Positions 1 to 64,000 of a stretch of DNA of 64,000 bases are shown piece by piece (within the stretch, counting starts at the first letter, position 1; every line of letters begins with the position of its first letter). The notes beneath the pieces are model-generated. The model was not told the DNA's origin and did not search any database. It saw nothing but the letters and a program-made list of their open reading frames with translations. The DNA lies in contig NZ_RWIU01000007.1 of the NCBI RefSeq assembly GCF_003944765.1, forward strand, positions 62,001 to 126,000, in the 5' to 3' direction. Made by a program: the position numbers and the translations under genes. The stretch is from Hymenobacter perfusus (GTDB taxonomy: Bacteria; Bacteroidota; Bacteroidia; Cytophagales; Hymenobacteraceae).

Positions 1-1
1 G

Positions 2-289
2 GGTGAGGAGGCGCTGGATTACCTGCACGGCCACGCCTCCGAAGTAGTCCTGATCCTGTCTGACATCAACATGCCCGGTATGAGCGGACTGGAGCTGCTG
101 CGCCACATCCGACAGGAATATGGCGCGCCGCCGCCTTCCCCGCCGCAGGTAATGATGATTACCGCTTACGGCGACGACGACAGCCGCCAGCAGGCCCTGG
201 CTCTGGGCGCCAACGACTTCCTCTCAAAGCCCGTGGATTTTGCGGCGCTCAAGGAAAAACTACTGCACCTCACCGAGCATGAAAACTAA
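2..289 (+). CDS. Response regulator receiver protein (5' end cut by window)
   Basis: The reading frame is open from base 2, so the N-terminus lies outside the window. What remains is the C-terminal two thirds of a CheY-like receiver domain: the phospho-acceptor Asp in LSDINMPGMSG (codon at 62-64), the switch Thr in MMITAYGD and the conserved Lys in LSKPVDF. It ends after the receiver fold, so no C-terminal output domain follows; whether one precedes it cannot be seen. Its stop lies inside the next gene (11 bp overlap), so the two are probably translated together. Likely a phosphorelay protein signalling to the REC-cyclase downstream; that link is inference. Confidence 0.85.
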   Translation, partial: GEEALDYLHGHASEVVLILSDINMPGMSGLELLRHIRQEYGAPPPSPPQVMMITAYGDDDSRQQALALGANDFLSKPVDFAALKEKLLHLTEHEN

Positions 290-1325
290 GATTCTGGTAG
301 TTGATGATGAGGCAGACCTGGAGCTGCTCATCAAGCAGAAGTTTCGGCGTAAGATCCGGGAAAGTGTGTACGAGTTCGTGTTTGCCAGCAACGGGCAGGA
401 GGCCCTGAACACGCTGCAGCAGCACCCCGACCTCGACATCATCCTTTCCGACATTAATATGCCGGTGATGGATGGCCTCACGCTGCTCAGCAAGCTGCAG
501 GAAGCCAATCCGGTCCTCAAAACCGTAATGGTATCGGCCTACGGCGACATGCAAAACATCCGCACGGCGATGAACCGGGGGGCTTTCGATTTCGTGACCA
601 AGCCCGTGGACTTCCTGGACCTGGAGCTGACGATGGACAAAACCGCCCAGCACGTGCAGCAGCTGCGCGAAACCCTGCGGGCCATCCAGGAAAACAACAT
701 CCTGCGCATGTACGTGGATGAAACCGTGCTCAACTTTGTGGGTCGGCCGGAGTTCGAAAATACGCTGATGGCCTCTGAAACGGTAGATGCCTCAGTGGTT
801 TTCATCGACATCTGCGGCTTCACGTCTCTCTCCGAAGTGCTGCCGCCCGCCGATATTGTCACCATGCTCAACCGCTACTTCGACCAGATGGTGAAGGAGG
901 TTATTGCGCAGGGCGGCTACATCGACAAGTTTATGGGCGACGCGGTGATGGCCGTGTTCCGGGGCGAGTACCACCTCGACCGGGCCGTGGACGCGGCCCT
1001 GGCCATGCGCGCCGTGGTGCAGGCCAACGAGGACGTATTGCCCGACGGCCGGCCCTACCAGCCGCTGGTCAGCATCGGCATCAACACCGGCGAAATGGTG
1101 TCGGGCAACATTGGCTCGGCCTCCCTCAAGCGTCTTGACTACACCGTCATCGGCGACAATGTGAACGTGAGCCAGCGGCTGCAGTCCGTAGCCCAGCCCG
1201 GCCAGATTATCATCACGGAATCTACCTACGAGCGGGTAAAAGAGTCGTTTCAGTGCCGCCCGCTCCACGAGGTAACCCTCAAGAACAAGGCCCAGCCCAT
1301 GATGATCTACGAGGTGGTAGCGTAG
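279..1325 (+). CDS. REC domain-class III adenylate cyclase
   Basis: This 348-residue cytoplasmic enzyme probably makes cAMP from ATP under phosphorylation control. Residues 1-120 form a receiver domain (D9/D10, phospho-acceptor D58 in LSDINMP, S86, K108 in TKPVDF). Residues about 165-348 are a class III cyclase homology domain: metal-binding D177 (FIDICGFT) and D221 (FMGDAVMAVF), adenine-specifying K217 and D287 (LDYTVIGD), and the N296-xxx-R300 transition-state pair. K and D at the purine positions favour ATP over GTP. I start at ATG 279, inside the end of the preceding receiver gene; a longer frame reaches 240 but adds unrelated residues. The convergent neighbour carries a cyclic-nucleotide-binding domain. 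Confidence 0.92.
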   Translation: MKTKILVVDDEADLELLIKQKFRRKIRESVYEFVFASNGQEALNTLQQHPDLDIILSDINMPVMDGLTLLSKLQEANPVLKTVMVSAYGDMQNIRTAMNRGAFDFVTKPVDFLDLELTMDKTAQHVQQLRETLRAIQENNILRMYVDETVLNFVGRPEFENTLMASETVDASVVFIDICGFTSLSEVLPPADIVTMLNRYFDQMVKEVIAQGGYIDKFMGDAVMAVFRGEYHLDRAVDAALAMRAVVQANEDVLPDGRPYQPLVSIGINTGEMVSGNIGSASLKRLDYTVIGDNVNVSQRLQSVAQPGQIIITESTYERVKESFQCRPLHEVTLKNKAQPMMIYEVVA

Positions 1326-1371
1326 GGGTGAACCTGTGAAGAGTGAAGTTGTGAAGAGGCTTCGCGCCGCC

Positions 1372-1523
1372 ATTGCGAGCAGCGCGAAGCCATCCTTTCT
1401 TTTTGAAGCGCAAAACGCTCACCTACTCAAAAGCCCCTGACGCTTGGTTCTGGCGTCAGGGGCTTTCTGCATTTAGTAAGCCTGCGCATCGTGAAGGGAG
1501 GATTACTTCGCGCTGCTCGCAAT
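1372..1523. repeat. Interrupted palindrome, GCGAGCAGCGCGAAG type
   Basis: An 18-bp arm at 1372-1389 is repeated in perfect inverted form at 1506-1523, and the sequence between includes a separate terminator hairpin (1430-1466). The core resembles the CATTGCGAGCAGCGCGAAGC repeats that I associate with intergenic regions of Hymenobacter-like genomes. Confidence 0.75.
1430..1466. terminator. Bidirectional intrinsic terminator
   Basis: A 14-bp perfect stem (arms 1430-1443 and 1453-1466, 9-nt loop) begins with AAA and ends with TTT. It lies between the convergent cyclase and transporter genes and could serve both. Confidence 0.8.
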
Positions 1524-1557
1524 GACAGGAGCTTTGACTTTTCCCCTTCGACTCCCT

Positions 1558-4239
1558 CTACTTCCCCGCTTCGTTCTGCTTGCGCAGACGCTGGCAGAGG
1601 ACGCGCAGAATATTGCGCAGCACTTCGCTCCGCTCCTCCATCACATCGTAAAAATCATCCTGGTCGAGGCGGAAGGCTACAACGGAACTTTGGGCCACAG
1701 CCGTAGCTGACCGCGGCTCGGCATCGAGTAGAGCCAGCTCCCCAAAAAAGTCGCCGGGACGGAAGGTAGCCAGCAACTGCGAACCGGTAAAAATGCCCAC
1801 TTCTCCATCCGACAGGATAAAGAGAGAAGTACCCAGGTCACCCTTGGCAAAAATTGGCTCTCCGGCGCCAAAATTCACCTCCTTCATGATGGGCACGATG
1901 CTGCTGAGGACGTTGGCGGGCGTGGCGGCAAACAGCGCGGTGCGCTGGAGAATAGCCACCCGGTCGGCGGCAGAAACGTGGGCAGTAGCGGCGGAATGGC
2001 TCATAAGCAAATCGGGCAGGGAAGGTTCTTGCGCAAAGGCCGCCTGGTAGGCCGCCGGCCGGGTTTCGGCCCACTGGGCCAGCACCGCCAGGGCACTTTC
2101 CCGCACCAGTGGGCTGGTACTACGCAGGTGAGGCCAAAGCAGAGCAAAACGCGACTCGGCGGCCGGCCAGTGGCGCAGAGCCAGACTCACCGTCCAGTCG
2201 GAAAAGGCCGTTTCGCCGCGTTCCACAATGGTGGCCACAATAGGTCCGGGCGTGGTAGCAGCCGGCAGCAGCCGGTCGAAGCGGGCCGCTTTGGCGGCAG
2301 GTGTGCCCACTTCCAGCAGCGTCTGGAGACCTTGATAGATGGGGCGCGGAATGATGTTATCCAGGATTTCGAGGGCATTGGCCTGCCGCTCCCGGGTGGC
2401 ATGCGCCACGCTGCGCTGCGCGTCGGCAATGGCCTGGGGCGCGTAGAGCTGCTGCAACACCCCAAACAGGCGCTGCTGCACCCGCGTCAGCTCGTAGGCC
2501 AGGGCATCCTGCATGAGTTGATTTGCCGTGGTAGCTTGCCCGTGCAGTAGTTCGCGGGCCAGCTGCAGTTCCTGCTGCACCAATACCTGAAAAACCGAGG
2601 CGTCGGCTGGTTCCGGGGCGAAGTTGCGGAGGGCACGCAAAGCATCTTCGCGCTGCTGCAACTCGGGCCGCTGCGCCAGCGCCACCAGCGCGGCGCGGCT
2701 ATGGGCAGCGGGCAGATGGCCGCATAACTGCGTCACGCGCCGAATTACGGTAGCATCGGTGCTGTGCTGCAGCGTATGCACCAACACCGGTAATGCGGCC
2801 GGCCCCAGCTGCTGCAGTTGCGTGAAGGCAGCGGCCCGCGTGGTCCTATCGGCTAATGCTGCCACCAACGCTTCTGTTTCCGCCTCCGACGCTGCGCTGT
2901 TGCGGGCGGGTTGCCCGGTGGCGGGCAGTTCATCGGGCAGGGCAAACCGGCGGCTCACGGCGTGGTGCAGCTCACCGAGGTAATGCCCATAAGTGCGGTA
3001 AAGCATGAAAATTGCCCCGGTTATCAGCACCGCCATCCACCCGAAGGTAAAGCCGGTACCCAGCGTGGGCCAGAAGTGCGGCACCAGCAGCAACAGACCA
3101 GCCAGGCCCATTCCCAGCGGCTCATACACGCCCTTCGAGAGGGTGTGTGCCTGCAACCGCTCGGCCGCGGGCAGCGGCTGGAACAGCACCAGAAACACCG
3201 GGTCGAAGAAGGCGCGGCGCAGGATTTCCATTGTCAGGAACAAGGCGCAGAAATAGAGCATGATGCCCCCCGGCCCCCAGCTACTATGCTGGCTGAATAG
3301 CCCCAGCCCCAGAAGCACCAGGGCCGGCAAGACCAGCAGAATGGTCCGTACGCCCAGCACGTCGAGCAGCTTACCGGTCACCACCAGCTTCACCACCAGC
3401 GCCACCAGATAGGTGAGGGCCAGCACGGTGCTCACGTAGCGCATCACCAGCGCCTGGTCGTGAAACTGCTGCTTGACGTTGACAAAAAACGAATACTCCA
3501 CGCCGGTAGTCACGGCCGCAATAGACAGCATACTCAGGCACATGCTTAGTACCAAGCGGCTGCTGCCGAACCAGCGTTGTAGCGGCTCCGCCACGGCCTG
3601 CGGCCGGGCGGCCCGGCCGCCGGAACGCGCTTCCACCAGATGCTCCCGGCCGGTAGTACGCAGCACCAGCAACGCCCCCACATAGGCCCCGAAAGCCAGC
3701 AGCAGCAGCCACAGCAGCTCCGCATGATGATGCACTAACAACGCCAATACGGCGCCCAGGGCCTTGGCCGGCATATCACCGGAGCTGATGACACTGAACA
3801 ACCGTCGACCTTGACGCACATCAAACACCACCGCCGACACGCCCCAGAACTCCAGGTTGGTAAGCAGGTAGATAACGCGGTAGCCCGTCATGATGGCCAC
3901 GGCGGCCCACACTGAATGGCCCACAGCCACCAGCACCCCAATCACCGCCATCAGGACCACCACGGCCAGCAGCACCCGCACGGCCACCCGCTGCAGGCCC
4001 AAATGGTGCTCGTAATGCGCGTACACCTGGCCGGCCACTACCATGGCCAGCGCGGCCACGCCGTAGGCCAGCGGCAGGTTGCGCTCCGGCTGGTTTTCAA
4101 GCAGAATCACGTTGGCCGCTACGTACACCAGAATGGTGCCGATGCCCAGCAGAAAGTTGTGCAGAAAGAACAGCCCTACCGTACGCCCCTCTTCGGGTCG
4201 AATGCCCAGCAGTTGCTGCCAACGCGCAAGTAATGTCAT
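1558..4239 (-). CDS. MFS/nucleotide-translocase-like transporter with HEAT repeats and cNMP-binding domain
   Basis: An 893-residue membrane protein. Residues 1 to about 420 contain roughly 10-12 hydrophobic helices, resembling MFS or ATP/ADP-translocase (Npt)-type carriers. Residues about 440-760 are alanine/leucine-rich helical repeats of HEAT type. Residues about 770-893 are a CRP-like cyclic-nucleotide-binding domain with an intact phosphate-binding cassette (FGELALLDAEPRSAT, residues 832-846; key E834 and R843). Known family: similar carrier-HEAT-cNMP fusions occur in free-living bacteria. The transported substrate is not evident. It is convergent with an adenylate cyclase 233 bp away, so cAMP control of transport is a reasonable hypothesis. 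ATG at 4237-4239 is the only good start. Confidence 0.82.
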   Translation of the reverse strand: MTLLARWQQLLGIRPEEGRTVGLFFLHNFLLGIGTILVYVAANVILLENQPERNLPLAYGVAALAMVVAGQVYAHYEHHLGLQRVAVRVLLAVVVLMAVIGVLVAVGHSVWAAVAIMTGYRVIYLLTNLEFWGVSAVVFDVRQGRRLFSVISSGDMPAKALGAVLALLVHHHAELLWLLLLAFGAYVGALLVLRTTGREHLVEARSGGRAARPQAVAEPLQRWFGSSRLVLSMCLSMLSIAAVTTGVEYSFFVNVKQQFHDQALVMRYVSTVLALTYLVALVVKLVVTGKLLDVLGVRTILLVLPALVLLGLGLFSQHSSWGPGGIMLYFCALFLTMEILRRAFFDPVFLVLFQPLPAAERLQAHTLSKGVYEPLGMGLAGLLLLVPHFWPTLGTGFTFGWMAVLITGAIFMLYRTYGHYLGELHHAVSRRFALPDELPATGQPARNSAASEAETEALVAALADRTTRAAAFTQLQQLGPAALPVLVHTLQHSTDATVIRRVTQLCGHLPAAHSRAALVALAQRPELQQREDALRALRNFAPEPADASVFQVLVQQELQLARELLHGQATTANQLMQDALAYELTRVQQRLFGVLQQLYAPQAIADAQRSVAHATRERQANALEILDNIIPRPIYQGLQTLLEVGTPAAKAARFDRLLPAATTPGPIVATIVERGETAFSDWTVSLALRHWPAAESRFALLWPHLRSTSPLVRESALAVLAQWAETRPAAYQAAFAQEPSLPDLLMSHSAATAHVSAADRVAILQRTALFAATPANVLSSIVPIMKEVNFGAGEPIFAKGDLGTSLFILSDGEVGIFTGSQLLATFRPGDFFGELALLDAEPRSATAVAQSSVVAFRLDQDDFYDVMEERSEVLRNILRVLCQRLRKQNEAGK

Positions 4240-4416
4240 TGTGTAATGCTTAATGCTTAAGTGGCAGCGTACAGCTGATAGGAGTAGCTTCTGCCTGTTT
4301 ACCTAAGTACCGGGCACCGGACACTAAGCACTACCACAGGTGCAAGATAGGAGCCAACAGCGGCATGATGCCGGATTTTTCCGCTACTTACGCCTTCTAA
4401 GCCTCGTTTGCTCCTC

Positions 4417-5007
4417 ATGGATTGCCTTCGCGCCGAAACCTACGTCCTCGACCAGCTCCGCCAGCACCTTACTCCTACCCTGTTCTACCACGGCCTGCAT
4501 CACACCCTCGATGTGGTTGAACAGGCCCATTCCCTGGCGCTGGCCGAAGGCGTTTCCGACGATACTGAACTGGCGCTGCTCCGTACTGCCGCTCATTACC
4601 ACGACGCCGGTTTCCTGACAACGTACCAGGGACACGAAGCTGCCGGCTGCGCGCTGGCGCGCCAGGTACTGCCCGGCTTTGGATACGAGCCGGCCCACGT
4701 AGAGTTGATCTGTCAGCTCATTATGGCTACCCGGATGCCCCAAAGCCCCGGACCGCTCCGGCTGGCCCAAATCCTCTGCGACGCCGACCTGGATTACCTC
4801 GGCCGCCCCGATTTCTGGCGCATCAGTGCCACCCTGTACGAGGAGTTGACGGTGCGCAACTTACTAGCAGGCGAGGAAGCCTGGTTACGACTACAGGTTG
4901 ACTTCTTGAGCAGCCACCACTACTGGACGCCCACCGCCACTACCCGCCGTGAAGCCGGAAAACAGACCCACCTGGCCGAAGTGTGGGAGCAGCTGGCGCG
5001 GCTTTAG
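4417..5007 (+). CDS. HD-domain phosphohydrolase
   Basis: This 196-residue soluble protein has HD-superfamily metal ligands: an H in the YHGLHHTLDVV helix, HYHDAGF as the HD doublet, H in QGHEAAG, and D in CDADLDYLG. Proteins of this type are metal-dependent phosphohydrolases, often acting on nucleotides or cyclic nucleotides; the substrate is unknown here. The short form without REC or PAS domains is typical of stand-alone HD proteins. I take ATG 4417; an in-frame TTG at 4408 adds three residues. Its stop codon overlaps the stop of the convergent glycosyltransferase by three bases (5004-5007). Confidence 0.8.
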   Translation: MDCLRAETYVLDQLRQHLTPTLFYHGLHHTLDVVEQAHSLALAEGVSDDTELALLRTAAHYHDAGFLTTYQGHEAAGCALARQVLPGFGYEPAHVELICQLIMATRMPQSPGPLRLAQILCDADLDYLGRPDFWRISATLYEELTVRNLLAGEEAWLRLQVDFLSSHHYWTPTATTRREAGKQTHLAEVWEQLARL

Positions 5008-6068
5008 CGCGCCACGACCAAACCAGCCAGCACCGCATCCAACGCCGCGAATAGCTCGTCGTTGCCCTGTTGCGTGTACCCTTGCAGCGCGGTTTCGAAA
5101 CCGGAAAGATCGTAGAGGAAGGCTTTAAGGTTATCTGGAGTGATGGTGGGGAAGTGGCGGCCGTAGCCCAGCTTCTCGATTTCGGCGGCGTTGAGGAACT
5201 GCTCGAACTGGGCCGGAATGGGCACCGCGCACACCGGTTTACGCAGGTACACCGCTTCGCTGATGAGTGAGAAGCCACCATTAGTGACAACCGCCCGGGC
5301 ACTAGCTAAGTCGGCCAGAAAGCCAGCCTCACTGAAGGCCCGCAGCTGCACGTTGCCGTGGTTTTCCTCCTTGTTGAAACCGTACACCCGAAACTCCTGC
5401 CCCGGCAGCAGTTGCAGCTGCGTCACCAGGTCCTTCTGCGTGGTGGCCGACTGATACACCAGTACGTGCGCGCCGCGCGTGGGGCGCAGAGCCAGCACCT
5501 CGGGCCGCAGAATGGGCGGCACCAGCGTAGTGCGCTCCTTGAGGAGCGGCAGCGGAAAGAAGGTACTGATGAAGTAGTGCTGACTGCCGGGCAGTTTGGC
5601 ACGCACAATCTGGCGAGCCAGCGTAAGGTTGCCGCGCTCCGTCGTCGGCACCGGCACATCCAGCGCCGCCCGACTGATAATCTGCATGTTATCGATGCTG
5701 ATAACCGGTAGCCCTTTCCACTTGGCAAACAGGAAGCTAAACGACTCGAAATCGGAAATCACCACCTCTGGCTCGAAGTCGCAGAGCAGCTCCCGGTACT
5801 TGCGGAAGTTCACCCGCAGATTCTCCGGGGCCGAGCGCAACGTCAGGCCCGCCGTACGCGCCTTCGATACCGTGAGGCCCTTATAGGCCAAGTGAAAACC
5901 CCGAATTTCGTGGACGCGCCCGGGGAAGTTGGCGGCCAGCATCTGGTAGGCCCGGGAACTGCTCACCACGCACACCTCATGCCCCTGGCTGAGCAAGTGC
6001 CCGATTATCACCTTGCTGCGCGTCGCGTGCCCCAGCCCTTCGCCGGGCACTCCGTATAAAATATTCAT
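5004..6068 (-). CDS. GT-B glycosyltransferase, MJ1255/MurG-like
   Basis: A 354-residue predicted cytoplasmic glycosyltransferase. The N-terminus MNILYGVPGEGLGHATRS matches the glycine-rich acceptor loop of MurG/UGT-like GT-B enzymes, and the C-terminal half has the nucleotide-sugar signature (TNGGFSLISEAVYLRKPVC, then a Q-F-E-Q motif). It resembles the MJ1255/VC2487 family; the donor and acceptor are not known. Nearby genes give no pathway clue. The start ATG at 6066-6068 begins exactly at the conserved strand, which supports it. A degenerate palindrome of tgagtaatgag units lies upstream (6072-6166). Confidence 0.8.
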   Translation of the reverse strand: MNILYGVPGEGLGHATRSKVIIGHLLSQGHEVCVVSSSRAYQMLAANFPGRVHEIRGFHLAYKGLTVSKARTAGLTLRSAPENLRVNFRKYRELLCDFEPEVVISDFESFSFLFAKWKGLPVISIDNMQIISRAALDVPVPTTERGNLTLARQIVRAKLPGSQHYFISTFFPLPLLKERTTLVPPILRPEVLALRPTRGAHVLVYQSATTQKDLVTQLQLLPGQEFRVYGFNKEENHGNVQLRAFSEAGFLADLASARAVVTNGGFSLISEAVYLRKPVCAVPIPAQFEQFLNAAEIEKLGYGRHFPTITPDNLKAFLYDLSGFETALQGYTQQGNDELFAALDAVLAGLVVAR

Positions 6069-6071
6069 ACC

Positions 6072-6166
6072 AGCAATGAGCAGTTTGTAATGAGTAATGA
6101 ACAGTTAGCAGTGAATAATGAGACAGTAAGCAATTAGCGCCAACGACTCATTGCTCACTGTTCATT
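6072..6166. repeat. Degenerate palindrome of AATGAGCAATGAG-type units
   Basis: Short units (tgagcag, aatgagtaatgaacag, gtgaataatgag) on the left are mirrored by ctcattgctcactgttcattac on the right. It separates two minus-strand genes. It resembles the other interrupted palindromes in the window, but its own sequence is distinct. Confidence 0.55.
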
Positions 6167-7094
6167 ACTTCCTCCCGCCGGGAATGCGGAATTGTAGGCC
6201 CAGGCTGGGAATAAAGGTGAGGCCGCTGAGCTTGGCCGTGCGGTTGTTGAGCAGCTGGTACTCGCCGTAGTTCTGGTAGTACACCGACAGGGCCGGGATA
6301 AAGTAGGCGTATTTGTACCCCAGCTTCGCGTTGAAGAACGCCCCAAACGAGCTGAAATTCTTTCGGGCCGTGGGCAACGACGGTAGCAAGGAGCTGCCCG
6401 CGCCGTTGTAGAGGTTCTGGGGCTGGAAGCCGTATTTAAAGAAGCTGTGCGCGTACACCACCCCGTAGGAAATGGCCCCAATTTCCTCCTCTACCCCGAG
6501 CGATTTGCTGAATACCAGCGGAATCAGAATATCCTGGCGGCTGGCCCGGAAGTTCAGGAAATCCGTCACGTTGCTCAGGAACGGCACGCTGGGCAGCTTG
6601 GCCCGCTGGGTGGCAAACTGCAGCCCGATGCTGCCGTAGGTGGCCCCGGCCTGTCGCGTGCCAGGGTTTTCCACCGTGCCCGTCGGCCCCAGGAACTGGT
6701 ACATGGCATCGAAAACGTGGGATCCGAAACCGTACTTGTAGCCCACATCGAGCCGATCAATTACGCCGTAACGCACGTAGATATCGGAGGTCGGCCGTAC
6801 CGGGTCGAGCACGTAGGCCAGGGCCGCCACTTGGATGTTCTCAATGCTCTGGTTATAGCGGATGGTGTCTTTGTTAGCTGCTGATTTGGCCGCGTCCAGC
6901 AGGGCCGAGCCGGTTTTACCAATGGTTTCGGTGGACACGTTAAAAGCCATGTTGCCACCCACCCGGAACTCGCCGCGCGGCGTAACCTTGCCGGTACTTA
7001 CAATGGCCCGCGGCGCGGTGCACGAGGCCGAAAATAACAGGCCGGCCCCGGCCAACAGGCTCAACGCGGCACGAAACGAAGAAAAAGCAGTCAT
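6165..7094 (-). CDS. Putative outer-membrane-associated lipoprotein
   Basis: A 309-residue exported protein of unknown function. The N-terminus (MTAFSSFRAALSLLAG) is a signal peptide ending in a lipobox, LLFSASC, with the acylated Cys at about residue 25. The rest is rich in alternating Tyr, Gly and aromatic residues (RYGVIDRLDVGYKYGFGSH, SIGLQFATQ, PSLGLQFRIP) and ends in R-K after a beta-strand, as in beta-barrel or membrane-associated sheet proteins. I choose ATG 7094 instead of the longer frame from 7157 because it begins the signal peptide. A TACTTTCG promoter-like site lies about 50 bp upstream on the minus strand (7145-7152). No family recognised. Confidence 0.7.
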   Translation of the reverse strand: MTAFSSFRAALSLLAGAGLLFSASCTAPRAIVSTGKVTPRGEFRVGGNMAFNVSTETIGKTGSALLDAAKSAANKDTIRYNQSIENIQVAALAYVLDPVRPTSDIYVRYGVIDRLDVGYKYGFGSHVFDAMYQFLGPTGTVENPGTRQAGATYGSIGLQFATQRAKLPSVPFLSNVTDFLNFRASRQDILIPLVFSKSLGVEEEIGAISYGVVYAHSFFKYGFQPQNLYNGAGSSLLPSLPTARKNFSSFGAFFNAKLGYKYAYFIPALSVYYQNYGEYQLLNNRTAKLSGLTFIPSLGLQFRIPGGRK

Positions 7095-7144
7095 ACGAAG
7101 CACAAAAGGGGAGTTACAGCGGCCGGCCAAGGCCAAAACCGGGC

Positions 7145-7152
7145 CGAAAGTA
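7145..7152 (-). promoter_or_regulatory. Promoter-like -7 element TACTTTCG
   Basis: On the minus strand this matches the Bacteroidota -7 form TAnnTTTG in all but one base. It is about 50 nt upstream of the lipoprotein start. Confidence 0.4.
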
Positions 7153-7214
7153 GCCAACTCCCCCGTAACTCTGGCGCTGTTTTTTTACAACTGGCCCTCA
7201 TCCTCCCATCATGC

Positions 7215-7252
7215 AAAAGCGCAGCCGGGACATCTTGCCCAGCTGCGCTTTT
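7215..7252 (-). terminator. Intrinsic terminator for the desaturase gene
   Basis: Perfect 11-bp arms (7215-7225 and 7242-7252) with an A/T-run at each end lie just beyond the stop of the minus-strand desaturase. Confidence 0.75.
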
Positions 7253-7277
7253 GTGTGAAGTGCTGATGCTTACGCCG

Positions 7278-8396
7278 CTAGGCAGCCACCGCCACCCGCT
7301 CCGTGCGGGCCTGCCGGTAGGCCTCGGGACCCATCTGGCGCAGCATCCGGTAATGCGACTGTAACGCTCCGAAAAACGTCTTGTTCTCGATGTAGGGCAC
7401 CCCGAACTCCAGGGCCGTCTGCCGCAGGATGGGGGCCAGGGCTGGGTAGTGAATGTGGCAGACCTTCGGAAACAAGTGGTGCTCCACCTGCCGGTTCAGG
7501 CCGCCACACAGGAAGCTGGCCAGCTTGCTGTCGGGCGAAAAGTTGGCCGTGGTACGCATCTGATGCACCGCCCAGGCCTCACGCATATCGCCCTGCTCAT
7601 CGGGCAGCGGGAAAGCGGTGCCTTCTACCACGTGGGCCAGCTGAAACACGAGGCCCAGCACCAGCCCTTCCACGAAGTGCATCCAGACGAAGCCCAGCGC
7701 AAACTGCCACCACGTAATATCCAGTACCACCAGCGGCAGTATAATAAACAGGGCGTAATACACGGCTTTATACAGAAACAGATTCACATACTCGCGGCGC
7801 GGATGCTTAGTGACGTGCTCCCCGATTTTGCCCTGGAAAAACTTCACGTAATCCTTGCGCAGCACCCAAGAGAGGGAAGCCAGCCCGTACACCGGAAACG
7901 CGTACCAGTGCTGAAACCGCTGAATCCAGCGCACCGGCTCCTCCTCCGACAGCCGGATCAGGCCCGGAGCTACCTCAATGTCTTCGTCGTGGCCGGCAAT
8001 GTTGGTATAGGTGTGGTGCACAATGTTGTGAGTGATGTTCCACACGTAAGGGCTGGCGCCAATCAGGTTGAAGACCATGCCCAGCCACTTATTCACGTTT
8101 TTATTGGCCGAAAACGCCCCGTGTAGCGCATCGTGGCACACGTTGAAGCCAATAAAAGCAGCAAACGCGCCCATCAGGGCCGCCAGCCCGGCCATAGCCA
8201 GCAACCCGAACTGGTTCGAGAGAATCAGCAGGTACAGGCCCAGGTAGCCACTCAGGAAGAAGATGGTTTTGGCCCACATGGCCCCGTTGGCGTGGCGCGA
8301 AATACCCTCGGCTACAAAGTAGGCATCCACCCGCTCGCGCACCGTGGCGAAAAAGGTGGTTTTGCGAACATTCGTGAATTTCAGTGTTTTGGCCAT
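7278..8396 (-). CDS. Membrane fatty-acid (acyl-CoA) desaturase
   Basis: A 372-residue integral membrane di-iron desaturase that introduces a double bond into acyl chains. All three histidine boxes are present: HDALHG, HNIVHH and QVEHH. The Q in the third box is typical of front-end (delta-6/delta-5-like) desaturases. Four or more hydrophobic segments flank the boxes. No N-terminal cytochrome b5 domain is present, so an external electron donor (ferredoxin or similar) is needed. ATG 8396 is chosen because the frame upstream to 8534 is low-quality and Arg/Cys-rich. It probably adjusts membrane fluidity. Regiospecificity cannot be read from the sequence. Confidence 0.9.
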   Translation of the reverse strand: MAKTLKFTNVRKTTFFATVRERVDAYFVAEGISRHANGAMWAKTIFFLSGYLGLYLLILSNQFGLLAMAGLAALMGAFAAFIGFNVCHDALHGAFSANKNVNKWLGMVFNLIGASPYVWNITHNIVHHTYTNIAGHDEDIEVAPGLIRLSEEEPVRWIQRFQHWYAFPVYGLASLSWVLRKDYVKFFQGKIGEHVTKHPRREYVNLFLYKAVYYALFIILPLVVLDITWWQFALGFVWMHFVEGLVLGLVFQLAHVVEGTAFPLPDEQGDMREAWAVHQMRTTANFSPDSKLASFLCGGLNRQVEHHLFPKVCHIHYPALAPILRQTALEFGVPYIENKTFFGALQSHYRMLRQMGPEAYRQARTERVAVAA

Positions 8397-8778
8397 ACGT
8401 ATGAAATAACATGGTGCAGTGCCGCAGCGCGGTCCGCGTGTCCACGGATGGGTTTCAATGCCGGCAAGGTAGCAGCATTGCGCCATACGCCGCCAGCGGC
8501 ACCTCCGTGGCACCTCAACCGGGAGCCACTCCATTCAGTTCGTTGCGGCCGGACAGAAGTAGCCGTCGGCCGCCGTTTACAGCTTGGCAACGCGCGGCAA
8601 TTACGTTGTCTGACAGCCATCTGCCCCTGTTTATTAGCGACATAATATATTTTCCACCGGCTGCTGGTTTTCCCGACCGATTGGGTGGCCGCCGCTGGTT
8701 GCCGACATTACCAAATTGTTACGTCGAAACCCGAAAATCCCGTAACTTTCCTTTCCGCTTCTGCATTTTTACTCTCGT
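8397..8778. other. Divergent intergenic region (382 bp) with promoter-like elements
   Basis: No gene is visible. It separates the divergent desaturase and xanthine dehydrogenase operons. The right part turns AT-rich (cataatatattttcc near 8640). A TAACTTTC element at 8743-8750 with a TTG at 8716-8718 could drive the dehydrogenase operon. On the minus strand a TACCTTG site near 8465 could serve the desaturase. Confidence 0.45.
8743..8750 (+). promoter_or_regulatory. Promoter-like -7 element TAACTTTC
   Basis: Resembles TAnnTTTG and lies 28 nt before the start of the xdh-type operon, with a TTG 24 nt upstream as a possible -33 element. Confidence 0.4.
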
Positions 8779-10242
8779 ATGCTCCAGTTTTACCTCAATA
8801 ACCAGCTCATTCGCACAGACCAGCCGGCGGGTAGCACCTTGCTCGATTTCGTACGATACAACCAGCACCTGAAAGGCACCAAAATCGGCTGCCGCGAAGG
8901 GGACTGCGGGGCATGCACGGTACTGGTGGGCGAGCTGGACGCGGCCGGCGCAACGGTGCAGTACCAGGCCATGACCTCCTGCCTCACGCCCTTGGGCAAC
9001 GCCCACGGCAAGCACGTGGTTACGGTGGAGGGCATCAACGCGGCCCGGGGCACGCTCACGCCGGTGCAGCAGGCCATTGTGCAGGAAGGCGGCTCGCAGT
9101 GCGGCTTCTGCACCGTGGGCTTCGTAATGAGCCTGACCGGCCACGCCCTCAGCGAAAAACCCAGTACCCCCACCTCGGCCCTGGCCTCCATTGATGGCAA
9201 CATCTGCCGCTGCACCGGCTACAAGAGTCTGGAGCGCGCCGCCCAGCACCTCACCGAGCAACTCCGGCAGCGGCCCGCTGCCGCCGCTGTAAGCTGGCTG
9301 GCCGCCGAGGGTTTCGTGCCACACTATTTCGCCGATATGCCCGCCCGCCTCACCGCCCTGCACGAGGCCACCCGGGCGGCCACCACCGGCGGCTCCGAAG
9401 CCACCACGCCCGTCACGGCTCCGTCCCCGGTACTGGATGCCCCAGCCGCCGCGCGGGCCCACATCCTGGGTGGCGGCACCGATTTGCTGGTACAGCAACC
9501 AGAAAAGCTACGGGCCACAGATGTGGAGCTGGTATACGACCAACGCCACCTGCGCGGCATCCGGCGCGAGGGCAACACCATTGTGCTGGGCGCCGCCACC
9601 ACGGCCCAGCAACTGCTGGAATCAGAAGTATTGCTGGCGGTGCTGCCGCAGCTACCCCGGTACCTGAAGCTGGTCAGCAGCACGCCCATCCGCCAGATGG
9701 GCACCGTGGCCGGCAACTTCATCAACGCCTCCCCCATCGGCGACCTGACCATCCTGTTCCTAGCCCTTGGGGCTGAAATTGAGCTTACCACGGCCGCCGG
9801 CCAGCGCCGCACGCTGCCGCTGGCGGAGCTGTACCAGGGTTACAAACAGCTCACCAAAACCGCCGACGAGCAGGTAACCAAAATCCGGTTCGGGGCTCCG
9901 GCTTCTACCGACGCCTTCAACTTCGAGAAGGTATCCAAGCGTACCCATCTGGATATTGCCAGCGTGAACACCGCCGCCTGGCTGCGGCTGGGAAACGGCG
10001 TTATCCAGGAAGCCCGGCTGTCGGCCGGCGGCGTGGGACCCATTCCGCTGCTGCTGCGCCAGACGGCCGCCGGGCTGGTGGGCCGGTCGGTTTCGTTGGA
10101 AACCGTGCGCCACGCCCAGCAGCTGGCCCAGCAGGAAATCAGCCCCATCAGCGACGTACGCGGCACTGAGCACTACAAGCGCCTGCTGCTGCACCAGCTG
10201 CTGGAAGCGCATTTCGTGGAAACCGGCCTGCTGGCTGACTAG
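8779..10242 (+). CDS. xdhA: Xanthine dehydrogenase-type small subunit (2Fe-2S and FAD)
   Basis: The 487-residue electron-transfer subunit of a molybdenum hydroxylase, probably xanthine dehydrogenase: electrons pass from the Mo centre through two 2Fe-2S clusters to FAD and NAD+. Plant-type ferredoxin cluster ligands are C38, C43, C46 and C68; the second cluster uses C108, C111, C143 and C145 (CGFCTVG, CRCTGY). The FAD domain from about residue 225 has HILGGGTDLLV and the TPIRQMGTVAGN motif. The FeS and FAD parts are fused in one chain, as in bacterial XdhA. It is first in an operon with the Mo subunit and an XdhC-type chaperone. Purine specificity is inferred from overall likeness, so another hydroxylase substrate is possible. 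Confidence 0.9.
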   Translation: MLQFYLNNQLIRTDQPAGSTLLDFVRYNQHLKGTKIGCREGDCGACTVLVGELDAAGATVQYQAMTSCLTPLGNAHGKHVVTVEGINAARGTLTPVQQAIVQEGGSQCGFCTVGFVMSLTGHALSEKPSTPTSALASIDGNICRCTGYKSLERAAQHLTEQLRQRPAAAAVSWLAAEGFVPHYFADMPARLTALHEATRAATTGGSEATTPVTAPSPVLDAPAAARAHILGGGTDLLVQQPEKLRATDVELVYDQRHLRGIRREGNTIVLGAATTAQQLLESEVLLAVLPQLPRYLKLVSSTPIRQMGTVAGNFINASPIGDLTILFLALGAEIELTTAAGQRRTLPLAELYQGYKQLTKTADEQVTKIRFGAPASTDAFNFEKVSKRTHLDIASVNTAAWLRLGNGVIQEARLSAGGVGPIPLLLRQTAAGLVGRSVSLETVRHAQQLAQQEISPISDVRGTEHYKRLLLHQLLEAHFVETGLLAD

Positions 10243-10248
10243 AGAACT

Positions 10249-10321
10249 GTCATTCCGACGAAGGAGGAATCTGGGTGAATCGTTGAAAGGCTCACCCAGA
10301 TTCCTCCTTCGTCGGAATGAC
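10249..10321. repeat. Palindrome, GTCATTCCGA...AATCTGGGTGA family (copy 1)
   Basis: Two perfect 30-bp arms (10249-10278, 10292-10321) surround a 13-nt loop between xdhA and the Mo-subunit gene. Other copies are at 41112-41200 and, decayed, at 35777-35873. It would form a strong hairpin in the operon mRNA and might uncouple expression of the two subunits. Confidence 0.9.
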
Positions 10322-10357
10322 ACTCTTACCCTCCTACCCTCAAACCCTCCTACCCAA

Positions 10358-12682
10358 GTGAATCACCTCGACCCTATCCGCCACGTGCGCGGCGAATCTC
10401 AGTATCTGGATGACGTGCTGGTGCAGCAGGGCACACTATACGCGGCCGTGGTGGAGTCGCCGGTGGCGCACGGCAAGCTCCTGGGCATTGATGCGGCGAC
10501 GGCGCTGCTTTTGCCCGGCGTGGTGCGCATTATCACGGCCCAAGATATTCCCGGCGAAAACCAGATTGGCGGCATCGTGCCCGATGAGCCGCTGCTGGCC
10601 GAGGGCCACGTCCACTTCCGGGGGCAGCCAGTGGCCCTGGTGCTGGCCGATTCGGAACACGCGGCCCACGCGGCCCTGGCCCTGGTGCGCGTCTCGGTGG
10701 CACCTTTGCCCATCATCACCGACCCGCGCGTGGCCGCCGCCCAGAACGAGCTGATTGTGCCGCCCCGCACCTTCCGCATCGGCGACTCTGCCGAAGCCTG
10801 GGCCGGGTGCGCGCACGTATTTGAGGGCGTAGCCGAGTCGGGTGGGCAGGAGCATCTGTACATCGAAACCCAGGGTGCGTACGCCTTTTCTACCGAAATG
10901 GGCGGGGTACGCATCATTTCCTCCACCCAGGGCCCCACGGCCGTGCAGCGCCACACCGCCCACGTGCTGGGCATGGGTATGCACCAGATTGAAGTGGACG
11001 TGACGCGCTTGGGCGGCGGCTTCGGTGGTAAGGAGGACCAGGCCACCATCTGGGGCGCTCTGGCCGCGCTGGGGGCTTTCGTGACCCAGCGCCCGGTGAA
11101 GCTGGTGCTCGACCGCATGGCCGATATGCGCATGACCGGCAAGCGGCACCCCTACTCCTCTGACTTCAAAATCGGGTTGGATGCCGACCTGAAGATTGTG
11201 GCATACGAGGCAACGTTCTACCAGAACGCCGGGGCCGCTGCCGACTTGTCGCCGGCCGTACTGGAGCGCACCCTGTTCCACAGCACCAACACGTACTTCA
11301 TTCCGAACGTGACGGCCACGGCGTACAGTTGCCGCACCAATCTGCCGCCCAACACCGCCTTCCGGGGCTTTGGCGGGCCGCAGGGCATGTTTGTTATCGA
11401 GTCGGCCATTGCCTGCGCGGCGGAGCGGCTGGGCGTGCTCGCCACCGATATTCAGCGCCGCAACCTGCTGCGCGAAGGGAACCTGTTCCCGTACCGCCAG
11501 CCCACCGAGGGCTGCCACGCCGAGCAGGCCTGGGATACGGCCGCCGAGCTGTTTGACCTACCCGGCCGGCGGCGCGAGGTGGCGGAGTTCAACCGCGCCC
11601 ACCGCTGGGAGAAGAAGGGCCTGGCCGTAATGCCCATCTGCTTCGGCATTTCCTTCACCAAAACCGCCATGAACCAGGCCCGGGCGCTGGTCCACATCTA
11701 CACCGATGGCTCGGTGGGCGTGAGCACCGGGGCCGTGGAGATGGGCCAGGGCGTGAACACCAAAATTGCTCAGGTAGCGGCCCAGACGCTGGGTATTGCC
11801 GTGCACCGCGTAAAGGTGGAAAGCACCAACACCACCCGCGTAGCCAATACCTCCCCCTCAGCCGCCTCCGCCACCGCCGACCTCAACGGCAAAGCCACCG
11901 AGCTGGCCTGCCGGGCCCTGCGGGAGCGGCTGCTGCAGTTGGCTTCTACGGAGCTGAGCCTGGATTACGAGGGCCTGCACATCGAGAATGAGCAGGTGCT
12001 GGCCGCCGGCAAGCCTGCCGATACCACCTGGGAGAAGCTCGTTTCGGCGGCCTACTGGCAGCGCATCAGCCTCACGGAAAACGCCCACTACGCCACGCCC
12101 GACCTGCATTTCGACGCTACCACCAACCAGGGCTACCCCTTCGCTTACCACGTGTACGGCACGGCCCTGACCACCGTGCGCGTGGATTGCCGCCGGGGCA
12201 CCTATGAAGTAGAAGCCGTGCAGATTGCCCACGACTTCGGCCAAAGCATGAGCCCGGCCATCGACCGGGGGCAGATTGAGGGCGGCCTGGTGCAGGGCAT
12301 CGGCTGGATGACGCTGGAGGAGCTGGTGTTCAACGACGAGGGCCGGTTGCTCAGCAACTCCCTCAACTCCTACAAGATTCCGGACCTGTATTCGGCTCCC
12401 AAGGTGCTGGATGTGCACTTTCTGGATACACCGGGCCACCCGCGCGCCGTGTTCCGCTCCAAAGCCGTGGGCGAGCCGCCGCTGATGTACGGCATCGGGG
12501 CCTACTTTGCTTTGCGCGACGCAGTGCGGGCATTTAACCCGCAGGCCGCTATTTCTTTCTCCGCTCCTATGACGCCGGAAAAGGTTCTCGTAAATTTGCA
12601 CCCCCATTTTACGACCACCCCCTCCGACGCTTGGAACTCACCCACTCCCTTAACCTCCGTAACCACCTCCGCGGATTCCTGA
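10358..12682 (+). CDS. xdhB: Xanthine dehydrogenase-type molybdopterin-binding large subunit
   Basis: The 774-residue catalytic subunit of a molybdenum hydroxylase. Recognisable family motifs are the N-terminal ESQYLDD, the glycine loop GGGFGGKED, AFRGFGGPQGMF around the substrate pocket, GAVEMGQGVNTK, and KAVGEPPLM, whose Glu corresponds to the catalytic glutamate of xanthine dehydrogenases. I use GTG 10358 (VNHLDPIRHVRGES); the longer frame from ATG 10283 begins inside the upstream palindrome and is unlikely. The last 52 bp overlap the next gene. It acts with the upstream FeS/FAD subunit and needs Mo-cofactor insertion, probably by the XdhC-like protein encoded two genes downstream. Confidence 0.9.
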   Translation: MNHLDPIRHVRGESQYLDDVLVQQGTLYAAVVESPVAHGKLLGIDAATALLLPGVVRIITAQDIPGENQIGGIVPDEPLLAEGHVHFRGQPVALVLADSEHAAHAALALVRVSVAPLPIITDPRVAAAQNELIVPPRTFRIGDSAEAWAGCAHVFEGVAESGGQEHLYIETQGAYAFSTEMGGVRIISSTQGPTAVQRHTAHVLGMGMHQIEVDVTRLGGGFGGKEDQATIWGALAALGAFVTQRPVKLVLDRMADMRMTGKRHPYSSDFKIGLDADLKIVAYEATFYQNAGAAADLSPAVLERTLFHSTNTYFIPNVTATAYSCRTNLPPNTAFRGFGGPQGMFVIESAIACAAERLGVLATDIQRRNLLREGNLFPYRQPTEGCHAEQAWDTAAELFDLPGRRREVAEFNRAHRWEKKGLAVMPICFGISFTKTAMNQARALVHIYTDGSVGVSTGAVEMGQGVNTKIAQVAAQTLGIAVHRVKVESTNTTRVANTSPSAASATADLNGKATELACRALRERLLQLASTELSLDYEGLHIENEQVLAAGKPADTTWEKLVSAAYWQRISLTENAHYATPDLHFDATTNQGYPFAYHVYGTALTTVRVDCRRGTYEVEAVQIAHDFGQSMSPAIDRGQIEGGLVQGIGWMTLEELVFNDEGRLLSNSLNSYKIPDLYSAPKVLDVHFLDTPGHPRAVFRSKAVGEPPLMYGIGAYFALRDAVRAFNPQAAISFSAPMTPEKVLVNLHPHFTTTPSDAWNSPTPLTSVTTSADS

Positions 12683-13128
12683 TTTACGCCGCCGGCGACA
12701 CGCTGGCAGCCCTTTTACTGCACCAGTTTTCCTGGACGCGCCTGCTGGGCATGGCTCTGGTGGGCGGCGTGCTCTATTCCTTGGAAGTTCCCGCCTTTTT
12801 CCGCTGGATTGACCAGCAGGTACCCGAGCGCCGCAACGGCGGCCTGGGCCGGCAGTGGCTCCGGGCGGCCCTTTCGCAGGTGTACTTCAACCCACTCTGG
12901 ATTGTGCGCCACTACATATTTCTGCGGCTATTCAGCGGCCAGGCCGAGCAGATTTCCTGGGCGCTGCTGCCGCTGGCAGGCCGCTCGTTTCTGGTGAATG
13001 TTCCGGTGGCCCTGGCTGTGAACTATTACATCCAGAACAAAGTAACTTCCGACTGGCGCTTCGTGGCCAGCGCGCTGTTCTCGGGCATTATGGCGGTGTA
13101 CTACGCGCTTAGTGCTACGTGGCTGTAA
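12631..13128 (+). CDS. Small integral membrane protein, Mpv17-like
   Basis: A 165-residue protein with about four hydrophobic segments. The arrangement GDTLAALLL, a GxxYSLEVPAFFRWID turn, then VNVPVALAVNYYIQ and a final membrane helix faintly resembles Mpv17/PMP22-family proteins, but the match is weak. The frame opens at TTG 12631, 52 bp inside the end of the Mo-subunit gene; no other plausible start precedes the first membrane segment, which suggests translational coupling. Its place in the xdh operon points to membrane work alongside purine oxidation or cofactor handling, which is speculation. Confidence 0.6.
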   Translation: MELTHSLNLRNHLRGFLIYAAGDTLAALLLHQFSWTRLLGMALVGGVLYSLEVPAFFRWIDQQVPERRNGGLGRQWLRAALSQVYFNPLWIVRHYIFLRLFSGQAEQISWALLPLAGRSFLVNVPVALAVNYYIQNKVTSDWRFVASALFSGIMAVYYALSATWL

Positions 13129-13191
13129 TCCTCGCCCGGGCACTTGAAAAAAGGATAGTATATACAGGAAAAATATATAAAATTCAATATA

Positions 13192-14223
13192 TTGCCTAAA
13201 CAAGTACTACCCTCTACTTCTCCCAGTTATCCTTCCGTGGATATCCTGAACGCCACACCACCGGCTCCGCGCGATATGCTGGTGTGGCAACACGCGGCAG
13301 CCAATCTGCGCGCCGGTATTCCGGTGGCGTTGCTGTGTGTGCTGGCCAGTGAGGGAAGCAGCCCCGGCCGGCAGGGCTTCAAAATGAGCGTGACGGCCAA
13401 CAGCCTGGCGGGTTCCATTGGGGGTGGTATTATGGAACACAAGTTTGTGGAAGTAGCCCGCGCCCTGCTGCGCGACGCTACTTCCACGCCCGTATTACGC
13501 CAGCAGATTCACCGCAAGGATGCTCCGGCTGACCGCTCCGGCATGATCTGCTCGGGCGAGCAGTGGGTGCTGGTGCAGCCATTGCGGGTCACCGACCTGC
13601 CGGTCATCGTTGCCATCAAGCAGCTGCTGCGGGAGCATAGCAGCGGCCAGCTGCAGTTATCGGCCTCCGAGGGGCTGCGGCTGCAACAGGACCAAAACGC
13701 TGCCGCCCCTCGCTATGCCTGGCAGCCCGGAACTGACTGGGCGTACTCGGAACGGCTGGGTTTCCGGGACCACGCCACCATTGTGGGGGCCGGGCACGTG
13801 GCCCTTGCCCTTTCCCGGGTGTTGGCTTCGCTGGAATTTGAGCTGACAGTGCTGGATGACCGGCCCGGCCTGAATACGCACTTGCTCAACCCGTTTGCCC
13901 ACCACAAGCGTACGGTCAGCTACGAGGCCCTGCCGCAGGAAATTCCCACCGGCCCCCATCAGTATATTATTCTCATGACGTTTGGCTACCGCTCCGATTT
14001 AGTGGCCCTGCGCGCCTTACTGCGCCATCCGGTACGCTACCTGGGCGTGATGGGCAGTGCCGCCAAGATTGCCGAGCTGCTGGTTACACTACGCGCCGAG
14101 GGCGTTTCCGAGGAGCTGCTGGGCCGCGTACACGCTCCCATCGGGCTGCCCATCAACAGCCGCACGCCCGAGGAAATTGCCATCAGTATTGCCGCCGAGC
14201 TGATTCGGGAGCGGAACGCATAG
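13192..14223 (+). CDS. xdhC: XdhC/CoxI family molybdenum-cofactor chaperone
   Basis: A protein of up to 343 residues that should bind Moco, help its sulfuration and insert it into the dehydrogenase. The N-terminal XdhC domain has VLASEGSSPGRQGFKM and SIGGGIMEHKFVE; the C-terminal Rossmann part has IVGAGHVALALSR, DDRPG and the conserved LGVMGSAAK ... HAPIGLPI block. The frame starts at TTG 13192 directly after an AT-rich stretch (13145-13190). ATG 13276 is an alternative giving 315 residues and keeping the whole domain, so the start is uncertain. It is codirectional with xdhA/xdhB, 63 bp after the membrane gene, and its stop is 5 bp from the convergent lipoprotein. Confidence 0.87.
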   Translation: MPKQVLPSTSPSYPSVDILNATPPAPRDMLVWQHAAANLRAGIPVALLCVLASEGSSPGRQGFKMSVTANSLAGSIGGGIMEHKFVEVARALLRDATSTPVLRQQIHRKDAPADRSGMICSGEQWVLVQPLRVTDLPVIVAIKQLLREHSSGQLQLSASEGLRLQQDQNAAAPRYAWQPGTDWAYSERLGFRDHATIVGAGHVALALSRVLASLEFELTVLDDRPGLNTHLLNPFAHHKRTVSYEALPQEIPTGPHQYIILMTFGYRSDLVALRALLRHPVRYLGVMGSAAKIAELLVTLRAEGVSEELLGRVHAPIGLPINSRTPEEIAISIAAELIRERNA

Positions 14224-14228
14224 CCACG

Positions 14229-14840
14229 TTACTCGTCAGTTTCGTTGGCGGTGTTCTGGCCGCTGAGGTAACCTTCGGTAAAGACGTGGTACTGGTCGAA
14301 AATGGAGCGCACGGAACGGCGCAGCACAATTTCGCCCTGCGGCCCCGGCGGTACCGATACGCCCGAGGCGTAGCCGTTCCACACGGCCCGGTTGGTTTTG
14401 TTATCAATGAGCGTGACCAGCAGCGTGCCTTCGGCCAGAATCAGCCGGACCGGCTGGTAGCCTTTGCGGTCTTGGTTGGGCGTTTCCTCATCCTCGCTGT
14501 AGCCCGTTTTCACCCACTTGCTGAAATCGTCCTGGGCGTAACCCCGAAAGCGCATGTCGCCCTCAAACAGCCGGAAATTCACCAGTAGATCGGGGCGGCG
14601 GCGGATGGCAGCGGAGCGGTAGCCCTGAATTTTGAGCCGACTCCGGATGGCATCCCGCACGGCCTTGCCCAGCCGACTGGTGTCGGAGTTGATTCCGTCG
14701 CCGCTGATGAACTCGTACGTCCGGTACCGCCGGAACTGCCCGGCGTAGCTATAATCAGATTCTACGCGGGCCTCGCGGGACATGAGGCAACCGGAAAGCA
14801 ACAGGCCGCTGCCGGCCAGCAGAGTAACATACCATTTCAT
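14229..14840 (-). CDS. DUF4136-like lipoprotein
   Basis: A 203-residue putative lipoprotein. The N-terminus MKWYVTLLAGSGLLLSGC has a clear lipobox (LLSGC). The body follows the DUF4136 pattern: a DYSYAGQFRRYRTYEF opening, KAVRDAIRSRLKIQGYR, RPDLLVNFRLFE, then LAEGTLLVTLIDNKTNRAVWNGYASG and a C-terminal SVRSIFDQY. Function of the family is unknown. ATG 14840 is selected because it starts the signal peptide. A TAGTTTCG promoter-like site is at 14880-14887 on the minus strand, about 40 nt upstream. Confidence 0.8.
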   Translation of the reverse strand: MKWYVTLLAGSGLLLSGCLMSREARVESDYSYAGQFRRYRTYEFISGDGINSDTSRLGKAVRDAIRSRLKIQGYRSAAIRRRPDLLVNFRLFEGDMRFRGYAQDDFSKWVKTGYSEDEETPNQDRKGYQPVRLILAEGTLLVTLIDNKTNRAVWNGYASGVSVPPGPQGEIVLRRSVRSIFDQYHVFTEGYLSGQNTANETDE

Positions 14841-14879
14841 AGGCGCTGGGGAAGTAAGAAGGTCGTACTCACTAAAATA

Positions 14880-14887
14880 CGAAACTA
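14880..14887 (-). promoter_or_regulatory. Promoter-like -7 element TAGTTTCG
   Basis: Minus-strand match to TAnnTT(T/C)G, about 40 nt upstream of the DUF4136-like lipoprotein. Confidence 0.4.
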
Positions 14888-14978
14888 CCGGCGCTATTCG
14901 ATTGGGTTGCGACTTAAATAATTCGTACAAGATTTGCCCTGTTGAGCTAGAGATTGAGCGGCGGCTCACAGGCCCGGT

Positions 14979-15443
14979 TCAGGTAGCTGGCGGCAGCTCT
15001 TTTTCCAGCACGATAGTCAGCCCGTGGGCACCCTGCAAAGTCCCGATAATATCGAAGCCGTGCCGCAGATTCAGCAGCAGCATGGCGCGCCAGCGGTTGT
15101 AGGTGTGGGTGCGCACGGCGCGGTAGTCCTGCGCCTGGCACCACGCGTGCTGCCGGCGCATCAGCTCGGCGGCAATGCCTTGGTTCCGAAAATCGGGATG
15201 CACGCCGCCCAGCCAGCTGTAGTAGTGGCCCGGCTTCCGCTCGTAGCCCAGCTTGCAGCCAATGAGCCGTTCACCCTCGTACGCCAGCCACACCTGCACC
15301 GGGCCGCGCGCCTGCTGGTAGCAGAGGTCGGCTTCCAGCCCGGCAGCCGGGGTTTCCAGGGCGACCGATAGTATGTCAATAACTGACCCGTATTGGGCAG
15401 ACGCCGACACTACATCAGGTAGCAGGTGAAACGTGAGATTCAT
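14979..15443 (-). CDS. GNAT family N-acetyltransferase
   Basis: A 154-residue cytosolic acyltransferase. The acetyl-CoA-binding motif A is seen as GGVHPDFRNQGIAAELM (residues about 79-95), preceded by the LIGCKLGYE strand and followed by RTHTYNRWRAMLLLNLRHGFDIIG, the usual motif B. The acceptor substrate is unknown. It is a short single gene between two lipoprotein genes on the same strand, with only 32 bp to the next one upstream. Confidence 0.85.
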   Translation of the reverse strand: MNLTFHLLPDVVSASAQYGSVIDILSVALETPAAGLEADLCYQQARGPVQVWLAYEGERLIGCKLGYERKPGHYYSWLGGVHPDFRNQGIAAELMRRQHAWCQAQDYRAVRTHTYNRWRAMLLLNLRHGFDIIGTLQGAHGLTIVLEKELPPAT

Positions 15444-15475
15444 GCGTTTTTCGGAGCATTCAATAACTTACCTTC

Positions 15476-16078
15476 TTACTGCGTGAGCATCAACGGAACC
15501 GTTTCGGCGGTGTACGTTTCACCGTTGCTGAGCTGATACACCACGGTAAACTGCTGGGGGCCAGTATTGGCGGCAGCCGGAGTAGCCAGCCGCAGCTCCA
15601 GCAGCAGCGCGGGTTGTTGTGCGCGTCGCTGCACATAGTCGCTGAGCAGCCCGTCGGCCACCGGATTGCCCACTATTTCATACACGTTCAGCAGATCATT
15701 AAGCGAGCTGCCAGCCGGGTGCCGGGCGTCGAGCGCACTGCTGCTGGTAACGGTAATGGCCGTGACCAGCTCCGTGAACTTCGGCTCGACCGGGGAGCAG
15801 GCGTAGGCCGCACCCCACCCCGCCCGGTGCTCATGAGCTGCCACCATACGGGTAGCAAGGGCAAAGCGCAAGGCAAACTCGCTGCGGGAAACCGGCCCGG
15901 CCGCCGCCAGCACCGTGGCTGAGCTCCCGGCATTGGCAATGGCCGTGACGGTAGTACCGGTAATATCGTAGTTGCCTACTTTGGGCGTGGGGTTGCAGCC
16001 GCAGGAATCGGCACACAACAGGTCACCGCAGGCGGGCAGGCCCAGCACCAGCGAAGTAAAAAGCAGAAGTCGTTTCAT
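15476..16078 (-). CDS. Hypothetical lipoprotein
   Basis: 200 residues. The signal peptide MKRLLLFTSLVLGLPAC ends in a lipobox (LPAC, Cys at residue 17) followed by a Cys-rich segment (CADSCGC) that might bind metal or form disulfides. The rest (ITVTSSSALDARHPAGSSLNDLLN, TVVYQLSNGETYTAETVPLML) looks like a small beta-rich domain with an extended C-terminal strand. No family recognised. Confidence 0.65.
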   Translation of the reverse strand: MKRLLLFTSLVLGLPACGDLLCADSCGCNPTPKVGNYDITGTTVTAIANAGSSATVLAAAGPVSRSEFALRFALATRMVAAHEHRAGWGAAYACSPVEPKFTELVTAITVTSSSALDARHPAGSSLNDLLNVYEIVGNPVADGLLSDYVQRRAQQPALLLELRLATPAAANTGPQQFTVVYQLSNGETYTAETVPLMLTQ

Positions 16079-16158
16079 AGCCGTAAGTGTTTGCGTGCGG
16101 GTTCTTCTTCCAGAGAAGCGCCACGGGCTCCTGGTTGCACACCGGCTATGTTATCTTT

Positions 16159-18042
16159 CTACTGATACCCGGCAGCCTGCAGCCGGAACAGCTCGGCGTA
16201 GCGGCCACTGCGGGCCAGCAGCTGCTCGTGGCTTCCGATTTCCTGGAACTGCCCGTTCTCGATGACCAGAATCCGGTCGGCCATGCGCACGGTGCTGAAG
16301 CGGTGGCTAATGAGCACGGCGGTTTTTCCCCGGGTCAGTTCCTTGAAGCGCTGGAATACCTCGTACTCGGCGCGGGCATCAAGGGCGGCGGTAGGCTCGT
16401 CGAGAATCAGCAGCTGGGCGTCGCGCATGTAGGCCCGGCCCAGGGCAATCTTCTGCCACTCGCCCCCGCTCAGGTCCACCCCCCCGTTGAAGCGGCGGCC
16501 AATCATCTGCTCATAGCCCTGGGGTAGCTTGGCAATAACCGAATCGGCGAGGCTTTGCTGGGCCGCCTGCTCGATGCGGGGCTGGTTGTCCTTTTCCTCG
16601 ATGCGGCCCACGGCCAGGTTCTGGCCGGCCGGCAGCTGGAAGCGCACGAAATCCTGGAAAATCACCCCAATTTCCTGGCGTAGTTCCTGGGGGTCGTACT
16701 CGCGCAGGTCGTGGCCATCGAGCAGAATACGGCCCTCGGTGGGGTCGTAGAGACGGGAGAGCAGCTTGACGAGGGTGGTTTTGCCAGCCCCATTTTCGCC
16801 CACCAGGGCCAGCTTTTCGCCGGCCTGCAGCTCGAAGCTGAGGTTGCGCAAAGCCCATTTCTCGGCGTTGCGGTACTTGAAGCCTACGCCCTCAAAGGTG
16901 AAGCCCTGTTTGATTGGTCGGGGGAAAGGAATGGGCCGCTCTCCCGTGAGCTCCTGACGTACGATGCGGGGCTGCAGGTGGAAGAAGTCGAAAAAGTCCT
17001 GCAAATACAGGGCACCCTCGGCCACCGCGCTGAAGCGGCTCAGAATGCCTTCCAGCAGCCCCCGCATGCGGGCAAAAGAACCGGCCAGAAACGTGAGCTG
17101 CCCAATGCTGACCTGCCCGCGCACCGTCTGGCTGAGGATGTACACGTAGGCCGCGTAATAGCCCGCCGCCCCCACTGCCGCGAAGAACGTTCCCCACCCG
17201 GCCCGCTTGATTACCAGGCTTTTGTTCTGCTGGTAAAACTCGTCCGACAAAGTGCGAAACCGGTCGATGAGAAACCCCGAGAGGCCGAAGATCTTGACTT
17301 CCTTAGCCGTTTCGTCGGAGGCACCGGTCTGGCGCAGATAATCCAACTCGCGCCGCTCGGGCGTCCAGCCGTGGACCAGCGAGTAGCTGCGTTCATTGAA
17401 GTGCGACTCGCCCAGAAACGCCGGCACCACGGCCACCAGCAACAGCAGCAGCAGCCAGGGGTTGAAGGCCACCAGCCCCACGGCCAGAAACCCCATCGTA
17501 ATGAAATCCTGGGCCTGGCTGAGTACCTGCGACATGAGCACGGTGCGGGAAAGTGTCTGGCGACGCGCCCGCTCCAGCTTGTCGTAAAACGCGCTGTCCT
17601 CGAACTGGTCGAGGTCCAGCTCGGCCGCGTGCTGCATCAGCCGGATGGACGTCTGGTTGGCAAACAGGTCGCCGAGCAGCGAATCAAGCAGAGCCACGCC
17701 CCGGCCCAGCGCATCCGAGAGCACCGCCAGCCCGAACTCTAGGGCCACCAGCGTGAGCACCGGGGCCAGCACCCGCTCCGGGGCCGGCTGCCGGCTGAGC
17801 TGCACCACCGCGTCGAGAATCAATTGGGCTACGTAGAGCATAGCCACCGGCAGAGCCGCCCGCAGCAGGCGCAGCGCCACGTTGCCCAGCGTCAGCCCCG
17901 GGCTGGTCTGCCACACCAGGCGCAGAAACTCCGGCAGATTTTTGAGTGCCGAAAACCGCTCCTTTACCGAAAGGCTGGGTTTGCCGTCGGGCCGGGGCTT
18001 TTTGGCGGAAATAGTGGAGAAAAACGAATCAGAACGAGCCAT
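16159..18042 (-). CDS. ABC transporter, fused permease and ATPase (exporter type)
   Basis: A 627-residue half-transporter, expected to act as a homodimer in the inner membrane. The N-terminal half has about six membrane helices with intracellular loops (ERARRQTL, ETAKEVKIFGL). The C-terminal ATPase has Walker A GENGAGKTT, Q-loop FQDF, signature LSGGEWQK, Walker B LLILDEPTAALD and H-loop ISHRFST. The signature has GEW in place of the commoner GQR/GQQ. Substrate is unknown; this architecture covers lipid, peptide and drug exporters. I use ATG 18042 (MARSDSFF), since the frame before it adds only seven residues. It stands alone on its strand, divergent from the thioredoxin-like gene. Confidence 0.9.
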   Translation of the reverse strand: MARSDSFFSTISAKKPRPDGKPSLSVKERFSALKNLPEFLRLVWQTSPGLTLGNVALRLLRAALPVAMLYVAQLILDAVVQLSRQPAPERVLAPVLTLVALEFGLAVLSDALGRGVALLDSLLGDLFANQTSIRLMQHAAELDLDQFEDSAFYDKLERARRQTLSRTVLMSQVLSQAQDFITMGFLAVGLVAFNPWLLLLLLVAVVPAFLGESHFNERSYSLVHGWTPERRELDYLRQTGASDETAKEVKIFGLSGFLIDRFRTLSDEFYQQNKSLVIKRAGWGTFFAAVGAAGYYAAYVYILSQTVRGQVSIGQLTFLAGSFARMRGLLEGILSRFSAVAEGALYLQDFFDFFHLQPRIVRQELTGERPIPFPRPIKQGFTFEGVGFKYRNAEKWALRNLSFELQAGEKLALVGENGAGKTTLVKLLSRLYDPTEGRILLDGHDLREYDPQELRQEIGVIFQDFVRFQLPAGQNLAVGRIEEKDNQPRIEQAAQQSLADSVIAKLPQGYEQMIGRRFNGGVDLSGGEWQKIALGRAYMRDAQLLILDEPTAALDARAEYEVFQRFKELTRGKTAVLISHRFSTVRMADRILVIENGQFQEIGSHEQLLARSGRYAELFRLQAAGYQ

Positions 18043-18152
18043 ACGGGCAGCTATACGGCACACTTCGGGCCGGAGTGCGGGGACGGCCGTTTTGGCAGGC
18101 GGGCGGATGTAGTATCTTCCGGCAAATTATTACACCCAATAGATACTAAACT

Positions 18153-19349
18153 ATGAAATCGGCATTCGCCTTCCTGGCACTATTCCTATGCTCGTTCTTG
18201 AGCTATGCCCAACCAGCTACCATTGCTTTCGACTCGACTGCCTGGCCAGCGGTGCTGAAACGGGCCAAGCAGGAGCATAAACCCATTTTCGTGTACGCGT
18301 ATGCTCCAGGCTGTCGTTACTGCAAGAAGATGGAACAGACTACGTTCCGCGACAAGGCGGCGGCCACGTACTACAACGCTACATTTCTGGCCTACAAGGT
18401 AAACGTGGCGGCCGATACAGCCTTTGCCCGCCGTTATGATATTGTCGGATTCCCTACCTATCTGTACTTTGATAGTACGGGACAGCCCTTACACCGCAGC
18501 TCTGGTGAGAAGCCAACGGCTGCCTTCCTGGCGGATGCTCAGGCGGCGTTCCAGCCAAGCACGGCCTTCTACGCCTTGCAGCACCAGTATGAGGCGGGCA
18601 ACCGCACCCCCGATTTCCTGTACCGCTACGGGCAGGCTCTACAGTATTCCACCCAGCACCACAAGCCTCAGGCCCAAGTGCTCACGGAATATCTGGTTAC
18701 TCAATCGGCGGAGCAACTGAAATCGGAGAAAACCCTACGGTACATTTTCGAGCAGAACACTCCCCCGGCCGACGAGTTCGTCGTGCAGCATCAGGCTTAT
18801 TTTACGCCTTATTTCCCGGCCACCGCCGTGCAGAAGCGTGCGTACCGAATCCTGGAAAGTCGGGCGCGACAAGCTGGCTCCTCCTCTCAAAACGAAGATT
18901 TCAAATCGGTACGACACCTTGCTTATACTGCCTTCACGGATACAGCGCGGGCTAACGCAACGGCCGTCATCAACTTCTGGGAAGGTCGGCACGATTGGTT
19001 CCGGTACGCGCAGGCAACGCGCCGCTACAGTCAGCTGCCGCAGCCAGACTCGTACACGCTCCGGAAAACTGCCACCTACCTGTACCATTTCGGGAAAGAG
19101 CAAGGACCGCAAAAACAGCAGGAGGCGCTGGGAGAAATACTGAACGTACTACCCATACTACTGCGACAGGAGCGCACCTACGAGAGTTTACTACTGGCAG
19201 CCCGGCTCGCCCAGCAAGCACACCGCCCTGTTCAGGCCCGACAGTTTGCGCAGGAAGCTCTGACACAGGCCCAGCAGGAGCACGAGACAGGTGATGAAGC
19301 TAAGGCACTTCTGACCACGCTGCCGGCCAGTCCGACTCAGAAGCAGTAG
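18153..19349 (+). CDS. Exported thioredoxin-fold protein (CRYC motif)
   Basis: A 398-residue predicted periplasmic protein. A signal peptide (MKSAFAFLALFLCSFLSYAQ) is followed by a thioredoxin-like domain (residues about 25-140) with the redox motif CRYC (PGCRYCKKME) and a cis-Pro loop (VGFPTYLYF). The remaining 250 residues are helical and Gln/Ala-rich with TPR-like spacing. It resembles the thioredoxin-family proteins that Bacteroidota use for disulfide handling in the envelope. An AT-rich stretch with TATCTTCC (about 18110) lies upstream and may be its promoter. Its redox partner is unknown. Confidence 0.8.
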   Translation: MKSAFAFLALFLCSFLSYAQPATIAFDSTAWPAVLKRAKQEHKPIFVYAYAPGCRYCKKMEQTTFRDKAAATYYNATFLAYKVNVAADTAFARRYDIVGFPTYLYFDSTGQPLHRSSGEKPTAAFLADAQAAFQPSTAFYALQHQYEAGNRTPDFLYRYGQALQYSTQHHKPQAQVLTEYLVTQSAEQLKSEKTLRYIFEQNTPPADEFVVQHQAYFTPYFPATAVQKRAYRILESRARQAGSSSQNEDFKSVRHLAYTAFTDTARANATAVINFWEGRHDWFRYAQATRRYSQLPQPDSYTLRKTATYLYHFGKEQGPQKQQEALGEILNVLPILLRQERTYESLLLAARLAQQAHRPVQARQFAQEALTQAQQEHETGDEAKALLTTLPASPTQKQ

Positions 19350-19404
19350 CTGATCTAGAGCGCGGGCACGTACTTTTACCGTTCTACCCGTCGTTTCTCC
19401 GCTT

Positions 19405-20895
19405 ATGCTGCACAGCATCCTGTTCGCTCCTTTTTCCGATGCGGCCCTGCAAGCCCGCTATGAAGCCGCGCTGGCCACCCTCACGGCCGCCGGCACCGAG
19501 GGTGTGCTGCTGGGCAACCTGCCGGTAGCCGGCACGGTGCTGCCCGCCGTGCTGGTGCAGCCGGGCGGAGCGGTTGTTCTTCTGCTGGCGGCGGGCGGCG
19601 GCCAGCTTTCCATTCCGGTGCTGGAAACCGAATCCTGGTGGCTGGAAGGCCAGCCGCTGGCAGGTTTCGAGCCCGACGACAACCCACTACGCCAGTTCCG
19701 GCGGCAACGCGCCGCGCTGGCCGGCTGGCTGGCGCAGCAACCGGAACTGCCCCAGTCCATCGGGGAAACCGACGTGGCGGGTCTGCTCGTGTTTGATCAG
19801 CCGGTGGGTTTCGCGGCGGAGGTCGAGGATCAGTTGGACCTATTGCCCGCCACCGACCAGTTTCAGCTGGTACCGCAGTTGACCCAATTGCCCCGCCGCC
19901 TGGCCCAGTTGCCCACGCGGCTGCAACTGCCCGTTGCCACGCTGGCCGAGTGGGCGGAGGCGCTGGTACAATATGGTCCCGAGCCACCTCAGGCTGAAGC
20001 GGAGGAAAGCACCCCGAAAGAAGCTCCGAGCACTTTTTGGGGGCAGAAAGTCCGGCAGCTCTGGGGCTGGCTGGGGGCCGAGGATGTGCCCGCCGACCCG
20101 CCCTACGGCATCGTACCGGCCGCCGCTGTTGCTGCCAGCCAGGAGGAAAAGCAGCGGCTGGAGCAGCTGCGCCAGCAGGTACTCCAGGAGCTACAGCAGC
20201 AGCGCCGCGACATGGAAGCCCGCGAAGCGGAGCGGGAACTGAGCATTGCCCAACTCCGGGCCCAACTCACGCAGGCGCCCTCCGCCACCGCCGAAGTAGC
20301 CGCTTTGCAAGCCCGTCTCGCAGCCGAAACCCAGGAAAAACAGCAGCTGCAGGCGGCCATTCAGGCCTCTCGCACCGAGGCCGAAACCCGCAACCAGGCC
20401 CTGGACGCCCGTATTCAGCAGCTCGGCCAGCAGCTGGCGCAGCTACAGGCCCGGCCGATGGTAGCTACCATGGGAGCCGTTGGCGGCAATCCGGCGCCAA
20501 CGGCTACCCGGCCACCCGGCGCGCGCCCGGCGCCGGCCAATCCGCCGGTACCGTGGCGGCTGCAGTGGCAGCGCGGCGCGGTGGTGGTGGCTTCCATTGC
20601 GGCGTTGGGCGGCGGTTTGTGGGCCGTAACCCAGCTCCCGGCATGGCTGGGCACCCAGCGGCCAGCCGCCGCGCAGACCGACGCTTCAGCCGAGCCCGCC
20701 GACGATAACGCGGAAGCCGCCGCCCCCACCCTGTTCGATATTCAGCCCGATACCGTGGCCCTCGATTCCGCTGAAACCAGGCCGCTCACGCCGGCCGAGG
20801 AGCAGATTATCACTGCCGACTCTTTGGAACAGCAGGCCCGGCCCGGCGAAATCCTGGACTCCGTAGCCGCTGAAACTCCGGAAGGCGATATTTAG
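19405..20895 (+). CDS. Coiled-coil protein with one transmembrane helix, function unknown
   Basis: A 496-residue protein with a distinct layout: a compact N-terminal domain of about 170 residues (GVLLGNLPVAGTVLPAVLVQPGGAVVLLL), a Gln/Ala/Glu-rich coiled coil (about 230-350), a Pro-rich linker, one membrane helix (about 390-410, VVVASIAALGGGLWAV) and an acidic C-terminal tail. The N-terminal part vaguely recalls NERD nuclease-related domains, but I see no catalytic residues, so that remains a guess. The layout suggests a membrane-tethered scaffold. It runs in the same direction as the flanking thioredoxin-like and MFS genes. Confidence 0.65.
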   Translation: MLHSILFAPFSDAALQARYEAALATLTAAGTEGVLLGNLPVAGTVLPAVLVQPGGAVVLLLAAGGGQLSIPVLETESWWLEGQPLAGFEPDDNPLRQFRRQRAALAGWLAQQPELPQSIGETDVAGLLVFDQPVGFAAEVEDQLDLLPATDQFQLVPQLTQLPRRLAQLPTRLQLPVATLAEWAEALVQYGPEPPQAEAEESTPKEAPSTFWGQKVRQLWGWLGAEDVPADPPYGIVPAAAVAASQEEKQRLEQLRQQVLQELQQQRRDMEAREAERELSIAQLRAQLTQAPSATAEVAALQARLAAETQEKQQLQAAIQASRTEAETRNQALDARIQQLGQQLAQLQARPMVATMGAVGGNPAPTATRPPGARPAPANPPVPWRLQWQRGAVVVASIAALGGGLWAVTQLPAWLGTQRPAAAQTDASAEPADDNAEAAAPTLFDIQPDTVALDSAETRPLTPAEEQIITADSLEQQARPGEILDSVAAETPEGDI

Positions 20896-20907
20896 GCGGG
20901 CCGTACG

Positions 20908-20959
20908 GTGATTGAGTGACAGCCTGAGCGACGCTAAATCACCAATTCAATCAATCACC
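20908..20959. repeat. Partial palindrome, GTGATT-AATCAC family
   Basis: ggtgattgagtg on the left is partly mirrored by caattcaatcaatcacc on the right. It is a shortened relative of the palindromes at 38525, 59008 and 60055, and lies just upstream of the MFS promoter element. Confidence 0.55.
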
Positions 20960-20982
20960 ACAGAACCGGCCGTTTCGGGGGT

Positions 20983-20990
20983 TACCTTTG
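20983..20990 (+). promoter_or_regulatory. Promoter -7 element TACCTTTG, 8 nt before the start codon
   Basis: An exact TAnnTTTG match. A transcript starting at the usual distance would begin within a few bases of the ATG at 20999. Confidence 0.55.
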
Positions 20991-20998
20991 CGGCCGTT

Positions 20999-22204
20999 AT
21001 GCCCGTTACCGCTTCGCCTTCCGCCCCAGTTCGTGTGTACACCGTTGGCTTCTGGCTGATGTGCCTGTCGTCGCTGCTGTTCTTCATGAGCTTCAACATG
21101 CTGCTGCCGGAGCTGCCCGACTACCTCACGCGCCTGGGCGGGGCCGAGTACAAGGGTTTTATTATTGCCCTGTTCACGCTCACGGCCGGCCTCTCGCGGC
21201 CGTTCAGCGGCAAGCTGGCCGATACCGTGGGCCGCATTCCGGTGATGGTGTTTGGCTCCCTGGTGTGCTTCGTGTGCGGCTTCTTTTATCCGTTTACGGC
21301 CACGGTGGCGGCCTTTATGGGGCTGCGGCTGCTGCACGGCTTCAGCACCGGCTTCAAGCCCACCGGCACGGCCGCCTTCATTGCCGATATTATCCCGCTG
21401 GAACGGCGCGGCGAGGCCATGGGCCTGCTGGGCGTGGCGGGCTCGGTGGGCATGGCCGCCGGCCCCATGCTGGGCTCCTGGCTGGCCCTGCACTTCTCCC
21501 TCGATACCATGTTCTACTGCTCCTCGGGCCTGGCCCTGCTGAGCCTGGTAGTGCAGGGAACCATGACGGAAACCCTGCCCCGCGCCCAGCGGCAGCGGTT
21601 CAGCTGGCGGCTGCTGCGCATTGAAAGCTGGGAGGAAGTTTTCGAGCCCCGGGTGCTGGCCCCGGCCCTGGTGACGCTGCTGTGCCTGTTTCCGTTCGGG
21701 GCAGTGCTTACCGTCATTCCTGATCAAAGCCGGGTGCTGGGCCTCATTGGCGAAGACAAGGGCCTGTTCTACACCTGCTACACCGGGGCCTCGCTGGTGG
21801 TGCGCCTGGTAGCCGGCCGCACCTCCGACCGGTACGGCCGCGTGCCGGTGCTCATCGGCTCCTCGCTGGTGATTGTGGCGGCGCTGGTGGTGCTGGCGCT
21901 GGCGCAGTCGGCCCCGGTGTTTCTGGCGGGCGCGGTGCTGTTCGGGCTGGGCACGGGCCTGAACTCGCCCACGCTGTACGCCTGGACGGTGGATTTGAGC
22001 CACCCCGAGCGGCGCGGCCGGGCCGTGGCCACCATGTATATTGCCCTGGAAGCCGGTATCGGGCTGGGAGCCTTGCTGGCGGGCTGGGTGTTTGCCAACG
22101 AGCCAGCCCACCTGCCCTTCGTGCACGGGCTCAGTGCGCTCAGCGTGCTGGCCGGGCTGGGCTACCTGCTGGTGCTGAGCCGGCGCAAAGCGCGGGCCGC
22201 GTAA
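20999..22204 (+). CDS. MFS transporter
   Basis: A 401-residue major-facilitator protein with 12 predicted membrane helices. The family signature between helices 2 and 3 is visible as GKLADTVGRIPVMV, with its second-half counterpart GRTSDRYGRVPVLI, and a motif-C-like glycine-rich stretch (GVAGSVGMAAGPMLGSWL) lies in helix 5. Motif C favours drug or sugar efflux over uptake, but the substrate is unknown. I choose ATG 20999, preceded by the promoter motif TACCTTTG; the upstream frame from 20912 runs through a repeat. Confidence 0.88.
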   Translation: MPVTASPSAPVRVYTVGFWLMCLSSLLFFMSFNMLLPELPDYLTRLGGAEYKGFIIALFTLTAGLSRPFSGKLADTVGRIPVMVFGSLVCFVCGFFYPFTATVAAFMGLRLLHGFSTGFKPTGTAAFIADIIPLERRGEAMGLLGVAGSVGMAAGPMLGSWLALHFSLDTMFYCSSGLALLSLVVQGTMTETLPRAQRQRFSWRLLRIESWEEVFEPRVLAPALVTLLCLFPFGAVLTVIPDQSRVLGLIGEDKGLFYTCYTGASLVVRLVAGRTSDRYGRVPVLIGSSLVIVAALVVLALAQSAPVFLAGAVLFGLGTGLNSPTLYAWTVDLSHPERRGRAVATMYIALEAGIGLGALLAGWVFANEPAHLPFVHGLSALSVLAGLGYLLVLSRRKARAA

Positions 22205-22372
22205 GAAGCGGAGCTTGGTTTTGCCAGCCGTTATGGCTCCGACAGACAGATGTCACCTGACTTTCGCAGACTACCGCCGTCGGCCTTTTATCTTCCCTCC
22301 GGAACCTGTTATCTTTAGTGCCGAATTTTATACAAACGGACCGGCCGGCCGGTTCTTACTTCCTTTATTTCC

Positions 22373-24403
22373 GTGGTTTCTTTTTACGTTAAGCAGATAA
22401 TTGCGCCGGGCCTGGTTACCGGTTTATTGTTGGCAGGAACTGCCCGCGCGCAGGACGCACCCCTGAAATTTGGTAAGCTGGAGGCTAAAGAAGCCGCTAC
22501 CCTGCTGGCTGTGCCCACGGCTGATTCGGCTGCCGCCGAGGTCCTCTGCGACTTTGGGCAGTCCAGCATCCAGGGCAAAAACGAAGGCTTTGAGCTGAAG
22601 TTTGAGCGTACGGCCCGGCTGCTTATCCGCCGCCGGGCCGGCTACGATAACGCCACGGTACGTGTGCTGCTGTACCACGACCCCAAGGGCGGCGGCCGGG
22701 AAGAGCTGCTACAGCTGAAAGGCCTGACGTACAACCTGACGGGTGCTACGCTCAGCAAAGAGCCACTGCGCACCGAGGCCGTGTTCAGCCGCAAAGTGGA
22801 TGACCGCCTGGATGAGTATGCCTTTACGCTGCCCAACGTGCGCGAGGGTTCCATTGTGGAGTTCACCTACGTAATTAAGTCGCCGTTTCTGTTCAACCTC
22901 CAGGACTGGCAGTTTCAGCGGGATATACCCGTGCGCTGGAGCGAGTACCGCACGACTATTCCCAGCTTTTACCGCTATAAGGAGCTAACGCGCACGTACT
23001 GGCCCTTCGCCCTCAACGAAACCGGAGCCAAAGCGTACGCCACCACCTACCGCGAGGACACCCGCACTTCCTACGGCTCCATCCCGACGGGCAGCGGCAA
23101 CAGCTACACCATTACCACCCAGGCCCTCACGCGCCGCTGGGTCCAGAAAAACCTGCCCGCTTTCCACCCCGAGTCGTTCATGACCACGGAGCGCGACTAC
23201 CTGAGCCGGGTTGATTTTGAACTGGAGCGCATTCAGTTCGATGAAAAACGCCCGCCGCAGTTCATCGTGGGGAGTTGGGAGGAAATTGAAAAAGAGCTGC
23301 TGGAAAAAGAAAGTTTCGGGCAGTACCTGCGCGCCACCACCGCCCTGAGCACCGCCGCCGCGCCCCTGCGCACCCTCTCCAACCAGGTAGAACGGGCCGC
23401 AGCCGTCCGGCAGTTGGTGCTGGCGGCCGTGGGCTACAGTGGTGCGCCCGGCACCCACACCCGGAACCCGGCCAAAAAAGTGGTGGAACTGCGCAAGGGC
23501 AACGCGGCCGAGGTGAACCTGCTGCTGGTAGCCGCTTTACGCGCCGCCGGCCTCAACGCCCAGCCGCTGTTGCTGAGCACCCGCGCCCACGGCCGCATTC
23601 AGACGGAGCTGCCCGTGGTCAGTCAGTTTAACTACGTAGTGGCCCACGTGGCCCTGCCTGGCGGTCAGGAGCTACTCTTGGATGCCACCGACGCCAGCCT
23701 GCCGCCCACCCTACTCCCCGACTACTGCCTGAACGGCCAGGGCCGGCTGCTGGGGCCGGCGGGCAAGTGGGTGAACCTGACCGAAAACGCTCCCCATCTG
23801 CTCTACACCAACGCCCGGCTAACGGTAACCGCTCAGGGCGAAATCCAGGGCAGCATCCGCCAGGAATATGCTGGCTACGCCGCCTCCGACTACCGGGTGC
23901 CGCTGCCGGCCCTGCGCCAGCAGTGGCAGCAAGCCCACCCCGACTGGCAGATCAGCCAAGCCGAAACCGCCGCCCCCGACGTGGCCAAGCCCGTGACCCT
24001 GGAACTGAAGGCCAGTCTGCCCGGCGCGGAAGCAGCGGCGGCCACGCTGTATCTGCGGCCGTTGCAGCAGCTGTTCGTACCGGCCAGCCCATTTAAGCAG
24101 GCCGAGCGGCTGTATCCGGTTGATCTGGCCACTACCCGGCGGCTGGAGTGCGTGGCAACGCTGACGCTGCCCCCTGGTTACGCCGCTACCGAGTTGCCGG
24201 CTAATATGCAGTTGGTTTTGCCTGATAGTGGCGGGCGTTTTCTGTTTAATATCAGCCAGCCCACCCCGCAGACCATTGCGCTGCAAAGCCGCCTGCAGTT
24301 GGCAAAAGCACACTATTCGGCAGAGGAGTACCATGCCCTGCGGGAGCTCTATACCAAGGCCCTTGCCAAGCTGGCCGAACCGATTGTGTTGCAGCGGCAA
24401 TAA
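22373..24403 (+). CDS. DUF3857/transglutaminase-fold protein, catalytic residues lost
   Basis: A 676-residue exported protein. After a signal peptide (ending near TARAQ) comes a DUF3857 domain (residues about 30-330; SEYRTTIPSFY) and a transglutaminase-like core. At the nucleophile position, where active members have GDC, it reads GNAAEVN (A378 replaces Cys), and the His position has Tyr (FNYVVAHV), so it is probably not an active transglutaminase. Start is GTG 22373, which begins the signal peptide. It is closely related to the next gene, suggesting tandem duplication. Role unknown, possibly a scaffold or binding protein in the periplasm. Confidence 0.85.
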   Translation: MVSFYVKQIIAPGLVTGLLLAGTARAQDAPLKFGKLEAKEAATLLAVPTADSAAAEVLCDFGQSSIQGKNEGFELKFERTARLLIRRRAGYDNATVRVLLYHDPKGGGREELLQLKGLTYNLTGATLSKEPLRTEAVFSRKVDDRLDEYAFTLPNVREGSIVEFTYVIKSPFLFNLQDWQFQRDIPVRWSEYRTTIPSFYRYKELTRTYWPFALNETGAKAYATTYREDTRTSYGSIPTGSGNSYTITTQALTRRWVQKNLPAFHPESFMTTERDYLSRVDFELERIQFDEKRPPQFIVGSWEEIEKELLEKESFGQYLRATTALSTAAAPLRTLSNQVERAAAVRQLVLAAVGYSGAPGTHTRNPAKKVVELRKGNAAEVNLLLVAALRAAGLNAQPLLLSTRAHGRIQTELPVVSQFNYVVAHVALPGGQELLLDATDASLPPTLLPDYCLNGQGRLLGPAGKWVNLTENAPHLLYTNARLTVTAQGEIQGSIRQEYAGYAASDYRVPLPALRQQWQQAHPDWQISQAETAAPDVAKPVTLELKASLPGAEAAAATLYLRPLQQLFVPASPFKQAERLYPVDLATTRRLECVATLTLPPGYAATELPANMQLVLPDSGGRFLFNISQPTPQTIALQSRLQLAKAHYSAEEYHALRELYTKALAKLAEPIVLQRQ

Positions 24404-24569
24404 GTTGCGCAGCGAGGGTTGTACAGGAGCCGGATAAACAGGATATTTCGGTTCCGCTGCTCCGTCCGTACTTCTCTACACCTATTTGTAGTGCTTTGTT
24501 GCCTGCTCTGCTGCCGGAGCCGGGAATAGTATTCTCCCCTGATATTTCCATCTTCTACCCCTTGCTGGT

Positions 24570-26609
24570 ATGATTTCACCTTTACTCCGCCGGCTGCTAC
24601 TGGCTGGCGTCTGCGGCGGCGCGTCAGTGTCATTGGCCCACGCCCAGGCCGACCCCATCAAATTCGGCAAGATTAACGAGCTGGACCTTACCGCCCAGAA
24701 CTTCGCGGCCGATAGTGCCGCCTCGGCCGTGGTGCTGTGCGACTTTGGCCGCTCCCGCTTCGAGTACAACGACGGGCAGTTCCGGGTGGTATTTGAGCGC
24801 GTGACCCGCATCAAAATCTTGAAAAAATCGGGGTACGATGAGGCCACCGTGCAGGTGCCGCTGTACCACAAAGCCACCAACGAAGAGAAGCTCACCAGTC
24901 TGCGGGGCTTCACCTACAATCTGGTGAATGGCCAAGTGGTGAAGGAGAAGCTGAATTCCGACGCTATTTTCCGGGAGGAAAGTACTCCTAACATCACCAT
25001 CCGCAAGTTCACCATGCCCAACGTGCGGGTAGGATCAGTGATAGAATACTCTTACTTGGTCGTGTCGCCTTTCACCTTCAACTTTCAGGACTGGACGTTC
25101 CAGCGCGAAATTCCGGTGCGCTGGAGCGAGTACCGGGCGGCTATTCCGGAGTATTTCGACTACAAAATGCTCATGCAGGGCTATGAGCCACTGGAAGTGC
25201 AGGAGCGCAACGAAGCAACTACCCAGTACACCATCAGCTGGTCGTCGAAAATGGAATACGGGGAGCGTACCTCCGGCGGCTCGACGGTGGTGACCCCACG
25301 CGTGACCAACCACCGCTGGGCCATGAAAGCGGTGCCCGCCATGCGCGAGGAGCCCTACATGACCACCACCAACGACTACATTTCCAAAATTGACTTTGAG
25401 CTGGCCGGCATTAAGTGGCCCGATGAGCCCTACAAAGCCGTAGCTAACTCCTGGGAGAAAATTGACACCGAACTGCTCAATGATGAGCAATTTGGCAGCC
25501 AGCTCAACAAGGGCGGTTTCCTGAAAGAGCAGCTGACGCCGCTGCTGGCCCAGACCACCGACCCGGCGGCCCGCGTAGCCGCCATTCATGACCTGGTGCG
25601 CCGCAGCGTGAAGCACAACGGCAACAACGCCGTGTATGCCTCCAGCACCGTGCACCGGGCCTACGACCAGAAAACCGGCAATGCGGCCGACATCAACCTG
25701 TTGCTGGTGGCGGCCCTGCGCCAAGCCGGCTTCCAGGCCAACCCCGTGCTGCTGAGCACCCGCAACCACGGCCGCATGGAAACCGGCGTGCCGCTGCTCT
25801 CGCGCTTCAACTACGTGCTGGCCCACGTAGCTTTGCCCGAAGGGAAGGAGATGCTGCTGGATGCCACCGAGGAGCTGGCTCCCTGCGGCATGCTGCCGCA
25901 CCGCTGCCTTAACGGCGTGGGCCGGCTGGTGCTGCCCAAAACCGGGGCCTCGCGCTGGATTGAGCTTAAAACCAACGACCGGCTGCTTTCCTACCGCCAG
26001 ATCAGCCTGACGGTGGATGAAAAAGGTGGCTTCAGCGGGAAAGTCCACCAGGAGCATGCCGGCTATCTGGCCCTGAGTCAGCGGGAAAAGCTGCGCAAGC
26101 TGGGGGAAAAGAAGTACGTGGAAGAGCTGGCCGCCAGCCATGAGGGCTGGAATATTCCTGCCTATACCTTTAAGGAGCGCGACGCGCTGCACCGGCCGCT
26201 CACGCTGGAATATGAGTTTGCCAGCGCCGGGGGCGATGCACCCGCCGGCACTATTTACCTGAACCCGCTGCGCGACTTCGGTGCCGATAAAAACCCTTTC
26301 CTGCACGAAGGCCGCCGCTTCCCGGTGGACTTCGGGACGGCGCTGGACGAAATCGTTATGGTGAACATCACGCTGCCGGCCGGCTACGAGCTGGAGGAAA
26401 CGCCCAAGCCCATGACCATGGAGCTGCCGGAAAGCGGGGGCCGCTTCACCTATGCCATCCAGCCGGGCACCGGCATCATCCAGATTGTGAGCCGCATGAA
26501 CCTGAGCCGGCCAGTATACTCAGCGGAGGAATACGCGTACCTGCGCGAATTCTTTGCCCGCATGATGGCCAAGCAGAGTGAGCGACTGGTCCTCAAAAAG
26601 AAGGTATAA
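24570..26609 (+). CDS. DUF3857/transglutaminase-fold protein, catalytic residues lost (paralogue 2)
   Basis: 679 residues, with the same domain order as the preceding gene: signal peptide (MISPLLRRLLLAGVCGG...AHAQ), DUF3857 domain and transglutaminase fold. It shares long blocks with gene 1 (PVRWSEYR, NLLLVAALR, a LLSTR-HGR stretch). The nucleophile position is again Ala (GNAADIN, A372) and the His position Tyr (FNYVLAHV). It ends 5 bp before the third member, so these two are likely co-transcribed; the gap to the first is 166 bp and may hold its own promoter. Function unknown. Confidence 0.85.
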   Translation: MISPLLRRLLLAGVCGGASVSLAHAQADPIKFGKINELDLTAQNFAADSAASAVVLCDFGRSRFEYNDGQFRVVFERVTRIKILKKSGYDEATVQVPLYHKATNEEKLTSLRGFTYNLVNGQVVKEKLNSDAIFREESTPNITIRKFTMPNVRVGSVIEYSYLVVSPFTFNFQDWTFQREIPVRWSEYRAAIPEYFDYKMLMQGYEPLEVQERNEATTQYTISWSSKMEYGERTSGGSTVVTPRVTNHRWAMKAVPAMREEPYMTTTNDYISKIDFELAGIKWPDEPYKAVANSWEKIDTELLNDEQFGSQLNKGGFLKEQLTPLLAQTTDPAARVAAIHDLVRRSVKHNGNNAVYASSTVHRAYDQKTGNAADINLLLVAALRQAGFQANPVLLSTRNHGRMETGVPLLSRFNYVLAHVALPEGKEMLLDATEELAPCGMLPHRCLNGVGRLVLPKTGASRWIELKTNDRLLSYRQISLTVDEKGGFSGKVHQEHAGYLALSQREKLRKLGEKKYVEELAASHEGWNIPAYTFKERDALHRPLTLEYEFASAGGDAPAGTIYLNPLRDFGADKNPFLHEGRRFPVDFGTALDEIVMVNITLPAGYELEETPKPMTMELPESGGRFTYAIQPGTGIIQIVSRMNLSRPVYSAEEYAYLREFFARMMAKQSERLVLKKKV

Positions 26610-26614
26610 CGGCT

Positions 26615-28570
26615 ATGCGCAATCTGTTTTTTACGCTGACTACCGGCTGGGTAGCGGCTACGGTAGCCGCTCCGGCCTATGCGGCCCCCGGCCCGGCCCC
26701 CAAATATGCCGTAGCCGATTTATCGGCGGCCCTGCGGGAAAATGCCCACGCCGTGGTGCGCCATCAGGAAGAAACCCTGCTGGTGAAGTCGGTGGGGCGC
26801 ACGGTGGAAACCACACGCCGCGCCGTAACGATTCTGGATGAGGCCGGGTCGCGCTGGGCCTCGGAGCTGGTATACTATAGCCAGCTCAACAGCATCAGCT
26901 ACTTCCGGGGCGCGGTGTATGATGCCACCGGCCGGCAGCTGCGCCAGCTGCGGGCCCAGGATATTCGTGATATCAGCTTGTCCGATGGTTTCAGCCTGGC
27001 CTCCGATGCCCGGGGCCGGGTAGCCGACCTCAGCCAGCCCACCTACCCCTACACGGTGGAGTTTGAGTACGAAGTGGTGTCCGACAACCCGCTGTTTTAC
27101 TCTACCTGGCGGCCCCAGCCGATGGAGCAGCTTAGTGTAGAACAGGCTTCTTTTAAGGTATTGATGCCCGCCGGACTGGCGCTGCGCTACCAGGAAGCAC
27201 GCCTGCCGGCCGGCACTGCGCAGGCCAAACACACCCAGGGCAGCCAGGAAATCTATGAGTGGCAGGTGCATGATCTGGCCGCCCGGGAGGAAGAAGCCGA
27301 TGCCCCGCCGGTAGCTGAGCTGACGCCCGCCGTATTCACCGCGCCGGCCGAGTTTGAGGTGCAGGGCCACGCCGGCCGCCTCAGCACCTGGGCCGACCTG
27401 AGCCGCTGGACCTACGAGCTGAATGCCGGCCGCGACGAGCTACCGCCGGCCCTCAAAGCGGGCATGGTTGCCCTGGTCCAGGGCGAAACCGACGAGCGGG
27501 CCCGCATCCGGAAAGTATATCAGTTTTTGCAGGCCAATACCCGCTACATCTCGGTGCAGCTGGGCCTGGGCGGCTGGCAGACGTTCCCGGCCTCCTCGGT
27601 GGCGGCCAACGGCTACGGCGACTGCAAGGCTCTGACCAACTACTGCAAGGCCCTGCTGGGGGCCGCTGGCATTCAGGCCTATGCCGCCCTGGTACGCGCC
27701 GGCTCCGACGAGCAGGATATCCGCACTGATTTTCCCAGTTCCCAGTTCAACCACGTAGTGCTGTGCGTGCCGCTCACGAAGGCGGCCAGGCCGGATACCG
27801 TGTGGCTGGAATGCACCAGCCAGACCAACCCGTTTGGCTACATGGGCGGTTTTACGGGCAACCGCCACGCGCTGCTGCTGCTGCCCGAAGGTGGCAAGCT
27901 CATTCCCACGCCCCGCTACGGTGCCGCTGAAAACCGCCGGGAGCGGCTGGCCGATGTAGTTCTGGATGCCAACGGCAACGCCACGGCCACGTTGCGCACC
28001 CTGCGCACCGGGTTGGAATACGATGCCGTATCCGGCGTGGCGGGGCTGGAGCTGGCCGAGCAGAAAAAGTATATCGGCAACCGGCTGGCGCTGGCCAACT
28101 TCACCCTGAACAAAGTGTCGTTCCGGCATTCGGCACCCGGCGCGGCTGTGCCGGGCCTCACCGAGAACCTGACGCTCACGCTACCCGGCCTGGCCCCGCC
28201 CAGCGGCAAACGGGTATTTCTGGCGCCAAACCTGCTTAGCCGGCTGCCCGCACCGCAGGCAACCGTAGGGGAGCGGCAGGGCGAGCTATGGCTGGATCAT
28301 GCCCTCACCCAACTGGATACGGTACAGCTGCACCTGCCCGCCAGCCTGCGCCCCGAGCAGTTGCCGGCCCCGGTGCAGCTCAGCACCCGGTTCGGTACCT
28401 ATTCCAGCCAGCTCCAGACCCTGCCCGATGGCACCATCCGCTACATCCGCCGCCTGGAGCTGCCCCGCACCCGCTTTGCCCGCACCGATTACCCGGCGTA
28501 TCTGGAATTCAGGCGGAAGATTAGTGCCGCCGATAAGGCCCAGATCGTACTACTGAAAACCGACGCCTAA
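26615..28570 (+). CDS. DUF3857/transglutaminase protein with Cys and His retained
   Basis: 651 residues: signal peptide (MRNLFFTLTTGWVAA...AYAA), DUF3857 domain and a transglutaminase-like core that, unlike its two neighbours, keeps the Cys (GDCKALTNYCK, C337) and the His (FNHVVLC, H380), with an acidic residue, E399, in the third position (WLECTSQTNPFG). It could therefore be a cysteine amidase, protease or transglutaminase in the periplasm. It starts 5 bp after the second paralogue, implying one transcript. A terminator-like hairpin follows at 28658-28685. The substrate is unknown. Confidence 0.85.
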   Translation: MRNLFFTLTTGWVAATVAAPAYAAPGPAPKYAVADLSAALRENAHAVVRHQEETLLVKSVGRTVETTRRAVTILDEAGSRWASELVYYSQLNSISYFRGAVYDATGRQLRQLRAQDIRDISLSDGFSLASDARGRVADLSQPTYPYTVEFEYEVVSDNPLFYSTWRPQPMEQLSVEQASFKVLMPAGLALRYQEARLPAGTAQAKHTQGSQEIYEWQVHDLAAREEEADAPPVAELTPAVFTAPAEFEVQGHAGRLSTWADLSRWTYELNAGRDELPPALKAGMVALVQGETDERARIRKVYQFLQANTRYISVQLGLGGWQTFPASSVAANGYGDCKALTNYCKALLGAAGIQAYAALVRAGSDEQDIRTDFPSSQFNHVVLCVPLTKAARPDTVWLECTSQTNPFGYMGGFTGNRHALLLLPEGGKLIPTPRYGAAENRRERLADVVLDANGNATATLRTLRTGLEYDAVSGVAGLELAEQKKYIGNRLALANFTLNKVSFRHSAPGAAVPGLTENLTLTLPGLAPPSGKRVFLAPNLLSRLPAPQATVGERQGELWLDHALTQLDTVQLHLPASLRPEQLPAPVQLSTRFGTYSSQLQTLPDGTIRYIRRLELPRTRFARTDYPAYLEFRRKISAADKAQIVLLKTDA

Positions 28571-28943
28571 GTCCTGAACGCTTTACCGAGCGTCTAGGAC
28601 AAGTTCCGGGCATGCTGTTTTCCCGGATATTTATTTCACCTGGCTGCCTTACGGCAAAAACCCACTGCCAAGAGGCAGTGGGTTTCTTATTTTCAGATAC
28701 GCTGGGTTTTTAATATAAAAACGTGTCTATATATACCTTTTACAACTTGACTATAATACCAATAAACACCTGACTAAATTATTCAAAAGGCTTATTTGCA
28801 AGCAAATCATTGCCAGTTGAGCAAAATATATCTATAAAAAACAGCCGCTTCCGCAGGCAAAAATTCTAACTTGAGGCGCTCTATTCCTGCCTCTCCGCAC
28901 CTATCTTCCTTTCTTGCTTTTCTCCTTTTCATTCTTCTACCAT
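28571..28943. other. Intergenic region (373 bp) with terminator and AT-rich upstream segment
   Basis: No gene is visible. After the terminator at 28658-28685 the base composition falls sharply to an AT-rich stretch (about 28700-28860) with a TTTGC-AA-GCAAA dyad near 28797, likely the promoter and control region of the protease gene. Confidence 0.55.
28658..28685 (+). terminator. Intrinsic terminator after the DUF3857 cluster
   Basis: Perfect 12-bp arms (28658-28669 and 28674-28685) with a 4-nt loop and a T-run at the end. Confidence 0.75.
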
Positions 28944-31900
28944 ATGCTTGAAACCTCTACTTTGTTCCGTCGGGCCTGGCGGCCGCTGCTGGCTGGCGGC
29001 GCGCTGATAGCCGGCCTCGGGACGGCTACCAGCGCATCGGCCCAGCGGGTATTGTGGGCCGATGCACCTCAGGTGCCCACGGCCGCCCGGCAGGCAACCC
29101 AGCCCTTATCCCATTTCCGCGCGGTTAATTTCCAGCTGGATGCCGTGCGGGCTGCTCTCCGCACCGCTCCGTTGGAGCGCGGAGCCGGGGCCAAAGGCTC
29201 AGCAACGGTAATTTCCCTGCCGATGCCCGATGGTACTTCGCAACGCTTCCGGGTGGTGCAGGTGCCGGTAATGGCTCCGCAATTGGCGGCCAAGTACCCA
29301 AACATCCGTACTTACGCGGCGCAGGGCATTGATGACCCCTCGGCCTCGGCCCGCCTCGATGTGAGTCCGGATGGCTTCCACGCCATGATTCTGGCGGCCA
29401 ACTCCACGGTATATATTGACCCGGCTACGCGGGGCCTCGATACTCACCTGGTGTTTGAGCGCCGCTCCATGAACCGGGGCGCCTTTCCGTTCGTGTGCGC
29501 CACTCCCTCCCCCGATGGTACCGAAGAACTGCCCCAGGTAACGGCGGCCCAACGCGCCGCCGTAGCCAACGGCACCACATTGCGTACGTACCGGCTGGCC
29601 CTGGCCTGCACCGGCGAGTACAGCACCTTCCATGGCGGCACCAAAGCGGGCGCAATGGCCGGCATGGTGGCTTCGGTAAACCGGGTAAGCGGTATATATG
29701 AGAAGGAGCTGGCCGTACGGCTGGTCATCGTCCCCAAAAATGACACCCTGATTTTCCTGGATGCCGACACCGACCCCTACACTAACAGCAGTGGCTCGGC
29801 AATGCTCAACCAGAACCAGACCACTGTTACGGATCGGATTGGGGCCGCTAACTACGATATCGGTCACGTATTCAGCACCGGTGGCGGCGGCGTTGCCCAG
29901 AAGCCTTCCGTGTGCATTGCCTCAGGTAAGGCCCGTGGCGTAACCGGTTCCCCGGCCCCCGTCAACGATGCCTTCGATGTAGACTATGTCGCCCACGAAA
30001 TGGGCCATCAGTTTGGGGCCGACCATACCTTCAACAGCCAGACCGGCAGCTGCGGCGGCGGCAACCGCGCGGCTACCTCGGCCTACGAGCCGGGCTCGGG
30101 TACTACCATCATGGCTTATGCCGGTATCTGCGGAGCCGACGACATTCAGCCTAACTCCGACCCATATTTCCATTCGCGCAGCTTCGACCAGATTGTAGCC
30201 CACATCACCGGGCTGGGCAACTGCTCGGTGAATACGGCCACCGGCAACACGCCGCCCGTAGTGAATGCCGGCCGCAACTACGCTATTCCGGTCAGCACGC
30301 CCTTTGTACTGACGGGTTCGGCTACGGATGCCAATTCCGACGCCCTGACTTACTCCTGGGAGCAATACAACCTGGGTGCGGCCGGAGCGCCGGCTGCCGC
30401 TACCGGCGACGCGCCGCTGTTCCGGGCCTTTTCGCCCACTACCAGCCCTTCGCGCACGTTTCCCCGGTTATCGGACATCCTCAACAATAGCACTACCAAA
30501 GGGGAGCTATTGCCTACCTACGGACGGCGGCTGGTGTTCCGGCTCGTAACCCGCGACAACCGCGTAGGCGGGGGTGGCGTGGACTACGACTCCATGAATG
30601 TGGTGGTCGTTTCCACGGCTGGCCCCTTTGTCGTGACGGCTCCCAACACGGCTACTACCTGGCTGGTGGGCGCTCCGCAGCAGGTGAACTGGGACGTGGC
30701 CAACACCACCCAGGCCCCCATCAGCGCGGCCAATGTGGATATTCTGCTTTCCACCGATGGCGGCCTGACCTACCCCACCACCCTGCTTGCCAACACGCCC
30801 AACGACGGGTGCGAAGCCGTAACGGTACCGGCCAGCGTCGGCAGCTCCACGCAGGCCCGCATCCGGGTGCAGGCCACGGGCAGCATCTTCTTCGACGTAT
30901 CAAACCAGAACTTTACCCTGGAAACACCCGCCGGCCCTACGTTCTTCCTGCAAGGCCCGGGCTGCGCAGCCACTGCGCTGGCATTCTGCCCCGGAGCTTC
31001 CGGCACACGGGCTATAACAGTGGGCCAGCTACAGAACTTTACCGGTGCTGTTACCCTCTCGGCCACTAACCTGCCAGCGGGTATCACGGTTACGTATACC
31101 AACCCTACCGTGCAGGCCGGCTCCGGCACCACGGCCACCATCAGCGCGGCCAGCACCACGGCCGCCGGCACGTATACCATCCGCCTTACCGGCACCAGCG
31201 GCGGCGTAACGCGCCTCCTGGATGTGACCGTGACGGTGCAGCCTTCGGCTACGCAGGCCGCAACCATCAGCGCGCCCAGCGCCAACGGCATCACTACGCT
31301 ACGCCCCCGCGTCACCTGGAGCACGGTGCCAAATGCCACGGCCTACGAGGTACAGATTGCTACGAACGCAGCCTTTACTACCGGTGTTCAGACCCAAACC
31401 AACATCACCGGCACCAGCTTCACGCCGCTGACGGCGCTGCAGCCCGGCACCGTGTACTTCGTGCGGGTACGCGGCCTGAGCCCTTGCGGCACGGCACCGT
31501 ATTCGGCAGTTACGCAGTTTACGACCGGTATTCAGGCTTGCCAGAACATTGTGGCAACCAACGTACCGCGTACTATCCCAACCGGCTCCGCGGCATCGGT
31601 AACGTCCGTTATCAACGTTACGAACACTGAGCGGGTGTCGGATATTCGCATCCGGGGCCTGGCCATTACCCATCCGGACGTAAGCGAGCTGGAAATTTCG
31701 CTCACGAATCCGGCGGGTCGGCGGGTGGTGCTGTTCTCGCGGGCCTGCCCCGGCACGGCCAACCTGAACCTGACGTTTGACGACGCGGCCACCGCTGCGC
31801 TGGCCTGCCCATTGACCAGCGGGGCGACCGTACGCCCGGCCAATTCCCTCGGCGACCTGCTCAACGACCCGGCCAATGGCAACTGGACGCTGACCATTTC

Positions 31901-32534
31901 GGATAACACGGCGGCCAATGGCGGTACTCTCACCGGCTGGACACTGGAGCTGTGCACCGTAGGTGAAATTCCGGCGGCTCCCGGCTCCCTCACGACTCTG
32001 GCCCCCACCGTTACCGCTACGGCCGCCACCATCGACATGATCTGGCTGGATAACTCGGGGAACGAAACCGGCTTTGAGATTGAGCGCGCCCGTACCGGCA
32101 CTGCGGCTTTTGCCCGGATTGCCACCGTACCGGCCAATACCACTTTCTACACCGACCAAGTAACCGCCAACGGCCCGTATTGCTACCGCGTGCGGGCAGT
32201 AAACGCTACCGGCGCTTCGGGTTACACCAATGAAAGCTGCCAGACGGTGGCCGGGGTGACGGCTACGCATAACGCCGCGCTGCTGCAGGGCATTGAAGTA
32301 TCGCCGAACCCTAGCACCGGTGTTTTCAATGTAAAAGTGGATAACACCCAGCGTGGGGCCATTACGTTGCGCGTTACCGATGCAGTTGGCCGTCAGGTAC
32401 TAAGCCAGACGCTGACGAAAAGCAGCACCGCCCTGCAACTGCCGCTCGATTTGAGCGCGCTACGCACCGGCGTGTACAACCTGCACTTCGATATGCCCAA
32501 CGGCTCGACGGTAGTACGTCTGCTGAAACAGTAG
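28944..32534 (+). CDS. T9SS-secreted reprolysin-like zinc metalloprotease
   Basis: 1,196 residues. A signal peptide is followed by a propeptide, then a metzincin catalytic domain with HEMGHQFGADH (residues 351-361, the three zinc His and catalytic Glu) and a Met-turn-like MAYAGIC. After it come a PKD-like domain (PVVNAGRNYAIPV), Ig-like and FN3 modules, a proprotein-convertase P domain (NVTNTERVSDIRIRG ... NWTLTISDN), another FN3, and a C-terminal T9SS sorting domain (about 1120-1196, EVSPNPSTGVFNVKV ending in VVRLLKQ). It should therefore be exported by type IX secretion. I use ATG 28944; a TTG at 28914 adds ten unlikely residues. Likely degrades external protein. Confidence 0.9.
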   Translation: MLETSTLFRRAWRPLLAGGALIAGLGTATSASAQRVLWADAPQVPTAARQATQPLSHFRAVNFQLDAVRAALRTAPLERGAGAKGSATVISLPMPDGTSQRFRVVQVPVMAPQLAAKYPNIRTYAAQGIDDPSASARLDVSPDGFHAMILAANSTVYIDPATRGLDTHLVFERRSMNRGAFPFVCATPSPDGTEELPQVTAAQRAAVANGTTLRTYRLALACTGEYSTFHGGTKAGAMAGMVASVNRVSGIYEKELAVRLVIVPKNDTLIFLDADTDPYTNSSGSAMLNQNQTTVTDRIGAANYDIGHVFSTGGGGVAQKPSVCIASGKARGVTGSPAPVNDAFDVDYVAHEMGHQFGADHTFNSQTGSCGGGNRAATSAYEPGSGTTIMAYAGICGADDIQPNSDPYFHSRSFDQIVAHITGLGNCSVNTATGNTPPVVNAGRNYAIPVSTPFVLTGSATDANSDALTYSWEQYNLGAAGAPAAATGDAPLFRAFSPTTSPSRTFPRLSDILNNSTTKGELLPTYGRRLVFRLVTRDNRVGGGGVDYDSMNVVVVSTAGPFVVTAPNTATTWLVGAPQQVNWDVANTTQAPISAANVDILLSTDGGLTYPTTLLANTPNDGCEAVTVPASVGSSTQARIRVQATGSIFFDVSNQNFTLETPAGPTFFLQGPGCAATALAFCPGASGTRAITVGQLQNFTGAVTLSATNLPAGITVTYTNPTVQAGSGTTATISAASTTAAGTYTIRLTGTSGGVTRLLDVTVTVQPSATQAATISAPSANGITTLRPRVTWSTVPNATAYEVQIATNAAFTTGVQTQTNITGTSFTPLTALQPGTVYFVRVRGLSPCGTAPYSAVTQFTTGIQACQNIVATNVPRTIPTGSAASVTSVINVTNTERVSDIRIRGLAITHPDVSELEISLTNPAGRRVVLFSRACPGTANLNLTFDDAATAALACPLTSGATVRPANSLGDLLNDPANGNWTLTISDNTAANGGTLTGWTLELCTVGEIPAAPGSLTTLAPTVTATAATIDMIWLDNSGNETGFEIERARTGTAAFARIATVPANTTFYTDQVTANGPYCYRVRAVNATGASGYTNESCQTVAGVTATHNAALLQGIEVSPNPSTGVFNVKVDNTQRGAITLRVTDAVGRQVLSQTLTKSSTALQLPLDLSALRTGVYNLHFDMPNGSTVVRLLKQ

Positions 32535-32544
32535 TTGATTCCTG

Positions 32545-32573
32545 CCCGCAGAACAGTCCCTCTGTTCTGCGGG
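32545..32573 (+). terminator. Hairpin downstream of the protease gene
   Basis: Perfect 12-bp GC-rich arms (32545-32556, 32562-32573) follow the stop by 10 bp. There is no T-run, so it may act with the next hairpin. Confidence 0.55.
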
Positions 32574-32581
32574 CCTCCTAT

Positions 32582-32626
32582 CAAGCAAAAAGCCAGTTCC
32601 TGAATCAGGAACTGGCTTTTTGCTTG
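32582..32626. terminator. Bidirectional intrinsic terminator
   Basis: A perfect 22-bp palindrome (arms 32582-32603 and 32605-32626) with A- and T-runs inside the arms lies between the convergent protease and HhH-protein genes. Confidence 0.8.
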
Positions 32627-32650
32627 TATATCCTCCCTCTTTTTGAAGAA

Positions 32651-34759
32651 TCAGAACCGGTACCGTAATTGGGCTTTCACATCGGAGCGGCGCGCACCCT
32701 GGATTTCCTCCAGCCCGGACCCGACGGTGCGTTGGTGGCGGTAATGCGTATCGGCGTAGCGCAGCCAGAGCGTGAGGTGGCGGTTGACTTCGACCTGGGC
32801 CAGCACGTAGGCGCGGGTGCCCTGGCCGTAGAGCACCGGCACCGAAAACGCATACAGCACATCCTGCTCGAACACGTACTGGCGGGTGTCATAATCATCA
32901 GTGTCGAAGAGGGCATAGCGGGCCGAGAGGCGCAGACGGCGCAGGGGCTGCACCGTTACGTCCTGGGCCAGCACGTAGCCGTGGCGGGCGGGGCCGACAT
33001 CCTCGCGGTAGGCGGTACCCTGCACCCGGGTGCGCAAACTCAGGCCCGGCGTGGGACTGGCGTCATAGAACAGCAGCAGGCTGCGGCGCTGCGTGGGCAC
33101 GGGCAGCGGCATGGGGCGCAGCGTATCGGCGTCGTAGGGTTTGGTGCGCTGCCGCAGCTGGGCGTAGAGCAGGCTGGTTTTGGTAGGACTGAAGGTGAGC
33201 CGCACCAGCCAGTCGTGGCCCGCGCCGGGCGCGCCGGCCTGATACCGCAGCCACGGAAACCGGAACCGGTCGTAATACGCCGACAGCTCCCAGCGCGCGG
33301 CGGGCCGCAGCTTCAGCCCCAGGTACAGGCCGCTTTCATTGATATTACGGGTGTTTTCGCTCAGCGCATTGCCGTAGATAGTATGAAAGTCGCGGGCGTA
33401 GTGCCGATACAGAGCCGAGACATCCACGTTGGGCGCCAGACTAGCCAGCAACCCGTTCACGGTGCCCAGGCCGCCGCCGCTGCTGCGGGCCGTTTCGCCG
33501 AACAGCAGCAGGTTGCGCCACACGTAGCTGTAATGCGCGCTGAAGGCCAGGTTGTGGCGGCCCCGCAGCTCAAACGCGTTGTAGGGTTCGTCGCGGCGCA
33601 GCAGAGGCTTATCGAACTGCGTGTTCACCGCCGTGAGGCCGGCCTGCAGGTCGCCGCCCAGGCTGGCGTAGCTGACGTTGCCGCCCAGCACGGTTTCGCG
33701 CAAAGCCTGACGGTTGGCCAGTTCGGTGGGCGTGCGGTGGAAACCAGTCAGCAGCAGGCCGGAGGTAAACTCGCTGAAATCGGCCAGGGAGTCGCGGGCG
33801 GTTTGCACGGAGGCATCCACCCGCTTGCGCGAGACGAAGGCGGTGACCCGCACGGTACTGGTGACGGCCACCGTAGCCGCCGCGCCCCGGAAAAACGTGC
33901 TTTCCAGCACCGAGGAATACGGCCGCACGCCCACCGAGCTGCGGCGCAGGGTGGTAATGGTTTCGGCCCCCTTCCCCACCGCCAGCCCCGAGGACAGCAG
34001 CAGCCCCTGCCCGAATTGCAGCTGATAGTCGCCCAAGGCCAAATTTTTGAGTCGGCCCCGCTCCTGCACCATGAAGTGGCCGGAGTAGAAGTCGGCGCCG
34101 TAGCGGCGGCGGGCGGGGTCCCAGGCAAACTGCTCGCCGGCATCTTTCTCGGCCGTAAATCCCAGGCTGAAATCCTTGCTGCGGCTCACGCGGTAGCGCA
34201 CCAGCAGCTTATCGGGGGAGCCTAGGTAGCGCGAGGCCGGTGCGCCGGTGCTGGTGGTATCGGGCGGCAGGTAGCCAGGGCGGCCCTGCACCGTCCGCTC
34301 ATAGCGCAGAAACAAAGCGTTGTTATCTTCCTGCCACACGCGCTGCCATAGTGGCCCGCGGGCGGCGTTGGGATCAAGGGTCAGCACCGCCACGAAGGGC
34401 GCCACCCGGTAAATGGTGCGCAGCTCGAAGCCAGGAATACTCTGCAGCTCGTACAAACTCAGCAGCGCGCCGTGGCGCTGGCGGTGCTCCAGCAGGTTGG
34501 TAATCTGAGTTTCGGAGAGCAGCAGCAGGCCGCGCAGGTCCTCGCGGGTGGCGGTGTTCAGGTTGAGCGGCGTCTGGTAGTATTGCAGCAGCGTTTCGTA
34601 GAGGTCCTCGTAGGGCACCTGCTCGCTCTGGATTTCGGCAAACAGCTCCTGGGTGAGTCGGTCGAGGTCGGGTACGGCGGGGCGTGGGTACTCCTGAGCC
34701 CGGGCGGCCCCGGCGGCCAGCAGCAGCAATGCCCCAGCCGCCACAACGCGGCGACTCAT
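32651..34759 (-). CDS. Outer-membrane protein with N-terminal helix-hairpin-helix repeats
   Basis: 702 residues. A signal peptide (MSRRVVAAGALLLLAAGAARA) leads into a helical region with two ComEA-like HhH motifs (LNLNTATREDLRGLLLL, then an ELQSIPGF-type turn), then about 550 residues of alternating polar/aromatic strands ending in Phe (RSDVKAQLRYRF), as expected of an outer-membrane barrel. HhH motifs usually bind DNA, which is odd in a surface protein. ATG 34759 overlaps the stop of the upstream gene in an ATGA, indicating translational coupling; a GTG at 34780 is less likely. Role unknown; DNA uptake or secretion are possibilities. Confidence 0.75.
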   Translation of the reverse strand: MSRRVVAAGALLLLAAGAARAQEYPRPAVPDLDRLTQELFAEIQSEQVPYEDLYETLLQYYQTPLNLNTATREDLRGLLLLSETQITNLLEHRQRHGALLSLYELQSIPGFELRTIYRVAPFVAVLTLDPNAARGPLWQRVWQEDNNALFLRYERTVQGRPGYLPPDTTSTGAPASRYLGSPDKLLVRYRVSRSKDFSLGFTAEKDAGEQFAWDPARRRYGADFYSGHFMVQERGRLKNLALGDYQLQFGQGLLLSSGLAVGKGAETITTLRRSSVGVRPYSSVLESTFFRGAAATVAVTSTVRVTAFVSRKRVDASVQTARDSLADFSEFTSGLLLTGFHRTPTELANRQALRETVLGGNVSYASLGGDLQAGLTAVNTQFDKPLLRRDEPYNAFELRGRHNLAFSAHYSYVWRNLLLFGETARSSGGGLGTVNGLLASLAPNVDVSALYRHYARDFHTIYGNALSENTRNINESGLYLGLKLRPAARWELSAYYDRFRFPWLRYQAGAPGAGHDWLVRLTFSPTKTSLLYAQLRQRTKPYDADTLRPMPLPVPTQRRSLLLFYDASPTPGLSLRTRVQGTAYREDVGPARHGYVLAQDVTVQPLRRLRLSARYALFDTDDYDTRQYVFEQDVLYAFSVPVLYGQGTRAYVLAQVEVNRHLTLWLRYADTHYRHQRTVGSGLEEIQGARRSDVKAQLRYRF

Positions 34760-35652
34760 GGCTGCTGCGGTTTGGCCCACACGTAGGCCACGCTCAGTTG
34801 CTGACTCAGGCCCAGCGTTTCATGCCAGGCGGCGGCGTAATCCAGCTGCAACGGCCCGGTTTTCAGCCCCACGCCGCCCGTCAGCTGACTGGTGAGCGAA
34901 GCCAGGCCCGCGCGTACGGCCAGCACCGGCACCGGTCGGTACTCCAGGCCCGCCTTGAAATCGGCATCCTGCTCCACGTCCTTCTCGGTTTCGGCCAGCA
35001 GCAGCACTTTTTCGGAGGCCCGCCAGGCCAGGCCGGCCCGCAGCACGGTGGGCAGGCGCTCATCCTGGTACTCGTAGAGGCGGGCCTGGTTGAGGTTGTA
35101 GAGCGTGGCCCCGAAAGTGAGTTTGCGCGGAATGATATCGGCCTGCCCGCCCAACGACGCGGCTACCACCCGCCGGCTCCCCAGCCCCTCGAAGCTGGTT
35201 TGCAGCACCTCCACCCGCGCCCCCACCCGCACGGTGCCCAGCTGGTAGCCGTAGCCCAGACCCAGCCGCTGCTCAGAATAAAGCTTGCCGCCGAACCGCT
35301 GGGCCGTGAAACCGACTACCCCGTAGCGCGGCGCTTCCGCCGCCGACACGCCCGCCACCGGCGCGGCCGGTTGCGGGGCGCGGTAGCCGATGGGCACGGC
35401 CACCATTAGAGAAACCGTATTCAGCGCGGGCAGCAGGTAGCGGTTTTCGGCCCCCACGCCTACCGTGGGCCGGCTCAGGGCACCCAGGGCGGCGGCATTG
35501 GCGGCACCGGCCCAGCCATCCTGTTCCAGCACGCTCCCGATGTGGCCCAAGCCGGCGGCGCGGGCACCCCACAAACCGGGGCCGTTGCCCTGGGCGTGGG
35601 CAGTAGCGGCAAGAGCAATAAGCACTCCTGATAGTAGGTAACGTTTCAGCAT
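34756..35652 (-). CDS. Outer-membrane beta-barrel protein, PorV/PorQ-like
   Basis: 298 residues with a signal peptide (MLKRYLLSGVLIALAATAHAQ), then GLWGARAAGLGHIGSVLEQDGWAGAANAAAL, a start typical of the PorV/PorQ/OmpP1 group in Bacteroidota, where an NPA-like motif precedes the barrel. Alternating strands with Tyr/Arg/Gly follow, ending in VAYVWAKPQQP. It is upstream of and coupled by ATGA to the HhH-barrel gene, so the products probably act together. It could be T9SS-related, but the family also includes transport porins. Confidence 0.65.
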   Translation of the reverse strand: MLKRYLLSGVLIALAATAHAQGNGPGLWGARAAGLGHIGSVLEQDGWAGAANAAALGALSRPTVGVGAENRYLLPALNTVSLMVAVPIGYRAPQPAAPVAGVSAAEAPRYGVVGFTAQRFGGKLYSEQRLGLGYGYQLGTVRVGARVEVLQTSFEGLGSRRVVAASLGGQADIIPRKLTFGATLYNLNQARLYEYQDERLPTVLRAGLAWRASEKVLLLAETEKDVEQDADFKAGLEYRPVPVLAVRAGLASLTSQLTGGVGLKTGPLQLDYAAAWHETLGLSQQLSVAYVWAKPQQP

Positions 35653-35727
35653 AGAGAAGAATAAAGGATTCTATTGCTGGAAAATAGACACTCTACCTGA
35701 ACCGTACAAGAGCTTCCGGCCGGGGCA

Positions 35728-35768
35728 TAAAAAAAGACCCGGTGCCAACTGGCATCGGGTCTTTTTTT
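35728..35768. terminator. Intrinsic terminator
   Basis: Near-perfect arms of about 18-20 bp (35728-35747, 35751-35768) with seven A at one end and seven T at the other. It lies upstream of the barrel gene on the minus strand and beyond the S46 peptidase stop, so it most likely ends that gene's transcript. Confidence 0.75.
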
Positions 35769-35776
35769 GTGGTTTG

Positions 35777-35873
35777 TCGTTCCGCGGGTAGAGCGAGAAA
35801 CCTGAGTTTGGTATTTGGTGATTTCACCCAGATTCCTCGTCCTTGCTTGATGCGCAACATGCGCGGAATGACA
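35777..35873. repeat. Decayed palindrome, GTCATTCCG...AATCTGGGTGA family (copy 2)
   Basis: The left arm (gtcgttccgcg...gagaaacctgagttt) is a worn mirror of the right (cacccagattcctcg...cgcggaatgac). It belongs to the family at 10249 and 41112 but has many mismatches. Confidence 0.6.
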
Positions 35874-35885
35874 CGCGACCAAGCC

Positions 35886-38171
35886 TTACAGCATGGCCGC
35901 TTCCTTCTTGCGCTTGATTTTGGTTTTGCCTTTCTCGGTTTTCACCTTCATCTTTTCCACGTCGCTCATGTCGGCACCGGCGGCGGTGGCGGGGCCTACG
36001 CCAGGGTTGGGGCCGTTATTGACCAGCGTCATTTCATCCACGATGTGCTTGGCGCCGCCCAGCTTCTCGATGCACCAGAGGACGTAGCGAATATCGGCGT
36101 TGATGCAGCGTTTCAGCTCGGGGTCGTAGGCCAGGTCGCCGGTCATGGCTTCCCAGTTGCCGTCGAAGGCCAGACCGATCAGCTCGCCGCGGCCGTTGAT
36201 AACGGGCGAGCCGGAGTTGCCGCCGGTGATGTCGTTGTCGGTGATGAAGGCCACGGGCAGGTTGCCCTGCTTATCGGCGAAGCGGCCGTAATCCTTCATT
36301 TTGAGCAGCTCCAGCTCTTTCTGGGGCACTACAAACTCGGGGTTGGTGGCGTCTTCCTTCTCCAGAATGCCCTGGGCCGTGGTTTTAAAGTCGTAGGCTA
36401 CCGCGTCGCGGCCTTTGTAGGGGCGCACGGTGCCGTAGCTCAGCCGGATGGTGGAGTTGGCATCGGGCGAGTACACCTTGGTACTGTTCTTCTCGCGCAA
36501 AGCGGCCACGTACTGGCGGTTGGCGCGGCCCAGGCCGGCCTGCAGGCCCTGTAGCTTGGGCACGATGTTCTGCACGTAGTTCGAGTACACCGACTGGTAG
36601 GTTTTGTAGCCGGGGTCGGCTTCCAGCTTGGCCAGGGTGGGCGCGGCCAAAAAGGCTTTCACCTTGGCTTCGGAAGTCAGGAAGGAGTTGCTGAACACGT
36701 AGTCGGCGTACTTGGGCATGGAGCCGCCGTACTGCTTCTGCACCGTCTGGAACACGTCGGGCTGCTGATCCTTGGGCACGTCCTGCATGTACAAAGCCAT
36801 GAGGGCGGCAAACACCTTTTTGTCGGTGGGGGCGCTGTAATCCTTGAAGTAGTCGGCCACGGGCTCCTGCAAATCGGCCACGGCTTTGTCGATACCGGCT
36901 TTTTCGCCGGCTTTCAGCGCGGTGGCCAGCGGCATCATGCGGGCGGCCAGCGTCACGATTTCGGTGCCGAACGCGCCCTCGTTCACGTACTGCGTGCTGA
37001 GGTTATACTGGCGGATGCCGGCGTAGGCTTGGTTGATAGTATTCAGGGCCTCGCCGTACTGCTGGGCACGGGTCTGGTCCTGGGCAATCCACTCCATCAG
37101 GGAGTTTTCCTCGGCCTTCTTGGCATCCACGGTTTTCAGGCGCTTCATACCCTCATTCTGACCGATGAAGTACTTCCAGTAGTTGGCAATGTTGGCGTAC
37201 TTGGAAGCGTACTTCAGGCGCAAAGCGGCGTCTTGGTCCATATCCTCTTTCCAGAGCTTCAGGCGGGTATCGCGCAGCTTGATGCGGGCGGGGTTGGTCT
37301 GGTCGAGGGTCAGCTGGAGGCCGGCGGCGGGCAGGAAGCGCTGAGTGCGGCCGGGAAAGCCGAACACCATGGCGAAGTCGCCCTCGTTGATGCCCTGCAA
37401 GGCCACGGGCAAATGCTTTTTGGGCACGTAGGGCACGTTGCCTTCCTGGGGTGTGGCGGTGGGCTGGTTATTTTTATCGGCGTACACCCGGAACATCGAG
37501 AAGTCGCCGGTGTGGCGGGGCCACATCCAGTTGTCGGTGTCGCCCCCGAACTTACCCACGGCTTCCGGCGGAGCACCTACCAAACGCACGTCGCCGAAGC
37601 GCTGGTAAATGAACAGGTAGTACTCGTTGCCCCCGAACATGTCGCGCACGTAGGCTACGTATTTGCCGTTTTCCTTGGCGTTATCGGCCATTTCGCGCTG
37701 GCGCTTCTGAATGGTGGCCATGCGCTCCTGCTCGGTAGTAGCGGGCGTAATGCCTTCCAGCACCTTGCCGGTCACGTCTTCCATGCGCACCAGAATATCC
37801 ACGAACAGGCCGGGGTTTTTCTTCTCGTCGCGCTTGGTGGCGGCGTAGAAGCCGTTCTGCAGGATGTTGTTTTCGGGGGTGCTGTGGCTCTGGATGGCGT
37901 CGTAGCCGCAGTGATGGTTGGTCAGCAGCAGGCCCTGGCTGCTCACGAACTCGCCGGTGCAGAAGCCGCCCAGCTGCACCACGGCATCCTTCAAGCTGGC
38001 ATTGTTGACGTCGTAAATTTCCTCGGCCGTGAGCTTAAGGCCCTTCTTCTGCATGTCGGCTTGGTTGAGGCGCTTCACGAACAGCGGCAGCCACATGCCT
38101 TCGTCGGCGTGGGCGGCCAGGGGCAACAGCAGCGTCAGCAGCAGGGCCTTGGCCCAGTGTTGTTTTTGCAT
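35886..38171 (-). CDS. S46 family dipeptidyl-peptidase, DPP7-like
   Basis: A 761-residue serine exopeptidase that removes dipeptides from the N-terminus of peptides, here exported to the periplasm (signal peptide [22 protein letters not shown]). The chymotrypsin-like triad is H87 (TNHHCGY), D223 (HTGDFSMFR) and S653 (GGNSGSP). G671 (FDGNW) lies at the subsite position, 18 residues after the Ser, where DPP11 has Arg that selects acidic P1 residues; Gly points to DPP7-type preference for hydrophobic P1. The C-terminus is a Lys-rich tail, not a T9SS domain. It may complement the secreted metalloprotease in peptide utilisation. Confidence 0.92.
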
Positions 38172-38285
38172 GGTAATGGGGGTGGGTTTGGGGAATGAGA
38201 ATCTGCCGGCGAAGGTACAAAGCCGGGCGTTTCCGTGTTATGCAACCTACGCGCCTCGCCGGCTGCACCTGACCCGTACTTTCCC

Positions 38286-38293
38286 GATCTTTG
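38286..38293 (+). promoter_or_regulatory. Promoter-like -7 element GATCTTTG
   Basis: One base from TAnnTTTG, ending 8 nt before the yidD start at 38302. Confidence 0.35.
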
Positions 38294-38301
38294 CCGCCAC
38301 T

Positions 38302-38523
38302 ATGACCTACCTGTTTCGCCAGCTGGTGCTGGGACTGCTCTGGGTGTACCGCCGCCTGATTTCGCCGCTCAAGCCGCCCAGCTGCCGCTATACGCCCACC
38401 TGCTCGGCCTACGCCCTGGAGGCCGTCACCAAATACGGCCCCTGGCGCGGGGGCCGCCTGGCTTTGCGCCGCATCGGCCGCTGCCACCCCTGGGGCGGCC
38501 ATGGCCACGACCCGGTACCGTGA
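38302..38523 (+). CDS. yidD: YidD, membrane protein insertion efficiency factor
   Basis: A small 73-residue peripheral membrane protein that helps insert proteins with YidC/Sec. The N-terminal amphipathic helix ([20 protein letters not shown]) precedes the conserved Cys block: [16 protein letters not shown] and [10 protein letters not shown], with Cys and Arg positions as in the family. Length is typical. ATG 38302 fits; the longer frame from 38029 is a shadow of the S46 peptidase. It is divergent from that gene. Confidence 0.9.
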
Positions 38524-38526
38524 GGT

Positions 38527-38634
38527 GAATCGGTGATTTAGTGAATTGGTGATTTAGTGAGTTTGACGTTTTGATGGCACGGCTTGCGCGAACTGAACAT
38601 CAAACTCACTAAATCACCAATTCACTAAATCACC
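38527..38634. repeat. Palindrome, GTGATTTAGTGAATTG family (copy 1)
   Basis: Arms of about 32 bp (gtgatttagtgaattggtgatttagtgagttt, roughly 38537-38567, and its mirror, roughly 38600-38633) enclose a 32-nt centre. Relatives are at 59008-59110 and 60055-60150. Confidence 0.75.
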
Positions 38635-38658
38635 TTTTCCCGTATAAGGCGTTTGGTT

Positions 38659-38692
38659 GCTGCCGGAACCTGGGGTTGCGGCAGCTTTTTTT
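38659..38692 (+). terminator. Intrinsic terminator downstream of yidD
   Basis: A 7-bp stem (38659-38665, 38679-38685) is followed by seven T's. It lies beyond the palindrome and before the lipoprotein gene. Confidence 0.7.
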
Positions 38693-38711
38693 CGCCTGAA
38701 ACCAGTCTGGT

Positions 38712-39608
38712 ATGCGTAGTTTATGTGTGGCCGCCGTTGTGGCCGGAATGATGTTCAGTAGCTGCTCGGAGGCTCAAACCAAGGAAACGGCTGGGGCTGA
38801 GGCCACCGAAAAGCAGGAAAAGTCGGGCAAGAAAAAGGGTAAGAAAGGGAAGAAAAACGCCGAGGCAATTGCCAACCTCACCCAGGTCGGCACAATGAGC
38901 GGCGTGCCGGAAAGCTCGGGCCTGGCCCTGACCGGCGAGGCCGGCTCCTTCTTCACCCACGGCGACGACGGCACCCAGCCGATTCTCTACAAAATCAGCA
39001 CCGCCGGCAAAACCCTCTCCCAGCTGGATATTCCGGTGAAAAGCCACGACTGGGAAAGCATCACCCGCGACACCAACGGCCACGTGTACATCGGCGACGT
39101 GGGCAACAACAACAACAGCCGCCAGGACCTGGTCATCTACCGGCTCAACCCCGGCAACGTGCAGCAGGTGCAGGAAATCCACCTGAATTACCTCGACCAA
39201 AAGGACTTCCCGCCGGCCAAGGAGGAGCGTAATTTCGACTGCGAAGCCACCCTCTGGCACGCCGGCAAGGTGTACCTGTTCACCAAGGACCGCGCCCAGG
39301 AACAAACCAGCAAGGTGTACGCCGTGCCCGACCAGCCCGGTAACTACACCGCCCAGCAAGTCACCCGCCTTGCCATTCCCGGCCAGGTAACCGATGCCGC
39401 CCTCAGCCCCGATGGCCGTCGCTTAGTGCTGCTGGCCCGCCAGGAAATGTTCGTGCTGGAAGGCAACTCGTTCGAGGAAATCCTGAAAGCCACGCCCCGC
39501 CAGGTTTCCCTGAAAGGCGCCGGCCAGACGGAAGGCGCCGTATTCACCGACAACAACACGCTCTACATCAGCAACGAACAGGGCGCGTTGTACACGTACA
39601 CGTTCTAG
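38712..39608 (+). CDS. Beta-propeller-like lipoprotein, function unknown
   Basis: 298 residues. Signal peptide and lipobox (MMFSSC) are followed by a Lys-rich linker (KQEKSGKKKGKKGKK) and a domain with blade-like repeats: SSGLALTGEAGSFFTHGDDG, HDWESITRDTNGHVYIGDVGNN, DLVIYRLNPGN, AALSPDGRRLVLLARQEMFVLEG, and a final VFTDNNTLYISNEQGALYTY. This resembles SdiA-regulated/NHL-like propellers. It is expected to be anchored facing the periplasm. Ligand and partners are unknown. Confidence 0.72.
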   Translation: MRSLCVAAVVAGMMFSSCSEAQTKETAGAEATEKQEKSGKKKGKKGKKNAEAIANLTQVGTMSGVPESSGLALTGEAGSFFTHGDDGTQPILYKISTAGKTLSQLDIPVKSHDWESITRDTNGHVYIGDVGNNNNSRQDLVIYRLNPGNVQQVQEIHLNYLDQKDFPPAKEERNFDCEATLWHAGKVYLFTKDRAQEQTSKVYAVPDQPGNYTAQQVTRLAIPGQVTDAALSPDGRRLVLLARQEMFVLEGNSFEEILKATPRQVSLKGAGQTEGAVFTDNNTLYISNEQGALYTYTF

Positions 39609-39659
39609 CCCGCCGCTGTTTTACGCGAACAGCATAATTTACACAGGCAGCATAAGTAG

Positions 39660-39758
39660 AACGTCATGCTGAGCTTGCCGAAGCATCTCGCGTGCTGACG
39701 TTGCCAGAGTAATCCAACGTCAGCACGCGAGATGCTTCGGCAAGCTCAGCATGACGTT
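39660..39758. repeat. Long palindrome, GTCATGCTGAGC...GAAGCATCTC family (copy 1)
   Basis: Two perfect 43-bp arms (39660-39702 and 39716-39758) flank a 13-nt loop. The second copy is at 57791-57909. Perfect arms this long suggest recent spread or gene-conversion-like maintenance. Confidence 0.9.
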
Positions 39759-39856
39759 CTGCTGTGTTACCCCGTTGTCCGTCCCTGTACCCATCCCGCT
39801 TCGGGCAGTTTTCCCCGGAAGTGGGGCCGGCTATGGATGGGCCTTGTTCTTTTCAG

Positions 39857-39864
39857 TAAGTTTG
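39857..39864 (+). promoter_or_regulatory. Promoter-like -7 element TAAGTTTG
   Basis: Exact TAnnTTTG match, 60 nt upstream of the aldolase start. Confidence 0.5.
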
Positions 39865-39924
39865 ACCTAAGATTCCGAAACCCGGTGCGGCCTTTCCCCG
39901 ACCTGCGCCACCATCCTCCAGCAA

Positions 39925-41013
39925 ATGGCTGAACAAACCACTCTCACCGGCCTGCGCGCCGGCGTGCTGCACGGCGACGAAGTGCAGCAGCTTTTCGAAC
40001 ACGCCAAAACCCACGGCTACGCGCTGCCCGCCGTGAACGTAACCGGCACCGACACGGTAAACGCCGTACTGGAAGCCGCCCGCGACCTGAATTCGCCCGT
40101 TATCATTCAGTTTTCGAACGGGGGAGCCCAGTTCTTCGCCGGCAAAGGCCTCGCCAACGATAAGCAGCAGGCCAGCATTGCCGGCGGTATTTCCGGTGCC
40201 CAGCACGTGCACCTGATGGCCCAGGCCTATGGTGTGCCCGTGATTCTGCACACCGACCACGCCGCCAAAAAGCTCCTGCCCTGGATCGACGGCCTGCTCG
40301 AAGCCGGCGAGAAGCACTTCGCCGAGCACGGCCAGCCGCTGTACTCCTCCCACATGCTCGACTTGTCGGAAGAGCCCATTGAGGAGAACATCGAAATCTG
40401 CAAAGAGTACCTGGTGCGCATGGCCAAAATCGGCATGACGCTGGAAATTGAGCTGGGCGTAACCGGCGGCGAGGAAGACGGCGTGGACAACTCCGACGTG
40501 GACTCGTCGAAGCTCTACACCCAGCCCTCAGAAGTGGCTTACGCCTACGAGGAGCTGAGCAAAATCAGCCCCCGCTTTACCATTGCCGCCGCCTTCGGCA
40601 ATGTACACGGCGTGTACAAGCCCGGCAACGTAAAGCTCCAGCCCGTTATCCTGAAAAACTCGCAGGATTTTGTGAAGGAGAAATTCGGCCTCAGCGCCGA
40701 ACGTCCCATCAACTTCGTGTTCCACGGCGGTTCGGGCTCCACGCAGGAGGAAATCCGCGAGGCCATCAGCTACGGGGCCATCAAAATGAACATCGACACG
40801 GACATGCAGTGGGCGTTCTGGGACGGTATCCGCGTGTATTACCAGAAAAACGAAGGCTTCCTGCAAAGCCAGATCGGCAACCCCACCGGCGAGGATTCGC
40901 CCAACAAGAAGTACTACGACCCACGCGTGTGGCTGCGTAAAGGCGAGGAAAGCTTCGTGACCCGCCTCAAGTCGGCCTTCGAAGACCTCAACGCCGTAAA
41001 CCGCCGCCCCTAG
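39925..41013 (+). CDS. fbaA: Class II fructose-bisphosphate aldolase
   Basis: A 362-residue zinc aldolase converting fructose 1,6-bisphosphate to DHAP and glyceraldehyde 3-phosphate in glycolysis and gluconeogenesis. Visible motifs are VILHTDHAAKK (catalytic Asp and first zinc His), IELGVTGGEEDGVDN, AFGNVHGVYKPG (zinc His), FHGGSGS and KMNIDTDMQWAF for the phosphate site. The roughly 360-residue length and the VTGGEEDG stretch fit the FbaA (class IIA, E. coli-type) branch. A strong terminator follows at 41061-41109. Confidence 0.95.
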   Translation: MAEQTTLTGLRAGVLHGDEVQQLFEHAKTHGYALPAVNVTGTDTVNAVLEAARDLNSPVIIQFSNGGAQFFAGKGLANDKQQASIAGGISGAQHVHLMAQAYGVPVILHTDHAAKKLLPWIDGLLEAGEKHFAEHGQPLYSSHMLDLSEEPIEENIEICKEYLVRMAKIGMTLEIELGVTGGEEDGVDNSDVDSSKLYTQPSEVAYAYEELSKISPRFTIAAAFGNVHGVYKPGNVKLQPVILKNSQDFVKEKFGLSAERPINFVFHGGSGSTQEEIREAISYGAIKMNIDTDMQWAFWDGIRVYYQKNEGFLQSQIGNPTGEDSPNKKYYDPRVWLRKGEESFVTRLKSAFEDLNAVNRRP

Positions 41014-41060
41014 GTAGGTTTTTGGTGGGTGGTTATCGGTTTTTGGCTGACTGACCGCCC

Positions 41061-41109
41061 CACACAAAACGGCCCCGTGCTCTGGTTGAGCACGGGGCCG
41101 TTTTGTGTG
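41061..41109. terminator. Bidirectional intrinsic terminator
   Basis: Perfect 22-bp arms (41061-41082, 41088-41109) with a 5-nt loop and internal A/T runs, between the convergent fbaA and lgt genes. Confidence 0.85.
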
Positions 41110-41111
41110 GT

Positions 41112-41200
41112 TGTCATTCCGAGCGGAGCGAGGAATCTGGGTTTCGGCGTGAGTAGCCTTACCCAATTCACCCAGATTCCTCGCTCTGCTCGGAATGACA
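41112..41200. repeat. Palindrome, GTCATTCCGAG...AATCTGGGT family (copy 3)
   Basis: 31-bp arms with one mismatch (41112-41142, 41170-41200) enclose 27 nt. Same family as 10249-10321. Confidence 0.85.
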
Positions 41201-41219
41201 CGCGGTGTATGCGTTAAAA

Positions 41220-42218
41220 CTACCGTTTAGCGGCGGCCAGGGCGGCTTCGCGGGCTTCCTGCTCGTGCAGGTCGCGGGGGGCATCCTGGGGGCGACCGGG
41301 GCGGTTACGGGCGGTAAAGAGCACGTAGAGGCCCATAAATACCAGCGGCACGCTCAGCCACTGGCCCATATTCAGGGTCATGCCCTGCTCAAACGCCACC
41401 TGATCCTCTTTGAAGAATTCCACCACAATCCGGAACGTGAACAGCAGCACCACAAACAGCCCGAACAGCTGACCGCGCGGCGTGTGCTCCTTGGTGCGGT
41501 TCCACATGGCATACAGTACCACGAACAGGAACACGCAGAACAGCGACTCGTAGATCTGGGTAGGGTGGCGCGGCACGGCTACCTGGGTGGCCGGAGCTAC
41601 ACTCCCACTCACGGGCTGGGTTTCGTAGGCAATCTTGCCATCGGGCTGGCGCACGCGCTGCACGGCCACCGAGCCAGCGGGCACGGGCTGGTCGGGACGC
41701 GGCTCCTGCAGGTGTTCGGTGTCGCGGGGGAACACAAAGGCCCAGGGCGCCGTGGTGGGCTGGCCCACAATTTCGGAGTTCATCAGGTTGCCGATGCGGA
41801 TGAGCGCGCCGCCCACGGCCACCACCAGCACAATCCGGTCGAGGGTCCAGAGCACATCGAACTTGTTGTTGCGGCTGAAGAGCCACACGGCGAAGATGAT
41901 GCCGATGGTAGCCCCGTGCGAGGCCAGCCCGCCTTCCCAGATCTTAAAGATGCTCAGCAGATCATCCTTGTACTGGGCCCAGTCGTAGAAAAACACGTGG
42001 CCCAGGCGCGCACCCAGCACCGTGCCAATCAGCACGTAGATGGTGATGACATCGACCCAGCGCGGCGACACTTTCTCGGACTTGTAGATGTGGCCCAGGA
42101 TGAAGGTTCCCACCACGAAGCCCGACATGAACAGCAGCCCGTACCAGCGCAGCGTGAGCGGCCCGATTTCGGCCAGAATAGGGTTCGGACTCCACAGAAT
42201 GGCACTTAGCAAACTCAT
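41220..42218 (-). CDS. lgt: Prolipoprotein diacylglyceryl transferase
   Basis: A 332-residue inner-membrane enzyme that transfers diacylglycerol from phosphatidylglycerol to the lipobox cysteine of prolipoproteins. Conserved parts include RWYGLLFMSGF, LGARLGHVFFYD, EGGLASHGATIG with its essential His, and LIRIGNLMNSEIVG with the conserved Arg. Seven membrane segments are expected. A periplasmic insert (about residues 165-215, Pro/Val-rich) precedes RHPTQIYESLF. It serves the several lipoproteins in this window. Minus-strand TACTTTTC at 42225-42232 is a promoter candidate only 6 nt from the start. Confidence 0.95.
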   Translation of the reverse strand: MSLLSAILWSPNPILAEIGPLTLRWYGLLFMSGFVVGTFILGHIYKSEKVSPRWVDVITIYVLIGTVLGARLGHVFFYDWAQYKDDLLSIFKIWEGGLASHGATIGIIFAVWLFSRNNKFDVLWTLDRIVLVVAVGGALIRIGNLMNSEIVGQPTTAPWAFVFPRDTEHLQEPRPDQPVPAGSVAVQRVRQPDGKIAYETQPVSGSVAPATQVAVPRHPTQIYESLFCVFLFVVLYAMWNRTKEHTPRGQLFGLFVVLLFTFRIVVEFFKEDQVAFEQGMTLNMGQWLSVPLVFMGLYVLFTARNRPGRPQDAPRDLHEQEAREAALAAAKR

Positions 42219-42224
42219 ACGCAG

Positions 42225-42232
42225 GAAAAGTA
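42225..42232 (-). promoter_or_regulatory. Promoter-like -7 element TACTTTTC before lgt
   Basis: Minus-strand match to TAnnTTTG with a final C, 6 nt from the start codon. Confidence 0.35.
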
Positions 42233-42242
42233 AAGGGTCAGA

Positions 42243-42653
42243 TCAGGAAGGAGAAGACAGCAGCTGCACGCTGCCATCCACGTATACTTTGGCCAGAAAC
42301 GGCCGGGGCGTGCGGAGTGCAAACCGGCGCAGGCGCGGCAAAGCCCGCACCACGCAGGCCGCCAGCTCGGCACTGGTGAGGCCCTTGGCCACGATGATGA
42401 ACGTGCCCGCCCCACTGGCCAGCAGGGCCTGCTGCTCCAGCGGGTTGTAGCGGATGCGCCGTTCCTGGGTGAGCACGCACAGGCCCCGGGCCGCCACGGC
42501 CGGCAGCCACTCGGTATCGGGCGTTTCGGGGCGGAACAGGTCGGCGTGGCTTACAAAAGTAGCTTGCTGCTCGCGCAGCGCGGCCTGCACCCGCGGCATG
42601 GCCACGGTGCGGTCAAGGAAAAATACGGGGTCAGGCTGCGGCTCCAAGCTCAT
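42243..42653 (-). CDS. VapC45-like PIN-domain toxin
   Basis: A 136-residue putative ribonuclease toxin. It begins with a PIN/Mut7-C-like first strand (FFLDRTVAM, acidic Asp), continues through DTEWLPAVAARGLCVLTQERRIRYNP, where Asp/Glu residues could complete the acidic site, and ends in a small beta-strand. Size and order match M. tuberculosis VapC45 (about 138 residues) paired with VapB45 (about 239). It starts 23 bp inside the end of the upstream antitoxin gene, a layout typical of toxin-antitoxin operons. Target RNA is unknown. Confidence 0.72.
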   Translation of the reverse strand: MSLEPQPDPVFFLDRTVAMPRVQAALREQQATFVSHADLFRPETPDTEWLPAVAARGLCVLTQERRIRYNPLEQQALLASGAGTFIIVAKGLTSAELAACVVRALPRLRRFALRTPRPFLAKVYVDGSVQLLSSPS

Positions 42654-43335
42654 AACGAATTGCTTCTTCCACGGCGCGGGTAGTCAGGCCGAATTCTTCG
42701 GCAATGTGCTGCACCGAGTCGCCGGCGCGGTACAGGCCCACCACCACATCCACGGGCACGTAGTTTTCCGTGAGTACGGGCCGGCCGAAGGCAATGGTGG
42801 GGTCAACGGCAATAAGCGTGGGCAACGTCTCGGCCCCTATCCCCAGACCGGCCGTGCTGCCATACACCGGAAACAGGCGCAGCGGGAACCCGTCGGCGGC
42901 CCGCTCGATGCGGCGCAAATACGCTTCCACCAGCTGCCGGATGGTCATCTGGCCCCGGCGCGAGGCATTGATGAGCAGGTTTTCGTCTTCCAGGGCCCGC
43001 ACAAACAGATCCACGCCGTCGGTTTCGAACTGGTGCTGGGCCAGCGGGTTTTCCGATTGCAGCTCCTGCCGCACGAACTGCACCGCATGGCGCACCCGTT
43101 GCAACGAAATGCCGTGCTGGTGCCGGATGGCGGCCAGCACGTGTACTTCCACCAGGTTCAGAAACGACAACCCCTCGGCACTGGCCGGCTGCACCAGCGC
43201 ATCCTCGGCCCGCGTCCAGGCCTGCACCGTGGTGGCAGCCAGCCCCGTGAGGTGGGCCACCTGCCGCGCCGAGTACACCGGCAGCCGGTAGGCCTCGCGT
43301 TCCTGGTATAGTTGAGTCAGACTGCTTGCCGCCAC
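42631..43335 (-). CDS. VapB45-like antitoxin with DUF433 domain
   Basis: A 234-residue putative DNA-binding antitoxin. The N-terminal part (YSARQVAHLTGLAATTVQAW) is a helix-turn-helix like MerR-type readers; the C-terminal part (DVVVGLYRAGDSVQHIAEEFGLTTRAVEEAIRYEL) is a DUF433 helix-turn-helix. Size fits the VapB45 family. Start is GTG at 43335. A TACTTTCG promoter-like site is at 43358-43365 on the minus strand, and the product probably represses its own promoter. The toxin follows with a 23-bp overlap. Confidence 0.72.
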   Translation of the reverse strand: MAASSLTQLYQEREAYRLPVYSARQVAHLTGLAATTVQAWTRAEDALVQPASAEGLSFLNLVEVHVLAAIRHQHGISLQRVRHAVQFVRQELQSENPLAQHQFETDGVDLFVRALEDENLLINASRRGQMTIRQLVEAYLRRIERAADGFPLRLFPVYGSTAGLGIGAETLPTLIAVDPTIAFGRPVLTENYVPVDVVVGLYRAGDSVQHIAEEFGLTTRAVEEAIRYELGAAA

Positions 43336-43357
43336 GGTGCTGTTCAGAGTTGAGCTA

Positions 43358-43365
43358 CGAAAGTA
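43358..43365 (-). promoter_or_regulatory. Promoter-like -7 element TACTTTCG of the toxin-antitoxin operon
   Basis: Minus-strand TAnnTTCG, 22 nt upstream of the antitoxin start. Confidence 0.4.
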
Positions 43366-43437
43366 CAGGGTTTACCGCAAAACCGACCTTTTCTTCCTGT
43401 CATCCCGGCTCAGCCGTTACAAGTGGAACGACAACCA

Positions 43438-43545
43438 GTCCGGCGGCTGCCAGCCGTCGGGCCGGTTTAAGCGTGCTGACGTTGTTACGTCGTCGTTCGG
43501 GTGTTAGCTAACGACAACCGGCCCGACGGCTTACAGCCGCCGGAC
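43438..43545. repeat. Palindrome, GTCCGGCGG...CCGTCGGGCCGGTT family (copy 1)
   Basis: 30-bp arms (43438-43467, 43516-43545) with a few mismatches enclose a 48-nt centre containing gttgttacg. Copies are at 50346-50454 and 52066-52186. Between the toxin-antitoxin operon and nadE. Confidence 0.85.
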
Positions 43546-43572
43546 CGGACGTACACGGCAAAACACCGATTC

Positions 43573-45507
43573 TTACAGCGCGTTCAGCTCCTGAGTGAAG
43601 CCGCCGCTCAGGATGGGGAAACGCAGCCAGGAGCGCGGGTCCACGTTATAATCGTCGAGGTGGAAGGCGGGGGCGTACCGCTCGCGCTTCCACTGGTTGC
43701 GGCTCCAGAGCGAGTAGAAGCGCTTGACGTAGGTTTTGAGCTGCTCCGCATCGGCTGCGGGGTCTTCCTGCACCAGCGTGGCCAGCACCTGCCGGGGGCT
43801 GAGCCGGTCGTAGAAGGCCAGCCGCTCGATGCGGTTGAGCAGCGGGTAGGGCATCAGGTCCCGCTCGTCGGTTTGCTTGTCTTCGAGGGGGCGCAGCTCG
43901 GCGGTGGGCTCCAAGTTGTTCACGTGGCGCAGGGCCGGGTAGTTCAGCTCCGTTTCGGCCCAGCGCAGCCACTGCTTCACGAAGGCCTTATCCACGCCCG
44001 CAATGGGCGAGATGGAGCCGGCCGTGTCGCCGTCCATGGTGCAGTAGCCCACGCTGGCCTCCGAGCGGTTGGAGGTCGTCATCAGAAGGCAGTTTTGCAC
44101 GTTGGCTAGCAGCCAGATACCGGGGGCGCGCACCCGGGCTTGAATGTTCTGCAGGGCCAGATCATCGGTCTGCCAGGTCAACTCACGGCCCAGCGCGTGC
44201 TCAATCTTGCCCACGTAGCCCGTCACCTCTTCGTCAATGGTCCAGTCATAAAATACGGCTCCAATGGAATCGGCCAGCTCTTTGGCTGAGTTGAACGTGT
44301 CGTCGGAGGAGTTGACGGTGCCCTGGTAGGCACAGGTGAGCAGCCGGTTGGTTAGTTGTTGGTTGATGGTTTTTTGTTGTTGGTCTGGGTCCGACACCGA
44401 GGCGTCCTGCGGTCCGGGCGCGTTCTGGTCGGGAACCGAAGCCACGGGGCCGGCTAGTTGTTGATTTTCCTCGGCCGTGAAGCAGCCGGCCCGGCGCATA
44501 AACTCGGCGGTGCCCAGCTCGGCCGTGCCCAGGCGTACCAGCTCGGCCACGGCCACGGCGCACATCACCGAGTCGGCCCCGCCGCTCAGGCTCAGCACGA
44601 AGCCCCGGCTGCGGGCCTTGCGCAGGTAGTCGAACAGGGCCAGACTCAGGGCCTGGTTCAACTCCCGGTACTCGTCGGGGGCGGGCTGGGCGGCAATTTC
44701 GGCGGCGGGCTCCAGGGGCTGGCTGAAATCCACGTCCACGAACTCCATGTCCACTTCCTTGAAGCTCATGAGCTGGTTGCGCAGCAGTAGATGGCCGTTG
44801 CGGGCCACCAGAATTTCGCCGTCGTAAATCATGCGACCAGCCTCATTGCCCAGCAGGTTGGCGTAGAGGTAGGTGCAGCGGAAGTTGCGCGAGGCCTCCG
44901 TGACGAGGTGGTAGCGCACGTCGGTCTTGCTCATGGCGAAGTGCGAGGCCGAGGGGTTCACAATCAGATCCACCCGGCCCACGAGGCGGCAGGCGGGCCG
45001 CACGTCGTCGGGCCGCCACGCATCCTCGCAGATTTCAAACCCGAACTTCACGCCCTGGTGCTCGAAAATCATGTCCCCCAGGGTCCACTCCTCTCCTTGC
45101 CAATGCACCGTAGTCGTTTCGCCGGCCGGCCAGGGGTGGAAAAAGCGGGGCTCGTAGTGCACGCCTTCATTGGCCAGAAACTGCTTGGCCGCAAAGCCCA
45201 GAATCTGTCCGTCGCGCAACACGGCGGCCGTGTTGTAGGTGCGGTGGTTCAGCCGCACCGGCAACCCCACCACCACGCAAATGCCCTCGGTCCAAGGCCG
45301 CACCTGCTGCAGATACCCCAGCGCGGCCTCAGGCAGCCAGTCACTCAGAAACAGGTCCTCGCAGCCGTAGCCCGTGAGGCACAGCTCCGGCAGGCACAGC
45401 AGCTCCACCCCGGCGGCCTTGGCCTGGGTGATGGCCTCCTGAATGGTGCGCAGGTTGTGGGTCCAGTCAAACGGTATCTGGTTGAGGGCGGCACCGGCTA
45501 TTCGCAT
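43573..45507 (-). CDS. nadE: Glutamine-dependent NAD+ synthetase
   Basis: A 644-residue two-domain enzyme making NAD+ from deamido-NAD+, ATP and glutamine. The N-terminal nitrilase-like glutaminase has E41 (LPELCLTGYG), K109 (FAAKQF) and nucleophile C160 (FEICEDAWRP). The C-terminal synthetase has the P-loop SGGADS (308-313). Residues about 347-388 are an unusual Gln/Asn/Pro-rich in-frame insert (ENQQLAGP ... INQQLTNR), and a small tandem GTAELGTAE precedes it. ATG 45507 is chosen because upstream codons are unlike the family. The catalytic residues seen are intact, so it should be functional. Confidence 0.93.
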   Translation of the reverse strand: MRIAGAALNQIPFDWTHNLRTIQEAITQAKAAGVELLCLPELCLTGYGCEDLFLSDWLPEAALGYLQQVRPWTEGICVVVGLPVRLNHRTYNTAAVLRDGQILGFAAKQFLANEGVHYEPRFFHPWPAGETTTVHWQGEEWTLGDMIFEHQGVKFGFEICEDAWRPDDVRPACRLVGRVDLIVNPSASHFAMSKTDVRYHLVTEASRNFRCTYLYANLLGNEAGRMIYDGEILVARNGHLLLRNQLMSFKEVDMEFVDVDFSQPLEPAAEIAAQPAPDEYRELNQALSLALFDYLRKARSRGFVLSLSGGADSVMCAVAVAELVRLGTAELGTAEFMRRAGCFTAEENQQLAGPVASVPDQNAPGPQDASVSDPDQQQKTINQQLTNRLLTCAYQGTVNSSDDTFNSAKELADSIGAVFYDWTIDEEVTGYVGKIEHALGRELTWQTDDLALQNIQARVRAPGIWLLANVQNCLLMTTSNRSEASVGYCTMDGDTAGSISPIAGVDKAFVKQWLRWAETELNYPALRHVNNLEPTAELRPLEDKQTDERDLMPYPLLNRIERLAFYDRLSPRQVLATLVQEDPAADAEQLKTYVKRFYSLWSRNQWKRERYAPAFHLDDYNVDPRSWLRFPILSGGFTQELNAL

Positions 45508-45582
45508 GGGTTCGGGGGGAAGGTTGGTTCTGCAAAACAACTCCATTTCCCCGGATTGAGTAACCACCGCGCCTTCAGCGTA

Positions 45583-45647
45583 AACCACCGCGTCCTCTGC
45601 GGGCTAAAATCGTAACAACGACTTAGCCCGCAGAGGACGCGGTGGTT
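45583..45647. repeat. Palindrome, AACCACCGCGTCCTCTGCGGGCTAA
   Basis: Perfect 25-bp arms (45583-45607, 45623-45647) with a 15-nt loop (atcgtaacaacgac core) between rnc and nadE. The core matches the loop of the GTCCGGCGG palindromes. Confidence 0.85.
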
Positions 45648-45667
45648 TCGCAGATGACGCAGTGGTC

Positions 45668-46417
45668 TTATACTCCCAGCGTCTCCAGAGCCCGCTCGGC
45701 GGCGAGTTGCTCGGCCTGCTTCTTACTCAGCCCCATGCCCAAGGCGACCGGGCTTTCGTCCACGATAACCGTGGCCGAAAACTCCATCACGCCGCCGGGG
45801 CGGGCTTCGCCGGTAAGGTCGTAGCGCAGGTTTTTGCCGTTGCGCTGAGCCCATTCAATCAGCTTGCTCTTGAAGTTGGTAGTCGTCTGGGTCATTGCCT
45901 TCACGTCCACGTAGGGCTTGATGAGGCGGCTGAGCACAAACTTGCGGGCCGTTTTGTAGCCCTGATCGAGGTACACGGCGCCTACTAACGCCTCCAGGGC
46001 GTTGCCGTTCACGGAGCGGGACCGGGCGGCCCGGCCCTGAGCGGCATCCAGCTGCACCAGCTTGTCGAGGCCGATTTTAAGGGCAATGGCGTTGAGGCTT
46101 TCCCGGTTTACAATGCGGCTGCGCATCTCCGTCAGAAAGCCTTCCTGCTCGTACGGAAACTTGCGGAACAGGTACTCGGCCACGGCCGTACCCAGCACCG
46201 CGTCGCCGAGGAACTCCAGCCGCTCGTTGCTTTGGTGGCGGGCCTGCTCGCCCTGCTGGCGCACTACCGAGGAATGTGTGAAGGCGAGTTGGTACAGGCG
46301 CACATTGTCGGGCGTGTGGCCCGTGAGGGTGGCAATAGCCTGCCGAAAAGCCCGGTCACGGCCCAGCAGTCGGCGAAAAAAACCGAATAACGGCAGGGGC
46401 TGACCGGGCTTTGGCAT
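45668..46417 (-). CDS. rnc: Ribonuclease III
   Basis: A 249-residue double-strand-specific endoribonuclease that processes rRNA and mRNA. Signature NERLEFLGDAVLG holds the catalytic Glu/Asp, and a second acidic site appears in NALEALVGAVYLD. A C-terminal dsRNA-binding domain (NFKSKLIEWAQRNGKNLRYDL ... SKKQAEQLAAERAL) is complete. It starts in the stop codon of fabF (TAATG-type one-base overlap), in the acpP-fabF-rnc order seen in many Bacteroidota, so it is translated from the same mRNA. Confidence 0.95.
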   Translation of the reverse strand: MPKPGQPLPLFGFFRRLLGRDRAFRQAIATLTGHTPDNVRLYQLAFTHSSVVRQQGEQARHQSNERLEFLGDAVLGTAVAEYLFRKFPYEQEGFLTEMRSRIVNRESLNAIALKIGLDKLVQLDAAQGRAARSRSVNGNALEALVGAVYLDQGYKTARKFVLSRLIKPYVDVKAMTQTTTNFKSKLIEWAQRNGKNLRYDLTGEARPGGVMEFSATVIVDESPVALGMGLSKKQAEQLAAERALETLGV

Positions 46418-47664
46418 TAGTCGCGCACTTTACGGAAGATGACCGACGTATTGTGGCCACCGAATCCGAAGGTATTACTCATGGCCACGTTCACCTCGCG
46501 GGGCTGGGCTTCGTTGAATGTGAAGTTCAGCTTGGGGTCCAGTTCGGGGTCGTCGGTGAAGTGGTTGATGGTGGGCGGCACCAGGCTGTGCTGCATGGCC
46601 AGGATGCAGGCCACGGCCTCAATGGCCCCGGCTCCTCCCAACAGGTGGCCCGTCATGCTCTTGGTAGAGCTGATGTTCAGGTTGTAGGCGTCCTCACCGA
46701 ACACTTTCTGAATGGCCTTCACCTCGGCCCCGTCGCCCAGCGGGGTGCTGGTGCCGTGGGTGTTGATGTAGTCTACGTCGGCGGGCGTGATACCGGCGTC
46801 GCGCAGGGCGTTCTGCATCACCAGCACTACGCCGTTGCCCTCGGGGTCCGGCGCGGTAATGTGGTAGGCATCGGCCGACATGCCGCCGCCAATCAGCTCG
46901 GCGTAGATTTTGGCTCCACGGGCCTTGGCGTGCTCGTATTCCTCCAGAATCAGCGAGGCGGCGCCTTCGCCCAACACAAAACCGTCGCGCTCCTTGTCGT
47001 AGGGGCGGGAGGCTTGCTCGGGATTATCGTTTCGCTCGCTCATGGCCTTGAGGGCGTTGAAGCCGCCCACCCCCGATTCGGTGATGGCCGCTTCCGAGCC
47101 CCCGGTCACCATTACATCGGCCATATTCAGGCGGATATAGTTGAAGGCCGAGATGATGGAATCGGAAGAAGAGGCACAGGCCGAGGTAGTCACAAAGTTC
47201 GGACCCCGGAATTTATGGCGGATGGAGATATTGCCCGACGCGCTGTCGGCAATCATCTTCGGAATGAAGAACGGGTTGAAGCGGGGCGTACCGTCGCCGT
47301 TGGCGAAGGCAATGCACTCGGCTTGCAGGGAGGTGAGCCCCCCGATACCAGAACCCCAGATAACGCCCACCCGATCCTTGTCCACTCCCTCCAGGTTGGC
47401 ATCCTGAATGGCCTCATCGGCGGCAATCAGGGCAAACTGGGTGAAGATGTCCATTTTCCGACCTTCCTTGGTGGGAAAGTACGTGTCGGGGGAGTAGTTC
47501 TTCACTTCGCAGGCGAAGCGGGTTTTGAACTTGCTGGCGTCGAAGCGGGTGATGGGGGCGGCCCCACTCACGCCGGCTCGCAGGCCTTCCCAATAAGCGG
47601 GTACGGTGTTGCCCAGCGGGGTAATGGCACCCAGGCCGGTCACGACAACTCTCCGAAGAGACAT
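46417..47664 (-). CDS. fabF: Beta-ketoacyl-ACP synthase II
   Basis: A 415-residue condensing enzyme that elongates fatty acyl chains using malonyl-ACP. The active-site Cys is in TTSACASSSDS, the two His in INTHGTSTPLGD and MTGHLLGGAGA, and Lys in SSTKSMTG. Start at ATG 47664 (MSLRRVVVTGLGAITPLG) fits family N-termini; the longer frame from 47709 is unlikely. It lies between acpP, which supplies its carrier, and rnc. Confidence 0.95.
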   Translation of the reverse strand: MSLRRVVVTGLGAITPLGNTVPAYWEGLRAGVSGAAPITRFDASKFKTRFACEVKNYSPDTYFPTKEGRKMDIFTQFALIAADEAIQDANLEGVDKDRVGVIWGSGIGGLTSLQAECIAFANGDGTPRFNPFFIPKMIADSASGNISIRHKFRGPNFVTTSACASSSDSIISAFNYIRLNMADVMVTGGSEAAITESGVGGFNALKAMSERNDNPEQASRPYDKERDGFVLGEGAASLILEEYEHAKARGAKIYAELIGGGMSADAYHITAPDPEGNGVVLVMQNALRDAGITPADVDYINTHGTSTPLGDGAEVKAIQKVFGEDAYNLNISSTKSMTGHLLGGAGAIEAVACILAMQHSLVPPTINHFTDDPELDPKLNFTFNEAQPREVNVAMSNTFGFGGHNTSVIFRKVRD

Positions 47665-47757
47665 AGGCTGGCTCAGAGAAGCGAAAGAAAGGAAATCACT
47701 AAAAAGCAAAACGGCCGGCGGCAGGCCGGCCGGTAAGCACTTGGGCAGTACTTCGGT

Positions 47758-47838
47758 AGTGAGTAAGTGGTATTGAGTATGCCGGAATGTCTGACAGCTC
47801 AGCGGAATCTAACTACTCAATACCATTTACTCAATACT
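47758..47838. repeat. Palindrome between acpP and fabF
   Basis: Arms of about 20 bp with one or two mismatches (gtgagtaagtggtattgagta near 47758-47779 and its mirror at 47814-47838) surround about 34 nt. This is a hairpin in the acpP-fabF intergenic space that could adjust relative expression. Confidence 0.75.
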
Positions 47839-47841
47839 AGA

Positions 47842-48078
47842 CTACTTGGCGTGCTCTTCGAGGTAGCTGATAGCCTGGCCCACGGTGCCGATGTTTTCAG
47901 CCTGATCGTCGGGGATAGACACGTTGAATTCTTTTTCAAATTCCATGATCAGCTCAACGGTATCGAGCGAGTCAGCGCCCAGGTCGTTGGTGAAAGAAGC
48001 CTCCGGCGTTACTTCCGAAGCCTCTACGCCGAGTTTATCGATGATGATGGCTTTTACTTTTTCTGCAATTTCAGACAT
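47842..48078 (-). CDS. acpP: Acyl carrier protein
   Basis: A 78-residue acidic carrier of fatty acids in type II synthesis. The phosphopantetheine attachment site is S37 in [12 protein letters not shown]. Length and sequence ([18 protein letters not shown] ... [15 protein letters not shown]) are typical. A TAATCTTG promoter-like element at 48165-48172 on the minus strand lies 86 nt upstream. The fabF gene follows 177 bp downstream of the stop, after a palindrome. Confidence 0.97.
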
Positions 48079-48164
48079 TTCCGTGGGGGTTTAAGGAAAA
48101 CTCGGCACAAATAACACCATCTTCGCTAACATTGTCAAACTTCGTCCCTTGAATCTTCCGGGTG

Positions 48165-48172
48165 CAAGATTA
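48165..48172 (-). promoter_or_regulatory. Promoter-like -7 element TAATCTTG of acpP
   Basis: Minus-strand near match to TAnnTTTG, 86 nt upstream of acpP. Confidence 0.4.
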
Positions 48173-48207
48173 TGGCCCGCGGGGTTCCACGCGGGTACTG
48201 CGGTGCG

Positions 48208-48215
48208 TATTTTTG
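48208..48215 (+). promoter_or_regulatory. Promoter -7 element TATTTTTG
   Basis: Exact TAnnTTTG match, 25 nt before the IPExxxVDY-family gene. Confidence 0.55.
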
Positions 48216-48240
48216 CGTTTCCTTCCTTTTGCCGCTGCCC

Positions 48241-48669
48241 ATGAAAACCCTCACGCTGGAGGTGGAGTACGAGTGCGACTTCGACCTATTCGGGCTTGTT
48301 TCATCGAGCCGGGAGCACACACTGGCCTGGGTGCTCAACCGCACCTTGCACCTGCGCCTGGTGAAGCAGCAGGACCTGATTTACGACCTGCTGCACAAGG
48401 GCCGTCTCGTCATCAGCAACTACCTGCACGCCACCGAGCACTACACCATGCGCCTGCTACGCAACCGCTCCGTGGACCCCTCGCCCCTGAAAAAGCCCTT
48501 CCTGGCCCCCGATATCAAGGAGTACGACTACCTGCTGCAGGTCAGCACGGGTACCAGCAGCCTGCCGCCGGAGGCGTTGCTGGGGCAGTTGGCCGCGTTG
48601 CCCGAAGTGCAGCTGATCAGCCAGTTTGACCCGAATGACCTTAAATTCAAAGAAAATCTGCTCTTTTGA
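48241..48669 (+). CDS. IPExxxVDY-family protein
   Basis: A 142-residue small protein of a Bacteroidota-specific family named for an IPExxxVDY motif (here DIKEYDYLL). Characteristic parts are DFDLFGLVSSSREHTLAWVLNRTL and the C-terminal QLAALPEVQLISQFDPNDLKFKENLLF. Family function is unknown; members are often next to pyruvate kinase, as here. I start at ATG 48241; the frame from 48172 is not credible. A promoter-like TATTTTTG precedes it. Confidence 0.85.
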   Translation: MKTLTLEVEYECDFDLFGLVSSSREHTLAWVLNRTLHLRLVKQQDLIYDLLHKGRLVISNYLHATEHYTMRLLRNRSVDPSPLKKPFLAPDIKEYDYLLQVSTGTSSLPPEALLGQLAALPEVQLISQFDPNDLKFKENLLF

Positions 48670-48696
48670 GTTTTGAAATAGATTCTCATCTCGAGT

Positions 48697-48770
48697 CCTG
48701 CGAAGGGCCTTATTCCGCTGGCGCAAGTCGTTACGACGCTTGCTTTCTACCGGGCTAAGGTCCTTCGCCG
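48697..48770. repeat. Decayed palindrome with GTCGTTACGAC core
   Basis: The halves cgaagggcctta...cgcaagtcgt and acgacgcttgc...taaggtccttcg mirror each other imperfectly around a GTCGTTACGAC core (about 48728-48739). Between the IPExxxVDY gene and pyk. Confidence 0.6.
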
Positions 48771-48831
48771 CGCTCAGCAGACTGGGAATATCACCTACTA
48801 CAGTCACGAATTTTTGACCATACCACATCTC

Positions 48832-50271
48832 ATGGAATCTCGCCCGCATTTCAATAGAACCAAGATAATTGCCACCGTCGGCCCCGCCTCCAACACCTAC
48901 GAGAAGCTCGGGATGCTGATGCGGGAGGGCGTGGACGTGTTCCGGCTCAACTTCTCCCACGGCAGCCACGAAGACCACCTCTCGGTGATTAACACGGTGC
49001 GTCGTCTCAATAAGGACATGCGCACCAACGTGGGCCTGCTCCAGGATCTGCAGGGCCCCAAAATCCGCCTCGGTGAAGTAGAAGGTGGTGGGGTGGAAAT
49101 CAAAGCCGGCGACAAAATCAAGCTGGTGTGCGGCGAAAAGGAAATCAGCACGGCCACCCGCCTGAGCACGATTTACCTGGGCCTGGCCCGCGACGTCAAA
49201 GCCGGCGATATGATCCTCATCGACGACGGCAAAATTGAGTTGCGCGTGCTGGCCACCGACCGGGACAAGGAAGTAGACGTGGAAGTAATCTACGGCGGCC
49301 TAGTGAAGCCCCGCAAAGGCATCAATCTGCCCGACTCCGAGGTATCGGCCCCGTCGATGACGGAGAAGGACATTGAGGACCTGAAATTCGGCCTGGAAAA
49401 CGATGTAGACTGGATTGCGCTGTCGTTTGCCCGCCGCGCCGAGGACATCCGCTTCATAAAGAGCCTGATTGCCGAGAGCGGCAAGACGGCCCGCGTGATT
49501 GCCAAAATCGAGACGCCCGAAGGCCTCAAGAACCTCGACGAAATCATTGCCATCACCGACGCCGTAATGGTGGCCCGCGGCGACCTGGGCGTGGAGGTGA
49601 AGATGGAAGAGGTACCGATGGCTCAGAAAATGATTGTGGACAAGTGCAACAAGGCCGGTAAACCGGTAATCGTGGCTACCCAGATGATGGAGAGCATGAT
49701 TACCGCGCCCCGCCCGACCCGCGCCGAAACCAGCGACGTAGCCAACGCCGTCATCGACGGGGCCGACGCCGTGATGCTCTCCGCCGAAACGGCTGTGGGT
49801 GCTTACCCGGCCGAGGTAATCCGCTCGATGGTGGGTACCATTATGAGCGTGGAAACCCAAATGCCCACGCTGTTCCACCACTGGCACCCCATCTCCCCCG
49901 ACGCGCCGACCTTCATGGTCGACAGCGTACTGTCGGCGGCCTGCCACCTGGCCAAAAACACGGGTGCCAAAGCCATTACCGGCATGACGCATCGGGGCTA
50001 CACCGCCTTCCAGATTGCCAAGTACCGTCCCAAGGCGCACATCTTCATCTTCACCGATAACCGCTCCCTGCTCACTACCCTGAGCCTGGTGTGGGGCGTG
50101 CGGGGCTTCTACTACGACCGGATGGTGAGCACCGACAGCACCGTTTCGGACATCAAGTACGCCCTGACGACCACCGGCCACCTGCAGAAAGGTGACATCT
50201 TCATCAACACCGCATCCATGCCCATCAACGAGAAGGGCAAAACGAACATGGTGAAAGTGAGCGTGGCGTAA
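48832..50271 (+). CDS. pyk: Pyruvate kinase
   Basis: A 479-residue glycolytic enzyme converting phosphoenolpyruvate and ADP to pyruvate and ATP. Conserved sites: NFSHGSHEDH, DLQGPKIRLGE, VIAKIETPEGLKNLDEI with the catalytic Lys, MVARGDLGVEV, and the TQMMESM and AETSDVANAVIDGADAVMLSAETAVGAYP blocks. The C-terminal regulatory domain is present. ATG 48832 is used; a TTG at 48814 would add six residues. A strong terminator follows. Confidence 0.97.
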   Translation: MESRPHFNRTKIIATVGPASNTYEKLGMLMREGVDVFRLNFSHGSHEDHLSVINTVRRLNKDMRTNVGLLQDLQGPKIRLGEVEGGGVEIKAGDKIKLVCGEKEISTATRLSTIYLGLARDVKAGDMILIDDGKIELRVLATDRDKEVDVEVIYGGLVKPRKGINLPDSEVSAPSMTEKDIEDLKFGLENDVDWIALSFARRAEDIRFIKSLIAESGKTARVIAKIETPEGLKNLDEIIAITDAVMVARGDLGVEVKMEEVPMAQKMIVDKCNKAGKPVIVATQMMESMITAPRPTRAETSDVANAVIDGADAVMLSAETAVGAYPAEVIRSMVGTIMSVETQMPTLFHHWHPISPDAPTFMVDSVLSAACHLAKNTGAKAITGMTHRGYTAFQIAKYRPKAHIFIFTDNRSLLTTLSLVWGVRGFYYDRMVSTDSTVSDIKYALTTTGHLQKGDIFINTASMPINEKGKTNMVKVSVA

Positions 50272-50289
50272 GCACCGCTTTGCTTGAAG

Positions 50290-50327
50290 CAAAAAGCCCG
50301 CGTAACAGCTGTTACGCGGGCTTTTTG
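50290..50327. terminator. Intrinsic terminator downstream of pyk
   Basis: A perfect 38-nt palindrome (arms 50290-50308, 50309-50327) with A- and T-runs. Confidence 0.85.
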
Positions 50328-50345
50328 TGGCTAAACGGCTTTTTC

Positions 50346-50454
50346 GGTCCGGCGGCGGTACGCCGTCGGGCCGGTTGTCGTTAGCTGATGTTGTTACGAC
50401 TTCGTTTAGGTGAATCGAACAACAACCGGCCCGACGGCGTATCGCCGCCGGACC
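50346..50454. repeat. Palindrome, GGTCCGGCGG...CCGTCGGGCCGGTTGT family (copy 2)
   Basis: 33-bp arms (50346-50378, 50422-50454) with one or two mismatches enclose a 43-nt centre that contains gatgttgttacgacttcg. Cognate copies are at 43438 and 52066. Confidence 0.9.
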
Positions 50455-50488
50455 GGCATATTGACCTTATGGTTTTACCACAATGCAG

Positions 50489-50518
50489 GAAGGCTCCGAG
50501 CTTACGCCCGGAGCCTTC
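50489..50518 (-). terminator. Intrinsic terminator of rpsT
   Basis: 10-bp arms (50489-50498, 50509-50518) with an 10-nt loop, 32 bp past the rpsT stop on its strand. Confidence 0.65.
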
Positions 50519-50549
50519 ATCTATCAAGAGCAGATAGCCGATTAGCTAC

Positions 50550-50807
50550 TTACGCAGCCAGCGACTTCACGAACTTAGCCAGCTTCGATTTGTTGTTGGC
50601 GGCTTTGTTCTTGTGGATGATGTTCTTCTTGGCCAGACGGTCCAGCATCGACGATACTTTCTTCAGCAGCTCCTGAGCAGCCGAAACGTCGGTGGTAGCA
50701 CGCAGTTTCTTAACGGCGGTGCGGGTAGATTTAGCCTGGTAACGGTTCAGTACGCGCTTTGCTTCGTTGGAACGGATGCGCTTGAGGGCCGACTTGTGGT
50801 TTGCCAT
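50550..50807 (-). CDS. rpsT: 30S ribosomal protein S20
   Basis: An 85-residue small-subunit protein that binds 16S rRNA. Starts MANHKSALKRIRSNEAKR, with a basic, helical body (LDRLAKKNIIHKNKAANNKSKLAKFV) of family length. A consensus promoter (TTG, 19 nt, TACCTTTG) lies upstream. It is transcribed alone, away from the YheT-like gene. Confidence 0.96.
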   Translation of the reverse strand: MANHKSALKRIRSNEAKRVLNRYQAKSTRTAVKKLRATTDVSAAQELLKKVSSMLDRLAKKNIIHKNKAANNKSKLAKFVKSLAA

Positions 50808-50856
50808 GAGGATATGAAAAAGGTCTTCTGCTCGAATTCAGTTCAATTGAGGAGTG

Positions 50857-50886
50857 CAAAGGTAAGGCTTTGATTGGAAATAGCAA
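50857..50886 (-). promoter_or_regulatory. Consensus Bacteroidota promoter of rpsT
   Basis: On the minus strand TTG (50884-50886) is followed after 19 nt by TACCTTTG (50857-50864), which matches TTG-N17-23-TAnnTTTG. It is about 50 nt upstream of rpsT. Confidence 0.7.
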
Positions 50887-51053
50887 ATAGCAAATGGAAG
50901 TCGTAACGAATACCCGGAGCTGCCCCACCGCCCCGGCTTTCCCGGCCGGTCGAACTTTTCGGCGGTTATTTGTGCTGTCAAAGTCTGTTTTGCGTATCTT
51001 ATTTGCCGTTCCCGCCGGGCATTTCTGATTGCGCATCCCTAGCCGTTTTCGCC

Positions 51054-52040
51054 ATGCCGCTCATTGCCGACTCCCCTTACCAAGCGCCGTTTTACCAGTT
51101 CAACGGCCACCTGCAAACCATCATCCCCAGCCTCTGGCGCACGGTGCCGGAGGTGCGCTACCAGCGCGAACGGGTGGAAACCGAGGACGGCGACTTCCTG
51201 GACCTCGACTGGTCGCGCCGGCCCGACGGGCAGCCTTCCGATACGCTGGCCATTGTTTCGCACGGTTTGGAGGGCGACGCCGGTCGGCCCTACGTGCGCG
51301 GGATGGTGCGGGCCCTCAACCACGCCGGCCTTGATGCGCTGGCCTGGAACTACCGCAGCTGCAGCGGCGAAATGAACCGCCTGCTCCGCTCCTACCACCT
51401 CGGCGACACCGATGACCTGGATTTTGTGGTGCGCTACGCTCTGGGCACAACCCGCTACCGCCGCGTATTCCTGACGGGTTTCTCGGCCGGCGGCAACGTG
51501 ACGCTCAAGTATCTGGGCGAAAACCCGGCCCGGGTGCCGAAGGAGGTACAGCGGGCGGCCGTTTTTTCGGTGCCGACTGACCTCAAGGCCAGCTCATACC
51601 AGATTGGCCGCTTCGAGAACCGGGTATATCTCAACCGCTTCATGAAAACCCTGCGCGCCAAAATGCGTCAGAAAGCGGCCCTGCTGCCCGGTCAGGTAGA
51701 CCTCACCGACCTCGACGCGCTACTAGACTTTCCCCAGTTCGACGACCGGTTTACGGCTCCCATGCACGGCTTTAAGTCGGCGGATGCGTACTATGCGCAC
51801 GCCAGCTCCGGCCAGTATCTGAGCGGCATCCGGATACCCACGCTGCTGGTAAACGCCCAGAACGACCCGTTTTTGCCGCCCTCCTGCTTCCCCCGCGACG
51901 CGGCCAGCGGCAGCCCCTACCTGTTCCTGGAAACCCCCACCGACGGCGGCCATGTCGGCTTCGGCGAGGGCACGCCGGATGGCGACTATTATTCTGAGCG
52001 TCGGGCGGTACAGTTTCTGACGGTGGAAGTACCAGGATGA
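51054..52040 (+). CDS. YheT-family alpha/beta hydrolase
   Basis: A 328-residue hydrolase. Motifs: oxyanion/loop region VSHGLEGDAGRPYVRGM, nucleophile Ser in LTGFSAGGNVTLKYLGE, Asp in LVNAQNDPFLPP and His in TDGGHVGFGEG. The N-terminal GHLQTIIPSLWR is characteristic of YheT-like proteins. Esterase activity is expected; the natural substrate is unknown. ATG 51054 is the sensible start, since the frame before it is not conserved in style. Confidence 0.88.
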   Translation: MPLIADSPYQAPFYQFNGHLQTIIPSLWRTVPEVRYQRERVETEDGDFLDLDWSRRPDGQPSDTLAIVSHGLEGDAGRPYVRGMVRALNHAGLDALAWNYRSCSGEMNRLLRSYHLGDTDDLDFVVRYALGTTRYRRVFLTGFSAGGNVTLKYLGENPARVPKEVQRAAVFSVPTDLKASSYQIGRFENRVYLNRFMKTLRAKMRQKAALLPGQVDLTDLDALLDFPQFDDRFTAPMHGFKSADAYYAHASSGQYLSGIRIPTLLVNAQNDPFLPPSCFPRDAASGSPYLFLETPTDGGHVGFGEGTPDGDYYSERRAVQFLTVEVPG

Positions 52041-52065
52041 TGGTATAAAATACTCGCACGGGCTA

Positions 52066-52186
52066 CGGTCCGGCGGCTTTTTTAGCCGTCGGGCCGGTCG
52101 TCGTCAGCTGACTTAGCCCTTGTTCCTGGCCATAGCCGCTTCATTCGCTCAGCGACTGGTTCGACGGCTAAAAAACCGCCGAATCG
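52066..52186. repeat. Decayed palindrome, GGTCCGGCGG...CCGTCGGGCCGGTCG family (copy 3)
   Basis: The left arm (52066-52102) is mirrored with mismatches at 52153-52186 around a 50-nt centre. It lies between the hydrolase and MutS-like genes. Confidence 0.7.
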
Positions 52187-52244
52187 TAATCCGCCCACAA
52201 CCTGGGTTAGCCAGTGCCGAATGGCGGATATAGTACGATAACAG

Positions 52245-52252
52245 TATCCTTG
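52245..52252 (+). promoter_or_regulatory. Promoter-like -7 element TATCCTTG
   Basis: One base from TAnnTTTG, about 80 nt upstream of the MutS-like gene. Confidence 0.35.
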
Positions 52253-52333
52253 CACCTTTTATCCAGTTACCTTTCATCCTTCCTGCACCAACCAGCGGAA
52301 CCGCTCACGCACTGGTAGCTGCCCCTATTTCTT

Positions 52334-53953
52334 ATGTGGATTTCTTCCCGCAAACGCTTAGCCCGCCTGGAGGCGGCCTGGCAGCAGCCAGCTTCGCGTT
52401 CCGCCCACCTTCCCTTAGTGGCTCGCTATTACGACCTCGTACAGCACGAGCCCACGTACCACCGCCTGCCGGACCAAACCTGGGCGGACCTGAACGGCGA
52501 CCTGCTTTTTGAACTGCTCGATACCACGGTGAGCCGGATCGGTCAGCAGTGCCTGTACCACCGCCTGCGCAGTCCGCTCGCCGACGAGACCACCCTGCGC
52601 GAGTTTGATGATGCCGCGACGCTGCTGGCGCAGCACCCCGGGGCGCGTGGGCAGGCCCTGCTCGCCCTCGACCAGCTGACGGCTCACGAGGCGTACTACC
52701 AAGTCGATTTGATTAGCGGCGAGCCGCTCCCCACGGTGCCCGGTGCCCGCTATGCGCCGCTGCTCGCACTGGGGCTGCTGGCCACGCTGCTCGGAGGCTT
52801 TTGGTTACCCGTGCTCTGGCTAGGTACGCTTACGCTGGCCTTCACCAATGCGGTGTTTCATTTCTGGCAGCGCCAGTGGATTAGGCACTGTGTGCGCCCG
52901 CTGCTGCAACTGGGCCGCCTGCACCGGGCGGGGCGGGAGTTGCAGGCGGAGCTGCCTTTAGGGCCGCTCCAGCAGCTGGCAGCACCTCTGGCTCAGTTGG
53001 GAGCTTTCGTGCGGCAGGTGGCTTTCTTCCAGGTGGAAGACAGCTGGCTGCTGGAACTGCTCAAGATGCTGCTGCTGCTCGACGTGCTGCTGTATGCCCG
53101 TTGCCGGGTGGCCGTGCAGCAACATGCGCCCGCCATTCGGACGGTCTTTGAGGCGGTGGGCTACGTCGATTGCGCCCTGGCAGTGGCCAGCTTTCGCCAG
53201 CGCCACGTCACCTGCGCACCGCACTTTGGGCTGGCCGCCGAGGGCATCAGGCTGCAAGCCGGCTACCACCCACTGGTGCCGGGGTGCGTGCCGAATGACC
53301 TGACCCTATCCGAAGAAGGGGTTTTACTTACCGGCTCCAACATGTCGGGCAAAACCACCTTCATGCGCACGCTGGGCGTGAGTGCCCTGCTGGCCCAGAC
53401 CATCGCCACCTGCCCGGCCACCGCCTACCGCGCCCCGTTTTGCCGGGTCCTCACCAGCCTAAGCCTGGCCGACAGCCTGCCCACGGGCAAAAGCTATTAT
53501 CTGGTAGAAGCCGAAACCATGCGGCAGCTGCTGCTGGCCTGCGACGCGGCCCCCGACAGCTACTTACTGCTGCTGGATGAGTTATTCAAAGGCACGAACA
53601 CCCAGGAGCGTATTGCCGCCAACAAAGCCGTGCTGGAATACCTGCAGCCCCGCAGCTGGGTAATGGCAGCTACCCACGACGGGGAGCTGGGCGCGCTATT
53701 GCAGGCCTGCTTTACCGAGTACCACTTCTGCGAGACGGTTACGGCGGAGGACTGGTATTTCGACTACCGCCTCAAGACCGGGCCGCTCACCACGCGCAAC
53801 GCCATTCGGCTGTTGGCGCGCCTGCACTACCCGGCGCAGGTGGTAGCGGCAGCGCAGGCGCTTAGTGCCACGCTGGCTACGCAAGCGCAATCTGGCAGCC
53901 CGCAACAGCACCAGCTGGAAGAACTTGTTGTGGCGGCTGACTCTGCACAGTAG
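52334..53953 (+). CDS. Membrane-anchored MutS-like ATPase
   Basis: A 539-residue protein resembling only the core/clamp and ATPase domains of MutS, without the N-terminal mismatch-binding domain. The clamp-like helices include TWADLNGDLLFELLDTT; residues about 135-175 form two hydrophobic segments (LLALGLLATLLGGFWLPVLWLGTLTLAF), suggesting membrane attachment. The ATPase has Walker A TGSNMSGKTTFMR (about 331-343), Walker B LLLLDELFKGTNT and a conserved ATHDGELG His-Asp. The family occurs in Bacteroidota; its role is unclear and it should not be assumed to repair mismatches. Confidence 0.8.
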   Translation: MWISSRKRLARLEAAWQQPASRSAHLPLVARYYDLVQHEPTYHRLPDQTWADLNGDLLFELLDTTVSRIGQQCLYHRLRSPLADETTLREFDDAATLLAQHPGARGQALLALDQLTAHEAYYQVDLISGEPLPTVPGARYAPLLALGLLATLLGGFWLPVLWLGTLTLAFTNAVFHFWQRQWIRHCVRPLLQLGRLHRAGRELQAELPLGPLQQLAAPLAQLGAFVRQVAFFQVEDSWLLELLKMLLLLDVLLYARCRVAVQQHAPAIRTVFEAVGYVDCALAVASFRQRHVTCAPHFGLAAEGIRLQAGYHPLVPGCVPNDLTLSEEGVLLTGSNMSGKTTFMRTLGVSALLAQTIATCPATAYRAPFCRVLTSLSLADSLPTGKSYYLVEAETMRQLLLACDAAPDSYLLLLDELFKGTNTQERIAANKAVLEYLQPRSWVMAATHDGELGALLQACFTEYHFCETVTAEDWYFDYRLKTGPLTTRNAIRLLARLHYPAQVVAAAQALSATLATQAQSGSPQQHQLEELVVAADSAQ

Positions 53954-53963
53954 GTGAAAACAA

Positions 53964-54030
53964 TAACCAGCCGAAAAGGCCCAACACAACAGTCGCAAGG
54001 TCTGTTGTGTTGGGCCTTTTCGGCTGGTTA
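53964..54030. terminator. Long hairpin between convergent genes
   Basis: Perfect 28-bp arms (53964-53991, 54003-54030) with an 11-nt loop. It could end both mutS-like and rsmG transcripts, though its size also suits a palindrome element. Confidence 0.7.
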
Positions 54031-54055
54031 TGTTGGTAGAGCAGATGCTTGCGCC

Positions 54056-54676
54056 CTACGCGGGCACCACTACTACCTTCTTGGTTTCAAAGAACGGCTC
54101 CTGGAAGAAGTCCGGCAGGTCGATGACGGTGGCTTTCAGGCCGGATTCCTGGATTTCTTCGGTCAGGTCGCCTCCTTTGAGGTAGTAGAGGCCGCTGTTG
54201 GGAGCCGCTTCATGGCGGGGCTTGTAGCGGTGGGCAATCCAGGTGTGGAAGGTGGCCAGGCGGGCCACGGCGCGGCTCACCACGTAGTCGTACTTGGGGC
54301 GCAGCTGCTCAGCCCGGATCTGCTCGGCGGTGAGGTTGGTGAGGTGCAGCGAGTGGGCCATTTCCTGCACCGCCCGGATCTTTTTGCCGATGCTATCCAC
54401 CAGGTGAAACTTCACTTCGGGGAACAGAATAGCCAGCGGCAGGCCCGGCAAACCACCACCCGTACCCACATCCAGCACCGAGCTACCGGGGGCAAATTCC
54501 ACCACTTTGGCAATGCCCAGAGAGTGCAGGAAGTGTCGCTCCTCTAGGTTATCCACGTCGGAGCGGGCTACCAGGTTCAGACGCTCATTCCAGTCCCGGA
54601 ACTCGGTGTCGAGCTGCTGGAACTGCTGGCGCTGGTGGTCGGTGAGGTGCGGGAAGTAGTGGTTGATCAGATTCAT
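54056..54676 (-). CDS. rsmG: 16S rRNA (guanine527-N7)-methyltransferase
   Basis: A 206-residue SAM-dependent methyltransferase that modifies G527 of 16S rRNA. Motifs: SVLDVGTGGGLPGLPLAI (SAM loop), FHLVDSIGKKIRAVQEM and VVSRAVARL. ATG 54676 fits the family start (MNLINHYFPHLTDHQ); the longer frame is not credible. A minus-strand TACCTTTA at 54684-54691 ends only 7 nt before the ATG, suggesting a very short or absent leader. A terminator separates it from the sigma factor upstream. Confidence 0.95.
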   Translation of the reverse strand: MNLINHYFPHLTDHQRQQFQQLDTEFRDWNERLNLVARSDVDNLEERHFLHSLGIAKVVEFAPGSSVLDVGTGGGLPGLPLAILFPEVKFHLVDSIGKKIRAVQEMAHSLHLTNLTAEQIRAEQLRPKYDYVVSRAVARLATFHTWIAHRYKPRHEAAPNSGLYYLKGGDLTEEIQESGLKATVIDLPDFFQEPFFETKKVVVVPA

Positions 54677-54683
54677 CGTGGCG

Positions 54684-54691
54684 TAAAGGTA
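54684..54691 (-). promoter_or_regulatory. Promoter-like -7 element TACCTTTA of rsmG
   Basis: Minus-strand near match to TAnnTTTG, 7 nt before the start codon. Confidence 0.45.
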
Positions 54692-54732
54692 AACACGTCT
54701 GTCATCCTTCGCGCCACTCAGGATGTCACAAA

Positions 54733-54760
54733 AAAAGCCCCGACTTACGGCGGGGCTTTT
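54733..54760 (-). terminator. Intrinsic terminator of the sigma-factor operon
   Basis: 10-bp arms (54733-54742, 54751-54760) plus a run of A's on the plus strand directly after the sigma-factor stop. Confidence 0.75.
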
Positions 54761-54762
54761 CA

Positions 54763-55377
54763 CTAGATGATTTCCTTTTTGTTTTTCACCATGTCATAGA
54801 GCAGCTCCCGGGCGCGGTGCAGCTGGGCTTTCACGGTGCCGAGGGGGGCTTTCAGCTCCTGAGCAATTTCCTCGTAGCTCAGCTCATCGAAGTAGCGCAG
54901 CGTCACGAGGCGCTGGTACTTATCGGGCAGCCGGGATACCACGTGCTGCATGATTTCGATTTTCTGGTTCTTGATGGCCGTCTCCTGCGGGTTCAGGTTC
55001 TGGTCGCGGAAGTCGATGGTAATTTCGTCGCCATTGTCAATCTTGATGGCCGAATCAATAGACATCGTCTTGATTTTATTCTTGCGAATAAAGTCGATGC
55101 AGTTGTTGGTGGCAATGCGGAACAACCAGGTGCTGAAGGCAAACTCGGGGTTGAACTTGTGCAGATTACGGAACGCCTTGGCGAAGGCTTCGATGGTGAG
55201 GTCCTCGGCGTCGTCGGGGTTGCGCACCATCTTCAGCACCACGTGGTACACGGGCTTCTTGTAGATGTGCATGAGCTCGGCGTACGCCTTGCCATCGTTC
55301 TTTTCCACAGCGGCCCGAATCAGCTTGAAATCGTGCTTGGCTTTGGCGGAGAACTGTTTTTCCTGATTTACTTCCAT
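54763..55377 (-). CDS. ECF-type RNA polymerase sigma factor
   Basis: A 204-residue group IV sigma factor. Region 2 is clear (residues about 25-95: YAELMHIYKKPVY, NPDDAEDLTIEAFAKAFRNL, FSTWLFRIATNNCIDFIRKNK), and region 4 (about 140-190: LPDKYQRLVTLRYFDELSYEEIAQEL ... VKAQLHRAREL) carries the -35-binding helix-turn-helix. No anti-sigma gene is adjacent, so its signal is unknown. Start ATG 55377 is 10 bp inside the preceding glycosyltransferase gene, so they probably share an mRNA. Confidence 0.92.
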   Translation of the reverse strand: MEVNQEKQFSAKAKHDFKLIRAAVEKNDGKAYAELMHIYKKPVYHVVLKMVRNPDDAEDLTIEAFAKAFRNLHKFNPEFAFSTWLFRIATNNCIDFIRKNKIKTMSIDSAIKIDNGDEITIDFRDQNLNPQETAIKNQKIEIMQHVVSRLPDKYQRLVTLRYFDELSYEEIAQELKAPLGTVKAQLHRARELLYDMVKNKKEII

Positions 55378-56489
55378 CGGAGCGTACGGTAGAGGAACAG
55401 CGAGATTCCCAGAGCGAGATAATAAAAAAAATACACAGCGTCGAGAAAAGGCAGCCACATGACGGGCAACCGCTCCCCGAGCCGGCGGCCGAGCTGATAA
55501 TACACGGCCAGAATAGCCCCGGTGCGCACGAGGCACGCCGTAGCCAAAGGTACCCAATCGGAATGGGAAAACAGCAGGCCAATTGCCGTACCGTAAAAAA
55601 CCAGATTGGAGCCAATAAAGGTCCCGATGCGTACCCGGTCGGCGAGGCGGTACTGCCGGCCGGCCGACAAATGCCGCCGTTTCTGCCGCCACCACTGGCC
55701 CCAGGTCAGAGCCGGCTCGCTGAGGGTGTGCGCCCCAGGTTCGGCTACCACGGCCACGCGGGCCCCGTGCTGCACGGCGTCCTGCACTAGCAGGTCGTCG
55801 TCGCCACTGAGGCTGCGGATGTGGGAGGCAAACCCTTTCGTCTGGTAAAAGACCGGCCGGGTGTAGGCCAGGTTGCGGCCGACGCCCATGTAGGGCCGGC
55901 CGCGCCACGCAAAAGACAAATACTGTGCCCCCGTCAGCAAGGTTTCAAACCGGATTAATTTATTCAGAAAACCTGGTTCCTCCGCGTAGGCGGAGTATCC
56001 GAGGACCATATCGGCAGGCCGGCCGAAGCCCCGCTGCATGTACCTGAGCCACTGATTGGTGGCCGGAATGCAGTCGGCATCGGTGAAGAGCAGCCGCTCG
56101 TGCCGGGCCGATTTGATGCCCAGTGTCAGGGCGTATTTTTTGGGTGACAAACCGTCAGGCGTGCGCGCCACCGACACCAGCCGCACGTGCGGATAATACT
56201 GGGTGAGTTGCTGCACGTAGAGGTAGGTATCGTCGGTGGAACGGTCATCAATAAGCAGCAACTCAAAGCCGGCGGGGTAGTCCTGCTGCAGAATCAGCGG
56301 GAGCAGGCGGCGCAGGTTTTCCAGCTCGTTGTGGGCGCACACTACCACCGAGACGGGCTCGTCGTCGGGGCCGGTGGCAGGCTCCGGGGAGCGGCGGGCG
56401 AAGGGCAGAAAGTAGTAGGCCGCGTAGTAGAGCTGCACCAGCACGGCAGCCAGCAGCAGCCAGATAGCGGGAGAAAAGGAGAAAGACAC
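55368..56489 (-). CDS. Family 2 glycosyltransferase, membrane-bound
   Basis: A 373-residue inner-membrane glycosyltransferase. A first membrane helix (AIWLLLAAVLVQLYYAAYYF) precedes the GT-A domain: VSVVVCAHNELENL, DDRSTDDT, LLFTDADC, GDDDLLVQD, and a QWWRQKRRHL motif resembling the (Q/R)xxRW of processive enzymes; the C-terminus has several more helices. Sugar is unknown. Start GTG 56489 is supported by a promoter-like TACTTTTG just upstream at 56512-56519 on its strand, which rules out the longer frame from 56576. Confidence 0.85.
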   Translation of the reverse strand: MSFSFSPAIWLLLAAVLVQLYYAAYYFLPFARRSPEPATGPDDEPVSVVVCAHNELENLRRLLPLILQQDYPAGFELLLIDDRSTDDTYLYVQQLTQYYPHVRLVSVARTPDGLSPKKYALTLGIKSARHERLLFTDADCIPATNQWLRYMQRGFGRPADMVLGYSAYAEEPGFLNKLIRFETLLTGAQYLSFAWRGRPYMGVGRNLAYTRPVFYQTKGFASHIRSLSGDDDLLVQDAVQHGARVAVVAEPGAHTLSEPALTWGQWWRQKRRHLSAGRQYRLADRVRIGTFIGSNLVFYGTAIGLLFSHSDWVPLATACLVRTGAILAVYYQLGRRLGERLPVMWLPFLDAVYFFYYLALGISLFLYRTLRWK

Positions 56490-56511
56490 AGCAGCACGGG
56501 GTTTCGGCCTG

Positions 56512-56519
56512 CAAAAGTA
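56512..56519 (-). promoter_or_regulatory. Promoter -7 element TACTTTTG of the GT2 gene
   Basis: Exact TAnnTTTG on the minus strand, 22 nt before the GTG; it is about 11 bp from the divergent tgt element. Confidence 0.5.
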
Positions 56520-56530
56520 GGCATTCGGAG

Positions 56531-56538
56531 TACCTTTG
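56531..56538 (+). promoter_or_regulatory. Promoter -7 element TACCTTTG of tgt
   Basis: Exact TAnnTTTG match, 107 nt before the tgt ATG; the predicted 5' leader contains a palindrome. Confidence 0.5.
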
Positions 56539-56545
56539 TCTTTTA

Positions 56546-56640
56546 AGAGCTGCAAGCCGTAAGCTGCAAGCTGCAAGCTGATGTTCCGTCGGCAGCTTGC
56601 GGCTCGCAGCTTGCAGCTGGCGGCTTACAGCTTGCAGCTT
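56546..56640. repeat. Palindrome of AGCTGCAAGC units in the tgt leader
   Basis: Repeats of agctgcaagc on the left (about 56548-56580) are mirrored by gcttgcagct on the right (about 56592-56638). It sits between the tgt promoter and start codon. Confidence 0.75.
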
Positions 56641-56645
56641 TTTCC

Positions 56646-57776
56646 ATGACCTTCGACCTCGTAGCCAACGACCCGCACTCCAAAGCCCGAGCCGGCGTAG
56701 TGCACACCGACCACGGTGCCATTGAAACGCCCATTTTTATGCCCGTGGGCACGGCCGGCACCGTGAAAGCCGTGCAGCAGCGCGACCTGAAAGACGATAT
56801 CAACGCCCAGATTATTCTCGGCAACACGTATCACCTGTACCTGCGGCCCGGCCTAGAGGTTATCAGCAAGGCCGGCGGGCTGCACAAGTTCAACGGCTGG
56901 GACCGGCCCATCCTCACCGACTCGGGCGGGTACCAGGTGTACTCGCTGAGTGGCACCCGCAAAATCAAGGAGGAAGGCGTGAAGTTTCGCTCCCACATTG
57001 ATGGCTCCCAGCACCTGTTCTCGCCCGAGGGCGTGATGGACATCCAGCGCACCATCGGGGCCGACATCATCATGGCCTTTGATGAGTGTACGCCCTGGCC
57101 CTGCGAGTACAGCTACGCCGCCCGCTCCCTCGACATGACGCACCGCTGGCTCAAGCGCTGCATCACGCGCTTCGACGGCACCGAGGGCCACTACGGCTAT
57201 AGCCAGACGCTGTTCCCGATTGTGCAGGGTTCCACGTTCAAGGACCTGCGCGTGAAGTCGGCGGAGTTTATTGCCGAGCAGGGCCGGGAGGGTAACGCCA
57301 TTGGGGGGCTGAGCGTGGGCGAGCCGGCCGACATGATGTATGAGATGACGGAAATCGTGTGCGACATCCTGCCCAAGGACAAGCCGCGCTACCTGATGGG
57401 CGTGGGCACGCCGGCCAACATCCTCGAAAACATTGCGCTGGGCGTGGATATGTTCGACTGTGTGATGCCCACCCGCAACGCCCGCAACGGCATGCTGTTC
57501 ACTACCCAGGGCATCATGAACATTGCCAACAAGAAGTGGGCCGATGACTTCACGCCCATCGACGAGGAGCTGGGCGGCTATGTGAGCACCTTTTACTCGC
57601 GCAGCTACGTGCGTCATTTGTTCCACAGCAAGGAAATGCTGGGCCCGCAGATTGCCTCCATCCACAACCTCACCTTCTACCTGTGGCTGGTGAAGCAGGC
57701 CCGCCAGCAAATTCTGGCCGGCACCTTCCGCGAGTGGAAGGACCGCATGGTGAAGCAGCTGATGACAAGATTGTAG
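56646..57776 (+). CDS. tgt: Queuine tRNA-ribosyltransferase lacking zinc cysteines
   Basis: A 376-residue TIM-barrel enzyme that exchanges guanine 34 for preQ1 in GUN-anticodon tRNAs. Active-site residues are intact: D92 (DSGGYQVYS) and D271 (DCVMPTRNARNG). The zinc site is not: in the E. coli enzyme three Cys and one His bind zinc, but here the matching stretch reads IDEELGGYVSTFYS, so L309, G311 and S314 replace the cysteines, while H340 (SIHNL) remains. I expect a Zn-independent variant. Whether this applies to all Bacteroidota I cannot say. The leader carries a palindrome. Confidence 0.93.
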   Translation: MTFDLVANDPHSKARAGVVHTDHGAIETPIFMPVGTAGTVKAVQQRDLKDDINAQIILGNTYHLYLRPGLEVISKAGGLHKFNGWDRPILTDSGGYQVYSLSGTRKIKEEGVKFRSHIDGSQHLFSPEGVMDIQRTIGADIIMAFDECTPWPCEYSYAARSLDMTHRWLKRCITRFDGTEGHYGYSQTLFPIVQGSTFKDLRVKSAEFIAEQGREGNAIGGLSVGEPADMMYEMTEIVCDILPKDKPRYLMGVGTPANILENIALGVDMFDCVMPTRNARNGMLFTTQGIMNIANKKWADDFTPIDEELGGYVSTFYSRSYVRHLFHSKEMLGPQIASIHNLTFYLWLVKQARQQILAGTFREWKDRMVKQLMTRL

Positions 57777-57790
57777 GGCAGAAATCGTTT

Positions 57791-57909
57791 GTCATGCTGA
57801 GCGGAGGCGCAGCCGTAGTCGAAGCATCTCTACCTCTGGCTAATTAATTACTATTACAACGAAGCAGTAGAGATGCTTCGACTACGGCTGCGCCTCCGCT
57901 CAGCATGAC
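57791..57909. repeat. Long palindrome, GTCATGCTGAGC...GAAGCATCTC family (copy 2)
   Basis: Two perfect 43-bp arms (57791-57833, 57867-57909) flank a 33-nt loop between tgt and the lptG-like gene. First copy at 39660-39758. Confidence 0.9.
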
Positions 57910-57928
57910 GTTCTGCTAACAGCTAAAT

Positions 57929-59005
57929 ATGAAGCTGCTCGATAAATACATTCTCAAGAAGTTTCTCACCGCGTTTTTCTTCTCGGTGGTGCTGCTCGTG
58001 TCGGTTATCTGCGTGATTGACTTCACGGAGAAGAACGACGACTTTCTGAAGCACAACCTGGGCGCGTGGCAGATTCTGTCGGAGTACTACGTGAACCTGT
58101 TTCCGTACTTCGCTAATCTGCTCTCCCCCATCACGGTATTCATTGCCGTGGTGTTCGTAACAGCCCAGCTGGCCGAGCGTACCGAAGTAGTAGCCATGCT
58201 GGCTTCAGGCATCAGCTTCAAGCGGTTTCTGCTGCCTTACATCATGGGCAGCGCCATTCTGGGGGCTCTCACGATGGCCATGACGGGCTGGCTGATTCCG
58301 ATTGCCAACAAGACGCGGGTGCAGTTCGAGAAGGCCTACATCAAGAATCCGTACCGGTTCAGCGGCCGTAACGTGCACATCAAAATCGGGCCCCGCGACT
58401 ACGCCTTCATGGAGAGCTACGACAACGTGAACAACGTGGGCTACAAGTTTGCGCTGGAAACCATCGACGGGCAGCTGCTCAAGCGTCGCCTCACGGCCGA
58501 GGCCATTACCTGGGATTCCACCAAGCAGGCCTGGCGCCTCACGCCCCAACTCATTCGCACCTTCAGCGGCGAGAAGGAAAGCCTCAAAACCGTGCCCGCC
58601 CGCGACACGGTGCTCAACCTCTACCCGAAGGACTTCGCCAGCACCTACCGCCTGGCCGAAACCCTCACGCTGCCGGAGCTGAACCGCTACATCAACCAGA
58701 AAATAGCCCGCGGCTCCGATGATACGCAGGTGTACCTCAGCGAGAAGTACGAGCGGTTTGCTTACCCCTACGCCATGTTCATCCTCACCGTCATCGGGGT
58801 GATTATGAGCGCCCGCAAGAGCCGCGCCGGCGTGGGCGGGCAGATTGCGCTGGGCTTCGTGCTGGCCTTCGTGTTCATCATCTTCGTGATTCTGAGCCGC
58901 AACCTGGCGGCCGTGGGCACCCTTTCGCCCTTACTGGCCGCCTGGGTGCCCAGCATCGTCTTCACCCTCATCGGGGGCATCCTCTACCGCGTGATACCGC
59001 AGTAA
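57929..59005 (+). CDS. LptF/LptG family permease
   Basis: A 358-residue inner-membrane protein of the YjgP/YjgQ family, which moves lipopolysaccharide out of the inner membrane with LptB. Visible features are the N-terminal MKLLDKYILKKFLTAFFFS helix, the VTAQLAERTEVVAMLASGIS coupling region before helix 3, a periplasmic jellyroll-like domain (about 130-270) and three C-terminal helices (LTVIGVIMSARKSRAG). One copy is seen here and its usual partner is absent from the window. It ends 113 bp before the EamA gene. Confidence 0.87.
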   Translation: MKLLDKYILKKFLTAFFFSVVLLVSVICVIDFTEKNDDFLKHNLGAWQILSEYYVNLFPYFANLLSPITVFIAVVFVTAQLAERTEVVAMLASGISFKRFLLPYIMGSAILGALTMAMTGWLIPIANKTRVQFEKAYIKNPYRFSGRNVHIKIGPRDYAFMESYDNVNNVGYKFALETIDGQLLKRRLTAEAITWDSTKQAWRLTPQLIRTFSGEKESLKTVPARDTVLNLYPKDFASTYRLAETLTLPELNRYINQKIARGSDDTQVYLSEKYERFAYPYAMFILTVIGVIMSARKSRAGVGGQIALGFVLAFVFIIFVILSRNLAAVGTLSPLLAAWVPSIVFTLIGGILYRVIPQ

Positions 59006-59007
59006 CA

Positions 59008-59110
59008 GTGAACTGGTGAGATAGTGAAATAGTGAATTGGATGTTCTATTTGCGCCATTCAGCCAATCAAACGTCAAACTCACTATTTCACTACCTCACC
59101 AGTTCACAAC
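59008..59110. repeat. Palindrome, GTGAACTGGTGAGATAGTGAA family (copy 2)
   Basis: The left arm gtgaactggtgagatagtgaaatagtga (59008 on) is mirrored by tcactatttcactacctcaccagttcac on the right. Relatives are at 38527 and 60054. Confidence 0.75.
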
Positions 59111-59118
59111 CTCACCGC

Positions 59119-60054
59119 ATGCTCAAAGACTACCTGCGTCTGCATTTTATTGTATTGCTCTGGGGCTTCACGGCCATTCTGGGCAAGCTGATATCGGTGC
59201 CGCCGGTGGAGCTGGTGTTCTGGCGCACGTTGCTGGCGGCCTCGGGGCTGGCGGTGCTGCTGGTGGCGCGGCGGCAGCCCTGGCGCGTAGCGGCCCCGGA
59301 GGCGCTGAAGATGCTGGGCATCGGGGTGCTGGTGGCGGCGCACTGGATTACGTTCTTCTTGGCCGCCCGCCTCTCTTCCGTCAGCGTGTGTCTGGCCGGG
59401 CTGGCCACGCTGGCGCTGTGGACGTCGTTGCTGGAGCCGCTGGTGCTGTGGCGGCGGGTGCGGCTCTACGAGGTGGGCCTGGGCCTGCTGACGATGGTGG
59501 GCCTGTACTTGGTGTCGCAGGCCGAGCTGGACCAGATGGCCGGGTTGCTGGTAGCTATTCTGTCGGCGGGGTTATCGGCGCTGTTCAGCGTGTTCAATTC
59601 CAAGCTGGTGAAGCGTCACACCCCGTTCCAGCTCACGCTGTACGAAATGACCGGTGCCTGTCTGAGCATTGTACTATTCATGCCCGTGTACAGTCGCTAT
59701 TTCACCGAGGGCCGCGGCCTACAGCTGGGGTTGCAAGGCTACGACTGGCTGTGGCTGCTGCTGCTGGCGGGCGTGTGTACAGTGTACGCGTTTTCCACGT
59801 CGGTGGAGCTGATGAAGCGCATTTCGGCCTTCGTGGTAAACCTGACTATTAACCTGGAACCCGTGTACGGCATCCTGCTGGCCGTGCTGATGTACACACT
59901 GCACATCCCCGGCTTCGGCCAGGAAAAGCTCTCCACCGGCTTCTACTTGGGCACCGTAGTGATTCTGCTCAGCGTCCTCATCCACCCCGTCCTCGACCAG
60001 TGGATGAAACGCCGCCAGCGCCGCGCCGAAGCAGCCGACGTGCTTGTGGGCTAG
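59119..60054 (+). CDS. EamA/DMT family transporter
   Basis: A 311-residue membrane protein with about ten predicted helices and two EamA-like halves (LHFIVLLWGFTAILGKLIS; LLVAILSAGLSALFSVFNSKLV). DMT proteins export metabolites or amino acids; substrate unknown. ATG 59119 (MLKDYLRLHFIV) is chosen because the upstream frame runs through a palindrome. Confidence 0.87.
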   Translation: MLKDYLRLHFIVLLWGFTAILGKLISVPPVELVFWRTLLAASGLAVLLVARRQPWRVAAPEALKMLGIGVLVAAHWITFFLAARLSSVSVCLAGLATLALWTSLLEPLVLWRRVRLYEVGLGLLTMVGLYLVSQAELDQMAGLLVAILSAGLSALFSVFNSKLVKRHTPFQLTLYEMTGACLSIVLFMPVYSRYFTEGRGLQLGLQGYDWLWLLLLAGVCTVYAFSTSVELMKRISAFVVNLTINLEPVYGILLAVLMYTLHIPGFGQEKLSTGFYLGTVVILLSVLIHPVLDQWMKRRQRRAEAADVLVG

Positions 60055-60150
60055 CGGTGAACTGGTGAGATGGTGAACTGGTGAGTTTGACGTTCTGCTT
60101 GCGCCAACTGTGTGTATTGAACGTCAAATTCACCAGTTCACCAGTTCACC
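60054..60150. repeat. Palindrome, GTGAACTGGTGAGATGGTGAA family (copy 3)
   Basis: Arms at about 60057-60095 and 60120-60148 with the same gtgaactggtgag/caccagttcac core as copies at 38527 and 59008. Between EamA and the convergent ispE. Confidence 0.75.
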
Positions 60151-60151
60151 T

Positions 60152-60973
60152 TTACAGCCGGCCGGCCCACACCTGGTACTCCACTGGCAGCTCCAGCGAC
60201 GGCGGCATTTCCAGGCCCGGAAACAGGCCATACACGGCCGAGCCGGAGCCCGAGAGGCTGGCGTAGGCGGCCCCGGCCTCGTACAGCTGCGCCTTGATTT
60301 CACCCAGCACCGGATAATGCGGCGTGAGGGCTTCTTCGAAGTCGTTGCTGATGGCGTCGCGCCAGGTTTCCAGCGGCTGGCGGAGGGCCGTGCGCAAATC
60401 GTGGCGCGGGGTGCGGGGCTGCACGCGGCTGTACGCTTCGGCGGTGCTGATGTGCAGGCTGGGATAGATAACCAGGCAGGCCGTACCGGTTAGGTCCAGC
60501 GCCACTGGCTCAAATACGTCACCTTTTTCGTAGGCAAAAACCGGCTTGTTTTGGATGAAAAACGCGCAGTCGGAGCCCAAGCGGCGGGCGTAGTTTTCCA
60601 GCGTATCGGAGGGTAGCTGCAGGGCAAACAGGTCGTTGAGGGCGCGCAGGGCAAACGCGGCGTCGCCGGAGCCTCCACCCAGCCCGGCCCCGATGGGCAC
60701 CACTTTATGCAAATGCAGCTGCACGGGCGGCAGGTCGAAATCGGCCTTCAGCAGCTCGTACGCCCGCAGGCACAGGTTGGTGGCCGGCTCGCCGGGGATG
60801 GGAATTCCGGTGAGCGTCAGCGTGGTTTCGGAGTCGGCCGGGGCCGGCAGCACTTCCAGCGCATCCGTCCACGGCAGGGGCACAAACACCGATTCGAGGT
60901 TGCGGAACCCGTCGGGCCGCTGGCCGGTGATGTAGAGGCCCAGGTTGAGCTTGGCATTGGGAAAAACGAGCAT
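60152..60973 (-). CDS. ispE: 4-diphosphocytidyl-2-C-methyl-D-erythritol kinase
   Basis: A 273-residue GHMP kinase of the MEP isoprenoid pathway. The start MLVFPNAKLNLGLYI and P-loop region VPIGAGLGGGSGDAAFAL are typical, and the C-terminal ASLSGSGSAVYGLF matches motif 3. It shows that this organism probably makes isoprenoids by the MEP route. ATG 60973 fits the family N-terminus; the longer frame from 61036 does not. Confidence 0.93.
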   Translation of the reverse strand: MLVFPNAKLNLGLYITGQRPDGFRNLESVFVPLPWTDALEVLPAPADSETTLTLTGIPIPGEPATNLCLRAYELLKADFDLPPVQLHLHKVVPIGAGLGGGSGDAAFALRALNDLFALQLPSDTLENYARRLGSDCAFFIQNKPVFAYEKGDVFEPVALDLTGTACLVIYPSLHISTAEAYSRVQPRTPRHDLRTALRQPLETWRDAISNDFEEALTPHYPVLGEIKAQLYEAGAAYASLSGSGSAVYGLFPGLEMPPSLELPVEYQVWAGRL

Positions 60974-61043
60974 ACGAAGCGGTAAAATCCAGCGCAAGCT
61001 AAACCCCTGACCGTCGAAGTCAAACGTGCCCTGCATTTCCGCG

Positions 61044-61051
61044 TATTTTTG
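61044..61051 (+). promoter_or_regulatory. Promoter -7 element TATTTTTG, 5 nt before the start codon
   Basis: Exact TAnnTTTG match ending 5 nt before the ATG of the sugar-transferase gene (61057), so a leaderless mRNA is likely if it is used. Confidence 0.55.
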
Positions 61052-61056
61052 CCACT

Positions 61057-61701
61057 ATGTCCACCGCCGCCACTTCCTGGTACGCCCGCCACGGCAAGCG
61101 CCTGCTCGATGTGGTGCTGGCCGTGCCTGCGCTGCTGCTGGCTCTGCCGGTGCTGGTGGGGCTGGCCCCGTTGCTGGCCTGGCAGAACGGCGGCTCCTGG
61201 CTGTTCCGGCAGCCGCGCCCGGGTTTGCATGGGCAGATATTTTCTTTTTTCAAGCTCCAGACCATGACCAGCCAGCGCGACGCTCAGGGCCAGCTGCTGC
61301 CTGATGCCGCGCGCCTGCCGTGCCTGGGCCGTTGGGTACGCGCCACCAGCCTCGATGAACTGCCCCAGCTCTGGAACGTACTGCGCGGCGACATCAGCCT
61401 GGTAGGGCCCCGGCCGCTGCTGGAGCAATACCTGCCGCTCTACTCACCCGCGCAGGCCCGCCGCCACGCCGTGCGGCCGGGTATTACCGGCTGGGCGCAG
61501 GTAAACGGCCGCAACGCCATCAGCTGGGAGCAGAAATTTGCTTACGACGTGTGGTACGTCGACAACCTGTCGTTTGGACTCGATATGCGAATTTTGCTGC
61601 GTACCGTAGGCCGCGTGCTGGGCGCGCGCGATATTGCCGCTCCGGGCCAGGCTACCATGTCGGCTTTTACGGGCACGCCTCCCTCCTCTTCTGCTCCATG
61701 A
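61057..61701 (+). CDS. pglC: PglC/WcaJ-like phosphoglycosyl transferase
   Basis: A 214-residue membrane protein that should transfer a sugar-phosphate to undecaprenyl phosphate, starting a glycan. The N-terminal helix (RLLDVVLAVPALLLALPVLVG) and the conserved RATSLDELPQLWNVLRGDISLVGPRPLL with its Asp-Glu dyad fit the small monotopic PglC group. It is first of three genes that parallel Campylobacter pglC-pglD-pglE. Overlap with the next gene is ATGA, so they are coupled. Substrate identity is inferred from the cluster. Confidence 0.85.
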   Translation: MSTAATSWYARHGKRLLDVVLAVPALLLALPVLVGLAPLLAWQNGGSWLFRQPRPGLHGQIFSFFKLQTMTSQRDAQGQLLPDAARLPCLGRWVRATSLDELPQLWNVLRGDISLVGPRPLLEQYLPLYSPAQARRHAVRPGITGWAQVNGRNAISWEQKFAYDVWYVDNLSFGLDMRILLRTVGRVLGARDIAAPGQATMSAFTGTPPSSSAP

Positions 61702-62384
61702 ACCACCCTGAACCTGCTGCTTCAACTACTACTTTGGCTTCGTTGCCCTGTCTGGTTATTGTGGGCGCGGGTGGGCTGGGCCGGGAAGTGCTGATCCTGA
61801 TTCGCCAGATCAACGAGGTAGCACCCCGGTGGAACGTGGCCGGCTTTTACGATGACCGCGCCCCGGCCGCCGCTACCGTGCACGGACTGCCCTATCTTGG
61901 TTCCGTGGCCGACCTGAATACCCAACCAGCGCCGCAGCAAGTGGTGGTAGCAGTGGGCAGCAGCCGCAGCCGGGCCGCCGTGGTGGCGCGTATCACGGCC
62001 CCTCAGCTCACGTTTGCCACGCTCATTCACCCCAGCGTAGTGTTGCAGCCTTATCAGCACGTTACCATCGGCGCGGGCAGCATCATCAGTCAGGGCTGTA
62101 TTCTGACCTGCGATATTACCCTGGGGCAGCACGTTCTACTCAACCTTGGCTGCACCATTGGCCATGATGCCATACTGGAAGATTTCTGCTCCCTCATGCC
62201 GCATGCCAATGTTGGCGGCGAGGCTTACCTCGAAACCGGTGTGTATCTGGGCACGAATGCCACCGTTATCAACCAGGTGCGGGTAGGGGCGCAAACCGTA
62301 GTAGGAGCCGGGGCCGTAGCCGTGCGTGATTTGCCGGCTGACTGCACGGCGGTAGGTGTGCCGGCCAGGGCGCTGGCTCACTGA
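61698..62384 (+). CDS. pglD: PglD-like sugar O/N-acetyltransferase
   Basis: A 228-residue enzyme with an N-terminal Rossmann-like part (CLVIVGAGGLGREVLILI) and a C-terminal left-handed beta-helix of hexapeptide repeats (ITLGQHVLLNLGCTIGHDAILEDFC, AYLETGVYLGTNATVINQV), the usual PglD/NeuD layout. It would acetylate a UDP-amino-sugar made by the neighbouring aminotransferase. Starts in the stop codon of the preceding gene. Confidence 0.87.
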   Translation: MNHPEPAASTTTLASLPCLVIVGAGGLGREVLILIRQINEVAPRWNVAGFYDDRAPAAATVHGLPYLGSVADLNTQPAPQQVVVAVGSSRSRAAVVARITAPQLTFATLIHPSVVLQPYQHVTIGAGSIISQGCILTCDITLGQHVLLNLGCTIGHDAILEDFCSLMPHANVGGEAYLETGVYLGTNATVINQVRVGAQTVVGAGAVAVRDLPADCTAVGVPARALAH

Positions 62385-62503
62385 ATCGGGAGCTCATAGC
62401 AATAGAAGCAGTTGATTTTCTGGAACAGCTGGGCCGAAAATCCTCCGGCAAACGGCAGTTTTCCCATCTTGTCCCCGTATTCGCTCTCAGTTCCCGCTTT
62501 TTC

Positions 62504-63652
62504 ATGCGTAGTCAGGATTACGACCGGCTGTTTCTTTCCCCGCCCCACCTGGGCCGCCACGAGCTTAACTACGTGAGTAAGGCCATTGAAGACAACTGGG
62601 TGGCTCCCGTAGGCCCTAATCTGGATGGCTTTGAGCGCGACATCTGCGAGTTCACCGGGGCGCGGCATTGCGTGGCTCTCACCTCGGGTACGGCGGCCAT
62701 TCATCTGGGACTGCGGCTGTTGGGCGTTGGTCCCGGCGACGAAGTGCTATGCCCTTCATTTACCTTTGTGGCCACTGCCAACCCTATTCTGTACCAGGGA
62801 GCCACACCGGTTTTCATTGACAGCGAGGCCGAAACCTGGAATATTTGCCCGGAACGGCTCCGCGAAGCTCTGGAGGCAGGCAAACATCAGAACCGCTTAC
62901 CTAAGGCCCTCATTATTGTGCACCTGTATGGCATGCCCTGCCGGCTACGCGAAATTCTGGCGCTGGCAGCTGAATTTGGCGTGCCCGTACTGGAAGATGC
63001 CGCCGAGGCGCTGGGCAGCCGTTACGAGGGCCAGCCGCTGGGCACCTTCGGGACGATAGGTGTTTTCTCCTTCAACGGCAATAAAATCCTGACCACCAGC
63101 GGCGGTGGGGCCTTGGTAACCAACTCGGCCGAATGGGCCCGGCAGGCCCGGTTCTGGGCTACCCAGGCCAAAGACGACGCCCCATATTATCAGCACTCGG
63201 AGCTGGGCTATAACTACCGCCTCAGCAACGTACTGGCCGGCATCGGCCGGGGTCAGATGGAACTGCTGGAAGACCGGGTGAAGAAGCGTCGCGAAATCTA
63301 CGCGTGGTACCGGCAGCATCTGGCTGCTATTCCTGGTCTATCCTTTGGTCCCCTTGAGCCAGTCGGCAGCCACTCGAACCGCTGGCTTACCTGCCTGCTG
63401 CTCAACCCCGCCGAAACCACCGTCACGCCGGATCAGCTGCGCCTGCACCTAGAAACCCGCAACATCGAAAGCCGCCCGCTCTGGAAGCCTCTTCACTTAC
63501 AGCCGCTATTCGCCGATGTGACTTCTTATGGCGGCGAGGTATGTACTGAGTTATTTACTCGTGGCCTCTGTCTGCCTTCCGGTTCTGCCATGACGGACGC
63601 TGATTTGCAGCGGGTTGCCGGAGCCGTACGCGAACTGCTGGTTGCTGAATAA
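62504..63652 (+). CDS. pglE: DegT/DnrJ/EryC1/StrS aminotransferase, PglE-like
   Basis: A 382-residue PLP-dependent sugar aminotransferase. Motifs: CVALTSGTAAIHLGLRLLGVG, PSFTFVATANPI, VLEDAAEALGS, and FSFNGNKILTTSGGG with the PLP-binding Lys. In a pgl-type pathway it would convert a UDP-4-keto-sugar to a 4-amino-sugar. The preceding dehydratase (PglF) is not in the window. Separated from pglD by 119 bp. Confidence 0.88.
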   Translation: MRSQDYDRLFLSPPHLGRHELNYVSKAIEDNWVAPVGPNLDGFERDICEFTGARHCVALTSGTAAIHLGLRLLGVGPGDEVLCPSFTFVATANPILYQGATPVFIDSEAETWNICPERLREALEAGKHQNRLPKALIIVHLYGMPCRLREILALAAEFGVPVLEDAAEALGSRYEGQPLGTFGTIGVFSFNGNKILTTSGGGALVTNSAEWARQARFWATQAKDDAPYYQHSELGYNYRLSNVLAGIGRGQMELLEDRVKKRREIYAWYRQHLAAIPGLSFGPLEPVGSHSNRWLTCLLLNPAETTVTPDQLRLHLETRNIESRPLWKPLHLQPLFADVTSYGGEVCTELFTRGLCLPSGSAMTDADLQRVAGAVRELLVAE

Positions 63653-63848
63653 TCGTCGTTTCTGTGCTGTTTTAGTATATAAAGTTCCCCGGCTGGTATT
63701 CAACGTACAAAATTCTTGCGTGGTAGTATATCCTAAAAACAGGCTCAGCGTTGCTTTCAACCTGCTTTTCAGAGAAGCCGGAACGATGGCATAGTCCTTT
63801 ATACTTTTTCAGCAAGCTTACGCACATTTTCAGATTGGGGTAGACAAA

Positions 63849-64000
63849 CTACCCCAACGCCTGCGCCAGGTCGGCTAGCAGTTCCTCCACCGGCTCAATT
63901 CCTACCGAGAGCCGCACCAGCCCTACCGTAATGCCCAACTCAGCCTGTTGCCCGGGCGTGAGGTAGCGGTGCGACGTACCCAGCGGATACGAAAGGGAAG
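63849..64000 (-). CDS. Cys/Met-metabolism PLP enzyme, C-terminus only
   Basis: The frame runs off the right edge. About 49 residues are visible, reading SLSYPLGTSHRYLTPG, then a GITVGLVRLSVGIEPV stretch and a final helix to the stop at 63849. The THR/SHR-x-L-TP and GLVRLSVGIE blocks are signature C-terminal parts of cystathionine gamma-synthase, O-acetylhomoserine sulfhydrylase and methionine gamma-lyase. The catalytic Lys lies outside the window, so the exact enzyme cannot be told. Confidence 0.8.
   Translation of the reverse strand, partial: SLSYPLGTSHRYLTPGQQAELGITVGLVRLSVGIEPVEELLADLAQALG

Follow-up and report, generated by a model that had tools for sequence, protein, structure and literature searches.

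A predicted transglutaminase-fold enzyme is encoded beside inactive paralogues across the Bacteroidota

Hymenobacter perfusus carries three adjacent genes for proteins of a common, transglutaminase-like domain make-up; the third retains the catalytic cysteine and histidine, and the other two have lost both. The genes are packed on the same strand, the inactive members are under purifying selection, and throughout the phylum such dead genes are linked to a single live one. The idea that this dead-plus-live arrangement is meaningful, put forward in a sequence-only reading of the locus, is well supported: the arrangement is conserved phylum-wide, selection constrains the dead genes, and a check of the dead proteins showed no conserved cysteine at a new position. 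The further idea of that reading is that the first two proteins may regulate or scaffold the third or offer it a substrate.

Results

Loss of catalytic residues in two of three adjacent genes

The window, a stretch of 64,000 nucleotides of the H. perfusus genome (contig NZ_RWIU01000007.1, positions 62,001 to 126,000), contains the three genes listed below, together with the codons of the catalytic positions as assigned from alignments.

22373..24403, + strand: gene 1 (dead copy a), 676 aa open reading frame with a GTG start; predicted DUF3857-transglutaminase-fold pseudoenzyme
23504..23506, + strand: A378 codon of gene 1, catalytic Cys position (GNAAEVN)
23633..23635, + strand: Y421 codon of gene 1, catalytic His position (FNYV)
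23681..23683, + strand: D437 codon of gene 1, third (acidic) position, retained
24570..26609, + strand: gene 2 (dead copy b), 679 aa open reading frame; predicted DUF3857-transglutaminase-fold pseudoenzyme
25683..25685, + strand: A372 codon of gene 2, catalytic Cys position (GNAADIN)
25812..25814, + strand: Y415 codon of gene 2, catalytic His position (FNYV)
25860..25862, + strand: D431 codon of gene 2, third (acidic) position, retained
26615..28570, + strand: gene 3 (live copy), 651 aa open reading frame; predicted DUF3857-transglutaminase-fold protein that retains Cys, His and Glu
27623..27625, + strand: C337 codon of gene 3, predicted nucleophile (YGDCKAL)
27752..27754, + strand: H380 codon of gene 3, predicted catalytic His (FNHV)
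27809..27811, + strand: E399 codon of gene 3, predicted third catalytic residue

Gene 3 starts 5 bases past the stop of gene 2, and the products of genes 1 and 2 align with 41% identity. The Pfam domain Transglut_core (PF01841, cut-off 23) is recognised in gene 1 (29 bits) and gene 2 (28.5 bits); in gene 3 it falls under the cut-off (18.6 bits, E 0.0023), and the Cys, His and acid motifs of this protein align with those of genes 1 and 2. DUF3857 (PF12969, cut-off 24.6) is recognised in gene 2 (29.6 bits) and gene 3 (99.6 bits) and lies under the cut-off in gene 1 (17.6 bits), while DUF3858 (PF12970, cut-off 27) is under it in all three (14.9, 18.4 and 15.2 bits, respectively). An NCBIfam search gave no match. 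By a crude test gene 1 has a hydrophobic, export-type N-terminus and gene 2 an export-type N-terminus; this test suggests that the proteins of genes 1 to 3 are exported.

Residue by residue, the alignments bore out the substitutions first read from the sequence, namely Ala for Cys (A378, A372) and Tyr for His in genes 1 and 2, as well as the retention of C337 and H380 in gene 3. To these they add an acidic third position, absent from the sequence-only reading, that is present in all three proteins (D437, D431 and E399). The Cys-His-Asp/Glu triad is broken in genes 1 and 2, where Cys is replaced by Ala and His by Tyr and the Asp stays, and it is complete in gene 3 (C337, H380, E399), which its retained residues would make a catalyst.

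Among solved structures, the best match of a structural model of gene 2 (pLDDT 87.8) was 3kd4 (Foldseek E 1.2e-26; VIA Z 17.7, rmsd 5.7), a nearly full-length match in which 482 residues align between positions 49 and 677. Residues 293-468 of the same model matched transglutaminase 3 (8oxx_A) over 153 residues (Z 9.7, rmsd 4.3), and the modelled gene 2 protein appears to adopt a papain-like/transglutaminase fold. The gene 3 model was too weak for use (pLDDT 65.6); its top fold match was also 3kd4. This top fold match of gene 2 is the Parabacteroides distasonis protein BDI_1141, deposited under the title 'putative protease', with DUF3857, transglutaminase-core and DUF3858 domains, and its structure record holds a single protein, unlike the dead-plus-live pairing. 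Sequence searches of solved structures with genes 2 and 3 singly gave no match; a profile of the dead proteins gave weak matches only (3kd4 at E 0.061), and a profile of the live proteins gave weak matches only, none of them from the family.

Recurrence in Hymenobacter and across the phylum

Thirty-five Hymenobacter loci were sampled, with copies classed by best BLAST match to genes 1/2 or to gene 3; four further partial frames, which do not span the Cys/His columns, lie outside the counts. At the Cys column the 68 readable gene-1/2-like copies have Ala (35), Ser (32) or Val (1), and at the His column all 68 have Tyr, whereas the 34 readable gene-3-like copies all keep Cys and His, with Glu at the acidic column in 34/34. 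Because of this consistency (68/68 against 34/34), the residue pattern goes beyond chance.

A further sample of 61 fetched stretches, besides the 35 Hymenobacter loci, provided 151 family rows. One Cys-bearing copy accompanied by 1-4 dead copies was found in 55/61 stretches, with at least two dead copies in 25 of those 55, and no stretch among the 61 had two live copies. When the rows were classed by the higher-scoring of two Hymenobacter profiles, a procedure blind to Cys, the class matched the Cys state in 150/151; the sole mismatch was a lone live-type gene (L110). Family members share one strand within every one of the 61 stretches, 83 of the 90 gaps between successive members are shorter than 270 bases, and the acidic column of the 57 live rows is Glu in 51 and Asp in 5, with one gap. 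Six later stretches (L119-L124) each contain one live gene with one or two dead.

We also surveyed 148 genomes for the live gene at a profile threshold of E<=1e-60, which identified 40 live loci in 39 genomes, the window's own genome included. A dead match lies on the same strand and less than 0.8 kb away at 40/40 of these loci (compared by eye). The arrangement first noticed in one genome thus recurs in Hymenobacter and across the phylum, and the linkage of live gene and dead paralogue is consistent (55/61 stretches, 40/40 live loci). Because the pairing recurs in relatives across the phylum, the inactive proteins probably act as partners and are not decaying copies.

Clustering of neighbouring open reading frames at 65 loci (60 drawn from the 61 stretches and 5 from the Hymenobacter set of 35) gave no sign of a conserved third partner, since no other real family was equally widespread among the 25 largest clusters. 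The next cluster (22 loci) resembles opposite-strand reading frames, and the remaining ones cover at most 11 loci each and are mostly confined to related loci. A flanking reprolysin family is present in 6/65 loci and a flanking transporter in 7/65.

Dead genes without a live neighbour

Five stretches contain a dead gene without a live match (L112, L113, L116, L117 and L118), and they represent five genomes with zero live-profile matches at E<=1e-60. Extra dead copies without a live match are also found at L115 and L098, the latter approximately 1.6 kb from a contig end; the genomes concerned hold a pair elsewhere (L078, L097). Live-type genes without a nearby dead gene occur in other subfamilies (L110, L111, L131, L135, L137 and L139-L144).

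In five of the surveyed genomes, then, dead genes persist with no live gene beside them, which shows that a dead member can survive alone and speaks against a strict dependence. They would suit a reading in which the dead proteins are independent binders, with the old cleft capturing a ligand or substrate (a peptide, or the end of a peptidoglycan or glycan chain) while the same material is processed by the live enzyme, so that the pathway would be common and no complex would form. Such a division of labour is a possibility we hold tentatively. It accords with the strict conservation of transglutaminase-domain residues in the dead clade (N376, S396-T397-R398, G401, N414, D431), and the multiplication of dead copies beside a single live gene is what ligand diversification would be expected to produce; however, the single-live rule and the 40/40 linkage are more easily explained by direct dependence.

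Constraint on the dead genes

Genes 1 and 2 are under purifying selection: against six relatives, dN/dS is 0.14-0.26 for gene 1 and 0.12-0.22 for gene 2, with 0.11-0.16 for gene 3. Across 74 dead rows, 51 positions show at least 80% conservation. A dead-specific signature comprises N376, S396-T397-R398, G401, F413-N414, D431, N575-P576-F577 and R582, and the D431 column is Asp in 72/74 family-1 dead rows.

These selection and conservation data contradict the view that genes 1 and 2 are decaying duplicates devoid of function, to which we attach a negligible probability. It is true that their dN is somewhat above that of gene 3, and that a few relatives have split or shortened copies (L033, L039, L043), although at L039 the live copy is shortened too. 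Against this stand the dN/dS of 0.12-0.26 for the two genes, the near full-length frames found phylum-wide and the 51 conserved positions.

The alignment was also checked for a relocated nucleophile in genes 1 and 2, and none is conserved among the 74 dead rows: no column has Cys in at least 40% of them, and 38/74 have a domain without any Cys. Two individual candidates were rejected. C446 of gene 2 is conserved in Hymenobacter, yet its column is Cys in 26/74 dead rows; for C57 the figure is 8/74.

It is very improbable that the 'dead' proteins are still catalytic, whether through a relocated nucleophile or through other chemistry such as a Ser at the Cys column. Ser does occupy that column in 33 of the 94 dead rows from the 61 stretches and in 32/68 Hymenobacter copies, an acidic residue is found in 92/94, and His stands at its own column in 16/94. 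However, the Cys column of the 61 stretches also accommodates A, V, I, G, T, L, P, Q and E, genes 1 and 2 themselves have Ala there, and 78/94 dead rows lack His at the His column; the scarcity of Cys described above speaks against this chemistry as well.

Other pair families and the origin of Cys loss

A second live-plus-dead pair family is present on contig C7 of the same genome and in other genomes, and a third is found at L136 and L138. In one tree, family-1 dead genes and the dead members of these two other families form one clade; a tree of 106 rows does not settle whether all dead rows form a single clade. Topology tests, in which the groups were named after the first tree had been inspected, rejected dead1+live1 as one clade (p-AU 0.0136). 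Local inactivation in the second and third pair families was not rejected (dead2+live2 as one clade, p-AU 0.128; dead3+live3, p-AU 0.113).

One history, which we offer as a conjecture, is that Cys was lost once, before the three Bacteroidota live/dead pair families diverged. Since then, one exported transglutaminase-fold enzyme per locus would have been kept with 1-4 dead subunits that it needs in order to be active or correctly targeted; the dead ones would have duplicated freely and the live one stayed single.

Distances among live and among dead proteins correlate over 40 paired loci (r=0.84, a figure in which shared ancestry is uncontrolled). As a control we used seven genomes that each hold two pair families. 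For family 2 the correlation was r=0.90, with 0.83 and 0.88 after drops, which supports specific covariation. For family 1 it was r=0.47, decreasing to 0.23 and -0.01 without outliers, with cross-family values then up to 0.48; the seven-genome control gave no clear support for specific covariation of the family 1 live and dead proteins.

Discussion

We suggest, at what we judge to be an even chance, that the three genes encode an exported two-part system in which one enzyme is combined with one or more pseudoenzyme partners that control the enzyme or its substrate. Gene 3 would be a periplasmic or extracellular transglutaminase-fold enzyme of the Cys-His-acid type (a protease, amidase or transamidase), and genes 1 and 2 would be pseudoenzyme paralogues serving as its non-catalytic partners. 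Most plausibly, the pseudoenzymes would associate with the live enzyme and determine how active it is or which substrate it takes, much as the trypanosome prozyme activates AdoMetDC. Catalysis by gene 3, contact between the proteins, the substrate and the way in which regulation runs are inferred elements of this system.

The dead proteins might instead be inhibitors or substrate traps that restrain the live enzyme or its substrates. A pseudoenzyme with the fold and a partial cleft can compete for substrate, and competitive inhibition is among the pseudoenzyme modes named in passages of a review (PMC10211241). We consider this unlikely, although the present data do not separate inhibition from activation.

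Pairs of enzymes and pseudoenzymes are best known in eukaryotes, with some bacterial cases. A dead paralogue is reported to activate the live enzyme both in trypanosome AdoMetDC with prozyme (PMC5201418) and in deoxyhypusine synthase (PMC3663545). In each, a live and a dead paralogue of one fold cooperate, as proposed here; however, these are unrelated eukaryotic enzymes for which the complex is proven, whereas we infer one for genes 1 to 3. Among bacteria, CspC and CspA of Clostridioides difficile are reported to be pseudoproteases that function as a heterodimer, CspC:CspA (PMC12880746). These too are pseudoproteases with a role, but they belong to another family and act in sensing spore germination signals.

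Passages of a further paper list the human proteins Protein 4.2 (EPB42) and FBXO21 as inactive transglutaminase-like proteins with other roles (PMC10318531). Both share a non-catalytic transglutaminase fold with genes 1 and 2, but in a human setting. Neither is known to us to form an operon-like array with an active paralogue.

For HvyA, a transglutaminase-like protein with a signal sequence, excerpts of the report state that the catalytic Cys and His are needed: the protein no longer functions when the Cys is changed (S/A) or the His is changed (Q/A), and a screen for variants without function yielded H226Y (PMC4241560). HvyA is a member of a different family (BTLCP), and the same excerpts do not describe a dead partner (PMC4241560).

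In the literature searched we found no description of dead-plus-live pairing of DUF3857-transglutaminase proteins. If the proposed system is real, it would constitute a phylum-wide bacterial case governed by a rule of one live and 1-4 dead copies, and would be a good system in which to ask why dead paralogues persist. It would also provide the first functional handle on DUF3857 proteins.

Genes and catalytic residues

The sequence-only reading held that two transglutaminase-fold genes carry Ala and Tyr in place of the catalytic Cys and His and that a third retains both residues, and alignment of the encoded proteins confirmed this. Below, 'dead' denotes absence of the catalytic Cys and 'live' its presence.

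22373-24403, + strand, gene 1, dead copy, 676 residues
24570-26609, + strand, gene 2, dead copy, 679 residues
26615-28570, + strand, gene 3, live copy, 651 residues

The aligned triad of gene 3 is C337, H380 and E399, and the acid position in genes 1 and 2 is Asp. Protein identity is 41% between genes 1 and 2 and 23% between genes 1 and 3, and the closest named relatives of gene 2 lie in Hymenobacter (up to 83% identity). Using Pfam, the transglutaminase core scored above cut-off in genes 1 and 2 and under it in gene 3, DUF3857 above it in genes 2 and 3 and under it in gene 1, and DUF3858 under it in all three. A confident model of gene 2 (mean pLDDT 87.8, built from 24 Hymenobacter sequences) aligned along almost all of its length with 3kd4, a structure whose entry title is 'putative protease' (Foldseek E 1.2e-26; VIA Z 17.7, 482 residues, rmsd 5.7). 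The gene 3 model was poor (pLDDT 65.6, 14 sequences), with 3kd4 again the top match. The transglutaminase fold is compatible with protease, amidase or transamidase activity.

Because defining dead copies by the missing Cys would be circular, copies were also classed by best BLAST match. Across 35 Hymenobacter loci, all 68 readable gene-1/2-like copies lacked the Cys and had Tyr at the His column, and Cys and His were present in all 34 readable gene-3-like copies. Among 94 dead proteins from 61 stretches fetched more widely, the Cys column held S 33, A 25, V 15, G 8, I 6 and T 3 times, with L, P, Q and E once each, and the His column held Y 60, H 16 and other residues 18 times; for one divergent dead protein, on contig C7 of the window's genome, alignment at the catalytic columns is unsure. 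The acid position was Asp in 92/94 dead proteins versus Glu in 51/57 live proteins of family 1, the pair family of genes 1-3. The relocated nucleophile considered as an alternative to loss was not seen as a conserved replacement Cys among 74 dead proteins: no column reached at least 40% Cys, and Cys was absent from the domain in 38 and after residue 45 in 26. In HvyA, which is transglutaminase-like but belongs to another family, function is reported to be lost when the Cys is replaced by S or A or the His by Q or A, and a screen for non-functional variants yielded an H-to-Y change (PMC4241560).

In a crude hydropathy test, 73/74 dead and 41/42 live-type family-1 proteins had an export-type hydrophobic N-terminal stretch. 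The sole live failure was gene 3 itself (score 1.42, threshold 1.9), whose first residues nevertheless resemble a signal peptide by eye. Directly downstream of the trio, 28914-32534 encodes a large reprolysin-type metalloprotease with a P-domain, a fibronectin domain and a secretion-system C-terminal sorting domain; this family occurs in 6 of 65 loci, all from Hymenobacter or the same taxonomic family.

Distribution of the pairing

The dead-dead-live order recurs in 28/35 Hymenobacter loci (including L039, with shortened frames). The others were dead-live (L012, L017, L018), dead-dead-dead-live (L035), dead-dead with the live gene truncated by the contig end (L027), or had broken frames (L033, L043).

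A profile built from Hymenobacter dead proteins matched 74/80 genomes of the same family (E<=1e-5) and 50/148 of the phylum (E<=1e-10). The family supplied 20 of the 61 stretches, the phylum 40 and the window's genome 1, with two stretches each from two genomes; the sample was non-random, picked by dead-profile or DUF3857 match. Exactly one Cys-bearing member stood with at least one dead gene in 55/61, and two live members in 0/61, so the survey upheld conservation of one live gene with dead neighbours. By gene order, 25 stretches were dead-live, 9 dead-dead-live, 6 live-dead-dead and 5 live-dead; in 5 a live gene followed three dead ones, in another 5 dead genes flanked the live one, and 4 held only dead and 2 only live genes. 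The higher-scoring profile, dead or live, agreed with Cys presence in 150/151 proteins. Gaps between members were under 270 bases in 83/90 cases and 2 to 12 kb in 7/90. Six stretches added later (L119-L124) each had one live and one or two dead genes, with V, S, S, W, Q, A and A at the dead Cys column. Conversely, the live profile found 40 loci in 39/148 genomes (E<=1e-60), and, in tables compared by eye, each of the 40 shared its contig and strand with a dead match lying less than 0.8 kb away.

Five stretches (L091:4921, L092:3733, L093:15486, L095:3762, L096:3066) carry an extra dead gene, on the same strand and 6 to 10 kb from the dead-live cluster, whose His column reads Met, Val or Asn.

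Eleven genomes had a dead-profile match without a live match at E<=1e-60; the stretch was inspected in eight, leaving out G080, G090 and G198. Five had a dead gene without a live match (L112, L113, L116, L117, L118) and three a live-type gene only (L110, L111, L143). The dead proteins of L112, L117 and L118 share a clade and carry Gln at the Cys column; with no live gene in these stretches, they persist without a live neighbour. Lone live-type genes occurred in nine loci (L131, L135, L137, L139-L144), and pairing therefore belongs to certain subfamilies. One of these lone proteins (L139:4516-7077) bears a C-terminal DUF2569 domain.

Another, divergent pair lies on contig C7 of the window's genome (L045:4301-8480, - strand): its live-type protein has YGDCKDM, and the dead protein that follows has lost the motif and keeps DUF3857, with no transglutaminase-core match at E<=0.01. 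Live-first pairs of this kind occur in L045, L125-L130 and L132-L134, and a third kind in L136 and L138.

Neighbouring reading frames were clustered for 65 loci, made up of 60 stretches (all but L045) and 5 Hymenobacter loci out of the 35, by a procedure that merges frames of both strands and would miss short or fast-evolving genes. Among the 25 largest clusters listed, none represented a further gene family as widespread as the pair; to the extent observed, the co-travelling unit is therefore the dead and live genes themselves.

Ancestry and constraint

In a 106-protein tree built without the Cys and His columns, the 45 family-1 dead proteins formed one clade and the 26 paired family-1 live proteins another (SH-aLRT 99% each). 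A tree of 53 hand-picked proteins (24 dead, 29 live; the long-branched L132 and L134 pairs excluded) recovered six dead and live groups, each a single clade, and a careful search set all 24 dead proteins on one side of a branch (support 96/95.8). Grouping of dead with live was rejected for family 1 (p-AU 0.0136) and not rejected for families 2 (0.128) and 3 (0.113). We favour a single ancient loss of the Cys as the candidate history, in a tree that has long branches. In L085, L091 and L106 two dead copies were mutual nearest neighbours with starred support in the 106-protein tree, indicating local duplication of dead copies; no second live copy was found in any of the 61 stretches.

Compared with six relatives, gene 1 gave NG86 dN/dS values of 0.14-0.26, gene 2 of 0.12-0.22 and gene 3 of 0.11-0.16; three comparisons among relatives gave 0.10-0.28, 0.04-0.28 and 0.06-0.25 in the same order, with several dS values near or above 1. 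Across 74 dead proteins 51 positions were at least 80% conserved, among them N376, S396-T397-R398, G401, F413-N414, D431-A432, N575-P576-F577 and R582. With domain borders set by hand, the mean commonest-residue frequency in the transglutaminase domain was 0.42 in these proteins, against 0.38 and 0.37 in the flanks, and 0.56 in 40 live proteins, against 0.42 and 0.37. The domain thus barely stands out in dead proteins, whereas in live ones it is distinct, and the dead proteins have therefore probably been kept for a role other than the old reaction.

Dead and live protein distances correlated (r=0.84; 780 pairs, 40 loci), a value that shared ancestry alone could yield. As a control, in seven genomes holding two pair families, within-family r was 0.90 for family 2 and 0.47 for family 1, and cross-family values were -0.24 to 0.11. 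Upon removing outliers, family 2 gave 0.83 and 0.88; family 1 fell to 0.23 and then -0.01, with cross-family values up to 0.48.

Discussion

We propose that an exported enzyme of the gene 3 type would work with one or more pseudoenzyme partners. The leading alternative would cast the dead proteins as binding proteins acting in the same pathway as the live enzyme. Activation of a live enzyme by a dead paralogue would have precedents in the trypanosome AdoMetDC prozyme (PMC5201418) and in deoxyhypusine synthase (PMC3663545). In the literature covered, DUF3857, DUF3858 or their Pfam numbers occurred in one paper, which places a DUF3857 gene of Xanthomonas upstream of lolA. Eukaryotes have inactive transglutaminase-like proteins (PMC10318531).

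Among the titles and abstract openings of the matches listed, no published account of dead-plus-live pairing was apparent; subscription literature fell mostly outside this scope, and an earlier description is possible. Pseudoenzyme partners as such are already known; what is new here is the phylum-wide pairing of dead with live proteins.
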